Assembly (NCBI GenBank): GCA_905142475.1
Contig: LR990730.1
Location: 2,294,001 to 2,358,000, forward strand
DNA from: Xanthomonas hydrangeae
GTDB lineage: Bacteria > Pseudomonadota > Gammaproteobacteria > Xanthomonadales > Xanthomonadaceae
Reading direction: 5' to 3'
Length of the DNA: 64,000 bases
Shown here: positions 1 through 64,000 of the stretch, one piece after another
Position numbering within the stretch: position 1 is the stretch's first letter
How the letters are laid out: each line of letters begins with the position of its first letter
Program-made: the position numbers and the translations under genes
Notes under the pieces: generated by a model
What the model was told of the DNA's origin: nothing
Seen by the model: only the letters and a program-made list of their open reading frames with translations
Database searches by the model: none

Positions 1-3000
1 TCGTCGACAATGACTTCGTCGCCCTCGCTGCCTTGCAGGAAGGCATGGATCGCGGTGGCGGTGCGCTGCATGGTGTCTTTGAGCGCAGTCAACGCCGAGG
101 TGAGGTCGTGGCCTTCATCGATGCGGTTTTCCAGATCGCCGGCCGCACCCGCCAGCGCTGGTAATGCCAGCGATCCTGCCGCGCCGCGCAGCTTGTGCGC
201 CAGCGCACCGATGGCGGCCAGTTCGTTGTTGCGCAGATGCTCGGCGGCGGTTTCGGCCGGGTCCGGATTGTCGCGTAGCAGTTTGAGCAGATAACGCGCA
301 TACGGCTCGCGTTCGCGCCACAGGCTGCGTGCGCGCGCTGCATCCAATAGCTCCGAATCGGCGTGTTGCCACTCAGGGCCGGTGTGCAGCTCGGCCTGCG
401 GGGCAAGCGCGGGAATGCGGTGCAGTGCAGGCTGCAGGAAATGGCGGATGGCAGCGATCAGTTCCTCCACGTTGAAGGGCTTGGCGATGAAACCGTTCAT
501 GCCGGCTTCCAGCGCTTTTTCCTGTTGCGGGCGAAACGCACCGGCCGTGAGCGCAATCACCGGCAGGCTGGCCAGGGCAGGGATCTGCCGCAGCCGCCGC
601 GTGGCTTCATAGCCGTCCACCACCGGCATCTGCACATCCATCAGCACCAGATGAAAAAGATCCGGCGCGCGCTTGAGCGTGTTGACCGCCTGCTCGCCAT
701 CGTGCGCCACGGTGACCATGGCGCCTTCGCCTTCGAGAATGCGCTGTGCCACTTCGCAGTTGATCTCGCTGTCGTCCACCAGCAACAGATGCGCGCCTTC
801 CAGCCGGCGTGCGACGAAAGCGGGTGTGGCGGGGCGCGCAGCGGCGCGCCCGTCGAACAGTTGTTCCACCAGACGATGCAGCGCTGCACTGGTCACTGGT
901 TTGGTCATCACCGCATCCAGACCCTGTTGCTCGGGATGTTGCTCCAGCAGGCGGCGCTCGTACGCGGTGACCATCACGATGACCGGATGCGGGCCGGGTG
1001 TTGCACGTGCGCGTATCTGGCGCGCGATCGCCATACCATCGATATCGGGCATGCACCAGTCGAGCAGGAAGACGTCGTAGGGCTCGCTGGCCTGTTCGAT
1101 CGCCTGCAACGCGGCCTGGCCGTTGGTCACCGCATCCACACGCCAGCCGAGTTCGGTGGCGATACGCACCAGATTGTTGAGCGCCGCATCGTGGTCGTCG
1201 GCGATCAGGACGCGTGGCATCGACTCCAACGGCAACGTCGGCAGCTCGCGCTGTGACTGCGGCGGTGCGGATTTTTCCAGCGTCACCACAAAATAGAATT
1301 CGCTGCCGCGGCCGGGCACGCTTTCCACTTCCAGCTCGCCGCCCATCAATTCGATCAAGCGCCGGCTGATGGTCAGGCCCAGGCCGCTGCCGCCGTAACG
1401 CCGGCTGGTGGAGGTGTCGGCTTGCAGAAACGGTGAAAAGATCAGGCTCTGCTTTTCCTTGGAAATGCCGATGCCGGTGTCGCGTACCGAGAACAACAGC
1501 TTGAGCTTGTTCGGGTCGCCACTGGGGAAGCGCCGCACCGACAGCACCACCTCGCCCTGTTCGGTGAACTTGATCGCATTGCCGACCAGATTGACCAGCA
1601 CCTGATTGATGCGCAGTGCATCGCCGAGCAGCCAGCGGCTGTCGCGCGGCAACGGTTCGACAATCATTTCCACCGGTTTGGCGCTGAGCGAAGAACGCAT
1701 CAGGTCGGCGATATTGTCGAACAGCTGGTTGAGGTCGAACGGTGCGCGTTCCAGATCGATGCGCCCGGCTTCGATCTTGGAAAAATCCAGGATGTCGTTG
1801 ATGATCTCCAGCAGCGAGCGTGCAGACCGATCGATCTTGGCGACCATGTCCAGCGCCGCAACAGGCAGCTCGCTGCGTTGAAGCAGATACAGCATGCCCA
1901 GGATGGCATTCATCGGGGTGCGGATTTCGTGGCTCATGTTGGCCAGGAAATCGGACTTGGACTGGTTGGCGCTCTTGGCCGCGTCCATCGCCAGACGCAG
2001 CTGTTTTTCGTGCAGTTTCTGTTCGGTGAGATCCACCGCCACGCCCAGGTAGCCGATCACCTGATCGTTGTCGTCGCGCAAGGTGCTCAGCGTGAGCAAC
2101 ACCGGCAGGTGACGGCCTTCGTGACTGACGTAGGTCCATTCGCTGGTGTCGCTGCGGCCGAGGCTGGTCAGCGCAGCCACCGCTTCCAAGGTGTGCGCCA
2201 CCGGTGTGCCGGTCTGGTCGGCCAGCATGTGCGCGCGCTCCTGCAGTTCTTCCGGCTCGATGAACTGGCTGGCCTTGCGCCGGCCGATCACCTCTTCGGC
2301 CTTGTAACCCAGCAGTTTTTCTGCGGCTGGGTTGAACAGCGTGACAAAACCGCTGGAGTCGGTGGCGATGATGGCGTAACCGGCGTGCGCCAGAATCGCG
2401 CGCTGCAGCGCGGAGAATTTCACCAGCTCGCTGGTGCGCTCGGCCACCTGGTGTTCGAGCGATGCATTGAGTTCGACGATGCGCTGGTGCGAGCGCACCC
2501 GCTCGGAAATGTCGCGGAAGAAATGCGAATGCCCGGTGAGGGTGTCGTCGCCTTCGAGGATCGGCGCCTTGCTGGCCAGTACATAGACTGCGTGGCTATC
2601 GCGGTGGCGCATGATCTGCGCTGCAGAGGTCATCACCGGATGCGGCTCGTCGGGGTGCTCGACTTCCGGGACCGCATACGGTTGCGGCAACAACAGCGTT
2701 GCCAAGGTGCGGCCGATCGCCTCTTCCGAGCTGTAACCGAACATCGTCTCGGCCGCCGGATTCCAGTGTGTGATGCGTCCATCCGGGGTTTCGGCAACGA
2801 TCGCTTCGCTGGAGTTGCTGACCAGCGCGGCCAGTTCCATCTGTTTGCGCAGCACTTCTTCGCGGCGCAATCCGTTGCTGAAATACAGCCAGAGCAGCGC
2901 GGCGAACAGCACCGAGCCACCCATCATCAGGCTGCCTATCAACCAAGGCGAGGTCTGATGGAGCGAGGCGAGAAAGCTGGCAGTGGGGTGGGCGGTGATG

Positions 3001-3887
3001 ATCCAGGTGCGCCCATAGATCGGCAGCAGCTGGACGACTGGCGGACGACGCGCACTGTCATTGGACGGCGTACCGCTGCGATAGAAGGTGTGGGTCGGTT
3101 CGTTCCTGTCGGACAGATCCAGCGCCACGTCATCGCGTTCGCCCAGGGTGCTTTGCACCATCTGTTCGACGCTGAAAGGCGCATACACCCAGCCCGTGGT
3201 CGCCAGCATGCGTTGTTGCGGCGTCTGCAGCGGCATGCCTTCGCGATAGATCGCCAGCAGCACCAGGAACCCGCTTTCGCTGGGAATGCGATACCCCGAC
3301 AGCGAGACCGGTGAGGTCATGATCGGCTCGCCACTGCGCGATGCCTGCAAGGCCGCCGCCCGTCGACGCGGCTCGGAGGCGATGTCCAACCCGAGCGGGC
3401 GGTTGCCCGATGATTCGGGTTCGAAATACAGCACCATGAAACGCTCGCCGTCCCAGGGGGCCAACGGCCGGCGATGGATATCCGGCGCACCGTCGGCACG
3501 CGCGGCCTGCAGAAAGGCCGCTTCATCGGCAGGCGCCACGCGGTGGATATAGCCGTAACCCAGCACGCCGGGAAACTCGCGCGAATAATCGCGCGAGCGG
3601 CTGTAGAGGGTGAAACGATCGCGGCTGATGAGCCCGCTGCCTGCGCCGATCACCGCGCCGCGTGCACCGCGCAAGCCATGTTCGAAGGTATACATGCGCT
3701 CGCTGATGTTGCGCGACAAGCTGCGCACCACATCGTTGAAACGCTGCTCACGCTCGAGTTCGTTATGCCGATGCACCGCAAGCCCGGACAGGATGGCGGC
3801 GATCAAACCTGCGGTGAGGATCAGCAGTGCACCGATCGAGGTACGGCGCCCGTACTTCCTGCGCAGATCCCAGCGGCCATTCGGCAT
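1..3887 (-). CDS. Hybrid sensor histidine kinase (CHASE-PAS-PAS-HisKA-HATPase-REC-REC-Hpt), 3' end cut by window
   Basis: This is an inner-membrane multi-step phosphorelay kinase; the first 1295 residues are inside the window and the end lies beyond base 1. Seen in order: TM helix about 17-37, a periplasmic CHASE-like region ([10 protein letters not shown] motif), second TM about 314-336, two PAS-type regions, the H-box [13 protein letters not shown] with His653, an ATPase domain with GGSGLGLTI, a receiver with Asp943 ([11 protein letters not shown]), a second receiver with Asp1084 (LMDVQMP), and an Hpt segment with His1231 ([12 protein letters not shown]). All phosphorelay residues are present, so phosphate could run His-Asp-Asp-His within one chain. 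The ATG at 3887 has an AAAGGAAAC ribosome site. The ligand cannot be read from sequence; CHASE domains in other proteins bind small extracellular molecules. No cognate regulator is visible nearby. Confidence 0.93.
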
Positions 3888-4094
3888 CTTGTTTCCTTTG
3901 CCTTGCTGTTGCGTGCCCAGTGTCCTGGCCGACGGCGAGGTCGGCCTCGTGGTACCGCTTGAAGATGATCCAGCCCGTGCAGCACTCCCCTGGTGCTGTA
4001 ACGTGCCATTGGTGGCCGGCAAATAATAGGTGGCCGTCAGCGGCTGGCCGTGATTGGGCAGCTGTCAGTGAGTGATCAGGTCACTGCCAGTGCA

Positions 4095-5399
4095 TCAGAA
4101 CGCAAGCCAGATCGATAGCGCATGAAGAGCAAGGCCAATCAATCCACCAACCAGCGTTCCATTGAACCGAATGTATTGCAGATCGCGTCCGACACCCAAT
4201 TCCAATTGTTCGACGAGGTGACGTTCGTCCCAACTTTTCATCGTCGATGCAATATGTTCGGTCACAGAGACACGCAAGCGCGAGGTGAGTTTGTCAGCAG
4301 CCTGCAACATATGCTGATTGAGCGCTTCACGCAGTGAGGGGTCCGACGACAACGCCTGGCCGAGCGATTGCATCGAGCGCTCCATATGCGCGGCCATCGA
4401 CGATTGTTCACGCGCCAGGTCGTTGCGCAGCGCATCGCGAATCTCGCCCCACAGGCCTTGCACATATTCCTGCAGCGCCGGATGTTCGATCGCGCGCTGC
4501 TTGAGCTCTTCCACCCGCACCGCCATGTCCGGCTCGTCGCGCAGCCGCGCGATGTAGCGCTGCAACCACGCTTCATAGTCGAGCCTGATTGGATGCTCTG
4601 GCGTTTTGAGAATGTCCTGCAGCTCTTCGATCGCCGCACGCGCCATGCGGTCGGCCAGGCTGTCGCCGATCTCTTCGATCGGCTTGACCCAGTTCACGGT
4701 GCCGACCAGCTTGGGCCACTCGCGGCGTGCGTAGCGCACGATCAGCGCCGAGGCACGCGTCTTGACCTGTTCCTGGTCCAGCCATTCGCCCAGCCGCAGC
4801 AGGACTTCATCCAGCAACTTCTGATGACGGCCGTCGGTGGTGAGCAGCGCCATCACATCGCCGGCGGTTGCGGCGGCATTCCATTTGCGCAGGCGGTCGA
4901 CGACGAAGCGTTGGATCGCGCCACGCACGGCTTCTTCGTCCAGCAACTCCAGCGCCTGCTGCATCCAGCCGCGCGCCATCTGCGCGAGCATGCGGGCCTG
5001 CTCGGGTTTGGCCAGCCATTCGCCGAGCCGGCTGGCCGGGTCGAACACGCGCAGCTTGTCCATCAATGCATCGGGGGCGAGAAACTGGTCGCGCACGAAA
5101 CCGGCCAGGCCGTCGGCCAGGCGGTCCTTGCCGCGCGGCAGGATGGCGGTATGCGGAATCGGCAGGCCCATCGGGCGGCGGAACAACGCCACCACCGCAA
5201 ACCAGTCGGCCAGCGCGCCCACCGTGGCGGCTTCGCAGAAGGCCGACACCCAGGCCCAGATGCCTTGCTCGCCCATCAGGTGACTGACGACAAAGCCGGC
5301 AAACATGGCCAGCAACAGGGCCACCGCCAACAGCTTCATGCGCTGCAGCTGGGCACGACGGGGATCGATGGGGCGGGGAGTGCTGACGCTTGGTTCCAT
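4095..5399 (-). CDS. DUF445 (YjiN-type) membrane protein
   Basis: 434-residue protein of the DUF445 family. Two hydrophobic segments near the N-terminus (KLLAVALLLAMFAGFVVSH and the region around CEAATVGALADWFAVVALF) and one at the very C-terminus (LVGGLIGLALHALSIWLAF) bracket a long charged helical middle, the usual family architecture. The ADWFAVVALFRRPMGLPIPH stretch is the characteristic signature. The ATG at 5399 is preferred to the longer reading frame from 5507, whose extra 36 residues look like intergenic translation (Arg, Pro and Cys rich). The function of the family is not established; an envelope role is generally assumed. It stands alone between the kinase gene and a pair of palindromic repeats. 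Confidence 0.88.
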   Translation of the reverse strand: MEPSVSTPRPIDPRRAQLQRMKLLAVALLLAMFAGFVVSHLMGEQGIWAWVSAFCEAATVGALADWFAVVALFRRPMGLPIPHTAILPRGKDRLADGLAGFVRDQFLAPDALMDKLRVFDPASRLGEWLAKPEQARMLAQMARGWMQQALELLDEEAVRGAIQRFVVDRLRKWNAAATAGDVMALLTTDGRHQKLLDEVLLRLGEWLDQEQVKTRASALIVRYARREWPKLVGTVNWVKPIEEIGDSLADRMARAAIEELQDILKTPEHPIRLDYEAWLQRYIARLRDEPDMAVRVEELKQRAIEHPALQEYVQGLWGEIRDALRNDLAREQSSMAAHMERSMQSLGQALSSDPSLREALNQHMLQAADKLTSRLRVSVTEHIASTMKSWDERHLVEQLELGVGRDLQYIRFNGTLVGGLIGLALHALSIWLAF

Positions 5400-5470
5400 G
5401 GCCTGAGTGTACCCAGTCGCGTGCGGATGGCATGTCCACGGCGATGCCTGACAACGCTGCTGGCGTCGGC

Positions 5471-5536
5471 GTAGGAGCGCCCTCGGGCGCGATGGCGTTA
5501 CCGGCAAAGCTCCATCGCGCCCGAGGGCGCTCCTAC
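5471..5536. repeat. REP-like palindrome, copy 1
   Basis: Perfect inverted repeat with 25-bp arms (5471-5495 and 5512-5536) beginning GTAGGAGCGC and a 16-base loop containing CGTTACCGG. It lies between the minus-strand DUF445 and ParB-like genes. A second, less perfect copy is at 5598-5662 with the same loop, and a short related piece occurs at 16585. GTAGGAGCGC palindromes of this type are common between genes in Xanthomonas. Confidence 0.85.
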
Positions 5537-5597
5537 GGGTGGTTGCACCGAGCGGTCGCGCACGGGTTGCCGTTCGCGATTGCGGCGTGATGGTTCG

Positions 5598-5662
5598 GTA
5601 GGAGCGCGCTTGCGCGCGATGGCGTTACCGGGAAAGCCCATCGCGCCCACGTGCGCTCCTAC
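5598..5662. repeat. REP-like palindrome, copy 2
   Basis: Inverted repeat with 25-base arms (5598-5622 and 5638-5662) that differ at about four positions. It starts GTAGGAGCGC and carries the same CGTTACCGG loop core as the copy at 5471-5536, 61 bases away. Just downstream of the ParB-like gene end, it could act as a transcript 3' structure, but no T-run follows it. Confidence 0.75.
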
Positions 5663-5690
5663 GGGTGACGCGCTGCGGTCGGTCGTGCAC

Positions 5691-6545
5691 TCAGCCGCGC
5701 AGACGTTCCAGCTGCGACTGCAGCGCGGCCACCTTGGCCTGCAGCGCGGTGTTTTCGTTTTCCAGCTCGGTGACGCGGCGCTGCAGCGCTTTCACATCGC
5801 GGCGTTCGGCTTCGCCACCTTCGGCTTCGTCGGATTTGGGTTTGCGCTTGGCATCGCGCACCCGTTTGGCGGCCTGCTTGAGCTCGGCCTTGCCGGCCTG
5901 CGCGGCGGCGCGTTGCTCGTCCTCGGACAAGGTCGCAACGGCGGCGGCGGCGCTGATCGAAATCTCACCGGCCCGCACCGCCTGCACCACTTCCGGGGCA
6001 GCCTGTTTGTGAATGCGCTCGATCATCACCACCTGGTTGTTGCTCAGGCGCGCCTCGCGCGCCAGCTCGGCGCGGCTGACCGGGGTGGAGGTCTCTTCCC
6101 ACGGTGGGCTGTCGCTGTCTTCAGTGCTGCGTGCGGCGCTGTCATCGAGGCCGGTGTCGGCCTGGTCATCGCCAACCACTGGTGCTTCGGCAGCGGCGTC
6201 GGCGTCGCGCTGGGTACGTTGGCGTGCAGCCAGGATCTCGCGCTTGCGCAGCGCCAGCACGCCACGCTGGAAGTCCGACACGCTGCGCCGGCCCAGGTGC
6301 TGCTCGATCATCCACAGATGCACGTCCTGCATCGACTGGAAGCGCGGGTTCTGCACGGTCTGGAACGGCAGGCCGTGCTTCTGGCAGATGCCGTAGCGGT
6401 TGTGGCCATCCACCAGCACATCCCCCCACAACACCAACGCATCGCGGCAGCCCTCGGCCAGCAGGCTGCGTTCCAGCGCCTCGTGCTCGTCGGGCGTCAG
6501 CGGGTCGATATAGGCCTTGAGTTCTTCTTTGACAACGATGTTCAT
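5691..6545 (-). CDS. ParB/RepB-like nuclease-fold protein with C-terminal coiled coil
   Basis: 284-residue soluble protein. The N-terminal part (about residues 10-60) has the ParB/sulfiredoxin-like pattern, including GCRDALVLWGDVLVDGHNRY, where DGHNRY corresponds to the ParB-box signature. Residues around 70-100 (MIEQHLGRRSVSDFQRGVLA) resemble the partner helix region. The middle is acidic and low-complexity. The last 35 residues form clear heptads (LQRRVTELENENTALQAKV), predicting a coiled-coil dimerizer. The ATG at 6545 is chosen because the residues encoded upstream of it are intergenic in character. No ParA lies beside it, so this is an orphan, often annotated in Xanthomonas as a plasmid replication/partition-related protein. 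Real role unknown: DNA binding or CTP-dependent switching would be inference. Confidence 0.8.
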   Translation of the reverse strand: MNIVVKEELKAYIDPLTPDEHEALERSLLAEGCRDALVLWGDVLVDGHNRYGICQKHGLPFQTVQNPRFQSMQDVHLWMIEQHLGRRSVSDFQRGVLALRKREILAARQRTQRDADAAAEAPVVGDDQADTGLDDSAARSTEDSDSPPWEETSTPVSRAELAREARLSNNQVVMIERIHKQAAPEVVQAVRAGEISISAAAAVATLSEDEQRAAAQAGKAELKQAAKRVRDAKRKPKSDEAEGGEAERRDVKALQRRVTELENENTALQAKVAALQSQLERLRG

Positions 6546-6669
6546 GCGGCAACTGCGGGAAGTGCGGGGCCGGCATTGTAGTGAGCCTGCACCGGCTTTG
6601 CGCGCTTGACCGCGACGCGCCCGGGCGCTACACGCGGGCGCTTGCGCTGCTGTCATCAAGCCGCTGTCG

Positions 6670-8022
6670 TCAAGCAATGCTGCGCAGGATCCTGCCCAGC
6701 GTTTCGACGATCTGCCCGATCTGCTCGGGCGTGACGATCAGCGGTGGCGACAACGCGATGACATCGCCGGTGACGCGCACCAGCAGGCCGCCGTCGTGGA
6801 AGCAGCGCTCGAACACCTCGTAGCCACGTGCGCCCGGCGCACCGTCGCGCGGTGCCAGCTCGATCGCGCCGATCAGGCCGACGTTGCGGATGTCGATCAC
6901 GTGCGGCAGTCCGCGCAGGCTGTGCAGCGCGTGTTCCCATTGCGGGCCAAGCGTGATCGCGCGGGCAAACAGGCCTTCTTCGGCGTAGGTGTCCAGCGTG
7001 GCGAGGGCCGCAGCGCAGGCCAGCGGGTGACCGGAATAGGTGTAGCCGTGGAAGAGTTCGATCGCCGCTTCCGGCCCATGCATGAAGGCGTCGTGGATCG
7101 CATCGGCCACCAGCACCGCGCCCATCGGCACGGTGCCGCTGGTCAGGCCCTTGGCGGCGGTGATCAGGTCCGGGGTGACGCCGAAGCGCTGCGCGGCGAA
7201 GGCCTCGCCGACCCGGCCGAAGCCGGTGATCACTTCGTCGAACACCAGCACGATGCCGTGGCGGTCGCAGATGGCGCGCAGCCGCTGCAGATAGCCTTCC
7301 GGCGGCAGGATCACGCCGGCCGAGCCGGACACCGGTTCGACGAACACCGCTGCAATGGTGGAGGCGTCGTGCAAGGTGATCAGCCGTTCCAGATCGTCGG
7401 CCAGCTCGACACCGTGCGCAGGCAGGCCACGTGAGTAGGCATTGCGTTCGATATCGAGCGTATGCCGCAGATGGTCGGTACCGGCCAGCAGCGGGCCGAA
7501 CCATTTGCGGTTGTTGGGCAGCCCGCCGATCGACATGCCGCCGAAGCCGACCCCGTGATAGGCCTTCTCGCGGCCGATGAAGCGGGTGCGCTGGCCCTCG
7601 CCGCGCAGGCGGTGATAGGCCAGCACGATCTTCATCGCGCTATCCACCGCCTCCGAGCCGGAGTTGGTGAAGAACACCTGCCCCAGCCCGGGTGGTGCGA
7701 TCGCGGCCAGCCGCTGCGCCAGCACGAACGGCAGCGGCGAACCCATCTGGAAGGTCGGCGCGAAATCCAGCGTGCCGGCCTGCGCGCGGATCGCCGCCAC
7801 GATGCGCTCGCGGCCATGGCCGGCGTTGCAGCACCACAGGCCGGCGGCGCCATCCAGGATCTGGCGGCCGTCGACATCGCGGTAATACATGCCGGCTGCC
7901 GATGCCAGCAGGCGCGGGCGCGCCTTGAACTGGCGATTGGCAGTGAACGGCATCCAGAACGCGTCCAACTGCGCCGGTGCCTGTAACGCATGCGCCTGAT
8001 CGCTCAGCGGGTGGTCGTGCAT
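6670..8022 (-). CDS. Class III PLP aminotransferase, omega-amino acid:pyruvate type
   Basis: 450-residue PLP enzyme. The N-terminal FWMPFTANRQFK block is typical of beta-alanine/omega-amino acid:pyruvate transaminases. Other class III marks are NSGSEAVDSAMK (phosphate binding), the aspartate of VFDEVITGFGR, and the PLP lysine in TAAKGLTSG (Lys291 from this start). An upstream in-frame ATG at 8034 is possible, but its own codon overlaps a GGAG six bases before the ATG at 8022, so 8022 is favoured. It probably moves an amino group from beta-alanine, GABA or a related amine to pyruvate. It is monocistronic and divergent from the OFA carrier. It may supply GABA-transaminase activity for the polyamine cluster, but that is inference. 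Confidence 0.88.
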   Translation of the reverse strand: MHDHPLSDQAHALQAPAQLDAFWMPFTANRQFKARPRLLASAAGMYYRDVDGRQILDGAAGLWCCNAGHGRERIVAAIRAQAGTLDFAPTFQMGSPLPFVLAQRLAAIAPPGLGQVFFTNSGSEAVDSAMKIVLAYHRLRGEGQRTRFIGREKAYHGVGFGGMSIGGLPNNRKWFGPLLAGTDHLRHTLDIERNAYSRGLPAHGVELADDLERLITLHDASTIAAVFVEPVSGSAGVILPPEGYLQRLRAICDRHGIVLVFDEVITGFGRVGEAFAAQRFGVTPDLITAAKGLTSGTVPMGAVLVADAIHDAFMHGPEAAIELFHGYTYSGHPLACAAALATLDTYAEEGLFARAITLGPQWEHALHSLRGLPHVIDIRNVGLIGAIELAPRDGAPGARGYEVFERCFHDGGLLVRVTGDVIALSPPLIVTPEQIGQIVETLGRILRSIA

Positions 8023-8431
8023 TGCAGGCTCCATCGCGGGGGTTGCATGACTGTACGGCAGGCGTCGCGCCGCCCGTCATCCCCTGGGAATGCCCGATTG
8101 CGACGCCGATTCCGCGACACGCGTCGCGCGGCCTGCACGGACTAGTCAATTAGTCGCAGCGTCGGCCGCTAACCTCCGGGAATGCCTTGTGGCGCGGGCT
8201 GTGGCGGGACGCGGGCAGGGTATGGGGCTGGGTCGAAGCATTGCAAAGATCCAGTGATCGCCGATGATGCGCCAGACGACTGCCTGTTGGGCCTGGTAGT
8301 CGCTGCTGCCCTTATCGCAAGACGCCAATCGATCGCAGCCATCAATCGTATTCGGAGCCGCTGACACACTCCTCGCGCAGTCGTTTGTCGGTCGCTCTAC
8401 ATCGCACTCATCGTATTTTTTGGGGAACGGA
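8023..8431. other. Gene-free divergent interval
   Basis: 409 bases between the divergent aminotransferase and OFA-carrier genes; no convincing ORF. It must hold the promoters of both. The only structure noted is a small inverted repeat GACTA-N6-TAGTC at 8140-8155, with the spacing of a possible operator half-site pair. No confident -35/-10 pair was found. Confidence 0.5.
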
Positions 8432-10108
8432 ATGACACAAGGGTCCACCGTGGCGACAGCCAGCGCAGACGCCGGTCTGCTGTCCAAGGAGCGCATCATT
8501 GCGCGTCCGGGGTTCAATCGTTGGTTGGTTCCGCCGGCAGCATTGGCGATCCATCTCTGTATCGGGATGGCCTACGGCTTCAGCGTGTTCTGGTTGCCGT
8601 TGTCCAAGGCGCTGGGGATCACCGAGGCGATCGCGTGCCCGGCCGACATGGGCCTGTTCGCACGCATGGTCGCCACCACGTGCGATTGGAAGATCAGCGA
8701 ATTGCAGTGGATGTACACGCTGTTCTTCGTGCTGCTGGGCTGCTCGGCGGCGATCTGGGGCGGTTGGCTGGAACGTGCCGGCCCGCGCAAGGCCGGTGTG
8801 GTCTCGGCGTTATGCTGGTGCGGCGGCCTGGTGATTTCGGCCGCCGGCATCCACTTCCATCAGATCTGGATGCTGTGGCTGGGCTCGGGCGTGATCGGCG
8901 GGATCGGTCTTGGCCTGGGTTACATCTCGCCGGTGTCGACCCTGATCAAGTGGTTCCCGGACCGCCGCGGCATGGCGACCGGTATGGCGATCATGGGCTT
9001 CGGCGGCGGCGCGATGATCGGCAGCCCGCTGGCCGATGCGCTGATGCGCCACTTCGCCACGCCGACCTCGGTGGGCGTGCTGGAAACCTTCCTGGTGATG
9101 GCGGCGCTGTACTTCGTCTTCATGATGGCCGGTGCGTTCGGCTACCGGGTGCCGCCGAGCGGCTGGACGCCGGCCGGCTGGACCGCACCGGTGGCCAGCA
9201 GCAACGCCATGATCACCGCCAACCACGTGCACGTGAGCAAGGTCTGGGGCATCCCGCAGTTCTGGTTGCTGTGGGGCGTGCTGTGCCTGAACGTCTCGGC
9301 AGGTATCGGTGTGATCGGCATGTCCTCGCCGATGTTGCAGGAAGTGTTCGGCGGCCGGTTGATCGGCGTGGACGTCGGCTTCGGCAGCCTGGATCCGACC
9401 CAGCTGGCCAGCATCGCCGCCATTGCCGCCGGGTTCACCGGTCTGTTGAGCCTGTTCAATATCGGTGGCCGGTTCTTCTGGGCCAGCATGTCCGACAAGC
9501 TCGGCCGCAAGAACACCTACACGCTGTTCTTCGTGCTCGGCATCTGCCTGTACGCCGCTGCGCCATCGGCCGGTGACGTCGGTGGCATCGCGCTGTTTGC
9601 GGGCATCTTCTGCATCATCCTGTCGATGTACGGCGGCGGCTTCGCCACCATTCCGGCGTATCTGGCCGACCTGTTCGGTACCCAGATGGTCGGCGCCATC
9701 CACGGCCGTCTGCTGACCGCCTGGGCCACCGCCGGCATCCTCGGTCCGGTGGTCGTCGGCTATATGCGTGAGTACCAACTGGCGCACGGCAGCCCGCCGT
9801 CACAGGTCTACAACACCACCATGTACATCCTCGCCGGCATGTTGGTACTCGGTCTGATCTGCAATCTGTTGGTGCGCCCGGTGGCCGCGCGCCACTTCAT
9901 GACGCCGGACGAGCTGGCGCGCGAAAAGCAGCTGGCGCACGAGAAAGTGGACCGCAGCGGGCATGGCGTGTTGCCGCCCGAGCAACTGGCGCGCATCGGG
10001 CATGGCGGTAATCCCGCACTGGTGGCGTTTGCCTGGCTGGCGGTCGGTATCCCGATGCTGTTCGGTATCTGGGTCACGCTGCAGAAAGCCTTCGTGCTGT
10101 TTCATTGA
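8432..10108 (+). CDS. OFA-family MFS transporter (oxalate/formate antiporter type)
   Basis: 558-residue, about 12-TM major facilitator carrier. The MFS loop signature appears as WFPDRRGMATGMAIMGFGGG, with a second one near SMSDKLGRKNTYTLFF; family traits include GYISPVSTLIKWFPDRRG. A long extra segment follows the first TM (ITEAIACPADMGLFARMVAT), and the C-terminal tail is charged before a final TM, as in long OFA members. The start is the ATG at 8432, preceded by GGGGAACGGA; the TTG 12 bases upstream lies within that site. fdhD begins 6 bases after the stop, so carrier, FdhD and the molybdoenzyme are probably one transcript. That context suggests import or exchange of formate, oxalate or a related small carboxylate. 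Substrate not provable here. Confidence 0.86.
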   Translation: MTQGSTVATASADAGLLSKERIIARPGFNRWLVPPAALAIHLCIGMAYGFSVFWLPLSKALGITEAIACPADMGLFARMVATTCDWKISELQWMYTLFFVLLGCSAAIWGGWLERAGPRKAGVVSALCWCGGLVISAAGIHFHQIWMLWLGSGVIGGIGLGLGYISPVSTLIKWFPDRRGMATGMAIMGFGGGAMIGSPLADALMRHFATPTSVGVLETFLVMAALYFVFMMAGAFGYRVPPSGWTPAGWTAPVASSNAMITANHVHVSKVWGIPQFWLLWGVLCLNVSAGIGVIGMSSPMLQEVFGGRLIGVDVGFGSLDPTQLASIAAIAAGFTGLLSLFNIGGRFFWASMSDKLGRKNTYTLFFVLGICLYAAAPSAGDVGGIALFAGIFCIILSMYGGGFATIPAYLADLFGTQMVGAIHGRLLTAWATAGILGPVVVGYMREYQLAHGSPPSQVYNTTMYILAGMLVLGLICNLLVRPVAARHFMTPDELAREKQLAHEKVDRSGHGVLPPEQLARIGHGGNPALVAFAWLAVGIPMLFGIWVTLQKAFVLFH

Positions 10109-10114
10109 GATGAG

Positions 10115-10960
10115 ATGACACTTCCGTCTTCCCGCTCCGTGCGCCCCGGCAGTGTGGTGCGCATGGTTCGTCGCCATCGCGGCGGCCGCAGCGCCACGGT
10201 GCAGGACATGGTGGCGGCCGAAATGCCGGTCGCTTTCAACTACAACGGCGTGCCGTTCGCGGTGATGATGGCCACGCCGGAGGACCTGGAGGATTTCGCG
10301 CTCGGGTTCTCGTTGAGCGAGGGCATCGTCGATCACCCGCAAGACTTGCGGGTGATTGCGGTGGAGACCTTTCTGGAAGGCGCCTCGTTGCAGATCGAGA
10401 TTCCACCCGAGCGCGCCGCCGCGTTGGATCAGCGGCGGCGCAATCTGGATGGACGCAGCGGTTGCGGGGTGTGCGGTAACGAATCGATCGAAGCGGTGCT
10501 GCGTGTGCCGCCGGTGCTGCACTCGTCGCTGCAGATCGATGTTGAGGCCTTGGCGCGTGCGCTGGACGACCTGCATGCGAAGCAGCCGATCGCCGCGCAG
10601 ACCGGCGCGGTGCATGCCGCCGGTTGGGCCGATGCGCAAGGTGTGGTGCGTTACGTGCGCGAAGACGTTGGCCGGCATAACGCGCTGGACAAGTTGATTG
10701 GTGCATTGGCGCGCGAGCGCGTCGATGCAGCGCAAGGGTTTGCGGTGGTGACCAGCCGCGCCAGTTACGAAATGGCCATGAAAGCCGCGCAGGCCCGGAT
10801 TCCGCTGCTTGCAGCGATTTCGGCACCGACCGCGCTGGCGATCAGCCTGGCCGACAGTGCGGGACTGACCCTGATCGGGTTTGCCCGCGATCACGATTGT
10901 GTCGTTTACAGCCATCCGCAGCGCCTGGATCTGGGCGTTGGCGTGGGAGAGCCCGCATGA
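10115..10960 (+). CDS. fdhD: Formate dehydrogenase accessory sulfurtransferase FdhD
   Basis: 281-residue cytosolic protein. FdhD passes sulfur from a cysteine desulfurase to the molybdenum cofactor of formate dehydrogenases. The active-site loop is seen as RSGCGVCG, with the CxxC cysteines at 117 and 120; the C-terminal half contains GRHNALDKLIG and SRASYEMAMKAAQ, both family signatures. It sits 6 bases after the transporter gene, and its TGA overlaps the ATG of the oxidoreductase (ATGA at 10957-10960), so the accessory factor and its likely client are translationally coupled. No alternative assignment is reasonable. Confidence 0.96.
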   Translation: MTLPSSRSVRPGSVVRMVRRHRGGRSATVQDMVAAEMPVAFNYNGVPFAVMMATPEDLEDFALGFSLSEGIVDHPQDLRVIAVETFLEGASLQIEIPPERAAALDQRRRNLDGRSGCGVCGNESIEAVLRVPPVLHSSLQIDVEALARALDDLHAKQPIAAQTGAVHAAGWADAQGVVRYVREDVGRHNALDKLIGALARERVDAAQGFAVVTSRASYEMAMKAAQARIPLLAAISAPTALAISLADSAGLTLIGFARDHDCVVYSHPQRLDLGVGVGEPA

Positions 10961-13305
10961 GCAAGAAGACCATCCAGCAGTACGACAATCCCGCCGGCGG
11001 CTGGGGCGCATTGCGCTCGGTGGCCAAGCACCTGATGGAACAGGACATCGCGGTGCAGGGCGCCAAGACGCTGCTGCACGCCAACCAGCCGGACGGCTTC
11101 GACTGCCCCGGTTGCGCCTGGCCGGACCGCGATCACACCTCCACTTTCGAATTCTGCGAAAACGGCGCCAAGGCCGTGGCCGCCGAATCCACCGCGCGTC
11201 GCGCCGGCAACGAGTTGTTTGCCTCGCACAGCGTCAGTCTGCTGTCGCAGTACAGCGATTACTGGCTGGAAGGGCAGGGCCGCCTGACCCACCCGATGCG
11301 TTACGACGCGGCCAGCGATCACTACGTGCCGGTGAGCTGGGACGATGCATTCGCGCAGATCGCCGGGCATCTCAATGGCCTGGCGACCCCGGACGAGGCG
11401 ATCTTCTACACCTCCGGGCGCACCAGCAACGAGGCGGCATTCCTGTATCAGTTGTTCGTGCGCGAGTTCGGCACCAACAACTTCCCGGACTGCTCCAACA
11501 TGTGCCACGAGCCCTCCGGCACCGCGCTGCGCTCGCAGATCGGCGTAGGCAAGGGCACGGTGTCGCTGCACGACTTCGAACTGGCCGATGCGATCTTCAT
11601 CTTCGGTCAGAACCCGGGCACCAATCACCCGCGCATGCTCGGCGAGTTGCGTCAGGCCTCCAAGCGCGGTGCTGCGATCGCCGCGTTCAATCCGCTGCGC
11701 GAGCGCGGGCTGGAAAAGTTCGCCGACCCGCAGGACAAGCTGGAGATGCTGCACAACGGCTCCACGCGCATCGCCTCGGATTATTTCCAGCTCAAGATCG
11801 GCGGCGATCTGGCCGCGGTGAAGGGCATCATCAAGCACGTGCTGGAGCGCGATGCGCAGGCCCAGCGCGATGGCGCGCCACGGCTGCTGGATCTGGAATT
11901 CATCGACGCGCACACCGCCAACTTCGACGCCTTCGCCGCCGATGTGCAGGCGGAAGCCTGGGACACCATCGTCGAAGAGTCCGGCCTGGACGAAGCGGCG
12001 CTGCGCAAGGCCGGCGAAATTTATCTCAACGCCGAGCGCGTGATCGCCTGCTGGGGCATGGGCATCACCCAGCACAAGCACTCGGTGGCCACCATCCACA
12101 TGATCACCAACCTGCTGTTGCTGCGCGGCCATCTGGGCCGGCCGGGCGCGGGCGTGTGTCCGGTGCGCGGGCACAGCAACGTGCAGGGCGACCGCACGAT
12201 GATGATCTACGAAAAGCCGCCGGCCGCATTCCTGGACAAGCTGCAATCGGTGTTCGGCTTTGCGCCGCCACGCGAAGACGGCTTCGACACCGTCGGTGCG
12301 ATCGAGGCGATGCTGGATGGGCGCGGCAAGGTGTTCTTCGCGATGGGCGGCAACTTCGCCGCCGCCACGCCGGATACCGATGCCACGCATCGCGCGCTGC
12401 GCAATTGCGAACTCACCGTGCATGTCACCACCAAGCTCAATCGCAGCCACCTGGTGCATGGCCGCGATGCGCTGATCCTGCCGTGCCTGGGGCGCACCGA
12501 AATCGACATCCAGGACGCCGGCTCGCAAGGCGTGACGGTGGAAGATTCGATGAGCATGGTGCACCTGTCGGCCGGCATCAATCCGCCTGCCTCTCCGGAC
12601 CTGCTGTCCGAGCCGGCGATCGTGGCGCGCCTGGCCGAGGCCACCTTGGGTGCGCGCAGTGCGATCCGCTGGCGTTGGTTGGTAGGCGACTACGACCGGG
12701 TGCGCGATCTGATCGCGCAGGTATTCCCGGACTTTGCCGACTTCAATCAGCGCGTGCGCACGCCGGGCGGATTCCGCCTGTCCAACACCGCGCGCGATCG
12801 GCAGTGGGTGACGCCCGAGCAGCGCGCAGTGTTCAAGCCGCACGCAGTGCCCACCGACAACCCGATCCACCGCGCACGTCGCAGCCACAGCGACCAGATG
12901 GTGTTTACGCTCGCCACCACGCGCTCGCACGATCAATACAACACCACCATCTACGGCCTGGACGATCGCTATCGCGGCGTATTCGGCGAGCGCCGCGTGC
13001 TCTTCATCAACGGCGCCGACATCGCGGCATTGAACATGAAGGCTGGCGATTGGGTGGACCTGGAAAGCCTGTGCGAAGACGGCGTACACCGCGAGGCGCG
13101 CCGCTTCCTGCTGGTGGACTACAACATCCCGCGCGGCTGTCTGGCGGCCTACTACCCGGAAACCAACGCGCTGGTGCCGCTATCCAGCTTCGCCGACGAA
13201 GCGCGTACGCCGACCTCCAAGTCGATTCCGGTGATCGTGCTGCCGCACCGTGCCGAGACTGCGGATGCCGCATCGCGCGATATCGGGGCCGTGCTTGTCC
13301 GCTGA
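10957..13305 (+). CDS. FdhF/YdeP-family molybdopterin oxidoreductase
   Basis: 782 residues. Catalytic-subunit homologue of formate dehydrogenase in the YdeP branch. Seen: N-terminal CPGC (Cys50, Cys53), the MoCo-domain stretch SGRTSNEAAFLYQLFVREFG, DCSNMCHEPSG, FIFGQNPGTNHPRM, and the branch signature VRGHSNVQGDRTM; a C-terminal dinucleotide-binding domain contains NINGAD-type and YNIPRGCLAAYYPETN motifs. No N-terminal four-cysteine 4Fe-4S set of the classical FdhF kind is evident. No TAT signal, so cytoplasmic. The start is fixed by a GGGAGAG ribosome site and the 4-base overlap with fdhD. No electron-transfer subunit gene is adjacent. Formate oxidation is an inference from FdhD and the carrier; YdeP itself is linked to acid resistance in E. 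coli. Confidence 0.88.
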   Translation: MSKKTIQQYDNPAGGWGALRSVAKHLMEQDIAVQGAKTLLHANQPDGFDCPGCAWPDRDHTSTFEFCENGAKAVAAESTARRAGNELFASHSVSLLSQYSDYWLEGQGRLTHPMRYDAASDHYVPVSWDDAFAQIAGHLNGLATPDEAIFYTSGRTSNEAAFLYQLFVREFGTNNFPDCSNMCHEPSGTALRSQIGVGKGTVSLHDFELADAIFIFGQNPGTNHPRMLGELRQASKRGAAIAAFNPLRERGLEKFADPQDKLEMLHNGSTRIASDYFQLKIGGDLAAVKGIIKHVLERDAQAQRDGAPRLLDLEFIDAHTANFDAFAADVQAEAWDTIVEESGLDEAALRKAGEIYLNAERVIACWGMGITQHKHSVATIHMITNLLLLRGHLGRPGAGVCPVRGHSNVQGDRTMMIYEKPPAAFLDKLQSVFGFAPPREDGFDTVGAIEAMLDGRGKVFFAMGGNFAAATPDTDATHRALRNCELTVHVTTKLNRSHLVHGRDALILPCLGRTEIDIQDAGSQGVTVEDSMSMVHLSAGINPPASPDLLSEPAIVARLAEATLGARSAIRWRWLVGDYDRVRDLIAQVFPDFADFNQRVRTPGGFRLSNTARDRQWVTPEQRAVFKPHAVPTDNPIHRARRSHSDQMVFTLATTRSHDQYNTTIYGLDDRYRGVFGERRVLFINGADIAALNMKAGDWVDLESLCEDGVHREARRFLLVDYNIPRGCLAAYYPETNALVPLSSFADEARTPTSKSIPVIVLPHRAETADAASRDIGAVLVR

Positions 13306-13573
13306 TCCACAGCTCACCGCGCACCTGCTCACCGCGCTGGCCGCCGCACCCGATGGCGTGTCGCTGGCGCGGTTGTGCAAGCAATTGGGTGTGCGCATGA
13401 GCATGCTGCTGCGCACATTGGCCTGGCTGGGCAGCGCCAGTCTTGATGGCCAACCTGGTCCGGGTTGGATCCAGGTGGAAGACCGCGGCGAGCGGCAATT
13501 CGCGCTGCTGACGCCTGCCGGGTTGGCAGCGCATGCGCAGCGCGAAACGGCGCAAGCGCCACCCGTTGACTAA
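13295..13573 (+). CDS. Small winged-helix-like protein, 3' gene of the fdhD operon
   Basis: About 92 residues. The reading frame is open from 13250, but the first plausible start that does not run deep into the upstream gene is a TTG at 13295, 11 bases inside the oxidoreductase gene and preceded by GGGG. The region LTALAAAPDGVSLARLCKQLGVRMSMLL followed by GPGWIQVEDRGERQFALLTP reads as a helix-turn-helix plus wing ending in an 'LTPAG' tail typical of MarR/winged-helix folds. Overlap with the oxidoreductase suggests coupled expression and a local regulatory or accessory role. Not recognised as a named family; start codon uncertain. Confidence 0.6.
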   Translation: MSADPQLTAHLLTALAAAPDGVSLARLCKQLGVRMSMLLRTLAWLGSASLDGQPGPGWIQVEDRGERQFALLTPAGLAAHAQRETAQAPPVD

Positions 13574-13620
13574 GAAAGTTGCTGGTTGTTTGCATGCAAC
13601 CATGCACACCGACTTTCTCA

Positions 13621-15131
13621 ACATGCACACCGACATTCTCAACGGGTCCTTGCCCGCTTACCGGCGCGGGACCTTACGCGGCATGGATGCCGCGTAAGAG
13701 CTTACAAGGACGTACTCGCAGCGTGTCCCGCGATGGTGGGCGGGCGAGGGCCCTGCAGCCAAGCCGAAGATCATCGGCTCTACAAGCGATCTATCCGCAT
13801 TGTCCAACTACTCAAAAACCAACCAATCTTTCGATTCGGTGCGTCGTCATCGATGCAGTCGAATGCTTAGGTCAAAAGCCTGGTTAGTCGAGCGCGCGGT
13901 GCCCTCACCGCTCGCGGGACACGCCGCAAGTACGTCCCTGTAGGCTCGGTGGCGGCATCCATGCCGCCACACGGTCCCGCAACCGGTGAGGACCCCGCAC
14001 CAGAAAGTTTGCCGCCTGTTTATTGAAAACTATGCACACCGACATTCTCGACTGGTCCTTGCCCGCCTACCGGCGCGGGACCTTACGCGGCATGGATGCC
14101 GCGTAAGAGCCTACACGGACGTACTTGCGGCGTGTCCCGCGACGGTAGGCGGGCAAGGGCCCTGCAGCCAGGCCAAAGATCGTCGGCTCTACAAGCGATC
14201 TATCCGCATTGTCCAACTACTCAAAACCAATCAATCTTTCGATTCGGTGCGTCGTCGTAGGTGCAGTCAAATGCTTAGGTCAAAACCCTGGTTAGTCGAG
14301 CGCGCGGTGCCCTCACCGCTCGCGGGACACGCCGCAAGTACGTCCCTGTAGGCTCGGTGGCGGCATCCATGCCGCCACACGGTCCCGCAATCGGTGAGGA
14401 CACCACACCAGAAAGTTTGCCGCCTGTTTATTGAAAACTATGCACACCGACATTCTCGACTGGTCCTTGCCCGCCTACCGGCGCGGGACCTTACGCGGCA
14501 TGGATGCCGCGTAAGAGCTTACAAGGACGTACTTGCAGCGTGTCCCGCGATGGTGGGCGGGCAAGGGCCCTGCAGTCAAGCCGAAGATCGTCGGCTCTAC
14601 AAGCGATCTATCCGCATTGTCCAACTACTCAAAGCCAACCAATCTTTCGATTCGGTGCGTCGTCATCGATGCAGTCAAATGCTTAGGTCAAAAGCCTGGT
14701 TAGTCGAGCGCGCGGTGCCCTCACCGCTCGCGGGACACGCCGCAAGTACGTCCCTGTAGGCTCGGTGGCGGCATCCATGCCGCCACACGGTCCCGCAATC
14801 GGCGAGGACACCGCACCAGAAAGTTTGCCGCCTGTTTATTGAAAACTATGCACACCGACATTCTCGACTGGTCCTTGCCCGCCTACCGGCGCGGGACCTT
14901 ACGCGGCATGGATGCCGCGTAAGCGCCTACACGGACGTACTTGCGGCGTGTCCCGCGACGGTAGGCGGGCAAGGACCCTGCAGCCAGGCCGAAGATCATC
15001 GGCTCTACAAGCGATCTATCCGCATTGTCCAAACGCTCCTGACTTTCCGTGTGTCCCAAGATGCTGGGCGGGCGAGGGGCCCTGCAGTCAAGCCGAAGAT
15101 CATCGGCTCTACAAGCGATCTATCCGCACTC
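13621..15131. repeat. Tandem array of 408-bp units built from paired inverted hairpins
   Basis: About 3.7 units with period 408-409 bp (R hairpins begin at 13648, 14057, 14465, 14873). Each unit has an R hairpin (13648-13749, 14057-14158, 14465-14566, 14873-14974) starting CCTTGCCCGC and closing GGCGGGCAAGG, and an L hairpin (13896-13998, 14304-14406, 14712-14814) starting GCGGTGCCCTCACCG. Both have an inner GGCAT-N2-ATGCC palindrome, and their cores are inverted copies of each other (ACACGCCGCAAGTACGTCC in L, its complement in R). A truncated right flank is repeated at 15051-15131. ORFs of about 121 codons through the units repeat exactly because the DNA does. No gene seen in the array. Confidence 0.92.
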
Positions 15132-15279
15132 CTTCACCGCTTCAACCGAATCTCACAGCCCTGCTGCCGCAAAGCGGACGGTCACGCCTGTAACTTTTTG
15201 CAGGCTGGTTGGTCTGCGCAAACCGCTGCTGCAATCTGCCAGAATCGGCCGTCTTGTCTTGTCTGGATGCCGATCAACG

Positions 15280-16587
15280 ATGACTGCTGCCGCGCCGCTT
15301 GCTTCGCCCATCAATTCGCCTGCGCGCGTGCTGTTCGCCAGTTTGATCGGCACCACCATCGAGTTCTTCGATTTCTATATTTACGCCACTGCCGCAGTGC
15401 TGGTGTTCCCCACCTTGTTTTTTCCTGCCGGCGATGGCAGCGCCGCGATGCTGCAGTCGTTGGTGACATTCGCCGTCGCATTCGTCGCGCGGCCGGTGGG
15501 CTCGGCCGTGTTCGGTCACTTCGGCGATCGGGTAGGGCGCAAGGCCACGCTGGTGGCGGCGCTGCTGACGATGGGCTTGTCCACGGTGGCGATCGGCTTG
15601 CTGCCCAGCTACGCACAGATCGGCGTGTTTGCGCCCGCGCTGCTGGCGTTGTGCCGTTTCGGACAGGGCCTGGGTCTGGGCGGCGAATGGGGTGGGGCGG
15701 TGTTGCTTGCCACCGAAAACGCGCCGCCGGGCAAACGCGTGTGGTACGGCATGTTTCCGCAGCTGGGCGCGCCGCTGGGCTTTCTATTGTCCACTGGCAC
15801 CTTCCTGGGCATGGGCGCAGTGCTCGACGATGCACAGTTCATGCAATGGGGCTGGCGTGTGCCCTTTCTGGCCAGCGCGCTGCTGGTGCTGACCGGGCTG
15901 TGGGTACGCCTGAGCATCACCGAGACGCCGGATTTCCAGAAGACCCTTGACCACAAAACACGCGTACGCCTGCCATTGGGCACGGTGATCACCCGGCACT
16001 GGCCGGCCTTGATCGTCGGCACGTTGGGTGCGTTCGCCACCTTCGTGCTGTTCTATCTGATGACGGTGTTCGCGCTGGGCTACGGCACCAAGACGCTGGG
16101 CTACGACAAGGAGCAGTTTCTGCTGCTGCAGATGGCCGGTATCGTCTTTTTCGCCATCGGCATTCCGCTTTCGGCCAAGTTTGGTGATCGCCATGGCGCA
16201 CCGCTGGCGATGATGCTGGCCAGCATCGCGATCATTGCGTTCGGGCTGGCATTCGCGCCGTTGTTTCAGGCCAATCACCCGTTGCAGGTGTTGATCTTCC
16301 TGGGATTGGGCTTCTTTTTCATGGGGTTGACCTACGGCCCCTGCGGCACGCTGCTGGCCGAGTTGTATCCCACCGAGGTGCGTTACACCGGCGCCTCGTT
16401 GTCGTTCAATCTGGCCAGCATTCTGGGTGCGGCGCCGGCGCCGTATGTGGCCACGCAACTGGCCGCACGTTATGGCGTGCAGGCGGTCGGGCAGTATCTG
16501 GGGGGCGCGGCGGTGCTGAGTCTGTTGGCGTTGATCGCCGCGCGTGCGATGCGGCGGCGCTCCAGCCAAGCGCATCCGCCGGTATAG
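15280..16587 (+). CDS. MHS-family MFS transporter (metabolite:H+ symporter)
   Basis: 435-residue inner-membrane carrier with about 12 TM helices. MHS-type signatures: GTTIEFFDFYIYATAA near the N-terminus, the MFS loop GHFGDRVGRKATL, and FGQGLGLGGEWGGAVLLATE, which is diagnostic of the ShiA/KgtP/ProP group. The ATG at 15280 aligns with the family start; the open frame extends upstream into the repeat array and is not coding there. The ribosome site is weak. Substrates in this group are organic acids, betaine or shikimate, and the sequence does not choose among them. It is single-gene, between the hairpin array and a convergent diguanylate cyclase. Confidence 0.9.
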   Translation: MTAAAPLASPINSPARVLFASLIGTTIEFFDFYIYATAAVLVFPTLFFPAGDGSAAMLQSLVTFAVAFVARPVGSAVFGHFGDRVGRKATLVAALLTMGLSTVAIGLLPSYAQIGVFAPALLALCRFGQGLGLGGEWGGAVLLATENAPPGKRVWYGMFPQLGAPLGFLLSTGTFLGMGAVLDDAQFMQWGWRVPFLASALLVLTGLWVRLSITETPDFQKTLDHKTRVRLPLGTVITRHWPALIVGTLGAFATFVLFYLMTVFALGYGTKTLGYDKEQFLLLQMAGIVFFAIGIPLSAKFGDRHGAPLAMMLASIAIIAFGLAFAPLFQANHPLQVLIFLGLGFFFMGLTYGPCGTLLAELYPTEVRYTGASLSFNLASILGAAPAPYVATQLAARYGVQAVGQYLGGAAVLSLLALIAARAMRRRSSQAHPPV

Positions 16588-16607
16588 GAGCGCGCTGGCG
16601 CGCGATG
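16585..16607. repeat. Partial REP-like arm
   Basis: TAGGAGCGCGCTGGCGCGCG resembles one arm of the palindromes at 5471 and 5598 and itself folds (GCGCGC-TG-GCGCGC). It covers the stop of the MHS transporter gene and faces a convergent gene, so it could serve as a shared transcript end. Confidence 0.5.
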
Positions 16608-16673
16608 AAGCGCTAGCGATCATGCCTGATTGCATGCCGGCAGGCGCTTGCTGCACGGCTCAGCCGGCCTCGA

Positions 16674-17972
16674 TCAGACTGCCAGACGTACCTGATTGCG
16701 ACCGCCGGCCTTGGCCAGATACAGGTGCTTGTCCGCCTCGTTCAACAGATGATGCAGCGACTGATCGCCTTCGCTGGCGATGCAGACACCGATGCTGACC
16801 GTCATGCTCAGCGTTTCGTCGCCCACGCTTACACGCAAGGCGCTGATGCGTTCGCGCAGGGTTTCGAAATAGTCGCTGGCGTTGGCCACATCCAGCCCCG
16901 GCACCAGCAGGCAGAATTCTTCGCCGCCGAAGCGGGCCACCAGATCCTGCGGCCGTGCATGCCCGGAGACCGAGGCGGCCACCGCGCGCAACGCCTGGTC
17001 GCCGGCTTCGTGGCCCCAGGTGTCGTTGATGTGTTTGAAGTGATCGATGTCCAGCATTGCCGCAGTGACCGTCTGGTCCTGCGACAGCAATTGCGGAATC
17101 ACCCGCTGGCTCTGTTCCAGGAAGTAACGCCGATTGGGCAGGCCGGTGAGGAAGTCGCGGGTGGCCAGATCCTGCAGCGTGCCGATCAACTCCAGCTGGT
17201 CCACGTTCTGCGACACGCGGCAGAAGAATTCTTCGCGCGAGAACGGCTTGCGCAGGAAATCGTTGGCACCGTTCTTCAGGAAACGCGGGATCAGCGATGA
17301 ATCGCTATTGCCGGAAATGCCGATCACCGCGACCTTGTCGCGCGAACGGATCGCCCGCAGCCGGCGGGTGAATTCCACGCCTTCCATGCCGGGCATTTCC
17401 TGATCGACGATGGTCAGGCGAATGCCGGGGTCGTGCTCGATCGCCTGCAGGCCAGAGGCACCATCGGCAGCGAGCACCACGCGGTAGCCGTACATCGACA
17501 GCAATGCGCCGGCATAGGTACGCGCAGACAAGGAGTCGTCCACCACCAGCGCGGCGATACGGCGATTGCGCTCCAGGCGCTGCACCAGCCAGGCCAGATA
17601 TTCGATCGCACCTGGCGCGTTCTTGAGCACGTAATCGATGATCTGCTGCTGTAGCACGCGCTGGCGCAGATCCTCGTCGTAGACGCCGCTGACCACCACG
17701 GTGGGCAGTTTGCGCGAAAGGAAAAATTCCACGACCTTGTCGCGGTCGCCATCCACCAGCACCAGCCCGGTCAGGACCAGGAACCAACCATCTTCTTCGT
17801 CGAGTACGCGTGCCGCTTCGGCCAGGGTCGAGACAACCGTCACGGGCAGTTCCACGCGTTGCTCGATGGCTTCTCGCAGCATGCTGGTGAACGTGCGCGA
17901 GTTTTCCACCAGCAACACGCGTTGCGGCAAGACTGCGCTTTCACTATTGCGATGTAAGGTGCCTGGGGACAT
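16674..17972 (-). CDS. PleD-like response regulator diguanylate cyclase (REC-REC-GGDEF)
   Basis: 432 residues, cytosolic, predicted to make cyclic di-GMP from GTP. Domain order: REC-like region 18-130, REC 138-255, GGDEF 270-432. The active site is intact (RFGGEEF, GGEEF at 349-353), with DFLTGLPNRR at the domain start and an inhibitory I-site RPQD five residues upstream of GGEEF, so product feedback is expected. The second receiver has Asp190 (IVDQEMPG) and Lys242, so it should accept phosphate. The first receiver has VLLVENS and TGLVLVDG where acidic pocket and acceptor Asp would be, so it looks inactive and may serve dimerization, as in PleD. No kinase adjacent. The ATG at 17972 lacks a strong ribosome site. 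Confidence 0.92.
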   Translation of the reverse strand: MSPGTLHRNSESAVLPQRVLLVENSRTFTSMLREAIEQRVELPVTVVSTLAEAARVLDEEDGWFLVLTGLVLVDGDRDKVVEFFLSRKLPTVVVSGVYDEDLRQRVLQQQIIDYVLKNAPGAIEYLAWLVQRLERNRRIAALVVDDSLSARTYAGALLSMYGYRVVLAADGASGLQAIEHDPGIRLTIVDQEMPGMEGVEFTRRLRAIRSRDKVAVIGISGNSDSSLIPRFLKNGANDFLRKPFSREEFFCRVSQNVDQLELIGTLQDLATRDFLTGLPNRRYFLEQSQRVIPQLLSQDQTVTAAMLDIDHFKHINDTWGHEAGDQALRAVAASVSGHARPQDLVARFGGEEFCLLVPGLDVANASDYFETLRERISALRVSVGDETLSMTVSIGVCIASEGDQSLHHLLNEADKHLYLAKAGGRNQVRLAV

Positions 17973-18059
17973 CGGTTGGCCGTGCGGATCGAACCGTCAT
18001 ACCAGCTAACGGCTCTGCTCGCCAAAACTTGAGCGCTTCGTCTCAAAGTGGCGAAGACC

Positions 18060-18591
18060 AAGAGTGGCTAACAAAACCTAGCGAGCGAGCGCCTGTCAGT
18101 GATTGCAGTGATTTTATCGGCCGTCTTTTGATAGATGCCGTAGGAAGCCCAGGTCAGACACTCAGTGGGTCGAGGCGCGGTGCCCTCACCGCTCGCGGGA
18201 CACGCCGCAAGTACGTCCATGTAGGCTCGGTGGCGGCATCCATGCCGCCACACGGTCCCGCAATCGGTGAGGACACCGCACCAGAGAGTTTGTCGGTTGC
18301 TTTCTTAAAGCTTGTCCATCGCTCGGCTTACATTGAGAAGATGAATCAGGCGTGCCGTTATCTAAACAACCCACGTAAGGCATTGCTTGCACCATGCACA
18401 CCGACCATCTTGACTGGTCCTTGCCCGCCCACCGTCGCGGGACCTTACGCGGCATGGATGCCGCGTAAGAGCCTACACGGACGTACTTGCGGCGTGTCCT
18501 GCGATGGTGGGCGGGCAAGGGCCCTGCAGCCAGGCATCAGATCATCCGGCCCGCAGTAGACTGGAGTGAAGTAGTTTGGTCAGCCGCTCTT
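18060..18591. repeat. Long element bounded by AGAG(C/T)GGCTAACAAAAC-type inverted ends
   Basis: The left end is AAGAGTGGCTAACAAAAC at 18060-18077; the right end TAGTTTGGTCAGCCGCTCTT (18572-18591) is its imperfect inverse. The same pair of ends bounds a 143-bp element at 61877-62019. Here the interior contains the L/R hairpin pair (18177-18520), so two repeat families appear nested. The whole 17973-18600 interval contains no gene. Confidence 0.65.
18177..18520. repeat. Dispersed L/R hairpin pair, copy at 18 kb
   Basis: L hairpin 18177-18279 and R hairpin 18419-18520, same order and polarity as in the 13621-15131 array. The conserved stretches are the hairpins, the ACCAGA(G)AGTTTG after L and the CACCGACCATC...GACTGGT before R; the 140-base spacer otherwise differs from the array. 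In the R outer stem, an array U-A pair is C-G here, a compensatory change. Confidence 0.88.
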
Positions 18592-18600
18592 ACGCCCAGA

Positions 18601-19917
18601 TCACCACAGCGCATCGCGTAGCCGGTACCAGCTCATCGCCGCCACAAGTAGCGGGGTGCGCAGCCGCTGTCCGCCAGGGAAGGGCAGGTGCGGGATGCGC
18701 TCGAACACGTCCAGACGCTGGCTTTGACCGGTGATGGCCTCGGCAATGACATGACCGGCAAGGCCGGTGGCGGCCACGCCATGGCCGGAGAAACCCTGCG
18801 CGAAATAGACGTTGGCCGCCAGCCGGCCCCAGTGCGGGGCGCGGTTGCGCGAGATGTCCACGTAGCCGCCCCACAGCGTTTCCAGCGGCACATCGCGCAA
18901 TTGCGGGAACACCGTGTGCATGCGCTGCGTCATCAAGCGATTCAGGCCAGACGGCGGACGTGAGGAGTAACTGGCGCGGCCACCGAACAGCAGCCGGTGA
19001 TCGGCGCTGAGCCGGTAGTAGTCCAGCGCCCAGTTGGTATCGGCCACGGCCATGTCGTTGGCGATCAAGGCGCGCGCCCGGGCCTGGCCCAGCGGCGGCG
19101 TTGCGCCGACATAGGTGCCGACCGGCATGATGTGGTGATCCAACGATGCCGAAATGCCCTGTAACAAGGCGTTTCCGGCGATCACGCCGAAGTCGGCGCT
19201 GACGCTGCCCTGGGGGGTGTGCATCACCACGCGGTCGCCGTGTTCCTGCCGGGTCACCGCCGAGTCTTCGTAGATGCGCACGCCGGCCGCCAGCGCTGCG
19301 CGGGCCAGGCCAAGCGCATAGGACAGCGGATGCAGATGGCCGCTGGCCGGGTCGAACATCGCACCCAGATACAGCGGGCTGTCCAGTACCTGCCGGGTAC
19401 GCGCGCGGTCCCACCATTCCAGCGGGTAGTCGTAACGCTCGGCCATGCGCACGATGCCGTGCTGCAAGGCTTGCACCTGGCGTGGTTTCAGCGGCACGTG
19501 GGCGTGGCCGTCGCGCCAGTCGCAGGCGATGGCATGGCGCTCGATGCGCGCGCGCAGCAGGCGCATGCCATCGCGCGAGAAGTCGAACAACCGCCGTGCA
19601 TCGGCATCGCCGACCAGCGCTTCCAGGGTGTCCTGCTCGCAGCCGTAGCCGACGATGGCCTGGCCGCCGTTGCGCCCGGACGCGCCCCAGCCGATGCGCC
19701 TGGCTTCCAGCACGATGACGGAATAGCCGGCCTCGGCCAGGGCCAGCGCAGCGGTGAGGCCGGTGTAGCCGGCACCGAGAATGCAGACATCGGCGCGTTC
19801 GACGCCTTGCAGGCGCGGCTGCTCCGGCAGGGCGGGGGTGCTGCGCGCGTACCAACTCTCGGGGTAGCGGTTGCCCGGCGTGTCGGTATCCGGCAGTTGT
19901 GTGGCCGGGCCGCGCAT
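18601..19917 (-). CDS. puuB: FAD-dependent gamma-glutamylputrescine oxidase (PuuB-type)
   Basis: 438-residue DAO-family flavoenzyme. It would oxidise gamma-glutamylputrescine to the aldehyde plus ammonia and H2O2. The FAD-binding Rossmann motif is near the N-terminus (CILGAGYTGLTAALALAEAG, followed by VIVLEA), then GASGRNGGQ, typical of this family; C-terminal GGYVDISRNRAPHWG and GFSGHGVAATGLAGHVIAE complete the flavin site. NRYPESWYARST before the Rossmann fold is the PuuB/OrdL lead-in. The ATG at 19917 overlaps the puuA stop (TGATG), so the pair is translationally coupled; the ORF start one codon earlier is GTG. Substrate call relies on the puuA partner. Confidence 0.92.
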   Translation of the reverse strand: MRGPATQLPDTDTPGNRYPESWYARSTPALPEQPRLQGVERADVCILGAGYTGLTAALALAEAGYSVIVLEARRIGWGASGRNGGQAIVGYGCEQDTLEALVGDADARRLFDFSRDGMRLLRARIERHAIACDWRDGHAHVPLKPRQVQALQHGIVRMAERYDYPLEWWDRARTRQVLDSPLYLGAMFDPASGHLHPLSYALGLARAALAAGVRIYEDSAVTRQEHGDRVVMHTPQGSVSADFGVIAGNALLQGISASLDHHIMPVGTYVGATPPLGQARARALIANDMAVADTNWALDYYRLSADHRLLFGGRASYSSRPPSGLNRLMTQRMHTVFPQLRDVPLETLWGGYVDISRNRAPHWGRLAANVYFAQGFSGHGVAATGLAGHVIAEAITGQSQRLDVFERIPHLPFPGGQRLRTPLLVAAMSWYRLRDALW

Positions 19918-21296
19918 CACACGATTCGCAGATAGCGGGCGTAATCCAGATCCGGCACCAACGCCTGGTAGTCGAGCAATTCGCGTTGTTTCTGCTGGCC
20001 GAACACATGCTGGAACTCGGTGCCCAATTGCTCGCCAATGAAAGGGCTGCCGCCAAATGCATCGACAGCGCCTTGCCAGGTGCGCGGCTGGAAGGCCGAT
20101 TGCGCATAGGCATTGCCGGTGACCGGCGCGGTAGGCTCGCCGGGGTGCTGCAGGCCGTCCAGCAGGGCGGCGAGCACGGCAGCAGCGACCAGGTACGGGT
20201 TGGCATCCGCGCCGGCGATGCGGTGTTCGATCCGTGTATTGCGCGCATCGCTATGCGGAATGCGCAGCGCCACGGTGCGATTGTTGAAGCCCCAGCTCGC
20301 ATCCAAGGGCACGAAGGCATTGCTGACAAAACGCCGATAACTGTTGGCGTGCGGTGCGAACACCAGCAGCGAGGCATCCGCATGCCGCTGCAGCCCGGCG
20401 ATGGCATGGCGCAGGCTGTCTGCCGGTGCAGCGGCGCTGCTGGCAAACACGTTGTGGCCATCGGCATCGAGCAGGCTCACATGCAGATGCAAGCCGCTGC
20501 CGGCCTGGCCCGGGAACGGCTTGGCCATGAAGCTGGCGAGCTTGCCCTGCTGCTGCGCAATCGCCTTGATGGTGCGTTTGAGCAGCAGTGCGTCGTCGCA
20601 GGCGGCCACCGCGTCGGCGCGATGCTGCAGGTTGATTTCGAACTGGCCGGGCGCATATTCGGCCACCGCCGTATCGGCGGGGATGCCTTGTTGCCGGCAG
20701 GCGGCGGTGACTGCATCGGTGAAGTCGCGCTGGTCGTCCAGGTCCTGCAGCGAATACACCTGGGTGCTGTCGCTGCGCTCACCGGTGACGGGGTCGCGCG
20801 GGGTCTGCGGACGCCCCTGCGCATCGGCCACTGCGTCGAACAGATAGAACTCCAGTTCCACCGCGATCACCGGGGTCAGGCCGAGCGCGGCAAAGCCACG
20901 CAACACACGCTGCAATACCGCGCGTGGTGCGACCTCGAACACGCTGCCGTCGGGGTTGTGCATCGCCAGCAGCAGCTGCGCCATCGGCTGCGGTGCCCAC
21001 GGCACCGGGCGCAGCGAGCCTTCGATCGGCCGGCAGATGCGGTCGGCATCGCCGATGGCGTAGCCCAGCCCGGTTTCTTCCACGGTATTGCCGGTGATGT
21101 CGGTGGCGATCAGCGACATCGGCAGGCACACGCCATCGCGATAGATCTTGCCCAGCGCCTCGCCTGTCACACGTTTGCCACGCAGCACGCCGTTGGTGTC
21201 GGGCAGCAGCAGGTCGACCGATTCGCAGCCATCGATGCGCGCCAGCGTGGCGGCATCGGCCGCAGGCAAGGACGCGGCGAAGTTTTCGGAAGCCAT
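19917..21296 (-). CDS. puuA: Gamma-glutamylputrescine synthetase (glutamine synthetase family)
   Basis: 459 residues. Ligates glutamate to putrescine using ATP, first step of the Puu route. N-terminal beta-grasp part: VDLLLPDTNGVLRGKRV; catalytic domain: VAVELEFYLFD, EYAPGQFEINLQH, SGLHLHVSL, HANSYRRF and RIEHRIAGADANPYL, all metal, ATP or glutamate-binding stations of the GS fold. No adenylylation tyrosine loop of GlnA is evident. The pattern is closer to E. coli PuuA (DITGNTVEETGLG) than the second synthetase at 22221. The ATG at 21296 has GGTGG upstream; 43 codons before it are non-family sequence. It runs divergently from puuD with 162 bases between them, which must hold both promoters. 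Confidence 0.93.
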   Translation of the reverse strand: MASENFAASLPAADAATLARIDGCESVDLLLPDTNGVLRGKRVTGEALGKIYRDGVCLPMSLIATDITGNTVEETGLGYAIGDADRICRPIEGSLRPVPWAPQPMAQLLLAMHNPDGSVFEVAPRAVLQRVLRGFAALGLTPVIAVELEFYLFDAVADAQGRPQTPRDPVTGERSDSTQVYSLQDLDDQRDFTDAVTAACRQQGIPADTAVAEYAPGQFEINLQHRADAVAACDDALLLKRTIKAIAQQQGKLASFMAKPFPGQAGSGLHLHVSLLDADGHNVFASSAAAPADSLRHAIAGLQRHADASLLVFAPHANSYRRFVSNAFVPLDASWGFNNRTVALRIPHSDARNTRIEHRIAGADANPYLVAAAVLAALLDGLQHPGEPTAPVTGNAYAQSAFQPRTWQGAVDAFGGSPFIGEQLGTEFQHVFGQQKQRELLDYQALVPDLDYARYLRIV

Positions 21297-21458
21297 GGGC
21301 ACCACCTGCGAAGTCGCTGCCCAGCCTAGCAAAGCCTGCGTGAGCAGTCGCAACCGCAGTCGCGTTGCGCTTGGCAATGCGTGCGGCGGCGCGGTAAGTT
21401 CGGATGCATCGCAAGTGCATTGCACCTGACGTTCAACGCTCTACACCGGGATGTCTGC

Positions 21459-22214
21459 ATGGCTGTCGTTCCACTGGTCGGGTTGCCGACCGATCGCATC
21501 CAGCAAGGGCCGCATCCGTTTCTGGCTGCTGGCGAAAAATACATTCGCGCGGTGGTGGAGGCGGCGGGCGCGATGCCGGTGTTGCTGCCGAGCCTGCAGC
21601 CCACGCTGGAGGCAGGCGTGTGGCTGGACCGGTTGGATGGTCTGTTGCTGACTGGTGCGGTGAGCAATGTCGAACCGCATCACTACAGCGACGAGCCCAG
21701 TTGGGAAGGCAACCTGCATGATCCCGCACGCGATGCCACCAGCCTTGGCCTGATCCCGCAGGCGATTGCGCGTGGCCTGCCGGTGCTGGCGATCTGCCGC
21801 GGCCTGCAGGAGGTCAACGTGGCGCTGGGCGGGCGCTTGCATCAACGCGTGCATGAGGTGCCCGGCCTGGCCGATCATCGCGAAGACCGCAGCGCACCGC
21901 TGGACACGCAATACGGCCCTGCGCATCTGGTGCAGCTGCAACCCGGCGGCTGGTTGGCCGGCATGAGCGAGGCTGCGCAGGTGCGGGTGAATTCGCTGCA
22001 CGGGCAGGGTATTGCGAAGCTCGCCGACGGGCTGGTGGTCGAAGCCACTGCACCGGATGGCCTGATCGAAGCCTTTCGCGGCGCCGGGCCGGGCTTTTTG
22101 CTCGCGGTGCAATGGCATCCGGAGTGGCGTGTCACACAGCATCCGTTCTACCGTGCCATCTTTCAGGCCTTCGGCGAGGCCTGTCGTCAATACGCCGCTC
22201 AACGCGGTCAGTGA
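21459..22214 (+). CDS. puuD: Gamma-glutamyl-GABA hydrolase (class I amidotransferase-like, peptidase C26)
   Basis: 251 residues. Releases GABA from gamma-glutamyl-GABA in the cytosol. The nucleophile cysteine is in LAICRGLQEVNVALGG and the histidine in VQWHPEW, the triad pattern of PuuD/SpuA. N-terminal PLVGLPTDR and LLTGAVSNVEPHHY match the family (the latter being the substrate loop). The ATG at 21459 is the first family-consistent start; upstream codons lie in the divergent promoter region. Six bases separate its stop from the next synthetase gene, so they are cotranscribed. Confidence 0.93.
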   Translation: MAVVPLVGLPTDRIQQGPHPFLAAGEKYIRAVVEAAGAMPVLLPSLQPTLEAGVWLDRLDGLLLTGAVSNVEPHHYSDEPSWEGNLHDPARDATSLGLIPQAIARGLPVLAICRGLQEVNVALGGRLHQRVHEVPGLADHREDRSAPLDTQYGPAHLVQLQPGGWLAGMSEAAQVRVNSLHGQGIAKLADGLVVEATAPDGLIEAFRGAGPGFLLAVQWHPEWRVTQHPFYRAIFQAFGEACRQYAAQRGQ

Positions 22215-22220
22215 GGTTGC

Positions 22221-23606
22221 ATGTCCATCCGCACACGTTCGCGCAAATCCACGCCCAAGCAGCCGGAGAGCGCGCTGCGCCGCTGGCTCAAGGAGCGCAA
22301 CATCACCGAGGTGGAGTGCCTGGTGCCGGACATCACCGGCAACGCACGCGGAAAGATCATTCCGGCCGACAAGTTCTCGCACGACTACGGCACCCGTCTG
22401 CCGGAAGGTATCTTCGCCACCACCGTCACCGGCGACTTTCCGGACGATTATTACGAGCTGACCTCGCCATCGGATTCGGACATGCACCTGCGCCCGGACG
22501 CCTCCACCGTGCGCATGGTGCCGTGGGCGGCCGACCCCACCGCGCAGGTCATCCACGATTGCTACACCAAGGACGGGCAGCCGCACGAACTGGCGCCACG
22601 CAACGTGCTGCGCCGCGTGCTGGACGCGTATGCCGAGGTGAAGCTGCAACCAATGGTGGCGCCGGAGCTGGAATTCTTTCTGGTGCAGAAGAACACCGAC
22701 CCGGATTTCCCGTTGCTGCCGCCGGCGGGGCGCTCCGGCCGCCCGGAAACCGCGCGGCAGTCGTATTCGATCGATGCGGTCAACGAGTTCGACCCGATCC
22801 TGGATCTGATGTACGACTACTGCGATGCGATGGAACTGGACGTGGATACCTTGATCCACGAATCCGGCGCGGCGCAGCTGGAGGTCAACTTCACCCATGC
22901 CGATGCGCTGTCGCGCGCCGATCAGGTCTTCATGTTCAAGCGCACCATGCGCGAGGCCGCGTTGCGGCATGGCGTGTACGCCACGTTTCTGGCAAAACCC
23001 ATGGAAACCGAGCCGGGCAGTGCGATGCATATCCACCAGAGCCTGTTGCATACCGGCACTGGGAAGAATGTGTTCAGCGGCAAGCGCGAAGGCGGTTTCA
23101 GCGACACCTTTGCGCATTATCTCGGTGGCCTGCAGAAATACATTCCGATGGCGATGGGGTTGCTGGCGCCCAACGTCAATTCCTACCGGCGGCTGATGTT
23201 CGGCGAGGTGTCGCCGAGCAATGTGCTGTGGGGGTTCGACAATCGCACCTGCGGGTTGCGCGTACCGATCGACACCCCGCACAACATGCGGGTGGAAAGC
23301 CGCTTCGCCGGTTCCGATGCCAATCCGTATCTGGCGATGGCCGCGACGCTGGCGTGCGGGTTATTGGGTATCCGCGAAAAGCTGGAACCCACTGCGCCGA
23401 TCAGCAGCAACGGCAAGGAGCAGGGCTACGATCTGCCGCGCTCGCTGGGCGAGGCCCTGGATGGGTTGGAAGGTTGCGAGGCGTTGCAGGAGATGTTGGG
23501 TCGGCGGTTTGTGCGCGCCTATATCTCGGTGAAGCGAAAGGAATACGAAACGTTCTTTCGTGTCATCAGTTCGTGGGAGCGCGAGTTCTTGCTGTTGAAT
23601 GTCTGA
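22221..23606 (+). CDS. Second glutamine synthetase-family gamma-glutamylpolyamine synthetase (SpuB-like)
   Basis: 461 residues. GS-family ligase with VECLVPDITGNARGKIIP, VAPELEFFLVQ, ESGAAQLEVNFTH, GSAMHIHQSLL, NVNSYRRLMFGEV and RVESRFAGSDANPYLAMAA. It differs clearly from the puuA product on the other strand, so the two paralogues may handle different polyamines or end products (putrescine, spermidine, cadaverine). In Pseudomonas the gene order amidotransferase-synthetase-aminotransferase-binding protein is spuA-B-C-D, and the same order runs here. The ATG at 22221 has a GTGAGG site. A 231-base spacer containing a short hairpin repeat precedes spuC. Confidence 0.9.
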   Translation: MSIRTRSRKSTPKQPESALRRWLKERNITEVECLVPDITGNARGKIIPADKFSHDYGTRLPEGIFATTVTGDFPDDYYELTSPSDSDMHLRPDASTVRMVPWAADPTAQVIHDCYTKDGQPHELAPRNVLRRVLDAYAEVKLQPMVAPELEFFLVQKNTDPDFPLLPPAGRSGRPETARQSYSIDAVNEFDPILDLMYDYCDAMELDVDTLIHESGAAQLEVNFTHADALSRADQVFMFKRTMREAALRHGVYATFLAKPMETEPGSAMHIHQSLLHTGTGKNVFSGKREGGFSDTFAHYLGGLQKYIPMAMGLLAPNVNSYRRLMFGEVSPSNVLWGFDNRTCGLRVPIDTPHNMRVESRFAGSDANPYLAMAATLACGLLGIREKLEPTAPISSNGKEQGYDLPRSLGEALDGLEGCEALQEMLGRRFVRAYISVKRKEYETFFRVISSWEREFLLLNV

Positions 23607-23640
23607 GGCGTTCGAGTCGCCTGGTGTGGCGCACACGATT

Positions 23641-23689
23641 CCCTTCTCCCATCGGGAGAAGGTGCCCGAAGGGCGGATGAGGGTACGGC
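23641..23689. repeat. Short hairpin repeat, copy 1
   Basis: Begins CCCTTCTCCCATCGGGAGAA (hairpin CCTTCTCCC/GGGAGAAGG) and continues GTGCCCGAAGGGCGGATGAG. Same element at 36296-36344. Short intergenic elements like this are frequent in Xanthomonas. Here it separates the synthetase gene from spuC and could stabilise or end the upstream transcript. Confidence 0.8.
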
Positions 23690-23837
23690 GTATAAGGATG
23701 CGTGGTGCCTCGCGCGTTCGACGTTGCGCACCGCCCCGTCCGCGCGTTTTCACTCCCTGTTCGGCATGCGCCACTGAAAGCGCCTTGTGCCCTGCCGATC
23801 GACCGTAGACTGCACGTACCCAGCAGCCGGAGTGCCC

Positions 23838-25205
23838 ATGGATCCGCAAGCACTGAAGACCTTGCAGCAACTCGATGCCGCCCATCACCTGCACCCGTTC
23901 AACGACAACGCAGCATTGGCCGACAAGGGCACACGCATCCTGACGCGCGGGCAGGGCGTGTATGTGTGGGATGCGGACGGCAACAAGTTGCTGGATGCGT
24001 TCGGCGGTTTGTGGTGCGTGAATGTGGGCTACGGGCGCAAGGAGCTCGCGCAGGCAGCGGCGCGGCAGATGGAGCAGTTGGCGTACTACAACAGCTTCTT
24101 TCAGTGCACCACCGAGCCCACCATCCATCTGGCCGCCAAGCTGGCCGAGCTCACGCCGGGCGATTTGAACCATGCGTTCTTCGCCAACTCCGGCTCGGAG
24201 GCCAACGACACCATCCTGCGGCTGGTGCGGCACTTCTGGGCGGTGCAGGGGCAGCCGGAAAAACGCATCTTCATCGGCCGCCACGATGGCTATCACGGCA
24301 CCACCATGGCCGGTGCCAGCCTGGGTGGCATGAAAGGCATGCACAAGCAGGGCGGCTTGCCGATTCCCGATATCCACCACATCGCCCCGCCGTATCACTT
24401 TGGCGATGGCGGTGAGATGGATCCCGAAGAATACGGGTTGCTGGCAGCGCGCCGCTTGGAAGAAAAGATTCTGCAGCTCGGACCCGAGAACGTGGCAGCC
24501 TTCATCGGCGAGCCGATCATGGGTGCGATCGGGGTCTATATCCCGCCGCGCAGTTACTGGCCGGAAATCGAGCGCATCTGCCCGCGCTACGACGTGCTGC
24601 TGGTCGCCGACGAAGTGATCTGCGGCTTCGGGCGTACCGGTGCCTGGTTCGGTGCGGATTACTTCGGCTTCCAGCCCGATGTGATGACGCTCGCCAAGGG
24701 CATCACTTCCGGCTATATCCCGTTGGCGGCAGCGATGTTCAACGATCGCGTGGCCGGTGTGCTCAAGACGCAAGGCGGCGAGCTGGCGCATGGCGGCACC
24801 TATTCCGGGCATCCGGTGTGTGCGGCGGTGGCGTTGGAGAATCTGCGCCTGTTGCAGGACGAGGGCATCGTGGAGACCGCGCGCACCCGGATTGCACCGT
24901 ATCTGGCGCAGCGCTGGGCCGAGCTGGGCGAGCATCGCCTGGTGGGCGAGGCACGCATCGCCGGGCTGGTCGGCGCACTGGAACTGGTGCCGGACAAGCG
25001 CCAGCGCGGCACGTATTTTCCTGAGCGCGGGCGGGTGGGGGCGCTGTGCCGCGAGTTCGCGCTGCGGCGCGGGCTGATCCTGCGCGCTACTGACGACGCC
25101 ATGCTGCTGTCGCCACCATTGATCATCACCTGCGAGCAAGTCGATGAGCTGTTCGACAAGGCCTGGGCGGCGCTGGACGACACCGCGCAGGCGCTGGGCA
25201 GATGA
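23838..25205 (+). CDS. spuC: Polyamine (putrescine):pyruvate aminotransferase
   Basis: 455-residue class III PLP enzyme. Marks: FGGLWCVNVGYGR, FFANSGSEANDT, GRHDGYHGTTMAG, the PLP-binding aspartate in LLVADEVICGFGRTG, and the Schiff-base lysine in TLAKGITSGYIPL. Start ATG at 23838 with GGAG seven bases upstream; the length matches SpuC. It would transaminate putrescine to 4-aminobutyraldehyde and could also act on cadaverine or GABA. Location after the SpuA/SpuB-like genes and before spuD supports the call. A 231-base gap upstream suggests it may have its own promoter. Confidence 0.88.
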   Translation: MDPQALKTLQQLDAAHHLHPFNDNAALADKGTRILTRGQGVYVWDADGNKLLDAFGGLWCVNVGYGRKELAQAAARQMEQLAYYNSFFQCTTEPTIHLAAKLAELTPGDLNHAFFANSGSEANDTILRLVRHFWAVQGQPEKRIFIGRHDGYHGTTMAGASLGGMKGMHKQGGLPIPDIHHIAPPYHFGDGGEMDPEEYGLLAARRLEEKILQLGPENVAAFIGEPIMGAIGVYIPPRSYWPEIERICPRYDVLLVADEVICGFGRTGAWFGADYFGFQPDVMTLAKGITSGYIPLAAAMFNDRVAGVLKTQGGELAHGGTYSGHPVCAAVALENLRLLQDEGIVETARTRIAPYLAQRWAELGEHRLVGEARIAGLVGALELVPDKRQRGTYFPERGRVGALCREFALRRGLILRATDDAMLLSPPLIITCEQVDELFDKAWAALDDTAQALGR

Positions 25206-25442
25206 GTGGCCCGCATCGCGCGCGCGTCAGCCGGGTGCGGACAACGTGCAGAAGCCGCTATGGTCGAATGCTGCATGCCACCCCGTCCAACGGCCGCGCC
25301 CGGCAGGTGCAGCGCGGTCGTTTTCGATAGCCGCTGCAGGCCAGGGAAATAAGCTGGGCAAACAGAAACCCGATGCGTAGGCTGGAACTCTCACCGGCCA
25401 CACCGCCGGCCCCGCCATGACCGCACTGCTTTGGAGATCCAC

Positions 25443-26558
25443 ATGACGTTGCGACTGCTCGCCCTGACGCTGTCCACCACCTTGTTGGCCGCCTGCGGTG
25501 GCGGTACTGCGCCGGGTAACGCCGACGCACGGGCCAAAGTGCTCAACGTCTACAACTATTCGGACTACATCGCAGAAGACACCATTCCCGCGTTCGAAAA
25601 GAGCAGCGGTATCAAGGTCACCTACGACGTGTTCGACAGCGACGAGATGGTGGAAGCCAAACTGCTCGCCGGCGGCAGCGATTACGACGTGGTGGTGCCC
25701 ACGCTGAGCTTCTTCGGCCGGCAGATCCAGGCCGGGGTGTTCCTGCCGCTGGACAAGAGCAAGATTCCCAACCTGGCCAATCTGGATCCGGACATCATGC
25801 GCCGCATCGCCGCGCAGGATCCGGGCAATGCCTTTGGCGTGCCGTACATGATCGGCACCACCGGCATCGGCTACAACGTGGACAAGCTCAAGGCCATCTT
25901 CGGCAGCACCGAGGTCGCCAACAGCTGGGATCTGGTATTCAAGCCGGAAAATCTGTCGAAGTTGAAGGACTGCGGCGTCACCATCCTCGACACGCCTTCG
26001 GACATGATTCCGATCGCGCTCAATTATCTGGGTCTGGATCCGCACAGCACGGTGCCGGCGGAAATCGAAAAAGCCGCCGCGCTGATCAAGACCATTCGCC
26101 CTTACGTGCAGAACTTTCACTCCAGCCAGTACGTGACCTCGCTGGCCAACGGCAACACCTGTCTTGCGGTGGGCTGGTCGGGCGACATCATCCAGGCGCG
26201 CGACCGCGCGGTAGAGGCCGGCAACACCGTCAAGGTGGCCTATTCGATCCCGAAGGAAGGCGCGCCGCAGTGGTTCGACATGCTGGCCATTCCCAAGGAC
26301 GCCAAGCACCCCGACAACGCTTACGCCTTCATCAATTATCTGTTGAAGCCGGAGGTGGCCGCAGCCAACAGCAACTTCATCCACTACGCCAATCCGGTGC
26401 GCACCGCCACCCCGCTGGTGGATGCGGCGATCCGCAACGACTCCACCATCTACCCGCCGCCGGAGGTGACCGCCAAGATGTTCACCTACGCGATCAATCC
26501 GCCGGAAGTGGACCGGCTGTACACGCGGCTGTGGACCGAGATCAAGACCGGTCGTTGA
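25443..26558 (+). CDS. spuD: Putrescine/polyamine-binding protein of the ABC uptake system (lipoprotein)
   Basis: 371 residues, PotD/PotF family. Signal region ends in LLAAC with Cys18, a lipobox, so the protein should be lipid-anchored rather than freely periplasmic as E. coli PotF is. Mature start LNVYNYSDYIAEDTIPAFEK is the family hallmark, and SGWSGD-type, AYSIPKEG and WFDMLAIPKDA loops form the ligand site. Start ATG 25443 follows GGAG. Its transport partners (ATPase and two permeases) begin 4.6 kb downstream, after an efflux operon. Exact polyamine preference cannot be read from sequence. Confidence 0.92.
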   Translation: MTLRLLALTLSTTLLAACGGGTAPGNADARAKVLNVYNYSDYIAEDTIPAFEKSSGIKVTYDVFDSDEMVEAKLLAGGSDYDVVVPTLSFFGRQIQAGVFLPLDKSKIPNLANLDPDIMRRIAAQDPGNAFGVPYMIGTTGIGYNVDKLKAIFGSTEVANSWDLVFKPENLSKLKDCGVTILDTPSDMIPIALNYLGLDPHSTVPAEIEKAAALIKTIRPYVQNFHSSQYVTSLANGNTCLAVGWSGDIIQARDRAVEAGNTVKVAYSIPKEGAPQWFDMLAIPKDAKHPDNAYAFINYLLKPEVAAANSNFIHYANPVRTATPLVDAAIRNDSTIYPPPEVTAKMFTYAINPPEVDRLYTRLWTEIKTGR

Positions 26559-26754
26559 GGCGGCGGCGGAATGAAGGCGCGGCTGCGTAGCCAGGTATTG
26601 ATAAAGAACCAATCAGTCCAAGCGGCAGCTGACCAGGCTCGTCACGCAATCTGTACCGGGCGGTTCAAATAATTGTATGGTTGCGCCGCCTTCGCCGGAC
26701 CGCTGCTGCGGCGCGTCGTTGCGCGCGCCTCGCCCACGACACAGGACGCCTCCT

Positions 26755-27954
26755 TTGAGCAACCAAGATCACCAGTCCCACGACGGCCAGGCTTCGGCCC
26801 AGGATGCCCAAGGCAACGCTGCACACAACGAGGAGCCGCCCAAGCCCTCGCCGTTTAAGAACCCCAAGGTGAAGTGGACGCTGATCGTGGTCGGCCTGCT
26901 GGTGGTGGTGTTGCTGGCGCTGTGGCTGGCCTACTACCTGATCAAGGGCCGCTACATGCAGAGCACCAATAACGCCTATCTGCAGGCCGATTCGGTGGCG
27001 GTTGCACCGCGCGTCAGCGGCTATGTGACCAAGGTGATGGTAGGTGACAACCAGATCGTGGAAGCCGGCCAGCCGCTGCTGCAGATCGACGACCGCACCT
27101 ACCAGGCCACCTTGCAGCAGGCCGAAGCGGCAATCGCCGCGCGCCAGGCCGATATCGCTGCGGCAACCGCCAATGTGTCCGGACAGGAGTCGTCGCTGGT
27201 GCAGGCGCGTAGCCAGGTGACTTCGGCAGCAGCAAGCCTGAAATTCGCCCAGGCCGAAGTGAAGCGCTTTGCCCCGTTGGCCGCCTCGGGTGCAGACACC
27301 CACGAACATCAGGAAAGCCTGCAGCACGAACTGGCCCGCGCACGCGCCCAGTACGATGCCGCGCAGGCCCAGGCCAAGGGCGCGCAGAGCCAGATCCTGG
27401 CCAGCAACGCACAGCTGGAACAGGCGCAGGCCGGCGTGAAGCAGGCCACCGCCGATGCCGACCAGGCCCGCGTGGCGGTGGAAGACACCCTCCTCACCAG
27501 CCGCATTCGTGGCCGGGTCGGCGACAAGACCGTGCAGGTGGGCCAGTTCCTCGGCGCCGGCACCCGCACCATGACCATCGTGCCGCAGCAATCGCTGTAT
27601 CTGGTCGCCAATTTCAAGGAAACCCAGGTCGGCCTGATGCGTCCGGGCCAGCCGGCCGAGATCGAGGTCGATGCGCTGTCGGGCGTGAAGCTGCACGGCA
27701 AGATCGAAAGCCTCTCTCCGGGCACCGGTTCGCAATTCGCATTGCTGCCGCCGGAGAACGCCACCGGCAACTTCACCAAGGTCGTCCAGCGCATTCCGGT
27801 ACGCATTCGCGTGCTGGCCGGTGACGAGGCGCGCAAGGTGCTGGTGCCCGGCATGTCGGTCGAAGTCACCGTGGATACGCGCTCGGCCAAGGACGCCAAG
27901 CAACGGGCCGAGGAGGAATCCGATCGCGTGCAGGCGCAGGAGCGCGCGCGATGA
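26755..27954 (+). CDS. emrA: EmrA-type membrane fusion protein (HlyD family)
   Basis: 399 residues from a TTG at 26755 preceded by AGGA; an ATG at 26677 in the same frame is the alternative. A short Gln/His-rich cytoplasmic tail, one TM (LIVVGLLVVVLLALWLAYYL), then the periplasmic adaptor: lipoyl halves around DSVAVAPRVSGYVTKVMVGD and GRVGDKTVQVGQFL, with an alpha-hairpin (about 130-260) rich in Ala, Gln and Glu heptads that reaches the outer-membrane channel. It couples EmrB to the NodT/TolC-like channel encoded third. The stop overlaps the emrB start by ATGA. No MarR/EmrR regulator is adjacent. Confidence 0.9.
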   Translation: MSNQDHQSHDGQASAQDAQGNAAHNEEPPKPSPFKNPKVKWTLIVVGLLVVVLLALWLAYYLIKGRYMQSTNNAYLQADSVAVAPRVSGYVTKVMVGDNQIVEAGQPLLQIDDRTYQATLQQAEAAIAARQADIAAATANVSGQESSLVQARSQVTSAAASLKFAQAEVKRFAPLAASGADTHEHQESLQHELARARAQYDAAQAQAKGAQSQILASNAQLEQAQAGVKQATADADQARVAVEDTLLTSRIRGRVGDKTVQVGQFLGAGTRTMTIVPQQSLYLVANFKETQVGLMRPGQPAEIEVDALSGVKLHGKIESLSPGTGSQFALLPPENATGNFTKVVQRIPVRIRVLAGDEARKVLVPGMSVEVTVDTRSAKDAKQRAEEESDRVQAQERAR

Positions 27955-29537
27955 GCGCAGCCGCAGCCACCGGCCCGCGTGCCGGCGGCAGCGCCCAACG
28001 CGAGAAGGCCGAACCGGGCGCCTGGCTGGCGGTGCTGGCCGGCACCATCGGCTCGTTCATGGCGACACTGGATATCTCCATCGTCAACGCGGCGCTGCCC
28101 ACCATCCAGGGCGAGGTCGGCGCCAGCGGCACCGAAGGCACCTGGATTTCCACTGCATATCTGGTCGCCGAGATCATCATGATCCCGCTGACAGGCTGGT
28201 TCGTGCGCACGCTGGGCCTGCGCAACTTCCTGCTGATCTGCGCGGTGATGTTCACCGCGTTTTCGGTGGTATGCGGGCTATCGACCTCGTTGACGATGAT
28301 GATCATCGGCCGCGTGGGGCAGGGCCTGGCCGGCGGTGCGTTGATTCCCACCGCGTTGACCATCGTCGCCACGCGCCTGCCGCCGAGCCAGCAGACCATG
28401 GGCACCGCCCTGTTCGGCATGACCGTGATCATGGGCCCGGTGATCGGCCCGCTATTGGGCGGCTGGTTGACCGAAAACGTCAGCTGGCACTACGCGTTCT
28501 TCATCAACGTGCCGATTTGCGTCGGCCTGGTGGCCTTGTTGCTGCTCGGGCTGAAGCATGAAAAAGGCGATTGGGCGGGCCTGCTCGATGCCGACTGGTT
28601 GGGCATTTACGGCCTGACCGCCGGCCTTGGCGGACTTACCGTGGTGCTGGAAGAAGGCCAGCGCGAGCGCTGGTTCGAATCCAGCGAGATCAACATGCTG
28701 AGCCTGATCTCCCTGAGCGGATTCATCGCCTTGGTGATCACCCAGTTCCGTCGCCGGCCGCCGGTGATCCACTTGTCGTTGTTGCTGCACCGCAGTTTCG
28801 GCGCGGTGTTCGTCATGATCATGGCGGTGGGCATGATCCTGTTCGGGGTCATGTACATGATTCCGCAGTTTCTGGCGGTGATCTCCGGCTACAACACCGA
28901 GCAGGCCGGCTACGTGCTGCTGCTGTCGGGCCTGCCGACCGTGCTGCTGATGCCGATGATGCCCAAGCTGCTGGAGGTGGTGGACGTGCGCATCCTGGTG
29001 ATCGCCGGGCTGATCTGTTTTGCCGCGGCCTGCTTCGCCAATCTGTCGCTGACCGCCGACACCGTCGGCATGCATTTTGTCGCCGGCCAGTTGTTGCAGG
29101 GCTGCGGCCTGGCGCTGGCGATGATGTCGTTGAATCAGGCCGCGATTTCGTCGGTGCCGCCCGAGCTGGCCGGCGACGCATCGGGCTTGTTCAACGCCGG
29201 CCGCAACCTGGGCGGCTCGGTGGGCCTGGCGCTGATCTCCACGTTTCAGGAGCGCCGCATGACCTTCCACACCGAAACCATCGGCAGTGCGATCACCGCA
29301 AATTCCTCGCGCGCGCAGGATTTTCTGTCCGGCGTGACCGCGCAGATGCAGGGCAGCGCCGGCGGCGAGGCGGCCATTCGCTCGGTTGCGCAGCTGGCGC
29401 GCCTGGTGCAGCAGCAGGCCCTGGTGATGACCTATAGCGATCTGTTCTGGATCTTCGGCGTGATCGTGGTCTGCACGATTCCGCTGGCCTTTTTGCTCAA
29501 GCCGTTACCCAAGGGGGCGCACCTTGCAATGCACTGA
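27951..29537 (+). CDS. emrB: EmrB-type DHA2 drug:H+ antiporter
   Basis: 528-residue, 14-TM MFS exporter. N-terminal LATLDISIVNAALPTIQGEV-like motif D1 is present (ATLDISIVNAALPTI), then GRVGQGLAGGALIPTALTI and motif C GMTVIMGPVIGPLLGGWL, the antiporter signature. The long loop between TM13 and TM14 (RRMTFHTETIGSAITANSSR) is typical of EmrB. It pumps hydrophobic toxins, uncouplers or drugs through EmrA and the outer channel. Its ATG lies in the 4-base overlap with emrA. No feature here distinguishes drug from polyamine-like substrates, which matters because the operon sits inside a polyamine locus. Confidence 0.93.
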   Translation: MSAAAATGPRAGGSAQREKAEPGAWLAVLAGTIGSFMATLDISIVNAALPTIQGEVGASGTEGTWISTAYLVAEIIMIPLTGWFVRTLGLRNFLLICAVMFTAFSVVCGLSTSLTMMIIGRVGQGLAGGALIPTALTIVATRLPPSQQTMGTALFGMTVIMGPVIGPLLGGWLTENVSWHYAFFINVPICVGLVALLLLGLKHEKGDWAGLLDADWLGIYGLTAGLGGLTVVLEEGQRERWFESSEINMLSLISLSGFIALVITQFRRRPPVIHLSLLLHRSFGAVFVMIMAVGMILFGVMYMIPQFLAVISGYNTEQAGYVLLLSGLPTVLLMPMMPKLLEVVDVRILVIAGLICFAAACFANLSLTADTVGMHFVAGQLLQGCGLALAMMSLNQAAISSVPPELAGDASGLFNAGRNLGGSVGLALISTFQERRMTFHTETIGSAITANSSRAQDFLSGVTAQMQGSAGGEAAIRSVAQLARLVQQQALVMTYSDLFWIFGVIVVCTIPLAFLLKPLPKGAHLAMH

Positions 29538-29541
29538 TTCC

Positions 29542-31032
29542 ATGCGCCTGATCCGCATGCCGCTGGCAGCCGCGCTGAGCGCGGTGCTGCTCGGCGGCTG
29601 CATGCTCGGCCCCAACTACACCAAGGCGCCGGTCGTGGCCGATGCGGCCATGCAGGCGCCGGCATTGCATCGCGCCAGTGGCGCCGAGGTGGTCGCCGCT
29701 GCGCCGTTGAATCACTGGTGGGAGGAGCTGCACGATCCGATGCTCACCCAACTGGTCACCCAGGCGCTGGCCGACAGCCCCAATCTGCGTGCCGCCCAGG
29801 CGCGGTTGTTGGCTAACCGCGCACTGGCACGCCAGCGTCGCGCCGAGCGTCTGCCCAAGCTCAATGCCAGCGCCTTGTACGCGTACGCCGAGCCGCCGCA
29901 GACCATCGTCGATACGCTCGGCGAGTTGCAGAATGGCCAGAACAGCCAGCCGCCGGCCGCGGGCAACGAGGAGGCGAGTCTGGACAAGACCCAGATCTAC
30001 AGCGTCGGCTTCGATGCGAGCTGGGAGCTGGATCTGTTCGGCCGCCGCCGCCGCGCCGCCGAAGGTGCGCTGGCACAGGCGCAGGCCTCCGAAGCCGAGC
30101 TGGCCGATGCGCAGGTGCAGCTGGCTGCCGAAGTCGGGCAGGTCTATCTCAACTACCGCGGGCTGCAGGCGCGTCTGGCCATTGCCGACGCCAACCTCGA
30201 CAAGATCGGGCAGACGTTGCGGCTGACCCAGCAGCGCCGCGAGCAAGGCGCTGCTTCGGACCTGCAGGTCGAGCAGATCGCCACGCAGGTGCAGCAGCAA
30301 CAGGCGCAACGCCTGCCGCTGGAGATGCAATCGCAGGAGGCATTGGACCAGCTGGCGTTGATGGTCGGGCGCGAGCCCGGTGCGCTGGACCCGCAACTGA
30401 GCACAGCGCAGCCGTTGCCGATGTTGCCCACCCAGGTGCGTGTGGACGATGCCGGTGCGTTGATCCGTCGCCGCCCCGACGTGCGCAAGGCCGAGCGCGA
30501 GCTGGCCGCCTCCAGCGCGCAGATCGGCGAGGCATTGAACGGCTATTTCCCGCAGGTGACCTTGCTGGGCGGGCTGAGCTGGGTGGCCGGTTCGCCCGGA
30601 GATTTCAACTCCGATGCGTTGACCACGTTGGCGGTGCCGATGTTGCGCTGGTCGATCTTCGATTTCGGCAAGACCCGTGCGCAGGTGGAGCAGGCGCGTG
30701 CCGGCAATGCCGGCCGCGAGGCCGCGTACGAGGGTGCGGTGCTGGGTGCGTTGCAGGATGCCAATTCCGCGTTGGCACGCTTCGGCTCGGCGCGCAAGCA
30801 ACTGGTGGTGGCGCTGCAGGCCGAAGCCTCGGCCACGCGCTCGGCCGGGCTGATGCAGCAGCGGCGTGATGCCGGCGCCACCTCGTCGATCGACCTGCTC
30901 GCCGTGCAACGCCAGCAACTATCCGCGCAGGACGCCGCCGCGCAGGCGCAGGTGCAGTTGCTGGTGAACTACGTGGCATTGCAGAAAAGCCTGGGCCTGG
31001 GGTGGAGCGAACCGGCGCAGGAGGCGCGCTGA
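29542..31032 (+). CDS. NodT/OprM-type outer-membrane efflux lipoprotein
   Basis: 496 residues. Lipobox LLGGC with acylated Cys20, then MLGPNYTKAPV, the classic opening of RND/MFS outer-membrane lipoproteins. Two repeated OEP domains with long Ala/Gln/Glu helices; FDASWELDLFGRRRRAAEGA and RRRPDVRKAERELAASSAQIG are the family signatures, followed by YFPQVTLLGG. It forms the trimeric beta-barrel exit for EmrAB. The start codon at 29542 is 4 bases after the emrB stop. A drop to non-coding sequence and about 110 bases follow before potG. Confidence 0.93.
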   Translation: MRLIRMPLAAALSAVLLGGCMLGPNYTKAPVVADAAMQAPALHRASGAEVVAAAPLNHWWEELHDPMLTQLVTQALADSPNLRAAQARLLANRALARQRRAERLPKLNASALYAYAEPPQTIVDTLGELQNGQNSQPPAAGNEEASLDKTQIYSVGFDASWELDLFGRRRRAAEGALAQAQASEAELADAQVQLAAEVGQVYLNYRGLQARLAIADANLDKIGQTLRLTQQRREQGAASDLQVEQIATQVQQQQAQRLPLEMQSQEALDQLALMVGREPGALDPQLSTAQPLPMLPTQVRVDDAGALIRRRPDVRKAERELAASSAQIGEALNGYFPQVTLLGGLSWVAGSPGDFNSDALTTLAVPMLRWSIFDFGKTRAQVEQARAGNAGREAAYEGAVLGALQDANSALARFGSARKQLVVALQAEASATRSAGLMQQRRDAGATSSIDLLAVQRQQLSAQDAAAQAQVQLLVNYVALQKSLGLGWSEPAQEAR

Positions 31033-31141
31033 GCAATTCCTGATGCGGCGGGCGCAAGCGCTGCAGCCGCAGTCGGGTTTTGCCATGATGCGGTGAGTGG
31101 TCGCCAGTGCGGTCCTCGCGCCTTCGCAATCGAGAGGTTTC

Positions 31142-32260
31142 ATGGCAGTTCCCGAGCAACTCTCCACCAGCGACACCGCCTATCTGAGCATCAGCGAGGT
31201 CCGCAAGGAGTTCGACGGCTTCGTCGCGGTCGACGATGTCAGCCTGCAGATCCGCAAGGGCGAGATCTTTGCGCTGCTGGGCGGCTCGGGCAGCGGCAAG
31301 TCCACGTTGCTCCGCTGCCTGGCCGGCTTCGAACGGCCGACCAAGGGGCGCATCGTGCTCGATGGCCAACCCATCGACGCGCTGCCGCCGTACGAGCGCC
31401 CGATCAACATGATGTTCCAGTCGTATGCGCTGTTTCCGCACATGAGCGTGGAGCAGAACATCGCATTCGGATTGAAGCAGGAAGCCTTGTCCAGATCCGC
31501 CATCGCCGCGCGTGTCGGCGAGATGCTGGAGCTGGTGCAGCTCGGCAGCTTGGCCAGGCGCAAGCCGCATCAATTATCCGGCGGGCAGCAGCAACGCGTG
31601 GCGTTGGCGCGCTCCCTGGCCAAGCGCCCCAAGCTGCTGTTGCTGGACGAACCGATGGGCGCGCTGGACAAGAAACTGCGCTCGCAGATGCAGCTGGAAC
31701 TGGTCAACATCATCGAGACCTCCGGCGTCACCTGCGTCATGGTCACCCACGATCAGGAAGAGGCCATGACCATGGCCACCCGCATCGCGCTGATGGACAA
31801 GGGCTGGATCCAGCAGGTCGGCACCCCCGACGAGATCTACGAACAACCGGCCAACCGCTTCGCTGCCGAATTCATCGGCTCGGTCAATCTGATCGACGCG
31901 GTCATCGTCGAAGACGAGCCGGATTACGTCGGTTTGAAAACCGCCGCGTTCGACGCCTGCATCCGCATCGGGCATGGCATTACCGGGTTCGCAGGGCAGG
32001 CGGTCGCGTTTGCGCTGCGTCCCGAAAAACTCGCCATCGGCAAGGACGAGCCGGCGCAGGCCTGCAACAAGGCGCACGGGGTGATCGAAGACATCGCCTA
32101 TTTCGGCAGCCATTCGGTGTATCACGTGCGCCTGCCGAGCGGCTTCAAGTTGATGGCCCATTTCGCCAACCGCCAGCGTTGGGCCAGCGAAGCACTGACC
32201 TGGGGCGACGCGGTGTGGGTGGGCTGGGGCGAGGACGATGGCGTGGTGCTCACCGCATGA
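31142..32260 (+). CDS. potG: Putrescine ABC transporter ATPase
   Basis: 372 residues, cytoplasmic. Walker A GGSGSGKST, Q-loop MMFQSYALFPH, signature LSGGQQQRVALARS, Walker B LLLLDEPMGALD, switch His in VTHDQEEAM, then a C-terminal TOBE region (FALRPEKLAIG). Length and order match PotG/SpuF. Start ATG 31142 follows GAGAGG. The stop overlaps the potH start (ATGA), so stoichiometric translation with the permeases is likely. This gene restarts the uptake operon after the efflux cassette, and about 110 bases upstream may hold its own promoter. Confidence 0.94.
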   Translation: MAVPEQLSTSDTAYLSISEVRKEFDGFVAVDDVSLQIRKGEIFALLGGSGSGKSTLLRCLAGFERPTKGRIVLDGQPIDALPPYERPINMMFQSYALFPHMSVEQNIAFGLKQEALSRSAIAARVGEMLELVQLGSLARRKPHQLSGGQQQRVALARSLAKRPKLLLLDEPMGALDKKLRSQMQLELVNIIETSGVTCVMVTHDQEEAMTMATRIALMDKGWIQQVGTPDEIYEQPANRFAAEFIGSVNLIDAVIVEDEPDYVGLKTAAFDACIRIGHGITGFAGQAVAFALRPEKLAIGKDEPAQACNKAHGVIEDIAYFGSHSVYHVRLPSGFKLMAHFANRQRWASEALTWGDAVWVGWGEDDGVVLTA

Positions 32261-33171
32261 TGCGCCCGCTACTGCGTCGCGTACTGCCGGGCGCACGCTG
32301 GGGCGTGATCGCCGCACCGTATCTGTGGCTGCTGCTGTTCTTTGCGATTCCGTTCCTGATCGTGCTGAAGATCTCCTTTGCCGAGCACGCCATCGCAATG
32401 CCGCCGTACACGCCATTGTTCGCCGTGGCTGCCGATGGCGCGGTGAGCATCAAGCTGCATCTGGGCAACTATCTGGTCTTGTTGCGCGACAGCCAATACG
32501 TGGCGGCGTATGCGAGTTCGATCAAGATCGCGGCGATCTCCACTGCGCTTGCGCTGGTGATCGGCTACCCGATGGCCTACGTGATCGCACGTCTGCCATT
32601 GGCCACGCGCAACGTGGCGATGATGCTGGTGGTGCTGCCATCGTGGACCTCGTTCCTGATCCGCGTATACGCCTGGATCGGCATCCTCGACGGCAACGGA
32701 TTGCTCAATCAGGCGCTGCTGGCACTGGGCGTGATCCGGCAGCCGTTGCACCTGCTGTACACCCCGATCGCCGCATACATCGGCATCGTCTACTGCTATC
32801 TGCCCTTCATGGTGTTGCCGCTGTACGCCAACCTGGTCAAGCACGATCAACGCTTGCTGGAAGCGGCCTACGATCTGGGCGCGCGGCCGTGGCAGGCGTT
32901 TGGGCGCATCACCTTGCCGCTCTCGCGCAACGGCATCGTGGCCGGCTGCATGCTGGTGATGATTCCGGCAGTGGGCGAATTCGTCATTCCGGAAATGCTG
33001 GGCGGGCCCAACACCTTGATGATCGGCCGCGTGCTGTGGGGCGAGTTCTTCAACAATCGCGACTGGCCGGTGGCCGCTGCGGTGGCCACGGTGATGTTGT
33101 TGCTGCTGCTGGTACCGATCGTGATCTTCCACCGTTATCAACAGCGCGAGCTGGAAGGGCGGCTGACATGA
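32257..33171 (+). CDS. potH: Putrescine ABC transporter permease 1
   Basis: 304 residues, six TM helices (first one APYLWLLLFFAIPFLIVLKI). The ABC permease EAA loop that docks to the ATPase is EAAYDLGARPWQAFGRITLP. A periplasmic insert between TM1 and TM2 (EHAIAMPPYTPLFAVAADG) is typical of PotH/SpuG. ATG at 32257 overlaps the potG stop; a second ATG follows directly. The stop overlaps potI in the same ATGATG fashion. Confidence 0.94.
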   Translation: MMRPLLRRVLPGARWGVIAAPYLWLLLFFAIPFLIVLKISFAEHAIAMPPYTPLFAVAADGAVSIKLHLGNYLVLLRDSQYVAAYASSIKIAAISTALALVIGYPMAYVIARLPLATRNVAMMLVVLPSWTSFLIRVYAWIGILDGNGLLNQALLALGVIRQPLHLLYTPIAAYIGIVYCYLPFMVLPLYANLVKHDQRLLEAAYDLGARPWQAFGRITLPLSRNGIVAGCMLVMIPAVGEFVIPEMLGGPNTLMIGRVLWGEFFNNRDWPVAAAVATVMLLLLLVPIVIFHRYQQRELEGRLT

Positions 33172-34016
33172 TGCGCGCCTCTCGCAGCGGACGCGTGCTT
33201 GGCGGCAGCGTGCTCGCGCTGGGTTTCGGCTTTCTGTACCTGCCGATCCTGTTGCTGATGGTGTACTCGTTCAACGCCTCGCGCCTGGCCACCGTGTGGG
33301 GCGGTTTTTCCACGCGCTGGTATGGCGAATTACTGCGCGACCGGCAGTTGCTGGACGCGGCCTGGGTCAGCCTGGAAGTGGCATTCTGGACCGCGTGCGC
33401 ATCGACAGTGCTGGGCACCATGGCGGCCATGGCGATGGTGCGCATGCGGCGCTTTCCCGGCAAAACTTTGTTCGGTGCCTTGATTACTGCGCCCTTGGTG
33501 ATGCCGGAAGTGATCATCGGCCTGTCGATCCTGCTGTTGCTGGTGTCGATGGGCGGGGTGCTCGGTATCGCACCGCGCGGGGCGGTCGCCATCTGGGTGG
33601 CGCATGTCACCTTCACCGTCTCGTTCGTCACGGTGGTGATTTCCTCGCGGCTGCAGGAGCTGGACCGTTCGCTGGAAGAAGCCGCGATGGATGTAGGGGC
33701 CACGCCGCTGAAAGTGTTCTTCCTGATCACCTTGCCGATCATCGCGCCCGCATTGGCCTCGGGCTGGCTGCTCGCCTTCACGCTATCGCTGGACGATGTG
33801 GTGATCGCCAGTTTTCTGGCAGGCCCCAATTCCACCACGCTGCCGATCAAGGTATTCGCTTCGGTGCGGCTGGGCATCAGCCCCAAGATCAATGCGCTCG
33901 CGACGGTGATGGTGCTGGCGGTCTCGGTTGCCGCGGTGATCGGGTGGTGGCTGTTGGCACGCAGCGAAAAACGTCGCCAACGCGATGCACAGTTGGCTTT
34001 GCAATCGGCTCTCTGA
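33168..34016 (+). CDS. potI: Putrescine ABC transporter permease 2
   Basis: 282 residues, six TM helices. The EAA loop is EEAAMDVGATPLKVFFLITL and the C-terminal permease block LDDVVIASFLAGPNSTTLPI is the PotI signature, with the conserved NASRLATVWGGFSTRWY before TM2. Starts inside the potH stop (ATGA). Last gene of the potGHI group; 136 bases later a convergent lipoprotein gene ends, and the dehydrogenase gene lies beyond that. Confidence 0.94.
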   Translation: MMRASRSGRVLGGSVLALGFGFLYLPILLLMVYSFNASRLATVWGGFSTRWYGELLRDRQLLDAAWVSLEVAFWTACASTVLGTMAAMAMVRMRRFPGKTLFGALITAPLVMPEVIIGLSILLLLVSMGGVLGIAPRGAVAIWVAHVTFTVSFVTVVISSRLQELDRSLEEAAMDVGATPLKVFFLITLPIIAPALASGWLLAFTLSLDDVVIASFLAGPNSTTLPIKVFASVRLGISPKINALATVMVLAVSVAAVIGWWLLARSEKRRQRDAQLALQSAL

Positions 34017-34152
34017 GCGCGCCGGTAGTGGAGCGGTGGCAGGCAGCGCTAAATCGACGTGGACTGCACCGCTCGTAACCGAGGTGCACGCAGGGTGCAT
34101 GTGGGTGAGGGGCGCCTGCCTTGCTGTTGCACTGTTGTTTCGTTGGCCGCGC

Positions 34153-34572
34153 CTACTTGGCTGGAGGCGTATAGCCGCCATCCCATGGCTGTGGTTTGGT
34201 CAAAAAGCATTGATACTCGGCGCTGATCTCGTAACCCTGCTGCTCGGTTCTGGGCTGTTCGGCGGGCCGATCATCGCGGTTGCTTTTGCCGTCGCGTTTG
34301 TCGTCTTTGCGTTCCTGTTTGCTCGGATAGATCGTGACCATATTCGGCGAGGAACTCGCGGTGACGAACTGGCGGATGGCAGTGTCCGAGCAGGCCCGCA
34401 GTGCCTCCTCCTCGCATGGCTGGGCAGGGTTGGGCAGGTTGTTGGTGCAAGTCACGGTCACGAATCCGTTCGCGCTGGGGCGTGGCCCGCGCATTACGTC
34501 CTGGATGAACGCGCAACCGGGCAAGGATGCGCTTACGACGATCGCCAACGCGGTGCAAAAGAACAAGCGCAT
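34153..34572 (-). CDS. Small lipoprotein of unknown function
   Basis: 139 residues. Signal peptide with lipobox LPGC (MRLFFCTALAIVVSASLPGC), so probably an outer- or inner-membrane-anchored lipoprotein. The mature part has CTNNLPNPAQPC and two further cysteines (ACSDTAI, YQCFLTKPQPW), allowing disulphides, and a very polar Lys/Asp/Arg middle (KQERKDDKRDGKSNRDDR). GGAAGA ribosome site before the ATG at 34572. It lies opposite in strand to its neighbours, in an island between potI and the dehydrogenase gene. I do not recognise the family. Confidence 0.72.
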   Translation of the reverse strand: MRLFFCTALAIVVSASLPGCAFIQDVMRGPRPSANGFVTVTCTNNLPNPAQPCEEEALRACSDTAIRQFVTASSSPNMVTIYPSKQERKDDKRDGKSNRDDRPAEQPRTEQQGYEISAEYQCFLTKPQPWDGGYTPPAK

Positions 34573-34850
34573 CGAGGTTCTTCCGTGAGTGATGATGCTG
34601 ATCAGAGGTGGAATGCTAGAGCATTTTGGCCTGTCATGACGCTGCCCAAAGAAAGCTGGGCTGCTGGCGACAGTCTGTTTCGGGCAGGCGCTTCCGGGCG
34701 GTCATGTCGGTCGTCGCAAGCGCCATGTGATCGTGCTGCGGCATTCCGTCGCGGTGCCGGCAAACACAGCGTTGCACCGATTTCAGATGGTTGTGACGCG
34801 GCTGCAACTTCCCGGCGACTAGCATGGCCGCCTTGCTACAGGAGACCGTC

Positions 34851-36215
34851 ATGTCCTACGACACCGTCAACCCGGCCAATGGCCAGGTCGAGCACACCCA
34901 GCAAACCCTGGATGCCGCCGCCATCGAGGCGCGTCTGGCCGCTGCCGCCAAGGCGTTCCCAACGTGGGCGGCGTTACCGCTGACCGAGCGTGGCGCCGTG
35001 TTGCGCCGCGTCGGTGAAGAGCTAAGCAAACGGCGCGACGAACTTCAGCGCATCATGACTGCCGAGATGGGCAAATTGCGCCATGAAGCGCTGGCCGAGG
35101 TCGACAAGTGCGCGCAAGGTTGCGCGTACTACGCAGATCACGCAGCCGAGTACCTGGCACCGCGCGACATCCCGACCGAAGCGCAATCCAGCTACGTACG
35201 TTACGAGCCGTTGGGCTGCGTCTTTGCGGTGATGCCATGGAATTTCCCGTTGTGGCAGGCCTTTCGCTTTCTCGCACCGGGCCTGATGGCCGGCAACGTC
35301 GCGTTGCTCAAGCACGCCAGCAATGTGCCGCGTTGCGCCGATGCGATGAAAGAAGTGCTCGATGCTGCAGGTATTCCGCCGGGCGTGTTCGACGTGCTGC
35401 ATATCGACAACGACCAGGCGGCTGACGTGTTGCGCGACGATCGCATCGCCGCAGTGACGCTCACCGGCAGCGAGCGTGCGGGTCGGTCGCTGGCCGCAAA
35501 CGCGGGCGACCAGTTGAAGAAGTGCGTGATGGAACTCGGCGGCAGCGATGCCTTCGTGGTGCTGGAAGACGCCGATCTGGAGCATACCGTCACGTCTGCC
35601 GTGCAGTCGCGCTTCGACAACAGCGGGCAGACCTGCATTGCCGCCAAGCGCTTCATTGTGGTGGACGCGATTGCCGATCAGTTCATCGAACGCTTTGTCG
35701 CTGCCGCGTCCAAGCGCGTGCTCGGCGACCCGCAGCAGGAAACCACCACGCTCGCGCCGATGGCACGCGCCGACCTGCGCGACGAGTTGCACAAGCAGGT
35801 GCAGGCCAGCGTGGAGAAGGGCGCAAAGGTGCTGCTCGGGGGTGACTCGGTGGCTGGCTCGCATGCCGGCTATCCCGCCACCATTCTCGACCGTGTTGCC
35901 CCGGGTATGCCGGCTTATGAGGAAGAGTTGTTCGGCCCGGTCGCCTCGGTGATCCGCGTGGCCGACGAAGCAGAAGCGGTGCGTGTGGCAAACGACACCA
36001 CCTTCGGACTGGGCGGCAGCGTGTGGACGGCAGATGCCAAACGCGGCGAGCGCGTAGCGCAGCAGTTGCAATGCGGTGCGGCGTTCGTCAATTCGGTGGT
36101 CAAGAGCGATGTGCGTTTGCCATTCGGGGGGATCAAGCGCTCGGGTTTCGGGCGCGAGCTGGCCGAGCATGGCATTCATGAGTTCATGAATATCAAGACG
36201 ATCTATGTGGCTTGA
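34851..36215 (+). CDS. NAD(P)-dependent succinate-semialdehyde-type dehydrogenase (ALDH family)
   Basis: 454 residues. ALDH fold: VFAVMPWNFPLWQ (coenzyme and oxyanion Asn), TLTGSERAGRSLA, general base Glu228 in MELGGSD, nucleophile Cys262 in NSGQTCIAAKR, and ELFGPVASV near the end. The short ALDH length and sequence style match Sad/GabD-like enzymes that convert succinate semialdehyde to succinate. GGAG then ATG at 34851. As the only aldehyde dehydrogenase of the polyamine block, it probably acts on succinate semialdehyde from GABA, but it could take the gamma-glutamyl- or aminobutyraldehyde step (PuuC function), since no separate puuC is in the window. Confidence 0.88.
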   Translation: MSYDTVNPANGQVEHTQQTLDAAAIEARLAAAAKAFPTWAALPLTERGAVLRRVGEELSKRRDELQRIMTAEMGKLRHEALAEVDKCAQGCAYYADHAAEYLAPRDIPTEAQSSYVRYEPLGCVFAVMPWNFPLWQAFRFLAPGLMAGNVALLKHASNVPRCADAMKEVLDAAGIPPGVFDVLHIDNDQAADVLRDDRIAAVTLTGSERAGRSLAANAGDQLKKCVMELGGSDAFVVLEDADLEHTVTSAVQSRFDNSGQTCIAAKRFIVVDAIADQFIERFVAAASKRVLGDPQQETTTLAPMARADLRDELHKQVQASVEKGAKVLLGGDSVAGSHAGYPATILDRVAPGMPAYEEELFGPVASVIRVADEAEAVRVANDTTFGLGGSVWTADAKRGERVAQQLQCGAAFVNSVVKSDVRLPFGGIKRSGFGRELAEHGIHEFMNIKTIYVA

Positions 36216-36295
36216 TTGCTGGGATTGGTGAGTCGGGATTGGGGATTCGCACAATCCCGGATCGCATAATCAGGATTTGTACAAGCGAGACACTT

Positions 36296-36344
36296 CCCTT
36301 CTCCCGTCGGGAGAAGGCGCCCGAAGGGCGGATGAGGGTACGCG
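36296..36344. repeat. Short hairpin repeat, copy 2
   Basis: CCCTTCTCCCGTCGGGAGAA followed by GCGCCCGAAGGGCGGATGAG, nearly identical to 23641-23689. One difference lies in the hairpin loop (CGTCG versus CATCG side), leaving the stem intact. Confidence 0.8.
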
Positions 36345-36440
36345 TTACACGCCGTAGTTGATGGTTGCTCAAACAAGCAAACGCGGAAGCACGGGCTTGA
36401 GGCAAGGCCAAGGCCAAGGCTTCCGCGCCTTGCGGCACGG

Positions 36441-36466
36441 GTTATTTTTGTTTCGGCAAAAGTAAC
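36441..36466. repeat. GTTATTTTTG / CAAAAGTAAC hairpin
   Basis: Imperfect stem GTTATTTTTG-TTTCGG-CAAAAGTAAC at 36441-36466, embedded in an Ala/Arg-coding-like GC-rich stretch. This T/A-rich stem is a widespread intergenic repeat in gammaproteobacteria. It is AT-rich against a GC-rich background. Confidence 0.6.
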
Positions 36467-36686
36467 CAAAACCATGTCGCCCGACGCGATCCGGTGCGAT
36501 GGAGCCGCACCGGTGCCCTGCGCTCCTCGCCATGCGCGGCACGGCGCCCAAACTCGCTACGCTCAGACAGGGCGCCTCTTCGGCCACGCGTGGCTGCGGT
36601 GCTCGGCTCGCTCTAGGGCGGAGGGAAGCCAACAGCCAACAGCCAACAGCTAGAAGCCGACAGTTGGAAGCGAAAGAGCAAATACT

Positions 36687-36730
36687 TAGACGCTAGACGC
36701 TAGACGCTAGACGCTAGACGCTAGACGCTA
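36687..36730. repeat. Heptanucleotide tandem repeat (TAGACGC)x6
   Basis: Six perfect copies of TAGACGC plus a partial seventh, a simple-sequence VNTR candidate. It lies about 100 bases beyond the corA 3' end, outside any coding region, so copy-number change would not shift a reading frame. Confidence 0.9.
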
Positions 36731-36829
36731 TGGCGCAAGGCATGAAACACCAGCTAAAAACCAGCGGTCAACGATGCGGCTCTAACCAATCCCGAATCCC
36801 AACTCCCCAATCCCGGCCGCAAAGCGGCC

Positions 36830-37831
36830 TCACAACCACCGCGCGCGCTTGAACAGGCGATACAGCACCAGGCACGAGCCAACCACACCGGCCACCAGCA
36901 ATGGATACGCGTAGCGTTTGTCCAACTCGGGCATGTGAGTGAAATTCATGCCGTACCAACTGGTGATCAGCGTCGGGGCGGCCAACAGTGCGGCCCATGC
37001 GCCTAAGCGTTTGACGGTCTCGCCCTGCGCGAGCGTCACCATCGAGAGGTTCACACTCAGCGCAGTGCCCAGCATTTCGCGCAGGGTGTCGATGGCGTCG
37101 TTGATGCGCACGGCGTGATCGAGCACGTCACGCAGGTAGATGCCGACTCCTTCGTGGATCAGTGAACCCGGGTTGCGCTTCAGGTGCGAGAGCACATCCT
37201 GCAGCGGCGCCACCACCAGCCGCATCTTGTTGAGTTCGCGCTTGAGCTCGTACAGGCGCACCACGGTCTCGCGCTTGTAGTTGTCGGCGAAGATGTCTTT
37301 TTCCAGGCCTTCCAGCGTGTCGCGGAACTCATCCATGATCGGCAGATAGTTGTCGACCACGAAGTCGAGCACACCGTACAGGCAGAACGAGGCGCCCATG
37401 CGCAGCATCGCCGGTTCGCGTTCGACCCGGTGCCGCACCGGCGTATACGACAGCGAGGCACCATGCCGAACGGTCAACAGGAAGCGTGTGCCGAGAAACG
37501 CGTGCGTCTCGCCATAGCGGATGCGCTCGTTGACCAGCTGGGCAGTATTGACCACCACGAACAGCGAATTGCCGTAGCTCTCGGCCTTGGGCCGTTGGTG
37601 CGCCTTGAGCGCATCTTCGATGGCCAGATCATGCAGGCCGAACTCGTCCTGCAACTTGTGCAGCACCGATTCCTGCGGCTCGTACAGGCCGACCCAGACG
37701 AAGCCATCCGGGCGCTGCAGCACGTCGCTGATCTGCTCCAGGCTGATGTCGTGGCGTTCGGCATCGCCGTCGTAATAGGCGCAGGTGATGACGCAGGACG
37801 GATTGTCCGGGTGGCGGCCGTGATGGTTCAT
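36830..37831 (-). CDS. corA: CorA magnesium/cobalt channel
   Basis: 333 residues. Homopentameric Mg2+ channel of the inner membrane. The large N-terminal cytosolic funnel (ITCAYYDGDAERHDISLEQI, QDEFGLHDLAIEDALKAHQR) is followed by two C-terminal TMs; the selectivity signature YGMNF is present between them (TSWYGMNFTHMPELD). The C-terminus ends in basic RLFKRARWL. It begins 14 bases after the DUF4105 gene, so it probably shares the corC transcript; Mg/Co transport CorC and CorA genes side by side support a divalent-cation theme. Confidence 0.95.
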   Translation of the reverse strand: MNHHGRHPDNPSCVITCAYYDGDAERHDISLEQISDVLQRPDGFVWVGLYEPQESVLHKLQDEFGLHDLAIEDALKAHQRPKAESYGNSLFVVVNTAQLVNERIRYGETHAFLGTRFLLTVRHGASLSYTPVRHRVEREPAMLRMGASFCLYGVLDFVVDNYLPIMDEFRDTLEGLEKDIFADNYKRETVVRLYELKRELNKMRLVVAPLQDVLSHLKRNPGSLIHEGVGIYLRDVLDHAVRINDAIDTLREMLGTALSVNLSMVTLAQGETVKRLGAWAALLAAPTLITSWYGMNFTHMPELDKRYAYPLLVAGVVGSCLVLYRLFKRARWL

Positions 37832-37845
37832 GGGCGCATCCTGGA

Positions 37846-39105
37846 TCAGCGCGTGCGAACGGACAAGTCACGCCGCCGCAAGGCGATCGCGAGCGCAGCG
37901 TGGATCGGCAACAGCAGCAGTACCCATTGCAGGTTGTCCTGCGCCTGGAACGAGAGCCAATGAATCAGCAGGGCCACCAATGCGGCGGCGGCAACCATCC
38001 AGCGCAGCACGTCGAACCAGCGTCCGGGCCGGCGCCCGCGCAGCACTGCGATGCCGCCGATCAGCAGCAGCGCGCACAGCGGGTTGACCAGCAACAGGTT
38101 GCGATTGGCCCAGGCCGATTGATGCGCGGTGAAGCCCCACAGATACACCAGCAACCCGCCGCCGATTGCGCACAGCAGCCAGTACGGCAGCGCAAGTGCA
38201 GCCAACACACGCTGCCTGCGACCCAGCGCCAACACACCGGCAGCGACGATCAAACCCGTCAGCAGCCACGGCCACCAGTGACGTTGCTGTTCGTCCGGCT
38301 CCGGTGCGATGCGATGCGGCAGCAACACCTGGGTGGATTGCACCAACGGGCGGCCTGCGCTGTTATGCACCTGGGTCAGACTATCGGCCAGGCGCATCGG
38401 CACGAAGGCCTCTTCCCAGCGTGACAACGGGCGGTCCGCGTACGGCCCCAGGCCCAGGTCGAAGCCCAGCCACATCCACGGGGCAGGGGAGGCCAGGCGC
38501 ACCGCTTCGCTGCGGAAGGTGTTGCCGCGCGAACGACCGGCCAGCTGCGATTTCAGCGCGCCGCCCATTGCGCGGTCCAGCGTGTCGCGAACCATCGTGG
38601 CGCAGTTGGCCACGAAGTAATCGTAGTGATAGCGCGCGTTTTCAGGCTGGCTGCGTACGGCCAGTCCGTCGGCCAGTGCGCGCGCCTGCTCGGGCGGTAG
38701 ATCCAGCCACTGGATGCTGACCCCGCGGCCGACGTTACGGTACTGCGACAGGTCTTCCTCCAGCGGCAATGCCACCAGGTAATACATCATCTCGCCGCGG
38801 GTAAAACGCGGAACGAAGTCCGGCTCGCTCGGGTCGAAGAAGCCGAAGTTGTACGAGGTGGCCTGCTGCGTGACCGGGTCGACCACCACGATGGCATCGT
38901 GACCGAAGCGTTCGAAGAACACTTCGCCGGGCTGCATGGTGACCACGCCAATGCGCGGTGCCGGTCCGGTCGTTTCGACGGGCGCCTGAGCGACTGCCAT
39001 CGGTGCGATCAGCAACGCCAACAACGCCAGGATGCAGAACGCAGCCCATCGCCGAACGCTACCGCGGCTCAACGCTGCAGCGGGAATGCCGTGCGACGGG
39101 TTCAA
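37846..39105 (-). CDS. DUF4105 (Lnb_N-type) membrane protein in the position usually held by lnt
   Basis: 419 residues. Signal/TM at 20-40 (AFCILALLALLIAPMAVAQA), a periplasmic DUF4105 domain (about 45-270) with RIGVVTMQPGEVFFERFGHD and YDYFVANCATMVRDTLDRA, then four or five TM helices to the C-terminus. A His in FERFGHDAI and a Cys in VANCATM are the conserved pair expected of this papain-like fold. The domain family includes Lnb, a lipoprotein N-acyltransferase/transacylase described in other bacteria. The start overlaps the corC stop by 4 bases, and corA follows 14 bases later. In E. coli the gene after corC is lnt. Activity is inferred, not shown. Confidence 0.82.
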   Translation of the reverse strand: MNPSHGIPAAALSRGSVRRWAAFCILALLALLIAPMAVAQAPVETTGPAPRIGVVTMQPGEVFFERFGHDAIVVVDPVTQQATSYNFGFFDPSEPDFVPRFTRGEMMYYLVALPLEEDLSQYRNVGRGVSIQWLDLPPEQARALADGLAVRSQPENARYHYDYFVANCATMVRDTLDRAMGGALKSQLAGRSRGNTFRSEAVRLASPAPWMWLGFDLGLGPYADRPLSRWEEAFVPMRLADSLTQVHNSAGRPLVQSTQVLLPHRIAPEPDEQQRHWWPWLLTGLIVAAGVLALGRRQRVLAALALPYWLLCAIGGGLLVYLWGFTAHQSAWANRNLLLVNPLCALLLIGGIAVLRGRRPGRWFDVLRWMVAAAALVALLIHWLSFQAQDNLQWVLLLLPIHAALAIALRRRDLSVRTR

Positions 39106-39980
39106 GCGTCGTCCTGCGGATCGGGCGGCAATATGGTGACGTGGAAGGCGTGCACGCGCCGCGCATCGGCCTTGGCCACGCGGAACGCAAAGCGCCCCAG
39201 GGTCAGCTCTTCGCCGGTTTCCGGCAGATGCCCGATCGCATCGGTGACCAGGCCACCGACGGTGTCGTATTCGTCATCGGGGAAGTCGGCGCCAAAGCGC
39301 TCGTTGAAGTCCTCGATCGGCGTCAGCGCATCGACCACATAGCGGCCGTCGGCCTGGATCGCGATCAGCGAATTCTCGTCTTCGGCATCGTCGTGCTCGT
39401 CGTCGATCTGGCCGACGATCTGCTCCAGCACGTCTTCGATGGTGACCAGCCCGGCGACGCCGCCGTACTCGTCCACCACGATCGCCATGTGGTTGCGCGA
39501 CAGGCGGAATTCCTTGAGCAGCACGTTGAGCTTCTTCGACTCGGGGATCAGCACCGCCGGGCGCAGCAGTTCGCGCACGTTGCCGGGGCCGTTGTCGGCG
39601 ACCACGCCGCGCAACAGGTCCTTGGCGAGCAGGATGCCGAGCACTTCGTCCTTGTTCTCGCCGTGCACCGGGAAGCGCGAATGGCCGGATTCGACCACCT
39701 GCTGCATCAGGTCCAGAAAGCGCGCCTCGACGGGGAGCGAGACCATTTGCGAGCGCGAAATCATCACGTCGCCCACGGTGAGCTCTGACACGGAGATCGC
39801 GCCTTCCATCATGCGTAAGGTGTCTGCGGCGATGAGACCGTCTTGCTCGGCGGTCCGCAGCAGCGCGACCAGTTCGTCGCGGGTGTGGGGTTCGCCAGAG
39901 AAGGCAGCGCTCAGGCGCTCGAGCCAGCTACGGCGTTTTTCGGGTGTTTCTTGGGATTGGCTACTGTCGTCTTCGGACAT
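39102..39980 (-). CDS. corC: CorC/YbeX-type CBS-pair transporter-associated protein
   Basis: 292 residues, the length of E. coli CorC. Cytoplasmic. Two CBS domains (about 65-190) with VGDVMISRSQMVSLP and VVDEYGGVAGLVTIEDVLEQ, then a CorC_HlyC domain (about 205-285; YDTVGGLVTDAIGHLPETGEE). CBS pairs bind adenine nucleotides; CorC influences Mg2+/Co2+ efflux or resistance. ATG at 39980; an in-frame GTG 18 bases earlier is less likely. It follows the secreted protein gene by 96 bases, within the miaB-phoH-ybeY-corC neighbourhood conserved in proteobacteria. Confidence 0.94.
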   Translation of the reverse strand: MSEDDSSQSQETPEKRRSWLERLSAAFSGEPHTRDELVALLRTAEQDGLIAADTLRMMEGAISVSELTVGDVMISRSQMVSLPVEARFLDLMQQVVESGHSRFPVHGENKDEVLGILLAKDLLRGVVADNGPGNVRELLRPAVLIPESKKLNVLLKEFRLSRNHMAIVVDEYGGVAGLVTIEDVLEQIVGQIDDEHDDAEDENSLIAIQADGRYVVDALTPIEDFNERFGADFPDDEYDTVGGLVTDAIGHLPETGEELTLGRFAFRVAKADARRVHAFHVTILPPDPQDDA

Positions 39981-40076
39981 CGTGACGGGGGACGGCACCC
40001 GGCAAACCAGGCGATAGCGGGCAGTCTAACAGGAAGCCGCTAAGGCGCTGTGGACAGGGCGCAGGGGCGCCGGCTG

Positions 40077-40595
40077 TCAGGGCAGATCCAGGCTGTAACC
40101 GCAGCCGACCACGGTCTTGCCGGGGTGCGATTTCACGTTGGAGACGCTGAGCACCACCGATTCGATCATCGTCTCGCCGGTCTTGGGATTGGTGGTGTCT
40201 TCGCTGACCAGCTCGCGGCCGTACATGATCTTGTCGGCGTTATCCACGCCCAGTTCCAGGTCCAACTGTTTGGCCAGCGGGCGCGGGTCGGGCAGGTCCA
40301 GCAACGCCATGATGCTGGCGCCGGAAAACGCGATGTGGGTGGTGCTGTGACCGAACACGGTAATCGGCGTGTTGAGCGTGTATTCGGTCATGAACAGGTT
40401 GGCCTGCTCGAGCGGCGTCCAGCCCAGCGCCACCGCCTTGAGCGGGTCGGCCAATACCGGCGCCAACGCGTTGAAGTCGCCGATACGTTGGCGGCATTCG
40501 ATCAAGGCCGGCAGATCGGGCCGCATCGGCGCGGCCTGGGCCCAGGCGGTGGAGGAGGTCAGCAACAGCAAAACAGCTGCGAAGCCGGCACGCAT
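40077..40595 (-). CDS. Secreted protein of unknown function between ybeY and corC
   Basis: 172 residues with a cleavable Sec signal (AGFAAVLLLLTSSTAWAQA). Mature part: ALIECRQRIGDFNALAPVL, AVALGWTPLEQANLFMTEY, HIAFSGASIMALLDLPD, ending VGCGYSLDLP with one pair of cysteines (Cys in IECRQ and VGCGY) that may form a disulphide. The ATG at 40595 overlaps the ybeY stop (TGATG), so it is coupled to ybeY. E. coli has no counterpart at this site. Family not recognised; periplasmic location is the only supported inference. Confidence 0.78.
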   Translation of the reverse strand: MRAGFAAVLLLLTSSTAWAQAAPMRPDLPALIECRQRIGDFNALAPVLADPLKAVALGWTPLEQANLFMTEYTLNTPITVFGHSTTHIAFSGASIMALLDLPDPRPLAKQLDLELGVDNADKIMYGRELVSEDTTNPKTGETMIESVVLSVSNVKSHPGKTVVGCGYSLDLP

Positions 40596-41080
40596 CAAAG
40601 TTCCCCCGCGTACGGGTCGTCGATGCCGAGATCGGCCAGGATCTCGCGTTCGAGTTGTTCCATCGCATCGGCCTCCTTGTCGTCTTCGTGGTCCCAGCCG
40701 AGCAGATGCAAGGTGCCATGTACGGTCAGATGCGCGTAATGCGAGGCCAGCGATTTACCTTGTTCGGCCGCCTCGCGCGCCACCACCGGCGCGCAGATCA
40801 CAAGATCGCCCAGCAGCGGCATCTTGACGCCCTTGGGCAGGCCTTCGGGCAACTCGGCCGGGAAGCTCAGCACATTGGTGGCGTAATCCTTGCCGCGGTA
40901 ATGATGGTTGAGCGAGCAGCCTTCCTTCTCATCGACAATGCGCACCGCCAGATCGGCCTCGCGGATGCGTCCCTTCAGCGCGGCAGCCACCCACTTGCGA
41001 AAACTCACCGCCGAGGGCAACCCTGCGCGCGGCAGCGCGTAACTGACAGCGACGTCGAGACGGACAGGTCCACGGGTCAT
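40595..41080 (-). CDS. ybeY: Endoribonuclease YbeY (rRNA maturation)
   Basis: 161 residues. Single-strand endoribonuclease involved in 16S rRNA 3' processing and ribosome quality control. The zinc motif H-x3-H-x5-H is seen in [14 protein letters not shown], and the fold signature [16 protein letters not shown] is present. It follows phoH after 225 bases and precedes corC in the conserved order. Length and motifs are standard. Confidence 0.96.
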
Positions 41081-41304
41081 GGCGAGAGTTTCCTGGGCAA
41101 GATGGGTTCAGTGGGAGCAGGTGATCGGCGACTTCATTGCGGGCCCACCGGCAACGCCGTCACTCGCACGAGCGAGCGGGCCAGGGCTGCAGCCACGATT
41201 GTAATCCCGGACATTCACGGTTGAAACGACGCCGGATTGTCGCGGTCTGCGGCTACCGCGAACGACCTGCCTACCTGCCGGCACAGGGCCGGCACGGTGC
41301 AGCA

Positions 41305-42297
41305 TCACTCCGCCTGGGTCTGGCCTTTGGCAGCGTCTTGCTGATCGCGGCGTTCATAAGCAGTGACAATGCGCTGCACCAGCGGGTGGCGCACCACGTC
41401 GCGTGCTTCGAAAAAGGTGAAGCTGGCGCCGTCCACATTGCGCAACACTTCCACCGCATCGCGCAGGCCGGACTTGACGTGCTTGGGCAGGTCGATCTGG
41501 GTCAGGTCGCCGGTGATCACCGCGGTGGAGCCGAAGCCCAGGCGGGTCAAAAACATCTTCATCTGCTCGATGGTGGTGTTCTGCGCTTCGTCGAGAATCA
41601 CGTAGGCATCGTTGAGCGTGCGGCCGCGCATATAGGCCAGCGGCGCGATCTCGATGACGTTGCGCTCCAGCAGCTTGACCACTTTTTCCACGCCCAGCAT
41701 TTCATACAGCGCGTCGTACAGCGGGCGCAGGTACGGGTCTACCTTCTGGCTCAGATCGCCGGGCAGAAAGCCCAGCTTTTCGCCGGCTTCCACTGCCGGG
41801 CGCACCAGAATCAGTCGCTGCACGCGCGATTCGTTCAAGGCTTCCACAGCGCAGGCGACCGCCAGGAAGGTCTTGCCGGTACCGGCCGGGCCGATGCCGA
41901 AGTTGATGTCGTGGGTGGCGATTGCATGCAGGTACTTGGCCTGGTTGGCGCCACGTCCACGTACGGTGCCGCGCTTGACCTTGATCGCCACGTCCTGGGC
42001 TTCATAGGAACGCTCGACCACGTGTTCGACATTGGCATCGTTCAGGCGCAAATGGATCGCGTGGTTGTCGAAAACGGTGGAGGCGGCCTCGTCGTACAGC
42101 GCGATCAACAGCGTCTGCGCGGCAGTGATGGCCGGCTCCGGGCCGGTGACACGGAAGATGTTGCCGCGGTTGGCGATCTCCACGCCGAGCTTGAGTTCGA
42201 TCTGGCGCAAGTGCGCGTCGAACGGGCCGGCCAGATTGGCCAGGCGCTCGGTGTCGTCGGGTTCCAGGGTGAAGTCGCGGTGTGCAGATGAGTTCAT
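41305..42297 (-). CDS. phoH: PhoH/YbeZ-family ATPase
   Basis: 330 residues. Walker A GPAGTGKTFLAVA, Walker B-like YVILDEAQNT, plus LVRPAVEAGEKLGFLPGD and TGDLTQIDLP, all typical of PhoH-like ATPases related to superfamily 1 helicases. An N-terminal KH-like region (GPFDAHLRQIELKLGVEIAN) suggests RNA binding. ATG at 42297; 85 codons upstream in the same frame belong to intergenic DNA. YbeZ works with YbeY in rRNA maturation, matching its neighbour. A 531-base gene-free gap lies between it and miaB. Confidence 0.94.
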   Translation of the reverse strand: MNSSAHRDFTLEPDDTERLANLAGPFDAHLRQIELKLGVEIANRGNIFRVTGPEPAITAAQTLLIALYDEAASTVFDNHAIHLRLNDANVEHVVERSYEAQDVAIKVKRGTVRGRGANQAKYLHAIATHDINFGIGPAGTGKTFLAVACAVEALNESRVQRLILVRPAVEAGEKLGFLPGDLSQKVDPYLRPLYDALYEMLGVEKVVKLLERNVIEIAPLAYMRGRTLNDAYVILDEAQNTTIEQMKMFLTRLGFGSTAVITGDLTQIDLPKHVKSGLRDAVEVLRNVDGASFTFFEARDVVRHPLVQRIVTAYERRDQQDAAKGQTQAE

Positions 42298-42828
42298 GGT
42301 CGGCTCGGACAGCGCATGCGTGCGGCGTCGGTAGGGCGGGACGAAAAGGGTAGCGCGCAGCGTGTGATCCCACCAACACGCCCGGCGACACGGCGGCGTG
42401 ACCATGCGCGTGCCCGCCTGCGCGTTCGAGTTCTCCACAAGCGCTGTGGAGTCACGCACCCACAACCTGTGGATAGAATTGGTGACGCTTACTGGCGTAA
42501 GGCCTGGCAGGTCGGTGGTGAAAAAATCGCCAGTGCGCGTGCGCTTGTCCACAACCGATGTGGATCGAATTCGGTAAAGCCTGTGGGTAAGTGTGGCCAG
42601 GCCTTGCCTAGCAAGGCGTTGAAGATGGGTGGCGGATTTTTCGCCACCAGTGCGCGCAGCGAGCGACGCGACGGATCATGTCGATGCTTGTCGTTGTCTG
42701 CGACTGCAAAGAGACAGCTCAGGTGAGCCGCATGAGCGTGGCTGGCGCAGGTTGCATGGATCGCCGGCAGCGCGTGCTGCAAACAATGACTTCAACATGG
42801 CGCCGAGCAATCCGGCGCCTGCGCTGCA
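42298..42828. promoter_or_regulatory. Gene-free interval with a cluster of DnaA-box-like 9-mers
   Basis: 531 bases with no credible ORF, between phoH and miaB. Near the consensus TTATCCACA: TTCTCCACA at 42431-42439, TGTGGATAG (inverse orientation) at 42468-42476, TTGTCCACA at 42545-42553, TGTGGATCG at 42560-42568 and TGTGGGTAA at 42582-42590; four have one mismatch, one has two. ACAACC...TGTGGAT.GAATT is repeated at 42464 and 42552. The cluster covers 160 bases. It also must contain the phoH promoter. Confidence 0.5.
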
Positions 42829-44298
42829 TCAGCGTGCGCTTTCATCCAGATGGATGCGACCACGCAGCGAATTGCTCATCGCCTCGGTGATCAACACATC
42901 CACGAATTGCCCGATCAAGCGCGCATTGCCGGGAAAATTCACCGGGCGCATGTTCTCGCTCTTGCCGGTCAATTCGTTGGGATCGCGCCGCGAGGGGCCT
43001 TCCACCAACACGCGCTGCACGCTGCCGACCATGGACTGCGAAATACGGGTGGCATGCGCATTGATCTGCGCCTGCAAGCGTGCCAGGCGCGCCTGTTTGA
43101 CGGCGTCGGGCGTGTCGTCCTGCAGATCCGAGGCCGGCGTGCCAGGACGACGCGAATAGATGAAGGAAAAGCTCTGATCGAAGCCCACGTCCTCGATCAG
43201 CTTCATGGTCTTTTCGAAGTCCGCTTCGGTTTCGCCGGGGAAGCCGACGATGAAATCCGAGCTGATCGAAATGTCCGGGCGCACCGCGCGCAACTTGCGG
43301 ATCTTGGATTTGAATTCCAGCGCGGTGTAGCCGCGCTTCATCGCCGACAGAATCCGGTCGCTGCCGGCCTGCACCGGCAGGTGCAGATAATTGGCCAGCT
43401 GCGGCACGTCGCGATACGCATCCACTAGAGAGTCGGAAAACTCCAGCGGATGCGAGGTGGTGAAACGAATGCGGCCGATGCCGTCGATCTGCGCGATGGT
43501 ACGAATCAGCAAGCCCAGGTCCGCGTACTGCGCGGCGTCTCCCGCGTCGGCGCCATATGCACCGCGATACGCGTTGACGTTCTGGCCGAGCAGGTTGATC
43601 TCGCGCACGCCTTGCGCGGCCAGTTGCGCCACTTCCACCAGCACGTCTTCGAACGGCCGGCTCACTTCTTCGCCGCGGGTGTAGGGTACCACGCAGAACG
43701 AGCAGTACTTGGAGCAGCCTTCCATGATCGACACGAATGCCGACGGGCCATCGGCACGCGGCTCGGGAAGGCGATCGAACTTTTCGATTTCCGGGAAGCT
43801 GATGTCCACCTGCGACTTGCCCGATTCGCGCCGCGCGCGGATCAGCTCGGGCAGGCGGTGCAGCGTCTGCGGGCCGAACACCAGATCCACGTACGGGGCG
43901 CGCTTGACGATGGCTTCGCCTTCCTGCGAGGCCACGCAGCCGCCGACGCCGATGATCACCGGCGTGCCGCCGGCCTTGTGCCTGCTCTCCTTGAGCAAGC
44001 GCCAGCGACCCAACTGGCTGAACACCTTTTCCTGCGCCTTCTCGCGGATGGAGCAGGTGTTGACCAGCACCACGTCGGCGTCCTCGGGGTTGTCGGTCAG
44101 CTCCAGGCCTTCGGAGGCGGCGAGTACGTCGGCCATCTTGGCCGAGTCGTACTCGTTCATCTGGCACCCGTGGGTCTTGATGTACAGCTTGCCGCGCACC
44201 ACGGCAGGCGCCGCCGGGCGTGCCACGGGCAGCGGCAACAGGGCGGGGGCATCCACGGCGGTGGCCGCGGACAGATCGGAAACGGATGTCCCGGGCAT
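42829..44298 (-). CDS. miaB: tRNA-2-methylthio-N6-dimethylallyladenosine synthase MiaB
   Basis: 489 residues. Radical-SAM methylthiotransferase modifying A37 of tRNAs that read UNN codons. Three N-terminal cysteines of the UPF0004 domain ([31 protein letters not shown]) bind the auxiliary cluster; the radical SAM motif is CSKYCSFC (CxxxCxxC); the C-terminal TRAM domain is around [20 protein letters not shown]. The N-terminus has about 35 extra residues rich in Ala and Pro compared with E. coli. First gene of the phoH-ybeY-corC neighbourhood. Confidence 0.96.
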
Positions 44299-44367
44299 GG
44301 CGCTTATTCCAGGCGGGTAGAAGATAGCCGCGTAGTTTACCCGCTTGCGCCGGCTGCGTCCGGATGC

Positions 44368-44983
44368 TCAGGGCTTGGCATTGATCTCCTCGGCGCGGCC
44401 GACTGCGGGGCGGTCGGCCATGCGCGCGATATAGGCGCGCGTGGGTGCCGGCGGGTCGACCAGGCCGAAATCGACCATCCAGCCAAGCGCGCCGCCCCAC
44501 AGTACATCGGCTGCGCTGCAGCGCTCGCCCAGGAGATAGTCGCCTTTGGCCCAGCTGCGCGTCGATGACCTGCAGCACCGTGTCGCAGTCGGCGTACGGC
44601 GACATCGAACGTGGCGGGGCGTCGCGTTTCATCGCGCGGTCGATGATCGCCGGCTCGAACGCCGAGCCATAGAACGCCAGCCAGCGCAGATAGGCGCCGC
44701 GATCGGCATCGCCCGGCGCCGGCGACAGGCCGGCTTCCGGATACAACTCGGCCAGGTACTGATAAATCGCGCCCTGTTCGGTGACCACGCTGTCGCGATG
44801 CCGGATCGCCGGAATCTTGCCCATCGGATTGATCGCCAGGTACTCGGGCGCAAGCTGCTCGCCTTTTTCCAGATCGACAATATGCAGGCTATAGCTGGCA
44901 CCGAGCTCTTCCAGCAGCACCAGCACGCCGCGCGAACGCGAGTGGGGATTGTGGAACAGGGTGACATGGCGGTCGTCGGGCAT
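44368..44983 (-). pseudogene. Glutathione S-transferase gene broken by a one-base frameshift
   Basis: ATG at 44983 with an AAGGAA site. Frame 1 encodes a GST N-terminal thioredoxin-like domain (VTLFHNPHSRSRGVLVLLEE, NPMGKIPAIRH, TEQGAIYQYLAELYPEAGL) to about residue 143 (VIDAQL). One extra C in the plus-strand CCC at 44550-44552 moves the frame. In the restored frame the C-terminal domain continues (AKGDYLLGERCSAADVLWGG, ending AEEINAKP) to a stop at 44368. The product would be about 204 residues. True mutation or sequencing error cannot be told apart. Divergent from the WYL regulator, which probably controls it. Confidence 0.85.
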
Positions 44984-45065
44984 TGCGGATTCCTTGTTCG
45001 ATGGGTGGAACGTCCAAGCCGTAAGCGTTGATGCAGCAAACGGCAATGACGCAAGCCTACGTAGC

Positions 45066-45092
45066 TATTGCGGACAGTTTCTGTCCGCAATA
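45066..45092. promoter_or_regulatory. Perfect palindromic operator upstream of the WYL regulator gene
   Basis: Two 12-base arms, TATTGCGGACAG and CTGTCCGCAATA, flank a TTT spacer (45066-45077, 45081-45092). It lies in the 119-base space between the divergent GST and WYL genes and ends 10 bases before the WYL start codon, so a dimer bound there would cover the regulator's ribosome-binding region. Size and placement fit autoregulation by the HTH-WYL protein. Confidence 0.75.
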
Positions 45093-45102
45093 CGGTGGCG
45101 CG

Positions 45103-46068
45103 ATGGCCTCGACCGCTGCCCGCCTGTTGCGTCTGCTTTCTCTGCTGCAAGGCGGCCGGAGCTGGTCCGGCGTGGCCCTGGCTGAGCGCCTGGAGATTCA
45201 TCCGCGCAGCGTGCGGCGCGATGTCGACCGCCTGCGCGAGCTCGGCTACCCGGTGCATGCCGTGCCCGGAGCCGGTGGTGGCTACCGGCTGGGGCAGGGC
45301 GCGGTCGCATTGCCGTTGTTGTTCGAAGAAGACGAAGCGCTGACGGTGGCGATCGCCTTGCGCGCGGCCGCCCCGACGATCCGCGACATGGACGCGGCAG
45401 CGGCGCGGGTGTTGGCCAAGCTCGATCCGCTGTTGCCGCGACGCAGCGGCCAGCGCGCCAGCGCCGCGCATGCCGCCATGGCCAGTCTGCCGATCATGGA
45501 CGCCAGCGCGTTGGTGGACGCGGCACTGCTTGCGCAACTGGCCAGCGCCTGCCGCGACCGCATTACCTTGCGGCTGGACTATCGCCGCCACTCCGGCGCG
45601 GCGATCACGCGCTGCGTCGAGCCGGCGCTGCTGGTGAATTACGGGCGGCGCTGGTACTTGCTGGTCTGGGACTGCGAGCGCCAGGACTGGCGCACCCTGC
45701 GTGCCGACCGTATCGATCAGGCCGTCGCGACCGGCGCGCAGTTCGCCGCCCGTGCGCTGCCGGAAGAGCCGCTGCAGTTGTTGCGCAAGGCGATCGGCGA
45801 GTCGCCATTCCCATGCCGGGCGCGGGTACGCCTGCAAGGCACGCTGGACGCACTCGCCGCCTGCATTCCGCCCTGGCTGGGTGCGCTGGAAGCCGACGGC
45901 CCGGATCACTGCTGGCTCGGTCTGGGCGCGCCGAGCATGCCGGCCCTGGCGGCCAATCTGCTGCTGCTCGAACTGCCGTTCGAGGCGATCTCTCCTGCCG
46001 ATATGCGTAAACCCCTGACCCAGGCCCTGAACGCGTTGCGAGCGCAACTGGACCGGCTGCCCCGGTAA
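45103..46068 (+). CDS. YafY-type HTH-WYL transcriptional regulator
   Basis: 321 residues. N-terminal DeoR-like helix-turn-helix (LLSLLQGGRSWSGVALAERL, IHPRSVRRDVDRLRELGYPV) followed by PGAGGGYRLG, the YafY opening, and a WYL region near 200 (VNYGRRWYLLVWDCERQDWR) plus a C-terminal WCX extension. WYL domains sense small molecules or nucleic acid. ATG at 45103 chosen: it follows the operator, and the 25 extra codons from 45028 translate the palindrome. It probably represses itself and the divergent GST gene. Confidence 0.9.
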   Translation: MASTAARLLRLLSLLQGGRSWSGVALAERLEIHPRSVRRDVDRLRELGYPVHAVPGAGGGYRLGQGAVALPLLFEEDEALTVAIALRAAAPTIRDMDAAAARVLAKLDPLLPRRSGQRASAAHAAMASLPIMDASALVDAALLAQLASACRDRITLRLDYRRHSGAAITRCVEPALLVNYGRRWYLLVWDCERQDWRTLRADRIDQAVATGAQFAARALPEEPLQLLRKAIGESPFPCRARVRLQGTLDALAACIPPWLGALEADGPDHCWLGLGAPSMPALAANLLLLELPFEAISPADMRKPLTQALNALRAQLDRLPR

Positions 46069-46117
46069 CGCCGGCCGACACTTGGCAAGCCCAGGGCAAG
46101 CTGGGACACTTCGCCGC

Positions 46118-47110
46118 ATGAAGGGGATGTCAAGAGTGCTGGGGCTGCTACTTGTCACGTTGTCGGCGGCGCCGGCCAGCGCCGGCACCTTGTACAAGTG
46201 CGTCAGCGGCGACGGCATCACCAGTTATGTGAGCAAGCGCCAGAGCGGCGCCGCCTGCAGTGTCATCAGCAGCTACACCCCGGATCGCTCTACCCGCCGC
46301 ACACTGCCGTCTCCGGTGCGTGCGACGCCAGGCGCGATTGCCGCCCCTGCGCGTAGCATCGCCAATATCGACAGCGGCGCGCCGGCCACGATCATCAGCC
46401 AGCCGGTCAGCCAAGCGCCGCGTCGCGCTGCCGAGGTCGCTTCAGCGGTGGTGCCGCGCGCGCTGCCGGTGTTGGAGACGTCCATCGTGCAGGCGCCTGC
46501 CGCCGCAACGGCGGTCAATCCGCGTCGGGTGGTCAGCGGGCAGGTCTATTCCTATATGAAGGACGGCGTGCGCCACTACACCAGCGCACGCCCGCGCCAG
46601 GTCGCCAGCATCGAAGGCCTGCGCACCATCCACTACAGTTTTATCGAGACCTGCTACGCCTGCGGCGCCAAGCCCGGCGTCAACTTCGGTGCGATCCGGC
46701 TCAACACCAATGCCTACCAGCAGGAAATCACCGCAGCGGCACGTGAGTTCGGGGTCGAAGAAGCGATCGTGCGCGCCATCATCCATGCCGAGTCGGCTTA
46801 CAACCCGCTGGCGCTCAGCCGTGCCGGCGCGCAAGGGTTGATGCAGCTGATGCCCGGAACCGCGCGCCGCTTCGGCGTCAGCGACGCCTATGATGCATCG
46901 CAAAATATTCGCGGCGGCGTGCAGTACCTGTCCTGGTTGTTGAAACGCTTCAACGGCGATCTCACGCTTGCCGCTGCCGGCTACAACGCGGGCGAGGGCG
47001 CGGTGGATCGCTACGGCGGCGTGCCGCCGTACAGCGAGACCCAGCGCTATGTGCAACGCGTCGGCCTGCTGGCCGGTCGCTATCGCGGGCAGAGCACGGC
47101 AGCCAACTGA
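46118..47110 (+). CDS. Periplasmic lytic transglycosylase (SLT/GH23) with N-terminal DUF4124
   Basis: 330 residues. Sec signal (LGLLLVTLSAAPASA), a DUF4124-like segment (GTLYKCVSGDGITSYVSKRQ), an Ala/Pro-rich linker, then the SLT domain (about 205-325). Catalytic Glu in IIHAESAYNPLA, followed by SRAGAQGLMQLMPGTARRFG and LAAAGYNAGEGAVDRYGG, the complete GH23 set. Cys pair in ETCYACGAK. It cleaves peptidoglycan glycan strands. Start at 46118 (GGGA about 12 bases upstream) or 46127. Single gene between the WYL regulator and petA. Confidence 0.92.
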   Translation: MKGMSRVLGLLLVTLSAAPASAGTLYKCVSGDGITSYVSKRQSGAACSVISSYTPDRSTRRTLPSPVRATPGAIAAPARSIANIDSGAPATIISQPVSQAPRRAAEVASAVVPRALPVLETSIVQAPAAATAVNPRRVVSGQVYSYMKDGVRHYTSARPRQVASIEGLRTIHYSFIETCYACGAKPGVNFGAIRLNTNAYQQEITAAAREFGVEEAIVRAIIHAESAYNPLALSRAGAQGLMQLMPGTARRFGVSDAYDASQNIRGGVQYLSWLLKRFNGDLTLAAAGYNAGEGAVDRYGGVPPYSETQRYVQRVGLLAGRYRGQSTAAN

Positions 47111-47180
47111 GCTGCGTGCGTTATCGACATGCACCTGCATGCAGCGTTTGCACAGCGCAGCTCCGACTGCGTACATTGCA

Positions 47181-47210
47181 TTGTCTGTGCATTAAGCGTT
47201 CCGCTACACT
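47181..47210 (+). promoter_or_regulatory. Putative sigma-70-type promoter of petABC
   Basis: -35 TTGTCT (47181-47186), 18-base spacer, -10 TACACT (47205-47210), 78 bases before petA. Match to consensus is moderate; called because it is the best pair in the 177-base gap upstream of a constitutively needed operon. Confidence 0.45.
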
Positions 47211-47287
47211 GCGGACGATTCATCGCGGCTGGACCCCCCGCCAGCCGTTGGCAGCCTCACGCTACCTAATCAAGATCGGAGAGCCGG

Positions 47288-47932
47288 ATGGCCAACGATG
47301 GGGTTAACGCACCTGCTGATCTCGGGCGTCGTCGGTTTTTGACCGCGACAACCGCCGTGGTCGGTGCGGTCGGAGCAGGATTTGTTGCAGTTCCGTTCGT
47401 GAAGTCGTGGAATCCCAGTGCACGCGCCAAGTTGGCCGGCGCACCGGTGACCGCCGACATCAGCGCCTTGCAGGAAGGGCAACGGCTGGTTCTGGAGTGG
47501 CGCGGTCAGCCGATCTGGATCGTCAAGCGCTCCAAGGCGATGCTCGACGCGCTGCCCTCGCTGGACGACCGGCTCAAGGACCCCAAGTCCGAGAACAAGG
47601 ACCAGCAGCCGGAGTACGTGCTGAAGAACCCCGAGTACCGCTCGATCAAGTCCGATATCTCGGTGCTGGTCGGGCTGTGCACGCACCTGGGGTGTTCGCC
47701 GGAGATGGTTGCCGAGATCCGGCCCGAGCCCTACGACCCGCAATGGAAGGGCGGCTACTTCTGCCCCTGCCATAAATCGCGCTTCGACATGTCCGGCCGC
47801 GTCTTCGACGGCGTGCCGGCACCGATCAACCTGCTGGTGCCCCCACACCACTACGTGGACGACAACACGCTGGTCATCGGCGTCGATCCGGATGGCGCCG
47901 GTACGTCGGCCAACAGCACGGGGGCTGCCTGA
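47288..47932 (+). CDS. petA: Ubiquinol-cytochrome c reductase Rieske iron-sulfur subunit
   Basis: 214 residues. N-terminal TAT-like RRRFLTATTAVVGAVGAGFV membrane anchor, then the periplasmic Rieske domain: cluster ligands in CTHLGCSP and CPCHKSRFD (two Cys, two His), plus the proline loop GVPAPINLLVPP. Carries electrons from ubiquinol to cytochrome c1 in complex III. GGAGA ribosome site; stop overlaps the petB ATG by one base (TGATG). Confidence 0.96.
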   Translation: MANDGVNAPADLGRRRFLTATTAVVGAVGAGFVAVPFVKSWNPSARAKLAGAPVTADISALQEGQRLVLEWRGQPIWIVKRSKAMLDALPSLDDRLKDPKSENKDQQPEYVLKNPEYRSIKSDISVLVGLCTHLGCSPEMVAEIRPEPYDPQWKGGYFCPCHKSRFDMSGRVFDGVPAPINLLVPPHHYVDDNTLVIGVDPDGAGTSANSTGAA

Positions 47933-49191
47933 TGAGCAATATTCTTGTCCGTACCGCGAACGGCGTGTTCGAGTGGGTCAACGAGCGCGCGCCCGGCCTG
48001 ATGCCGGTCTATCGCAAGCATGTCAGCGAGTACTACGCGCCGAAGAACTTCAACATCTGGTACTACTTCGGCTCGCTGGCGATGGTGGTGCTGGTCAACC
48101 AGATCGTCACCGGCATCTTCCTGACGATGCACTACAAGACCAGCGCCGCCGATGCGTTCGCCTCGATCGAATACATCATGCGCGACGTGGAGTGGGGCTG
48201 GCTGATCCGCTACATGCACAGCACCGGCGCCTCGCTGTTCTTCATCGTGGTGTATCTGCACATGTTCCGCGGGCTGATGTACGGCAGCTACCAGAAGCCG
48301 CGCGAGCTGGTGTGGATCCTCGGCATGCTGATCTATCTGGTGCTGATGGCCGAAGCCTTCATGGGCTACGTGCTGCCCTGGGGGCAGATGTCGTTCTGGG
48401 GCGCGAAGGTGATCATCTCCTTGTTCGGCGCCATTCCGGTGATCGGCAATGGCTTGACCGAATGGATCATGGGCGACTATCTGCCCGGCGATGCCACGCT
48501 CAACCGCTTCTTTGCGCTGCACGTGATCGCCTTGCCGCTGGTGTTGTTGCTGCTGATCGTGCTGCATCTGGGCGCGCTGCACGAAGTGGGCTCCAACAAT
48601 CCCGACGGCGTCGACATCAAGAAAGGCCCCAAGGGCAATCGTTGGGATGCGCACAAGCCCGCAGACGGCATTCCGTTCCATCCGTACTACACGGTCAAGG
48701 ATCTGGTCGGTGTCGGTTTCCTGCTGCTGATTGCGGCGTTCATCATCTTCTTCGCGCCGGCCTTCGGCGGCCTGTTTCTCGAGCACGACAACTTCACCGA
48801 GGCCAACCGGCTGGTGACCCCGGAGCACATCAAACCGGTGTGGTACTACACGCCGTACTACGCGATGTTGCGGGTGGTGCCCAACAAGCTCGGCGGCGTG
48901 CTGGTGATGTTCTCGGCGATCGCGATCCTGTTTCTGGTGCCATGGCTGGATCGCGCCAAGGTGCGTTCGATCCGCTATCGCGGCTGGATCTCCAAGCTCG
49001 CATTGGGCGTGTTGGTGGTGTGCTTCGTCTGGCTGGGCGTGATCGGCTCCGGGCCGGGTACCGACGCACACGAGACCTATGTCGGGCGGGTGCTGACCTT
49101 CCTGTACTTCGCCTTCTTCATCACCATGCCGGTGTGGACGCGGATAGATAAGACCAAACCGGTACCGGAGCGGGTGACCACGCATGACTAA
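47932..49191 (+). CDS. petB: Ubiquinol-cytochrome c reductase cytochrome b
   Basis: 419 residues, eight TM helices with both heme-ligand His pairs (MHSTGASLFF, YLHMFRGLMY; HVIALPLVLL, LHLGALHEVG). The Qo-site motif reads PVWY (KPVWYYTPYYAML) rather than the PEWY of many species; PVWY is known from other proteobacterial complexes. The last helices (residues 320-405) belong to the C-terminal third. The gene starts in the petA stop and its end overlaps petC by 8 bases. Confidence 0.96.
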   Translation: MSNILVRTANGVFEWVNERAPGLMPVYRKHVSEYYAPKNFNIWYYFGSLAMVVLVNQIVTGIFLTMHYKTSAADAFASIEYIMRDVEWGWLIRYMHSTGASLFFIVVYLHMFRGLMYGSYQKPRELVWILGMLIYLVLMAEAFMGYVLPWGQMSFWGAKVIISLFGAIPVIGNGLTEWIMGDYLPGDATLNRFFALHVIALPLVLLLLIVLHLGALHEVGSNNPDGVDIKKGPKGNRWDAHKPADGIPFHPYYTVKDLVGVGFLLLIAAFIIFFAPAFGGLFLEHDNFTEANRLVTPEHIKPVWYYTPYYAMLRVVPNKLGGVLVMFSAIAILFLVPWLDRAKVRSIRYRGWISKLALGVLVVCFVWLGVIGSGPGTDAHETYVGRVLTFLYFAFFITMPVWTRIDKTKPVPERVTTHD

Positions 49192-49942
49192 GCACATCGT
49201 GAAGTCATGGAAGTCACGCTTGGTTGCGTTGCTGTGCGCTCTGATCGTTGCCGGCAGCGCGATGGCGGCCGAAGGCGGCGCAGTACAGCAGGCCGGAAAC
49301 GATCTGAGCGATCGTGCCTCGCTGCAGCGTGGCGCGCAGTTGTTCATGAACTACTGTTCCGGCTGCCACTCGCTGAAATACCTGCGCTACTCGCGCATGG
49401 CCAGCGATCTGGGTTTGAGCGAAGCAGAGGTCATGACCAACCTCAACTTCACCGGCGCCAAGATCGGCGAGCACATCGAAGGCACCATGCCGCACGATGC
49501 AGCGACCAAATGGTTCGGCAAGGCGCCGCCGGATCTGACCCTGATCGCCCGCGTGCGCGGCACTGACTGGGTCTATACCTACCTCAAGTCGTTCTATCTG
49601 GATCAGACCCGTCCGTTGGGCTGGAACAACCAGTTGTTCCCGAACGCGTCCATGCCCAATCCCTTGTGGGAACTGCAAGGCCTGCAACAAGCGCAGTACG
49701 GGCCGCCCGACAAGGCCACCGGCGACAAGCCGGTGCAGGCGCTCAAGCTCGGTCAAGCTGGACGCCAGACGCCGGTCGAGTTCGATCAGACCGTGCGCGA
49801 TATCTCCAACTTTCTCGAATACGCAGGCGAGCCGGCGGCGCTGAAGCGGCAGAGCATGGGCGTGTGGGTGATCCTGTTCCTGGCCCTGCTGACCTTCATT
49901 GCCTATCTGCTCAAGAAGGAATATTGGAAGGACGTGCATTGA
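49184..49942 (+). CDS. petC: Ubiquinol-cytochrome c reductase cytochrome c1
   Basis: 252 residues. Sec signal (LVALLCALIVAGSAMAA), heme c attachment CSGCH in NYCSGCHSLKYLRYSRMASD, axial Met candidate in NASMPNPLWEL, and a C-terminal TM (VWVILFLALLTFIAYLL) with a basic cytosolic tail. Passes electrons to soluble cytochrome c. Overlaps petB by 8 bases; last gene of petABC, followed by 747 gene-free bases. Confidence 0.96.
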   Translation: MTKHIVKSWKSRLVALLCALIVAGSAMAAEGGAVQQAGNDLSDRASLQRGAQLFMNYCSGCHSLKYLRYSRMASDLGLSEAEVMTNLNFTGAKIGEHIEGTMPHDAATKWFGKAPPDLTLIARVRGTDWVYTYLKSFYLDQTRPLGWNNQLFPNASMPNPLWELQGLQQAQYGPPDKATGDKPVQALKLGQAGRQTPVEFDQTVRDISNFLEYAGEPAALKRQSMGVWVILFLALLTFIAYLLKKEYWKDVH

Positions 49943-50118
49943 TCGTGCTGTGAACTCCAGGCGGCCGCGTAATGCCGCAGCCGCCCAGGGTCAGCAGACT
50001 GGTCGCCCGGTGCATGCAGGCGTCACGCAGGAGCAGGGTGTACGCATGCTATTTGCCGATTTCGAGCATGGTCCGCGTCTTTCAGGCGGTCCCCCCCCAA
50101 GTCACGTTGGTCGAGGGC

Positions 50119-50460
50119 GCGGTGCCCTCACCGCTCGCGGGACACGCCGTGAACCCGTCCCTGGGGGCTCGGTGGCGGCATCCATGCCGCCACACGGTCC
50201 CGCAATCGGTGAGGACACCGCACCAGACAGTTGGTCGGTGCTCAGTTGAAAAGCTGTCTGTCGCGCGGTGCGCATCAGACGCGGAGCCGATGCTTCACGA
50301 TCGAACAAGGCGCACCAAGCACTGCTCTCAACTTTGCGTACCGACCATCTCGACTGGTCCTTGCCCGCCCACCGTCGCGGGACCTTACGCGGCATGGATG
50401 CCGCGTAAGAGCCTCCATGGACGGATTCACGGCGTGTCCCGCGATGGTGGGCGGGCAAGG
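50119..50460. repeat. Dispersed L/R hairpin pair, copy at 50 kb, in the petC-sspA gap
   Basis: L hairpin 50119-50221 and R hairpin 50360-50460, same polarity as the other copies; the spacer between them is unrelated to those at 14 kb and 18 kb except for ACCAGA(C)AGTT after L and ACCGACCATC...GACTGGT before R. The outer R stem again shows the C-G version of a base pair that is U-A in the array. The gap 49943-50689 otherwise holds no gene; the last 200 bases must carry the sspA promoter. Confidence 0.88.
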
Positions 50461-50689
50461 GCCCTGCATAGAATCCGCAGATAAGCCGCGTACCTACCTG
50501 CCGATGATGCGTCATCGCCGGCCGCGCCCGACATAGAACACGGCAATATGGCTTGTTGGTGTTTTTGAGGCCTTATCACCCTTGGCTTTTGCGTGACGTG
50601 ATTGCACACTCGAAGGACCGTGGTGACGGTCGGCGTTGGGCCGGCTGCGCCGATGCGGCCGGCGGATTCCGGTCGTCGGAGAGCCTTGA

Positions 50690-51325
50690 ATGGCGACGAG
50701 TGTGCGTATGCGAAATACCTTGACTTTGTTTTCGTCCAACGACGACGTGTTGTGCCACCGGGTCCGCTTGGTCCTGGCGGCGAAAGGGGTGACCTACGAC
50801 CTGGTGCCGGTCGACCCACAAAATCCTCCCGAAGATCTGATCGATCTCAATCCCTATCATTCCGTTCCCACCCTGGTCGAACGCGACCTGGTGCTGTACG
50901 CCGCATCGGTGGTCAGCGAGTACCTGGACGAGCGCTATCCGCATCCGCCGCTGATGCCGGTCGACCCGCTGTCGCGTGCGCGCCTGCGTCTGGCGATGCT
51001 GCGGATCGAGCACGACTGGGTGCCGCAGGTGCAGGCCATCCAGCTCGGCAACAAGACCCAGGCCGAAGCCGGCCGCAAGCGCCTGAAGGAACTGCTCACC
51101 GCATCGGTGCCGTTGTTCAAGGCCAGCAAATTCTTCCTCAATCCGGAAATGAGTCTGGCCGATTGCGCCATGGCGCCGATCATCTGGCGACTGGACGCAT
51201 TGGAGATCGGGCTGCCCAAGGATGGCAAGGCGATCGAGGACTACGGCAACCGGATCTTCCGCAATCCCGGCTTCATCCGCAGCCTGACCGATCAGGAACG
51301 CAAACTGCGCGACATGCCGGGCTGA
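50690..51325 (+). CDS. sspA: Stringent starvation protein A
   Basis: 211 residues, GST fold without the catalytic residue; binds RNA polymerase in enterobacteria and affects stress genes. N-terminal thioredoxin-like part (LTLFSSNDDVLCHRVRLVLA, LNPYHSVPTLVERDLVLY) and helical C-terminal part (MSLADCAMAPIIWRLDAL) match SspA. ATG at 50690 has a GGAGAG site. sspB follows 78 bases downstream, the conserved petABC-sspAB arrangement. Confidence 0.95.
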   Translation: MATSVRMRNTLTLFSSNDDVLCHRVRLVLAAKGVTYDLVPVDPQNPPEDLIDLNPYHSVPTLVERDLVLYAASVVSEYLDERYPHPPLMPVDPLSRARLRLAMLRIEHDWVPQVQAIQLGNKTQAEAGRKRLKELLTASVPLFKASKFFLNPEMSLADCAMAPIIWRLDALEIGLPKDGKAIEDYGNRIFRNPGFIRSLTDQERKLRDMPG

Positions 51326-51403
51326 TGCGAGGGCTGTATGCCAACAGACCGAGGTCCGATCGTCGCGCCGCCGCTGCGGGCCGTGTGCGGGTAAAATGAC
51401 GCC

Positions 51404-51847
51404 ATGAGCGAAGATTTCCCCCGCATGACCAGCCATCGCCCGTACCTGTTGCGGGCCTTGGTCGAATGGATCAACGACAACGGCATGACGCCGCACGTTC
51501 TGGTGGACGCAGGATTGCCTGGCGTGCAGGTGCCTGCCAGTGCCGTCAAGGACGGCCGCGTCGTATTGAACATCGCCGAGCGCGCCGTGGTCGGGCTGCA
51601 GGTCGACAACGAAAGCGTGCGCTTCACTGCGCGCTTCGGCGGCGTCAGCTATCCGGTGATGGTGCCGATGGCCGCCGTGCTGGCGGTGTACGCACGCGAG
51701 ACCGGGCAGGGCATGGCCTTGCCGGACGACATCCCGGGTACCAGCACCGAGCCACCGGATCCCGGCGCACCGCCGCCACCGAGTGCGCCTGCGCCGGATG
51801 AGCCGCCGAGTGCAGGCAAGCGCCCGCATTTGCGTGTGGTCAAGTAG
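51404..51847 (+). CDS. sspB: ClpXP adaptor protein SspB
   Basis: 147 residues. Delivers ssrA-tagged proteins to ClpXP. The conserved body is residues 7-105 (SHRPYLLRALVEWINDNGMT, PHVLVDAGLPGVQVPA, FTARFGGVSYPVMVPM), then a Pro-rich flexible linker (EPPDPGAPPPPSAPAPDEPP) and the C-terminal ClpX-binding tail KRPHLRVVK, a good match to the known XB motif. Both required halves are therefore intact. Confidence 0.95.
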   Translation: MSEDFPRMTSHRPYLLRALVEWINDNGMTPHVLVDAGLPGVQVPASAVKDGRVVLNIAERAVVGLQVDNESVRFTARFGGVSYPVMVPMAAVLAVYARETGQGMALPDDIPGTSTEPPDPGAPPPPSAPAPDEPPSAGKRPHLRVVK

Positions 51848-51858
51848 GCGTTGCCGAC

Positions 51859-52212
51859 ATGCACGACGAAGGCGTTCCGATGCAGGTGGAGCGCGTTCGT
51901 CATGTCGATTGCGGCGAGCAGGATGCGTCCGGCATGTACGACTACTATTACGAATACGACATCTATCGCTTCATTGATGCTGCGGTGTCCCTTGTTGCGC
52001 GCAGCTACACCGACACGCCCGCTGAAGTGCATTTTCTCAATGTCGAGGTAGCCGGCAAGTCGCGGCCATTGCAACCTGCCGATCTTGCTCGTCCGCTATG
52101 CGAACGCGCGCAGGCGTATTTGCGTCGGGAAGGCAAACTTGAAATACGCTGGCTGAGCGGCAGGGGCAATGGCTACGAGCCGGTGCCCTTGGATTCCGCG
52201 CTGGAGCGGTAA
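51859..52212 (+). CDS. Small protein of unknown function downstream of sspB
   Basis: 117 residues, no signal or TM. Acidic N-terminal half with a striking tyrosine cluster (MYDYYYEYDIYRFI), then AEVHFLNVEVAGKSRPLQP and LRREGKLEIRWLSGRGNGYE. ATG at 51859 is 11 bases after the sspB stop, so it is probably cotranscribed. I do not recognise the family; it reads as a compact alpha/beta protein. Confidence 0.7.
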   Translation: MHDEGVPMQVERVRHVDCGEQDASGMYDYYYEYDIYRFIDAAVSLVARSYTDTPAEVHFLNVEVAGKSRPLQPADLARPLCERAQAYLRREGKLEIRWLSGRGNGYEPVPLDSALER

Positions 52213-52418
52213 GCTGATTCGATGTATGTGGAGTGCCTGCCGAGCGCATCGCGTCCGTTACCGCCAACCGCATGCATCCACGCTCCGCTCAGAGTGGAGC
52301 TCCGTGGCGGGGCCCGGCCGATCGGCTACCGGTGCGCGATCGGTTCCTGCAGTCACGTGATCGCTGTCAGGCTCAGGCCTCAGGACGTGAGCGCGACGCG
52401 CTTTGCCGGCACGCTCTG

Positions 52419-52763
52419 TCATTCCAGTTGCTGCTGATCCGGATGCAGCGCCCGCACGGTTGCCACCTGCGGCCCGGTGAAGGCGATCAACTGGTCGCCA
52501 CGAAGCACCAGCTTGCCGCTATGGCGATCTGCGCCGTCGTAGGAATACTCAAAGCGAAATGTCCGCTCGAAGCCCAGCCAGCCGTTGGGCTTGCGGCAGA
52601 TACGGATGTTGGTGGAATGCACGCTCTGGTCCAGCCACTGCACGTCGGCCGCGCGGCAGGCATTGCGGCCGAGGATGTCGGCGCGTTCGGCAGCGGCACG
52701 CGAGGAGTTCCAGAACGCGTACAGCGCGGCGCCGGCAATCATGAAAAGAATAAGGCTGGGCAT
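52419..52763 (-). CDS. DUF3301-type small membrane protein
   Basis: 114 residues. One N-terminal TM (SLILFMIAGAALYAFWNSSR), then ADILGRNACRAADVQWLDQS and VHSTNIRICRKPNGWLGFER, the pattern of DUF3301 proteins, and FEYSYDGADRHSGKLVLRGD. Start ATG 52763 preferred to a TTG three codons upstream. Function unknown. It faces the opposite way to its neighbours and sits alone in a 820-base space between the sspB-linked gene and lhr. Confidence 0.75.
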   Translation of the reverse strand: MPSLILFMIAGAALYAFWNSSRAAAERADILGRNACRAADVQWLDQSVHSTNIRICRKPNGWLGFERTFRFEYSYDGADRHSGKLVLRGDQLIAFTGPQVATVRALHPDQQQLE

Positions 52764-53032
52764 GGGCGCCAATGTGCCACGCCATGCGCCCGATCGACAA
52801 TCGTCGTGCCGGGCCGCAGCGTTGCGTTAGCCGCTGGCAAGACATCCTGCGTCAGCCGCAGTACCTGACGATCACGCAGGCAGCGTTTTCGCTATAGCGC
52901 GCTAAACCATTCACTGCCATCGCCGTGGCTAGCTTGCGTCGGCCACCAGACACCCCCATCCATTGAGTTCCCGCCGAGTTGAATCCGCACACCGCTCGCC
53001 CTAACGTGGCGCGACGGTTCGGGGCATCGCCT

Positions 53033-56000
53033 ATGCATCCTGTTCTGCAGCAGTTCCATCCTGTCGTGGCCGCATGGTTCGCGCAGACCTTCGCGGCGCC
53101 CACGCCGGCGCAGATTGCCGCGTGGCCGGCGATCCAGGCCGGGCGGCACACGCTGGTGGCTGCGCCGACCGGGTCGGGCAAGACGCTGACCGCGTTCTTT
53201 GCCGCCATCGATGCGCTGATCCGCGATGGTCTGGCCAACGGCGGCGCATTGCCGGACGAAACACGCGTGCTCTACGTGTCGCCGCTGAAGGCGCTATCCA
53301 ACGACATCCATCTCAATCTGGACGCCCCGCTGCAAGGTATCCGCACGGCCCTGCGCGCAGCCGATTTGCCGGATGTGGCAGTGCGCACAGCGGTACGTAC
53401 CGGCGACACACCGCAGCGTGAGCGGGCCAAACTGCGGCGCGTGCCGCCACATATTCTGGTGACCACGCCGGAGTCCTTGTATGTACTGCTGGGCTCGGCC
53501 TCCGGGCGCAACGCGCTGCGGCACGTGCGCACCGTCATCGTCGATGAAATCCATGCGGTGGCGGCGGACAAACGCGGTAGCCATCTGAGCCTGACGCTGG
53601 AGCGTCTGCAACGATTGGCCGAGCGCCCGATCACCCGCATCGGGCTGTCGGCCACGCAAAAGCCGATTGAAACTGTCGCGCAATTTCTGGTCGGCGTCGG
53701 CGACGCCGGCCAACTTCCACCGCAGTGCGAGATCGTGGATATCGGCTACACCCGCACGCGCGATCTCGCGCTGGCCTTGCCGCCGACGCCGCTGAGCGTG
53801 GTGATGTCCAACGACCAGTGGCTGCAGGTATACGCCGAGGTGGCCGCGCTTGCGCAGCAACATCGCACCACGCTGGTGTTCGTCAATACCCGGCGCATGG
53901 CCGAGCGGGCCGCGCGCCATCTGGGCGATCTGCTCGGCAAACAGCGCGTGGCGGCACATCACGGCAGCCTGTCGCGCGAGACGCGCCTGCTGGCCGAGCA
54001 GCGCCTAAAGGCTGGCGAATTGACCGTGCTGGTAGCCACCGCATCGCTGGAACTCGGGCTGGATATCGGCGATGTCGATCTGGTCTGCCAGCTCGGCTCG
54101 CCGCGTTCGATCGCCACGTTCCTGCAACGTGCCGGACGCGCCGGGCATGCGGTCGGCGGCACACCGAAGGCGCGGCTGTTTCCGCAGACCCGCGACGAGT
54201 TGGTCGAATGCGCCGCACTGCTGGACAGCGTGCGCCGCGGCGAGCTGGACGCGCTACGAATTCCGCTCGCGCCGATCGATGTGCTTGCACAACAACTCGT
54301 GGCCGAGGCCGCCTGCGAGGACTGGGATGAAGATGCGCTGTTCGCGCTGGTGCGCCGCGCGTGGCCATTCGCTCGGCTGAGCCGGGAGACGTTCGATCGC
54401 GTGGTCGGCATGTTGTGCGATGGCTTCAGTACCCGGCTCGGGCCGCGTGCGGGGTATCTGCATCGCGATGCGGTGCACCGCCGCCTGCATGCACGCCGTG
54501 GTGCGCGCATGACCGCGTTGACCTCCGGCGGCACCATCCCCGAGACCGGCGACTACAGCGTGGTACTGGAGCCGCAGGCGGAAAAGATCGGCACGGTGAA
54601 CGAGGATTTCGCGGTCGAAAGCCTGACCGGCGATGTGTTTCAGCTCGGCAATGCCAGCTACCGCATCCTGCGTGTGGATGCGGGCCGCGTGCGGGTGGAA
54701 GATGCCAAGGGCGCGCCGCCGAACATTCCGTTCTGGCTGGGCGAAGCGCCGGGCCGCAGCGATGAATTGTCGGCGGCGGTGTCGCGGTTGCGTGGCGAGA
54801 TCGCCACGCGGCTCGACAGCGCACGCCTCGACGGTATGCCCCTCGATGCCACGCTCCTCAACAGCACGCCGCTCAACAGCACGCCTCTCAACAGCGCACC
54901 CCTCAGCAGCGCATCGCATCAGTCCGCCTGCGATTGGCTCTGCAGCGAGTTGGGTCTGGCCGCAGAAGCCGCGCGCCAACTGGTGGACTATCTCGCGCAC
55001 GCCTGCGCGGCGCTGGGCACCATGCCGACCCAGCAGTGTCTGGTGATGGAGCGCTTCTTCGATGCCAGCGGCGGCACCCAGCTGGTGATCCATTCGCCGT
55101 ATGGCAGCCGTATCAATCGCGCGTGGGGGCTGGCGTTGCGCAAGCGGTTTTGTCGCACCTTCAATTTCGAATTGCAGGCGGCGGCAACCGAAGATGCGAT
55201 CGTGCTGTCGCTGTCCACCAGTCATAGTTTTGCATTGGAGGAGGTGGCCCGTTATCTGCACTCGTCATCGGCCGAGCATGTGCTGATCCAGGCGGTGCTG
55301 GATGCGCCGCTGTTCGGCGTGCGCTGGCGCTGGAATGCGACCAATGCGATGGCGTTGCCGCGCTTCACTGGCGGCAACAAGGTGGCGCCGCAGTTGCAAC
55401 GGATGAAGTCCGAAGATCTGCTGGCGAGCGTGTTCCCCGATCAGGTCGCCTGCGCGGAGAATCTGGTCGGCGAGCGCCAGGTGCCGGACCATCCGTTGGT
55501 GACGCAGACGCTGCAGGATTGCCTGCATCAGGCGATGGACAGCGAAGGCTGGTTGCAGGTGCTGCGTGGGCTGGAATCCGGTGCGATCACGGTGGTGGCG
55601 CGCGATCTGGCCGCGCCATCGCCGCTGGCGGCCGAAGCCTTGAACGCGCGTCCGTACGCGTTTCTGGACGACGCGCCACTGGAAGAGCGCCGCACCCAGG
55701 CGGTGCAAAACCGCCGCTACACGCCGCAGACCAGCGACGATCTGGGCCGGCTCGATCCCGATGCCATCGCCTCGGTGCGCGAGCAAGCCTGGCCGCAGCC
55801 ACGCGATGCCGAAGAAATGCACGAAGCGCTGGTCGGGCTTGGCGTATTGCCCGTGGACGAAGCCGCCGATGTGCAATGGCAGGCCTGGTTGGCTGCACTG
55901 GCTGCCGATGGTCGTGCCAGTTGTCTCGAATTGAACGGTGCGCCCGCGCTATGGATCAGCGCCGAACGCATCGACTGGTTCACACCGCTGTATCCAGATG

Positions 56001-57520
56001 CGTCGCCACAACCACCGTTGCAGGCGCCGGCCGATTGCCGTGTCGCCGAGTGGGAACACGACTGGGCCGTGCGCGAACTGCTGCGCGGGCGCCTGTCTGC
56101 GATCGGCCCGGCGCAGGTGCCGGCATTGGCGGGCGCACTGCATTTGCCGCAGGCCGAGATCGTGCTCGCGCTGGCGGCATTGCAGCGCGAGGGCTATGTC
56201 ATGGCCGGGCAGTTCAGTGCGCAGGCGCAGTCGGAGGAATGGTGCGAACGCCATCTGTTGGCGCGCATCCATCGCTACACCCTGGGGCGATTGCGCCGCG
56301 AGATCGAACCGGTGTCGCAACGCGATTACGCGCGCTTTCTGTTCGAGTGGCAGCACCTCGACAGCGTCAGTCGTGTGGCCGGGCCGGATGCATTGGCCGG
56401 TGTTGTCGGGCAGCTGGAAGGCTTCGAAGCGCCCGCGCTGCTGTGGGAGAGTGAGCTGCTACCTGCGCGCGTACGCGACTACCAACCGGCGTGGCTGGAC
56501 GAGTTGTGCACGGCCGGGCGCACCGTGTGGGCACGCTTGCGCCCCGGCGGTGGCCGCAGCGGTGCCGCGTTGCGCGCAACGCCGATCGTGTTATTGCCGC
56601 GTCGCGAAGCGCAGCGCTGGAGCAGCCTGGCACGCGGCGTCGATGACACACCCCTGGGCTCGCGCGCGCAGCGCGTGGCAGAGGTGTTGCAGCAGCAAGG
56701 CGCGTTGTTCTTCGATGAGATCGCCGATGCCGCCCGCTTGATGAGTACCGAGCTGGAAGACGCGTTGAGCGAGCTGGTGATGCGTGGCCGCGCGCATTGC
56801 GACAGTTACGCCGGGCTGCGTGCGCTGCTGGTACCGGCCTCGAAGCGGCCGAGCGCGCTGTCGCGCCAACGTCGCCGTGCCAGTGCGCTAGGCATTCGCG
56901 ATGCCGGTCGCTGGGCACCGGTGCGCACGCTGCCGGAATTGCCGTTGGCCGAAGCCGGCGAGCGGCATCAGGAGACCCTCGAACACGTTGCGCGCACGCT
57001 GCTGCGTCGTTATGGCGTGGTGTGTTGGCGGTTGCTCGAACGCGAGGCCGCATGGCTACCGCCGTGGCGCGAATTGCTGCGCATGTATCAACGGCTGGAA
57101 GCGCGCGGCGAGATCCGGGGTGGTCGCTTTATCGCGGGCCTGTCCGGCGAACAATTCGCGTTGCCGGACGCGATTGCCGCGTTGCGCCGGGTGCGTGCGC
57201 AGCCGCTGCAAGGGCAGTGGGTGTGCGTGAGTGCGAGCGACCCCGGTAATCTGCTCGGCAGTCTTCTGCCGGGCGAGCGCATCGCACGTGTGCCGGGCAA
57301 TCGCGTCGCTTATCTCGATGGCCTGCCGGTGGCGGTGTGGGCGGCAGATCGCTTCCAGCCGCTGCAGGAACTCACCGCTGAGCAAGCCGAACAGGCACTG
57401 CGCTTGCTGCAACGTGGCCCAGGTGCCGCCGAGCAGACGCCGATGGAACAGTGGCTGGCTCAGTCACCCGGCAGCACCGCGCGCGCGCCGGTCGTCCGTG
57501 GCAGCGGACGCGACAGATAG
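53033..57520 (+). CDS. lhr: Lhr-family ATP-dependent helicase, full length
   Basis: 1495 residues, the size of bacterial Lhr. Helicase core: Q-motif region [20 protein letters not shown], Walker [14 protein letters not shown], motif [14 protein letters not shown], motif III LSATQKP, motif IV/V with [10 protein letters not shown] and motif [16 protein letters not shown]; then a winged-helix and the long Lhr C-terminal domain. It unwinds DNA/RNA hybrids and forks and takes part in DNA repair. ATG at 53033; the TTG at 52979 gives a non-family extension. Residues 594-628 are a tandem pentapeptide repeat in a linker. The 3' end overlaps the convergent 3-methyladenine glycosylase gene by 61 bases. 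Confidence 0.95.
54812..54916 (+). repeat. Seven 15-bp tandem units inside lhr (LNSTP-type pentapeptides)
   Basis: Consecutive 15-base units encode [35 protein letters not shown]. Units 4 and 5 (54857-54886) are identical except for the last base; divergence increases outwards. In-frame, so copy-number change alters linker length by five residues without breaking the helicase. Confidence 0.88.
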
Positions 57521-58080
57521 CGGCTATCGGGCACCACCCAGCGCCACCGCGCATCCATCGCCTTGCGGATGCCGATGCGCGGCGTTGCCAGCGACTCTGA
57601 CGGCGGCGGCAAGCCGTCGTCCTCGATCCACAGGCGTGCGCTGGCGTCGGTCAGATCCAGTCCATTGTCCGTCGCGCTCACACCGAATGCCTGGGCCAGG
57701 CGACCGGGCCCGGTGGTCAAGGTCTTGAGCGGGGCGGCGCTGCGCGCGGCCTGCATGGAGGCGATTCCGGCAAGCGGCTCGAGCGCGCGGATCAGCACCG
57801 CATGCCCGGGCGCACCGCCGCACACCGCGTTGATCGCCCAATGCATGCCGTAGATGAAATACACATACAGATGCCCGGGCGCGCCGAACATCACCTGCGT
57901 GCGTGGGGTCATGCCGCGAAACGAATGCGCGGCCGGATCTTCGCTGCCGCAGTACGCCTCGACCTCGGTGATGCGGCCATGGCGTCCGTCCGCGCTGACC
58001 AATACCTTGTTGAGCAATCGCGGCGCGACCTGGCGGGCATCGTGCGCATAGAAGCTGCGTGGAAGTGGTTGTGGCGACAT
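57460..58080 (-). CDS. DNA-3-methyladenine glycosylase, AAG/Mpg family
   Basis: 206 residues. Base-excision repair enzyme of the mammalian-type AAG fold (distinct from TagA and AlkA). Signatures: [30 protein letters not shown] with the catalytic Glu, [23 protein letters not shown] (intercalating Tyr region), RALEPL and [16 protein letters not shown] at 58080. Its last 61 bases overlap antisense with the end of lhr, also a repair gene, so a convergent transcript overlap is unavoidable. The C-terminal tail after RYLSRPLP is the part inside the overlap. Confidence 0.94.
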
Positions 58081-58243
58081 ACGCCAAGCCTAACCACGCA
58101 AGCGTGATGTCCCTGCGGACTGTCCCGGACAGGGCACGAATCCGGGGTAGGAATTTTCCGAATGTCGGGCCTTGCTAGCGCATGACCGGTCACAAAAGCG
58201 CATATCCAACGACGTGAATGCGCATTCAGTTGCGGTTTTCATC

Positions 58244-58270
58244 TCAAGCGCGTTTTGGCGTCGCCGATAG
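58244..58270 (+). promoter_or_regulatory. Putative sigma-28 (FliA) promoter of the MCP-cheW pair
   Basis: TCAAGCGC (58244-58251), an 11-base spacer, then GCCGATAG (58263-58270), against the flagellar consensus TAAAGTTT-N11-GCCGATAA: the -10 block matches 7 of 8 with correct spacing. About 110 bases before the chemoreceptor start. The 300-base interval 58081-58380 shows nothing else convincing. Confidence 0.65.
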
Positions 58271-58380
58271 CCATTAGCGATTGGTTAGACAAGCCGCATC
58301 GCAGTGAGCGGCCCGCATTACGCCACCGGGCGACCCTGCACTGCAGGTCGCACACGCACCATCCTTATGAGAACTCCCCA

Positions 58381-60039
58381 ATGTTAGGCAACTTCAGAAT
58401 CGGAACCAGGCTGATCGTGGCGTTCCTGATCGTCTCGGCGATCGGCGCATGCATCGGGTGGGTGGGCTATTCCAACTCCGGTCGTATCAGCGACCTGTCG
58501 ACCTCGCTGTATGAGCGCGAGCTGCTGGGCTTGTCAAACGTCAAAGAGGCCAACATCAACCTCATCTACGCCGGCCGCGCACGCGCCAATCTGCTGCTGG
58601 CCAGCAGCGCCGAAGAGCGTCAGTCGCACGTGCAGAACATCGACAAGTACACCGCCAAGGTGGTCGATTACATGACGCGCGCGCGCTCCAGTTTCCAGAC
58701 CGAGGAAGGCAGGAACAAGCTGGCGCAGTTCGATCGCGCCTGGCAGAAATACCTGGAAGAGCGCGGCCGCTTCATCGATGCGGCCAACCGCGAAGCCTTG
58801 CGCGACGCCAACCCGGAACTGGCCGAACTGTCGCGTGCGGTGCGTGCCAGCTCGGATGAGGTCGATACCTTGATGACCGATCTGAGCGGCCTGCGCGAGC
58901 GCAGCGCCGCCTCGGCCAATGCCGAAGCCGGCAGCATCCACGCGCGCAGCTCCCAGTTGCTGATCGCCATCATCTGTGGCGGCGTGCTGCTCGGCGCGAT
59001 TCTCGGCGTGGTGATCAGCCGTAGCGTCACCGGCCCGATCCGCCGCGCAGTGGCGGTGGCCAACGGGCTGTCGGAAGGCGACCTGACCATGCGCATCGAC
59101 GTGCACGGCCGTGACGAGACCGCGCAGTTGCTCGAAGCGATGCGCACGATGGTGCAGAAGCTGTCGCAGGTGGTCGGCGAGGTCAACACCAGTGCCGAGA
59201 CCCTGGCCAGCGCGTCGGAAGAAGTCAGCGCCACCGCGCAGAGCCTGTCGCAGGCCGCCAGCGAACAGGCCGCCGGTGTGGAAGAAACCAGCGCCTCGCT
59301 GGAACAGATGACCGCATCGATCAGCCAGAACACTGAAAATGCCCGCATCACCGACGGCATGGCCACGCAGGCCGCCAAGGAAACCATCGAAGGCGGCGAA
59401 GCGGTGGTCGCCACCACCCAGGCGATGAAGCAGATCGCGCAGAAGATCGGCATCATCGACGACATTGCGTACCAGACCAATCTGCTCGCGCTCAATGCGG
59501 CGATCGAGGCGGCGCGCGCCGGCGAGCATGGCAAGGGCTTTGCGGTGGTCGCCGCCGAGGTGCGCAAGCTGGCCGAACGCAGCCAGGTGGCCGCGCAGGA
59601 GATCGGCGAGGTGGCCAGTTCCAGCGTCGAACTGGCCGATCGTGCCGGCCGTCTGCTCGACACCATCGTGCCCAGCATCAAGCGCACCTCGGATCTGGTG
59701 CAGGAGATTTCCGCCGCTTCCGAAGAGCAATCCTCCGGCGTCAGTCAGATCAACTCGGCGGTGGTGCAGCTCAGTCAGACCACCCAGCAGAACGCCAGCG
59801 CGTCCGAAGAACTGGCCGCCACTGCCGAAGAGATGAGCGCGCAGGCCGAACAACTGCAGCAGAGCATGGCGTTCTTCCGCCTGGGCGGGCAGGGGTCTGC
59901 GAGTACGCCGCCCAAGCGCGGCAAGGCGGTCGCCGCACGTCCGGCACGCGCCGCAGCTGCACGCGGTTGGCGCAGCACTGCAGCGCCTGCCTACGCCATG
60001 TCCGAGGGCCCGGACGAAGGCCAGTTCGCCCGCTTCTGA
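58381..60039 (+). CDS. Methyl-accepting chemotaxis protein (transmembrane chemoreceptor)
   Basis: 552 residues. TM1 about 9-30 ([20 protein letters not shown]), a periplasmic four-helix-bundle sensor (about 31-190), TM2 ([20 protein letters not shown]), HAMP ([20 protein letters not shown]) and the cytoplasmic signalling helix pair. The highly conserved tip is [20 protein letters not shown], followed by [15 protein letters not shown]. Methylation-type Gln/Glu pairs occur at [20 protein letters not shown] and [12 protein letters not shown]. No C-terminal CheR pentapeptide of the NWETF type. ATG at 58381; the open frame upstream covers the promoter. Paired with cheW 11 bases downstream; ligand unknown. 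Confidence 0.93.
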
Positions 60040-60050
60040 GAGACCGATCG

Positions 60051-60560
60051 ATGACTGCACAGACCCCCGATGTGATGCCTGCCGACGCCGATGCGGCGGC
60101 CCAATACCTGACCTTCCAATTGGATGGCGAAACCTTTGCGATCAGCATTCTTGGCATTCGCGAAATCATCCAGTACCGGGCCCCCACGCCGGTGCCGTCG
60201 ATGCCGGCCTGCGTGCGCGGGGTGATCAATCTGCGCGGTGCGGTGGTGCCGGTGGTGGATCTGCAATCGCGGCTGGGGCGTGCCGACAGCGCGATCAGTA
60301 AACGCAGCTGCATCGTGATCCTGGCCACCGAACAGGCGCAGGGACCGCAGGTGATCGGGGTGCTGGTCGATGCGGTCAACGCGGTGATCGAACTGGCCGA
60401 TCAGGACATCGAAGCGGCGCCCTCATTCGGCACGCATATCCGCCGCGACCTGCTGCGCGGCATGGGCAAGGTGGGCGAGCGCTTCGTGGTGTTGCTGGAG
60501 ATGGAGCAGGTGCTGCATGTCGAGGAGATTGCCGGCACTGCCGATGCACTGGCCGCCTGA
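60051..60560 (+). CDS. cheW: Chemotaxis coupling protein CheW
   Basis: 169 residues. Links receptors to CheA. LTFQLDGETFAISILGIREI, YRAPTPVPSMPACVRGVINL, RGAVVPVVDLQSRLG and a closing VLLEMEQVLHVEE are the double SH3-like CheW pattern. GAGA ribosome site, ATG 60051, 11 bases after the receptor stop, so a receptor-coupler operon. A hairpin terminator follows at once. Confidence 0.94.
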   Translation: MTAQTPDVMPADADAAAQYLTFQLDGETFAISILGIREIIQYRAPTPVPSMPACVRGVINLRGAVVPVVDLQSRLGRADSAISKRSCIVILATEQAQGPQVIGVLVDAVNAVIELADQDIEAAPSFGTHIRRDLLRGMGKVGERFVVLLEMEQVLHVEEIAGTADALAA

Positions 60561-60568
60561 GCTGCAGC

Positions 60569-60601
60569 CTCGCCAGACGCCTGCACCAGGCATCTGGCGA
60601 G
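60569..60601. terminator. Bidirectional hairpin between cheW and the GAF-GGDEF gene
   Basis: 14-base arms CTCGCCAGACGCCT and AGGCATCTGGCGAG (one G-T pair) around a 5-base loop, filling the 50-base space between two convergent genes. No strong T-run on either side, so it may act by structure, or as a processing barrier, rather than as a textbook intrinsic terminator. Confidence 0.65.
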
Positions 60602-60610
60602 CGCTACCAA

Positions 60611-61696
60611 TCAATCCTGCAGGTACCAACCTGCGAAGCGATGCACGCGGTTGCGCCCGCTGTGTAGCGCGATCTGCAATGCATGCCGCGCGCGCGCCAG
60701 CAAGGCGTTGGTGTCGTGCAAATCGCAGGCGGGTGCATCCACCAGCCCGATGCTGACCGTCAATGGAGCATTCGGCCAGGTGGTCGTTTCGATTGCCGCG
60801 CGGATCCGTTCGGCGGTTTCCACAGCGACCTGCGCCGACGTCGACGGCAATGCCACACACAGCTGATCCGAATTCAATCGGGCCACACTTGCGGTAGGCG
60901 GCAGCTGCGCTTCGATGATTCTTGCGGCCTTGACCAGTGTTGCATCCGCCGCAGCCGCGCCGGCCTGCAATTTCTGCCGTTTGAAACCATCCAGATCGAT
61001 CAGCAGAAAGCCGAGCGATGGCTCAGGCGAAGCACTCGGCGTGTCTGCAAGCGCGTGCACTGCGCGCTCCAGACCGGCGCGATTCCACAAGCCGGTGAGC
61101 TCGTCGCGCAGCGCGTCCAGCTCGACCAGCTTGGCTGCGTGGCGCAACTCGATGGTAGTGACGACTTGCCGCGCCAGCGCCTTCAGTGCGTCGCGTTCGG
61201 CCACCGACAGGCGCCGCGGCGTGCGATCCAGCACGCACAGCGTCCCCAGCGCGATACCGTCAGAGGTCAGCAGCGGGGCACCTGCATAGAAGCGGATCTG
61301 CGGTTCACCGGTGACCAGTGCATTGTCGACAAAACGCGCGTCCAGATGGGTGTCGCCGACTTCCATCACCTGATCGGGTTCGAGAATGGCGTGCGCGCAG
61401 AACGACAGATCGCGCGGCGTTTCGCGCGGCTGCATGCCGATCCTGGATTTGAACCACTGACGTTGCGTGTCGATCAGCGAAATCAGCGCCATCGGCGTCC
61501 GGCACACTGCCGCAGCGATCGCAGTGAATTCGTCGTAGCTGGGCTCGGGCGCGGTATCCAGGATCTGGTAATCGTGCAGTGCGGCCAGGCGATCGTCTTC
61601 ATTGGCCGGCATGCGCGCGCCGAAGGTCGCATTGATGCCGCCGGGCAACAGTGTCGCGTGGATCAGGCTCAACGCGGGCGCGTCGGGATTCTGCAT
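60611..61696 (-). CDS. GAF-GGDEF protein with degenerate cyclase motif
   Basis: 361 residues. GAF domain about 45-185 (LDTAPEPSYDEFTAIAAAVC, FCAHAILEPDQVMEVGDTHL, FYAGAPLLTSDGIALGTLCV) and a GGDEF-like domain about 190-355. DELTGLWNRAGLE and the metal-site IDLDGF are kept, but the GG(D/E)EF position is NSDQL (275-279), so cyclase activity is unlikely; it may bind GTP or c-di-GMP or act as a sensor partner. ATG at 61696 chosen; a start at the conserved MPANEDDRLAAL (Met29) is the alternative. Convergent with cheW. Confidence 0.88.
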   Translation of the reverse strand: MQNPDAPALSLIHATLLPGGINATFGARMPANEDDRLAALHDYQILDTAPEPSYDEFTAIAAAVCRTPMALISLIDTQRQWFKSRIGMQPRETPRDLSFCAHAILEPDQVMEVGDTHLDARFVDNALVTGEPQIRFYAGAPLLTSDGIALGTLCVLDRTPRRLSVAERDALKALARQVVTTIELRHAAKLVELDALRDELTGLWNRAGLERAVHALADTPSASPEPSLGFLLIDLDGFKRQKLQAGAAAADATLVKAARIIEAQLPPTASVARLNSDQLCVALPSTSAQVAVETAERIRAAIETTTWPNAPLTVSIGLVDAPACDLHDTNALLARARHALQIALHSGRNRVHRFAGWYLQD

Positions 61697-61876
61697 GCAA
61701 AGGACCACCGGAACAGGGCGCCGTCAGGCGATGAAAGACAAGGTGCGAGCGCGGCGATGGCCGGTACGACCGAGCCATCGCCTGACTGTTGGAACCAGCG
61801 CGCCAGCCACCCTGGCGGCGAGCGCGTGCCTAGATCTTGCCACAGGAGCCACTGCGCGTACGCATCGCGCCATTTT

Positions 61877-62019
61877 AGAGCGGCTAACAAAACGGAGCGA
61901 GCGGTCGTTAGGTGGCTGCGGGCGGCGCGCAGGAACCGGAGTGTACGAGTGGTACATGCCGATTGCGAGCACCGACCGCGCGCGCCTGGCGGCCGCACAA
62001 TAGTTTTGCTAGCCGCTCT
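61877..62019. repeat. 143-bp element with AGAGCGGCTAACAAAAC inverted ends
   Basis: Left end AGAGCGGCTAACAAAAC (61877-61893), right end GTTTTGCTAGCCGCTCT (62003-62019), one mismatch. The interior contains GGAGCGAGCGGTCGTTAGGT and GTGTACGAGTGGTACAT. Same ends as the longer element at 18060-18591. Non-coding; within the 61697-62050 gap, which otherwise shows no gene. Confidence 0.75.
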
Positions 62020-62050
62020 TGGTCCCGGCTGACTGCGTGCGGACATCGCA

Positions 62051-62257
62051 GTGGCATCACTCGCCCTGACCGGCGTTGCCGTGCGGACGGCGGTTGTTTT
62101 CTTTATCTATCTGCAAGTCCTTCTGGCCCGGGCGCTGCTTGGCCGCCTCATCGTGCTGACGGTCCTGCTGGCTTTCGGCAGCGCCATGCTGATTCTCTGT
62201 GACGTTGTCGGGCTGTTTCTGCTCATTGCTCATGGCGTGCGTGTCCAGGGTGAATGA
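62051..62257 (+). CDS. Possible small membrane protein (doubtful)
   Basis: 68-residue ORF from a GTG. The composition is strikingly hydrophobic (VAVRTAVVFFIYLQVLLARA, VLTVLLAFGSAMLILCDVVG), enough for two TM helices, with a short polar tail HGVRVQGE. No good ribosome site and no neighbour link, and it starts just beyond the 143-bp element. It may be a real small protein or chance translation of GC-rich DNA. The next 126 bases to the tRNA terminator contain nothing seen. Confidence 0.3.
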   Translation: MASLALTGVAVRTAVVFFIYLQVLLARALLGRLIVLTVLLAFGSAMLILCDVVGLFLLIAHGVRVQGE

Positions 62258-62383
62258 AGAAACGGACGTTAGCGCGCGCGGTGTGATCCTGGCGGCATGG
62301 TTCCGTTGTCATGGCTGCGCACGCTCAAAAGTCCAGCTCGACGCCGAGTGAGTAACCCGAATGCCGCCAAGCCCGCGACAAAC

Positions 62384-62417
62384 AAAAAATCCCCGGCAAC
62401 CAGTGGTTCCCGAGGAT
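62384..62417 (-). terminator. Intrinsic terminator after tRNA-Ala
   Basis: Reading on the minus strand, ATCCTCGGGAACC-ACT-GGTTGCCGGGGAT forms a long imperfect stem followed by a run of T (the A-run at 62384-62389 on the plus strand). It begins about 15 bases after the tRNA 3' end, the expected place. Confidence 0.85.
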
Positions 62418-62431
62418 TCTTTGAAAAACAA

Positions 62432-62507
62432 TGGTGGAGCGGAAGGGGATCGAACCCTCGACCTTCGCGATGCGAACGCGACGCTCTCCCAGCTGAGCTA
62501 CCGCCCC
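62432..62507 (-). tRNA. tRNA-Ala (anticodon CGC)
   Basis: 76 bases with encoded CCA. Acceptor GGGGCGG pairs with CCGCTCC and includes the G3-U70 wobble that identifies alanine tRNAs. D arm GCTC/GAGC, anticodon stem TCGCG/CGCGA with loop TTCGCAT giving CGC (reads GCG), T arm GAGGG-TTCGATC-CCCTT. All arms pair properly. Confidence 0.96.
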
Positions 62508-62518
62508 ACGTGCTTTGG

Positions 62519-62548
62519 ATTCTAACCATATGCCGCGCGGTTCGCCAA
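62519..62548 (-). promoter_or_regulatory. Putative promoter of tRNA-Ala
   Basis: On the minus strand, -35 TTGGCG (62543-62548), 18-base spacer, -10 TAGAAT (62519-62524); the tRNA 5' end is 12 bases on. Spacing and distance fit a tRNA promoter. Confidence 0.6.
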
Positions 62549-62612
62549 GCGCTGGCTTGCGGTGTCGGACCGCACCGTCAAGGATGCGATCCGGATCAAT
62601 GACGCGCTGCAA

Positions 62613-63014
62613 TCACTCGCCGATCAGCGGGAACTTGAGGTCCGGGTTCTTGGCCTTCCATTCCTTGTACGACACCGAGCCTTCCCATGCAGCAAAGGCC
62701 TTGGGGGTGCGGCCGCGTCCGGACCAGGTTTCGCCGGTGTGTGGCAGTTCGTACTTCGGCTTGACTTCGCTACGGCCGCTCTTGACCACTTCCTTGCGTG
62801 CGGTGCTGGTGCCCAGGTAGCCGGCGATATCGTTGCGCTGCTTGGTGTTGAAGTGGCCGGCGAACTGTTCGAGCAGCGAGACGATGGTGGCATGTGCAGA
62901 AGATGCCTCGCTGGCGCGCTCGGTCTTTTCCTGTTCTTCCAGCTTCTGCAGTTCCTCCAGCAGCTTGGCTTTGGCTTGTGCGATGGAATCCAGTTTCGAA
63001 GTGGTATTGCTCAC
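62613..63014 (-). CDS. H-NS family nucleoid-associated protein
   Basis: 133 residues from a GTG at 63014. N-terminal coiled-coil oligomerisation region (LDSIAQAKAKLLEELQKLEE), a linker, and a C-terminal DNA-binding domain with TWSGRGRTPKAFAAWEG, where the SGRGR-type AT-hook-like loop is the H-NS core. Silencer of AT-rich, often acquired, genes. An ATG-type start further upstream would add 42 residues with no match to the family. Xanthomonads carry several such proteins (Xrv types); which one this is cannot be fixed. No partner gene adjacent. Confidence 0.88.
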   Translation of the reverse strand: MSNTTSKLDSIAQAKAKLLEELQKLEEQEKTERASEASSAHATIVSLLEQFAGHFNTKQRNDIAGYLGTSTARKEVVKSGRSEVKPKYELPHTGETWSGRGRTPKAFAAWEGSVSYKEWKAKNPDLKFPLIGE

Positions 63015-63250
63015 AGAGGTATGGCCTCGGAATAAAAGTAGTGGAGACGCCGCCCGGAGGGCGCGCGTCATTATGGCATGCGGCCCGGGGGCGGCCGCTG
63101 CGTGTTCGGGGCTCGCACATGCCGTGAAAAAGCCTGTCACGGGGCCTGTGTGGCCGGTTTTTTCGGTAGGTCACGGGGGGCTGCCCAGCGTCTGGATGTG
63201 CAGCAAACCCGGCCGTTACGATACAGCAGCGGGCAGCGCGATGATTGCGA

Positions 63251-64000
63251 TCACTGCGCGGTGGCGTCATCCAGCAGCGGCAGCACTTGCGCCTCCAGCA
63301 CCTCGCGGCGCCATTGGCCGAGCGGGGCCGGCCAGCTGTGTTGTTCGATCAGGCTCTCCAGATGCCGACGCGAGGCCAGGATGCCGTCCGGCAGGCCCAG
63401 TTCGCGGCTGCGCTGGGCCACCGCGTCCTGCAGGCGCTTGAGCACGGCCTTGCTGCCGTCGGTGGCCGCCTGCGCCAGCGGCGCGTGGTCCTCGTCCGGC
63501 AGCGGTGTGTTGAGCGCGTCCCACACTGCGGCGGCAAGCTTGCGCGGCGCCTTGGGGAATTTGTCGAACTGGTGCAGCAGTGCATCCAGATCGTCGGGCG
63601 GAAAACGCGCCAGCTGGCTGGCCAGTTCGTTGTCCAGGATCCAGCTGCGCGGGCGGTCGCTCTGGCGCGCCTGCAGATCGCGCCAGCGCAGCAGCCGCAG
63701 CAACCGACGCTGCGCGGCAGGTTCCAAGAATTGCGCGGTGCGCAGGCTCACATGCGGCCAACGCTCGCCATCGTCGTGCTCCACCGTGGCGAGCAGGCGC
63801 TCGGCGTCTTCGGCCAGCCAGCCCAGGCGGTCCTGCTCGGTCAGACGGCGGCTGAGTTCGTCATGAATTGCAAACAGATAGCGCACATCGTCGGCGGCGT
63901 ATTCCAGCTGTGCGGGCGAGAGCGGGCGGCGCATCCAGTCCGAGCGCGTCTCGCCCTTGGTCAGCAAGGTGCCGGTCACTTCCTGCACCAGCTTCTGATA
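63251..64000 (-). CDS. rnd: Ribonuclease D, N-terminal part outside window
   Basis: The last 249 codons are present; the start lies beyond base 64000. 3'-5' exoribonuclease for tRNA and other small RNA 3' maturation. The DEDD exonuclease domain end is visible (WMRRPLSPAQLEYAADDVRY, with the last catalytic Asp and Tyr in AADDVRYL), followed by an HRDC domain (RDLQARQSDRPRSWILDNEL, ASQLARFPPDDLDALLHQFD) and a second helical segment. Stop at 63251. Confidence 0.94.
   Translation of the reverse strand, partial: YQKLVQEVTGTLLTKGETRSDWMRRPLSPAQLEYAADDVRYLFAIHDELSRRLTEQDRLGWLAEDAERLLATVEHDDGERWPHVSLRTAQFLEPAAQRRLLRLLRWRDLQARQSDRPRSWILDNELASQLARFPPDDLDALLHQFDKFPKAPRKLAAAVWDALNTPLPDEDHAPLAQAATDGSKAVLKRLQDAVAQRSRELGLPDGILASRRHLESLIEQHSWPAPLGQWRREVLEAQVLPLLDDATAQ

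Follow-up and report, generated by a model that had tools for sequence, protein, structure and literature searches.

Downstream of an operon comprising fdhD and a gene for a formate dehydrogenase-like molybdopterin oxidoreductase, and upstream of a gene for an MFS transporter, the chromosome of Xanthomonas hydrangeae carries a tandem array of large hairpins (Table 1). It lies within the 64,000-nucleotide stretch of DNA analysed here as a whole (the window), which holds two further inverted doublets of the same element. The array is composed of four R and three L hairpins alternating in orientation, and TRF assigns it a 95% match between units and a score of 2573. The original prediction, made from the letters of the sequence, had placed R hairpins every 408-409 bases at 13648, 14057, 14465 and 14873, separated by L hairpins. 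The R stems start at these positions, the direct-repeat families in the array are spaced by 409, 408 and 408 bp, and L stems are found near 13896, 14304 and 14712, as foreseen. The inverted core of about 65 bp proposed to be common to L and R is also recovered: they share inverted arms of 56 nt with 86-91% identity and, when the rest of the core is included, an inverted stretch of about 65-70 nt by eye. The core palindrome, allowing up to one mismatch, gives 11 matches in the window against 0.09 expected. Two short tandem repeats of another kind are present in the window: a perfect repeat of the heptamer TAGACGC at 36687-36730 (6.3 copies, TRF) and a 15-bp repeat at 54850-54910 (4.1 copies) that lies within the long ORF 52979-57520 and encodes a repeated LNSTP-like stretch.

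Table 1. Features of the array, its neighbouring genes and the other L-R doublets of the window (positions in the window).
Feature	Position	Strand	Evidence or remarks
Tandem array, 408-bp period, 3.5 copies	13623..15032	.	TRF and repeat families
R1 monomer	13644..13753	-	core read on - strand
L1 monomer	13893..14001	+	core read on + strand
R2 monomer	14054..14162	-	intact IS110-type target GTAAGAGC-CT-ACACGG, CT at 14111-14112
L2 monomer	14301..14409	+	
R3 monomer	14462..14570	-	R1-like; TT replaces CT at IS110 core
L3 monomer	14709..14817	+	
R4 monomer	14870..14978	-	R2-like
Truncated R copy closing the array	~15042..15128	-	direct-repeat families
Second L-R doublet of the window	18165..18530	.	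216-bp class; inside the ~18059-18600 insert
Third L-R doublet of the window	50105..50468	.	214-bp spacing
fdhD, upstream operon	10115..10960	+	PF02634
Molybdopterin oxidoreductase, formate dehydrogenase-like	10957..13305	+	PF00384/PF01568
MFS transporter, downstream of the array	15280..16587	+	PF07690

The copies within the array are related but distinct, with divergences of 2-10% among R and 2-3% among L. R1 is nearest to R3 (96.4% identity) and R2 to R4 (98.2%), which makes growth of the array by a two-unit block likely; the closeness of R2 and R3 (95.5%) leaves this short of proof. The upstream oxidoreductase gene is present in all 35 genomes of the genus, and the 30 loci listed for the same-site comparison (our own and 29 others) differ in their palindromes: R-L-R in two genomes (G021 and G023), R-L-R-L-R in another (G022), and six palindromes with a 293-bp period in G007. 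In Xanthomonas sp. Leaf148 the site has one L-R flanked on both sides by truncated R copies. In G004 the first R at the site bears the left end of an IS110 element. At 13 of the 30 loci there is no palindrome within the stretch covered, which in some cases ends early with the contig, and X. nasturtii WHRI 8853 gives no match to the array nor to the stretch of the window behind it up to 17000. The array locus is common to relatives and its number of units is variable. Tandem repeats are prone to assembly error, and the original prediction had named an array confined to this assembly as the sign of an artefact or of a trivial duplication. The divergence between copies and the different unit numbers found at the same site in other assemblies of the genus speak against an artefact, and together with the dispersal of the element across the genome they leave this origin barely credible. 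A megablast search for a plasmid copy with 13250-15300 as query gave no match.

The array represents local tandem multiplication of a REP-like doublet whose size and shape are unusual. Its period, its copy subtypes and its variation among species point to an expansion event that would most likely have proceeded by unequal recombination or slippage between direct repeats. Local growth also takes another route at two loci (L108, G000:C1:4920600-4922600, and L106, G000:C1:551500-553700), where the 3' part of R is reiterated behind a doublet with a period of about 103 or 77 bp. The second doublet of the window is part of an insert of about 540 bp that is present in four of ten relatives and absent from the other six. 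This insert has extra outward inverted ends, TAAGAG(T/C)GGCTAACAAAAC or close to it, around the L-R doublet, suggesting that the moving unit may be larger than the doublet itself.

One array unit used as BLAST query finds 222 matches in the assembly. A genome search for the R stem had been proposed with the original prediction, and the palindrome that R shares with L proves to be dispersed: GCGGCATSSATGCCGC occurs 279 times in the genome and its reversed control not once. The first 100 of these palindromes form 51 clusters, of which 17 are single, 24 are pairs and 10 are larger. Among the 48 neighbours of this set that lie less than 400 bp apart, 43 are inverted (34 head-to-head, L then R, and nine tail-to-tail) and five are in the same direction. 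The spacing of the 34 head-to-head pairs falls into two classes, at 130-136 bp (19 pairs) and 212-228 bp (12 pairs), with three pairs elsewhere. The inverted doublet is the unit, as in REPINs, besides the 17 single clusters. The gene context was tallied for 50 of the 51 clusters, all from the first third of the chromosome and leaving out the one at 1838140, with a home-made codon-usage gene caller. None of the 50 is overlapped by a called gene over more than 120 bp; 29 lie between convergent genes, 17 between tandem genes, none between divergent genes, and four were not resolved. When the eight clusters beside an IS110 or IS3-family transposase are removed the figures become 27, 12, zero and three, respectively. 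The background of gene pairs in the window is 34 tandem, four convergent and four divergent, and that at six other loci 46, nine and nine. The L/R element shuns promoters and favours gene ends. Outside the genus, 33 high-scoring copies are found in 17 tandem, 12 convergent and three divergent contexts, with one unresolved.

A covariance model of the element, R1, was used for searches of its taxonomic range. By this model all 35 genomes of the genus carry the element, with one to at least 110 matches each; a search in other Xanthomonas had been proposed with the original prediction. Of 149 genomes sampled from the family 37 are positive, six of them belonging to Xanthomonas, and they represent 15 of the 54 genera; of 299 genomes sampled from the order 73 are positive, in 23 of the 85 genera (eight genomes of the genus, 30 of other genera of the family and 35 of other families). 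Across the order the distribution is patchy. Doublets of a + followed by a - monomer are also seen for some of the copies outside Xanthomonas.

Extragenic palindromes in hundreds of copies, grouped in clusters of alternating orientation and targeted by IS110 and IS3-family elements, are the marks of REP sequences and BIMEs (PMC1525189), and the L/R element bears all of them. It differs from the REPs of enterobacteria and pseudomonads, palindromes of 20-40 bp (PMC3733652), in that its unit of about 108 nt is a three-way junction in place of one hairpin and its outer stem is free to vary in sequence. GTAG/CGTC-tagged REPs, of which X. campestris has the GTAG type (PMC3733652), likewise occur as dimers and clusters. 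Here the GTAG beside the tall arm is not conserved, the foot of the hairpin reading GTAGG, GGAGG or GGGGG in the alignment, and no cognate RAYT was found. In the REPINs described from Pseudomonas fluorescens (PMC3116915), too, an inverted doublet can form a single long hairpin, and there are tandem clusters with flanks. The L/R element is far longer, its palindromes being about 135 or 216 bp apart compared to 71 bp between the 16-mers of a REPIN (PMC3116915). The view that REPINs are not usually tandem was too strong, as one genome has 16 tandem REPIN clusters (PMC3116915).

Is the element then a true REPIN, a non-autonomous unit whose mobility depends on a RAYT, a Y1 transposase that acts on single-stranded DNA? 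Its inverted doublets, tandem clusters and strand-biased stems would fit REPINs as portrayed in PMC3116915, filled and empty sites are seen among relatives, and there are two Y1_Tnp genes in our genome (L009 and L010, G000:C1:3892364 and 3907838) and a Y1_Tnp match in 23 of the 31 element-bearing genomes outside the genus. Both RAYTs of X. hydrangeae are, however, flanked by GTAGGAGCGC-type REP pairs, which resemble the Xaxo-type and Xcam-like REPs shown in PMC2817692 and constitute a second repeat system in the genome; at one of these pairs model R1 gives a weak match (E 0.02). The 23 genomes outside the genus yield 47 RAYT matches, and the 30 of them that were searched with 1.5 kb on each side contain no significant element, with weak R1 matches (E 0.03-0.4) beside three of the 30. 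The other eight of the 31 genomes have no Y1_Tnp match, and one of these holds 75 copies of the element. Mobilisation by a RAYT with a matching REP, which the original prediction had proposed to look for, is therefore unsupported, and we regard a true REPIN as quite unlikely. What stands of a REPIN-like element amplified in place is the inverted doublet, the extragenic position, the hundreds of copies and the tandem expansion; the link to a RAYT does not. The L/R element works like a BIME or REPIN and fails membership of the REPINs because none of the RAYTs searched is flanked by it.

The monomer of about 108 nt folds into a T-shaped three-way junction. Its outer stem of 20-25 bp is followed by an inner stem, GCGGGAC/GTCCCGC, and two arms, one small and one tall; the tall arm reads GGCGGCAT-CC-ATGCCGCC. 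The predicted folding energy is -62.1 kcal/mol on the + strand and -73.5 kcal/mol on the - strand for L1 (109 nt; z-scores -5.4 and -6.3), and -83.3 and -74.1 kcal/mol for R3 (z-scores -10.1 and -9.5). A unit had been expected to fold either as two hairpins or as one larger structure, and L1-R2 is indeed predicted to form one long hairpin on the + strand, at -177.9 kcal/mol compared to -145.2 for L and R apart; the - strand reaches -192.7.

Covariation supports this fold. An alignment of 34 monomers of X. hydrangeae (18 L and 16 R, selected manually among the distinct full-length monomers, 37 L and 46 R) has 36 pairs, of which 18 show changes on both sides, and four of five measures of covariation exceed all shuffles, the number of further pair types being the one that does not (156 of 500). 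Since L and R form two groups, the both-side changes in this set represent few events. A cleaner test comes from a genome of another genus, G077, with 22 copies in which core identity is 97%, arm identity 62% and self-complementarity of the arms 96%. When the copy with an indel in its arm (L288) is left out, 24 of 46 pairs are changed on both sides in the remaining 21, with 131 cells against 33 in shuffled alignments, and pairing amounts to 97.2% against 35-46% when slid. It stays high to position 25 of the stem, with values of 0.77 at position 21 and 0.55 at position 23, and drops below 0.6 beyond it. In G097, another such genome, 17 monomers have a core identity of 82%, an arm identity of 68% and a self-complementarity of 98%, and pairing ends after position 24. 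The outer stem is thus fixed at 24-25 bp in these two genomes while its identity between copies is low; in X. hydrangeae the stems vary more, reaching the third mismatch after a median of 21 bp (range 5-26). The nearly fixed length of the stem disfavours two origins: fold-back copying of flanking DNA, and insertion of the core into a palindrome already present.

Mismatches in the stem also seem to depend on the strand. Mismatches of the A-C and G-T kind, read on the core strand, are expected in equal numbers if both strands count alike. In the outer and inner stems of X. hydrangeae their ratio is 33:5 in L and 47:6 in R, apart from positions in which C-A or A-C predominates. In the outer stem of 63 monomers from outside the genus, chosen for clear ungapped stems and not fully independent of each other, the ratio is 27:3 (p ~8e-6), with 12 further mismatches of neither kind. 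The arms lack this bias: folded on the core strand, those of X. hydrangeae give 24:41 in L and 6:11 in R, mostly at small-arm positions where two L subtypes differ, and all L pairs taken together give 57:46. Predicted energies favour the reverse strand in 105 of 109 monomers of X. hydrangeae (44 of 46 L, 61 of 63 R). For monomers from other genera the count is 40 of 63, with 11 of 22 and seven of 17 in two genomes. Six single copies of X. hydrangeae in tandem contexts are split 3:3, by eye, for the strand that folds. The simplest reading of the stem bias would be selection on the folded reverse strand, since the prevalent mismatches are G-U pairs there; a strand-biased mutation process is the alternative cause. 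The absence of this bias from the arms slightly lowers the odds of an RNA role.

Template switching at quasi-palindromes is a process that copies one arm onto the other, and it could keep stems paired in place of selection. In the 21 copies of G077, 22 of the 29 pairs of the long helix are changed on both sides and the core strand shows no one-sided wobble there, as arm-to-arm copying would produce. This process does not account for a stem that ends at 24-25 bp, short of the unique flanks, and it needs an extra cause for the strand bias, for example C-to-T mutation biased to one strand. We consider this explanation of paired stems, like the true REPIN, to be of low probability.

To our knowledge it is still open whether REP-like repeats act as RNA or as DNA. 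The L/R element could be a DNA element, a cruciform or a binding site for gyrase, IHF or Pol I that shapes the chromosome in the manner of classic REPs. Gyrase, IHF and Pol I bind REPs (PMC1525189), and such a role would be in line with the extragenic position on the 3' side of genes, the hundreds of copies, the strongly conserved core (97% in the 22 copies of G077) and the arm mismatches devoid of reverse-strand bias. In a cruciform the two strands play equal parts and no bias is expected, contrary to what the stems display inside and outside the genus, and we hold this role to be unlikely, if less so than the two preceding alternatives. The original prediction had also suggested a multi-copy structured RNA, a proposal to which covariation and one-strand stem mismatches lend support. 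In its strict form, a family of sRNA genes amplified as genes, it draws on the covariation and on folding z-scores down to -10; yet no promoter-like site of the sigma70 type scanned for is found in 13300-15400, and no Rfam family reaches gathering score in the array, which makes it very unlikely. Within the window, sX9 and a tRNA alone reach that score. Sub-threshold matches to MIR918 (at most 65 bits for a cut-off of 268) and to mir-B6 were judged to be artefacts of long hairpins and rejected as evidence for a known family. The interval 13300-15400 contains no terminator-like site with a G+C stem followed by a T run, so the array does not have the makings of intrinsic terminators.

We favour, with a confidence somewhat above even, that the array is the in-place expansion of a dispersed, non-coding BIME-like doublet probably acting as a 3' RNA hairpin. 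The element would act as part of a transcript: RNA reading through from either neighbouring gene would form a very stable hairpin at its 3' end, which could protect or end the transcript and could insulate neighbouring genes from each other, mainly convergent ones. We infer this 3'-end role from the position, the pairing and the strand bias of the stems.

The small arm of L and R has a second property: it is the target of IS110 and IS3-family elements. In X. hydrangeae, 10 of 10 matches to PF02371 lie inside an R, where the site is GTAAGAGC-CT-ACAYGG and the insertion is bordered by CT at either end; PF01548 and PF02371 were confirmed for one of these elements. A search of the genus gave 30 listed IS110 loci from 15 of the 35 genomes. 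Among the 27 from other genomes, 16 show the same junction in an L or R, as read from the printed junctions. These 16 belong to the 19 loci with at least 57% identity, the other three being one unclear case and two fragments of 43 amino acids; the eight more distant loci do not show this junction. An IS3-family element with an rve domain was found in the small arm of an L in eight of eight matches, the two orientations being represented five and three times. The preference of IS110 and IS3-family elements for REPs is already known (PMC1525189, whose main text does not mention Xanthomonas).

The left end of IS110 (207 nt) contains AGAGCCT and CGTGTAG, putative guides of 7 nt each that correspond to the two halves of the R target, are complementary to them and both reach the CT core. 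A guide pair that reaches the core follows the rule of bridge RNAs (PMC11208160), and the matching guides suggest that insertion of IS110 is probably RNA-guided. A search of the left end for a donor guide gave no match of 7 nt or more and one of 6 nt. IS621 similarly inserts at a fixed site of a repeated palindrome, with a CT core and a left-end guide pair (PMC11208160). It differs in that the target here is the small arm of L/R and in that the guide role here is deduced from sequence alone. The Rfam family sX15 (RF02234) covers the left end of IS110 in 20 of 20 loci scanned (among them L154 at 829-987, L163 at 803-961 and L181-L190); two of the 20, L328 and L329, are not in L or R. In the loci compared for strand, sX15 as modelled and the recombinase gene are on opposite strands. 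From this overlap with the non-coding left end, sX15 is probably the bridge RNA of IS110 or the antisense of it. The open-licence PMC matches listed contain no joint mention of sX15 and IS110. A palindromic element with AAGAGCGGCTARCAAAAC ends encloses another Rfam family, sX9 (RF02228), at 61876-62020 of the window and at L104 584-660. Ends of the AAGAGCGGCTARCAAAAC type, with up to three mismatches, are present in 28 of 60 L/R stretches examined, and sX9 may itself be a repeat module.

Bringing these observations together leads to a broader and more tentative proposal, which we consider possible but doubtful: an order-wide family of large, T-shaped extragenic elements, with a fixed core and a long stem freely rewritten in sequence, would be a 3'-end RNA system of gene pairs whose core serves as landing pad of an IS110 guided by sX15. 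The class of repeats is known in outline. No description of this large form was found in the searchable, open-licence PMC literature, and none of the texts searched there prints any of six core words of the L/R element.

Because its copies run to dozens per genome and differ in their stems, the L/R element allows a direct reading of selection: pairing is kept, sequence is not. The stem mismatches that favour one strand bear on the RNA-or-DNA question for REP-like repeats. A likely role emerges for the orphan sRNA sX15, and natural target sites have been mapped for a probably RNA-guided recombinase. The array could serve as a typing locus, as its site is fixed while the number of units varies.
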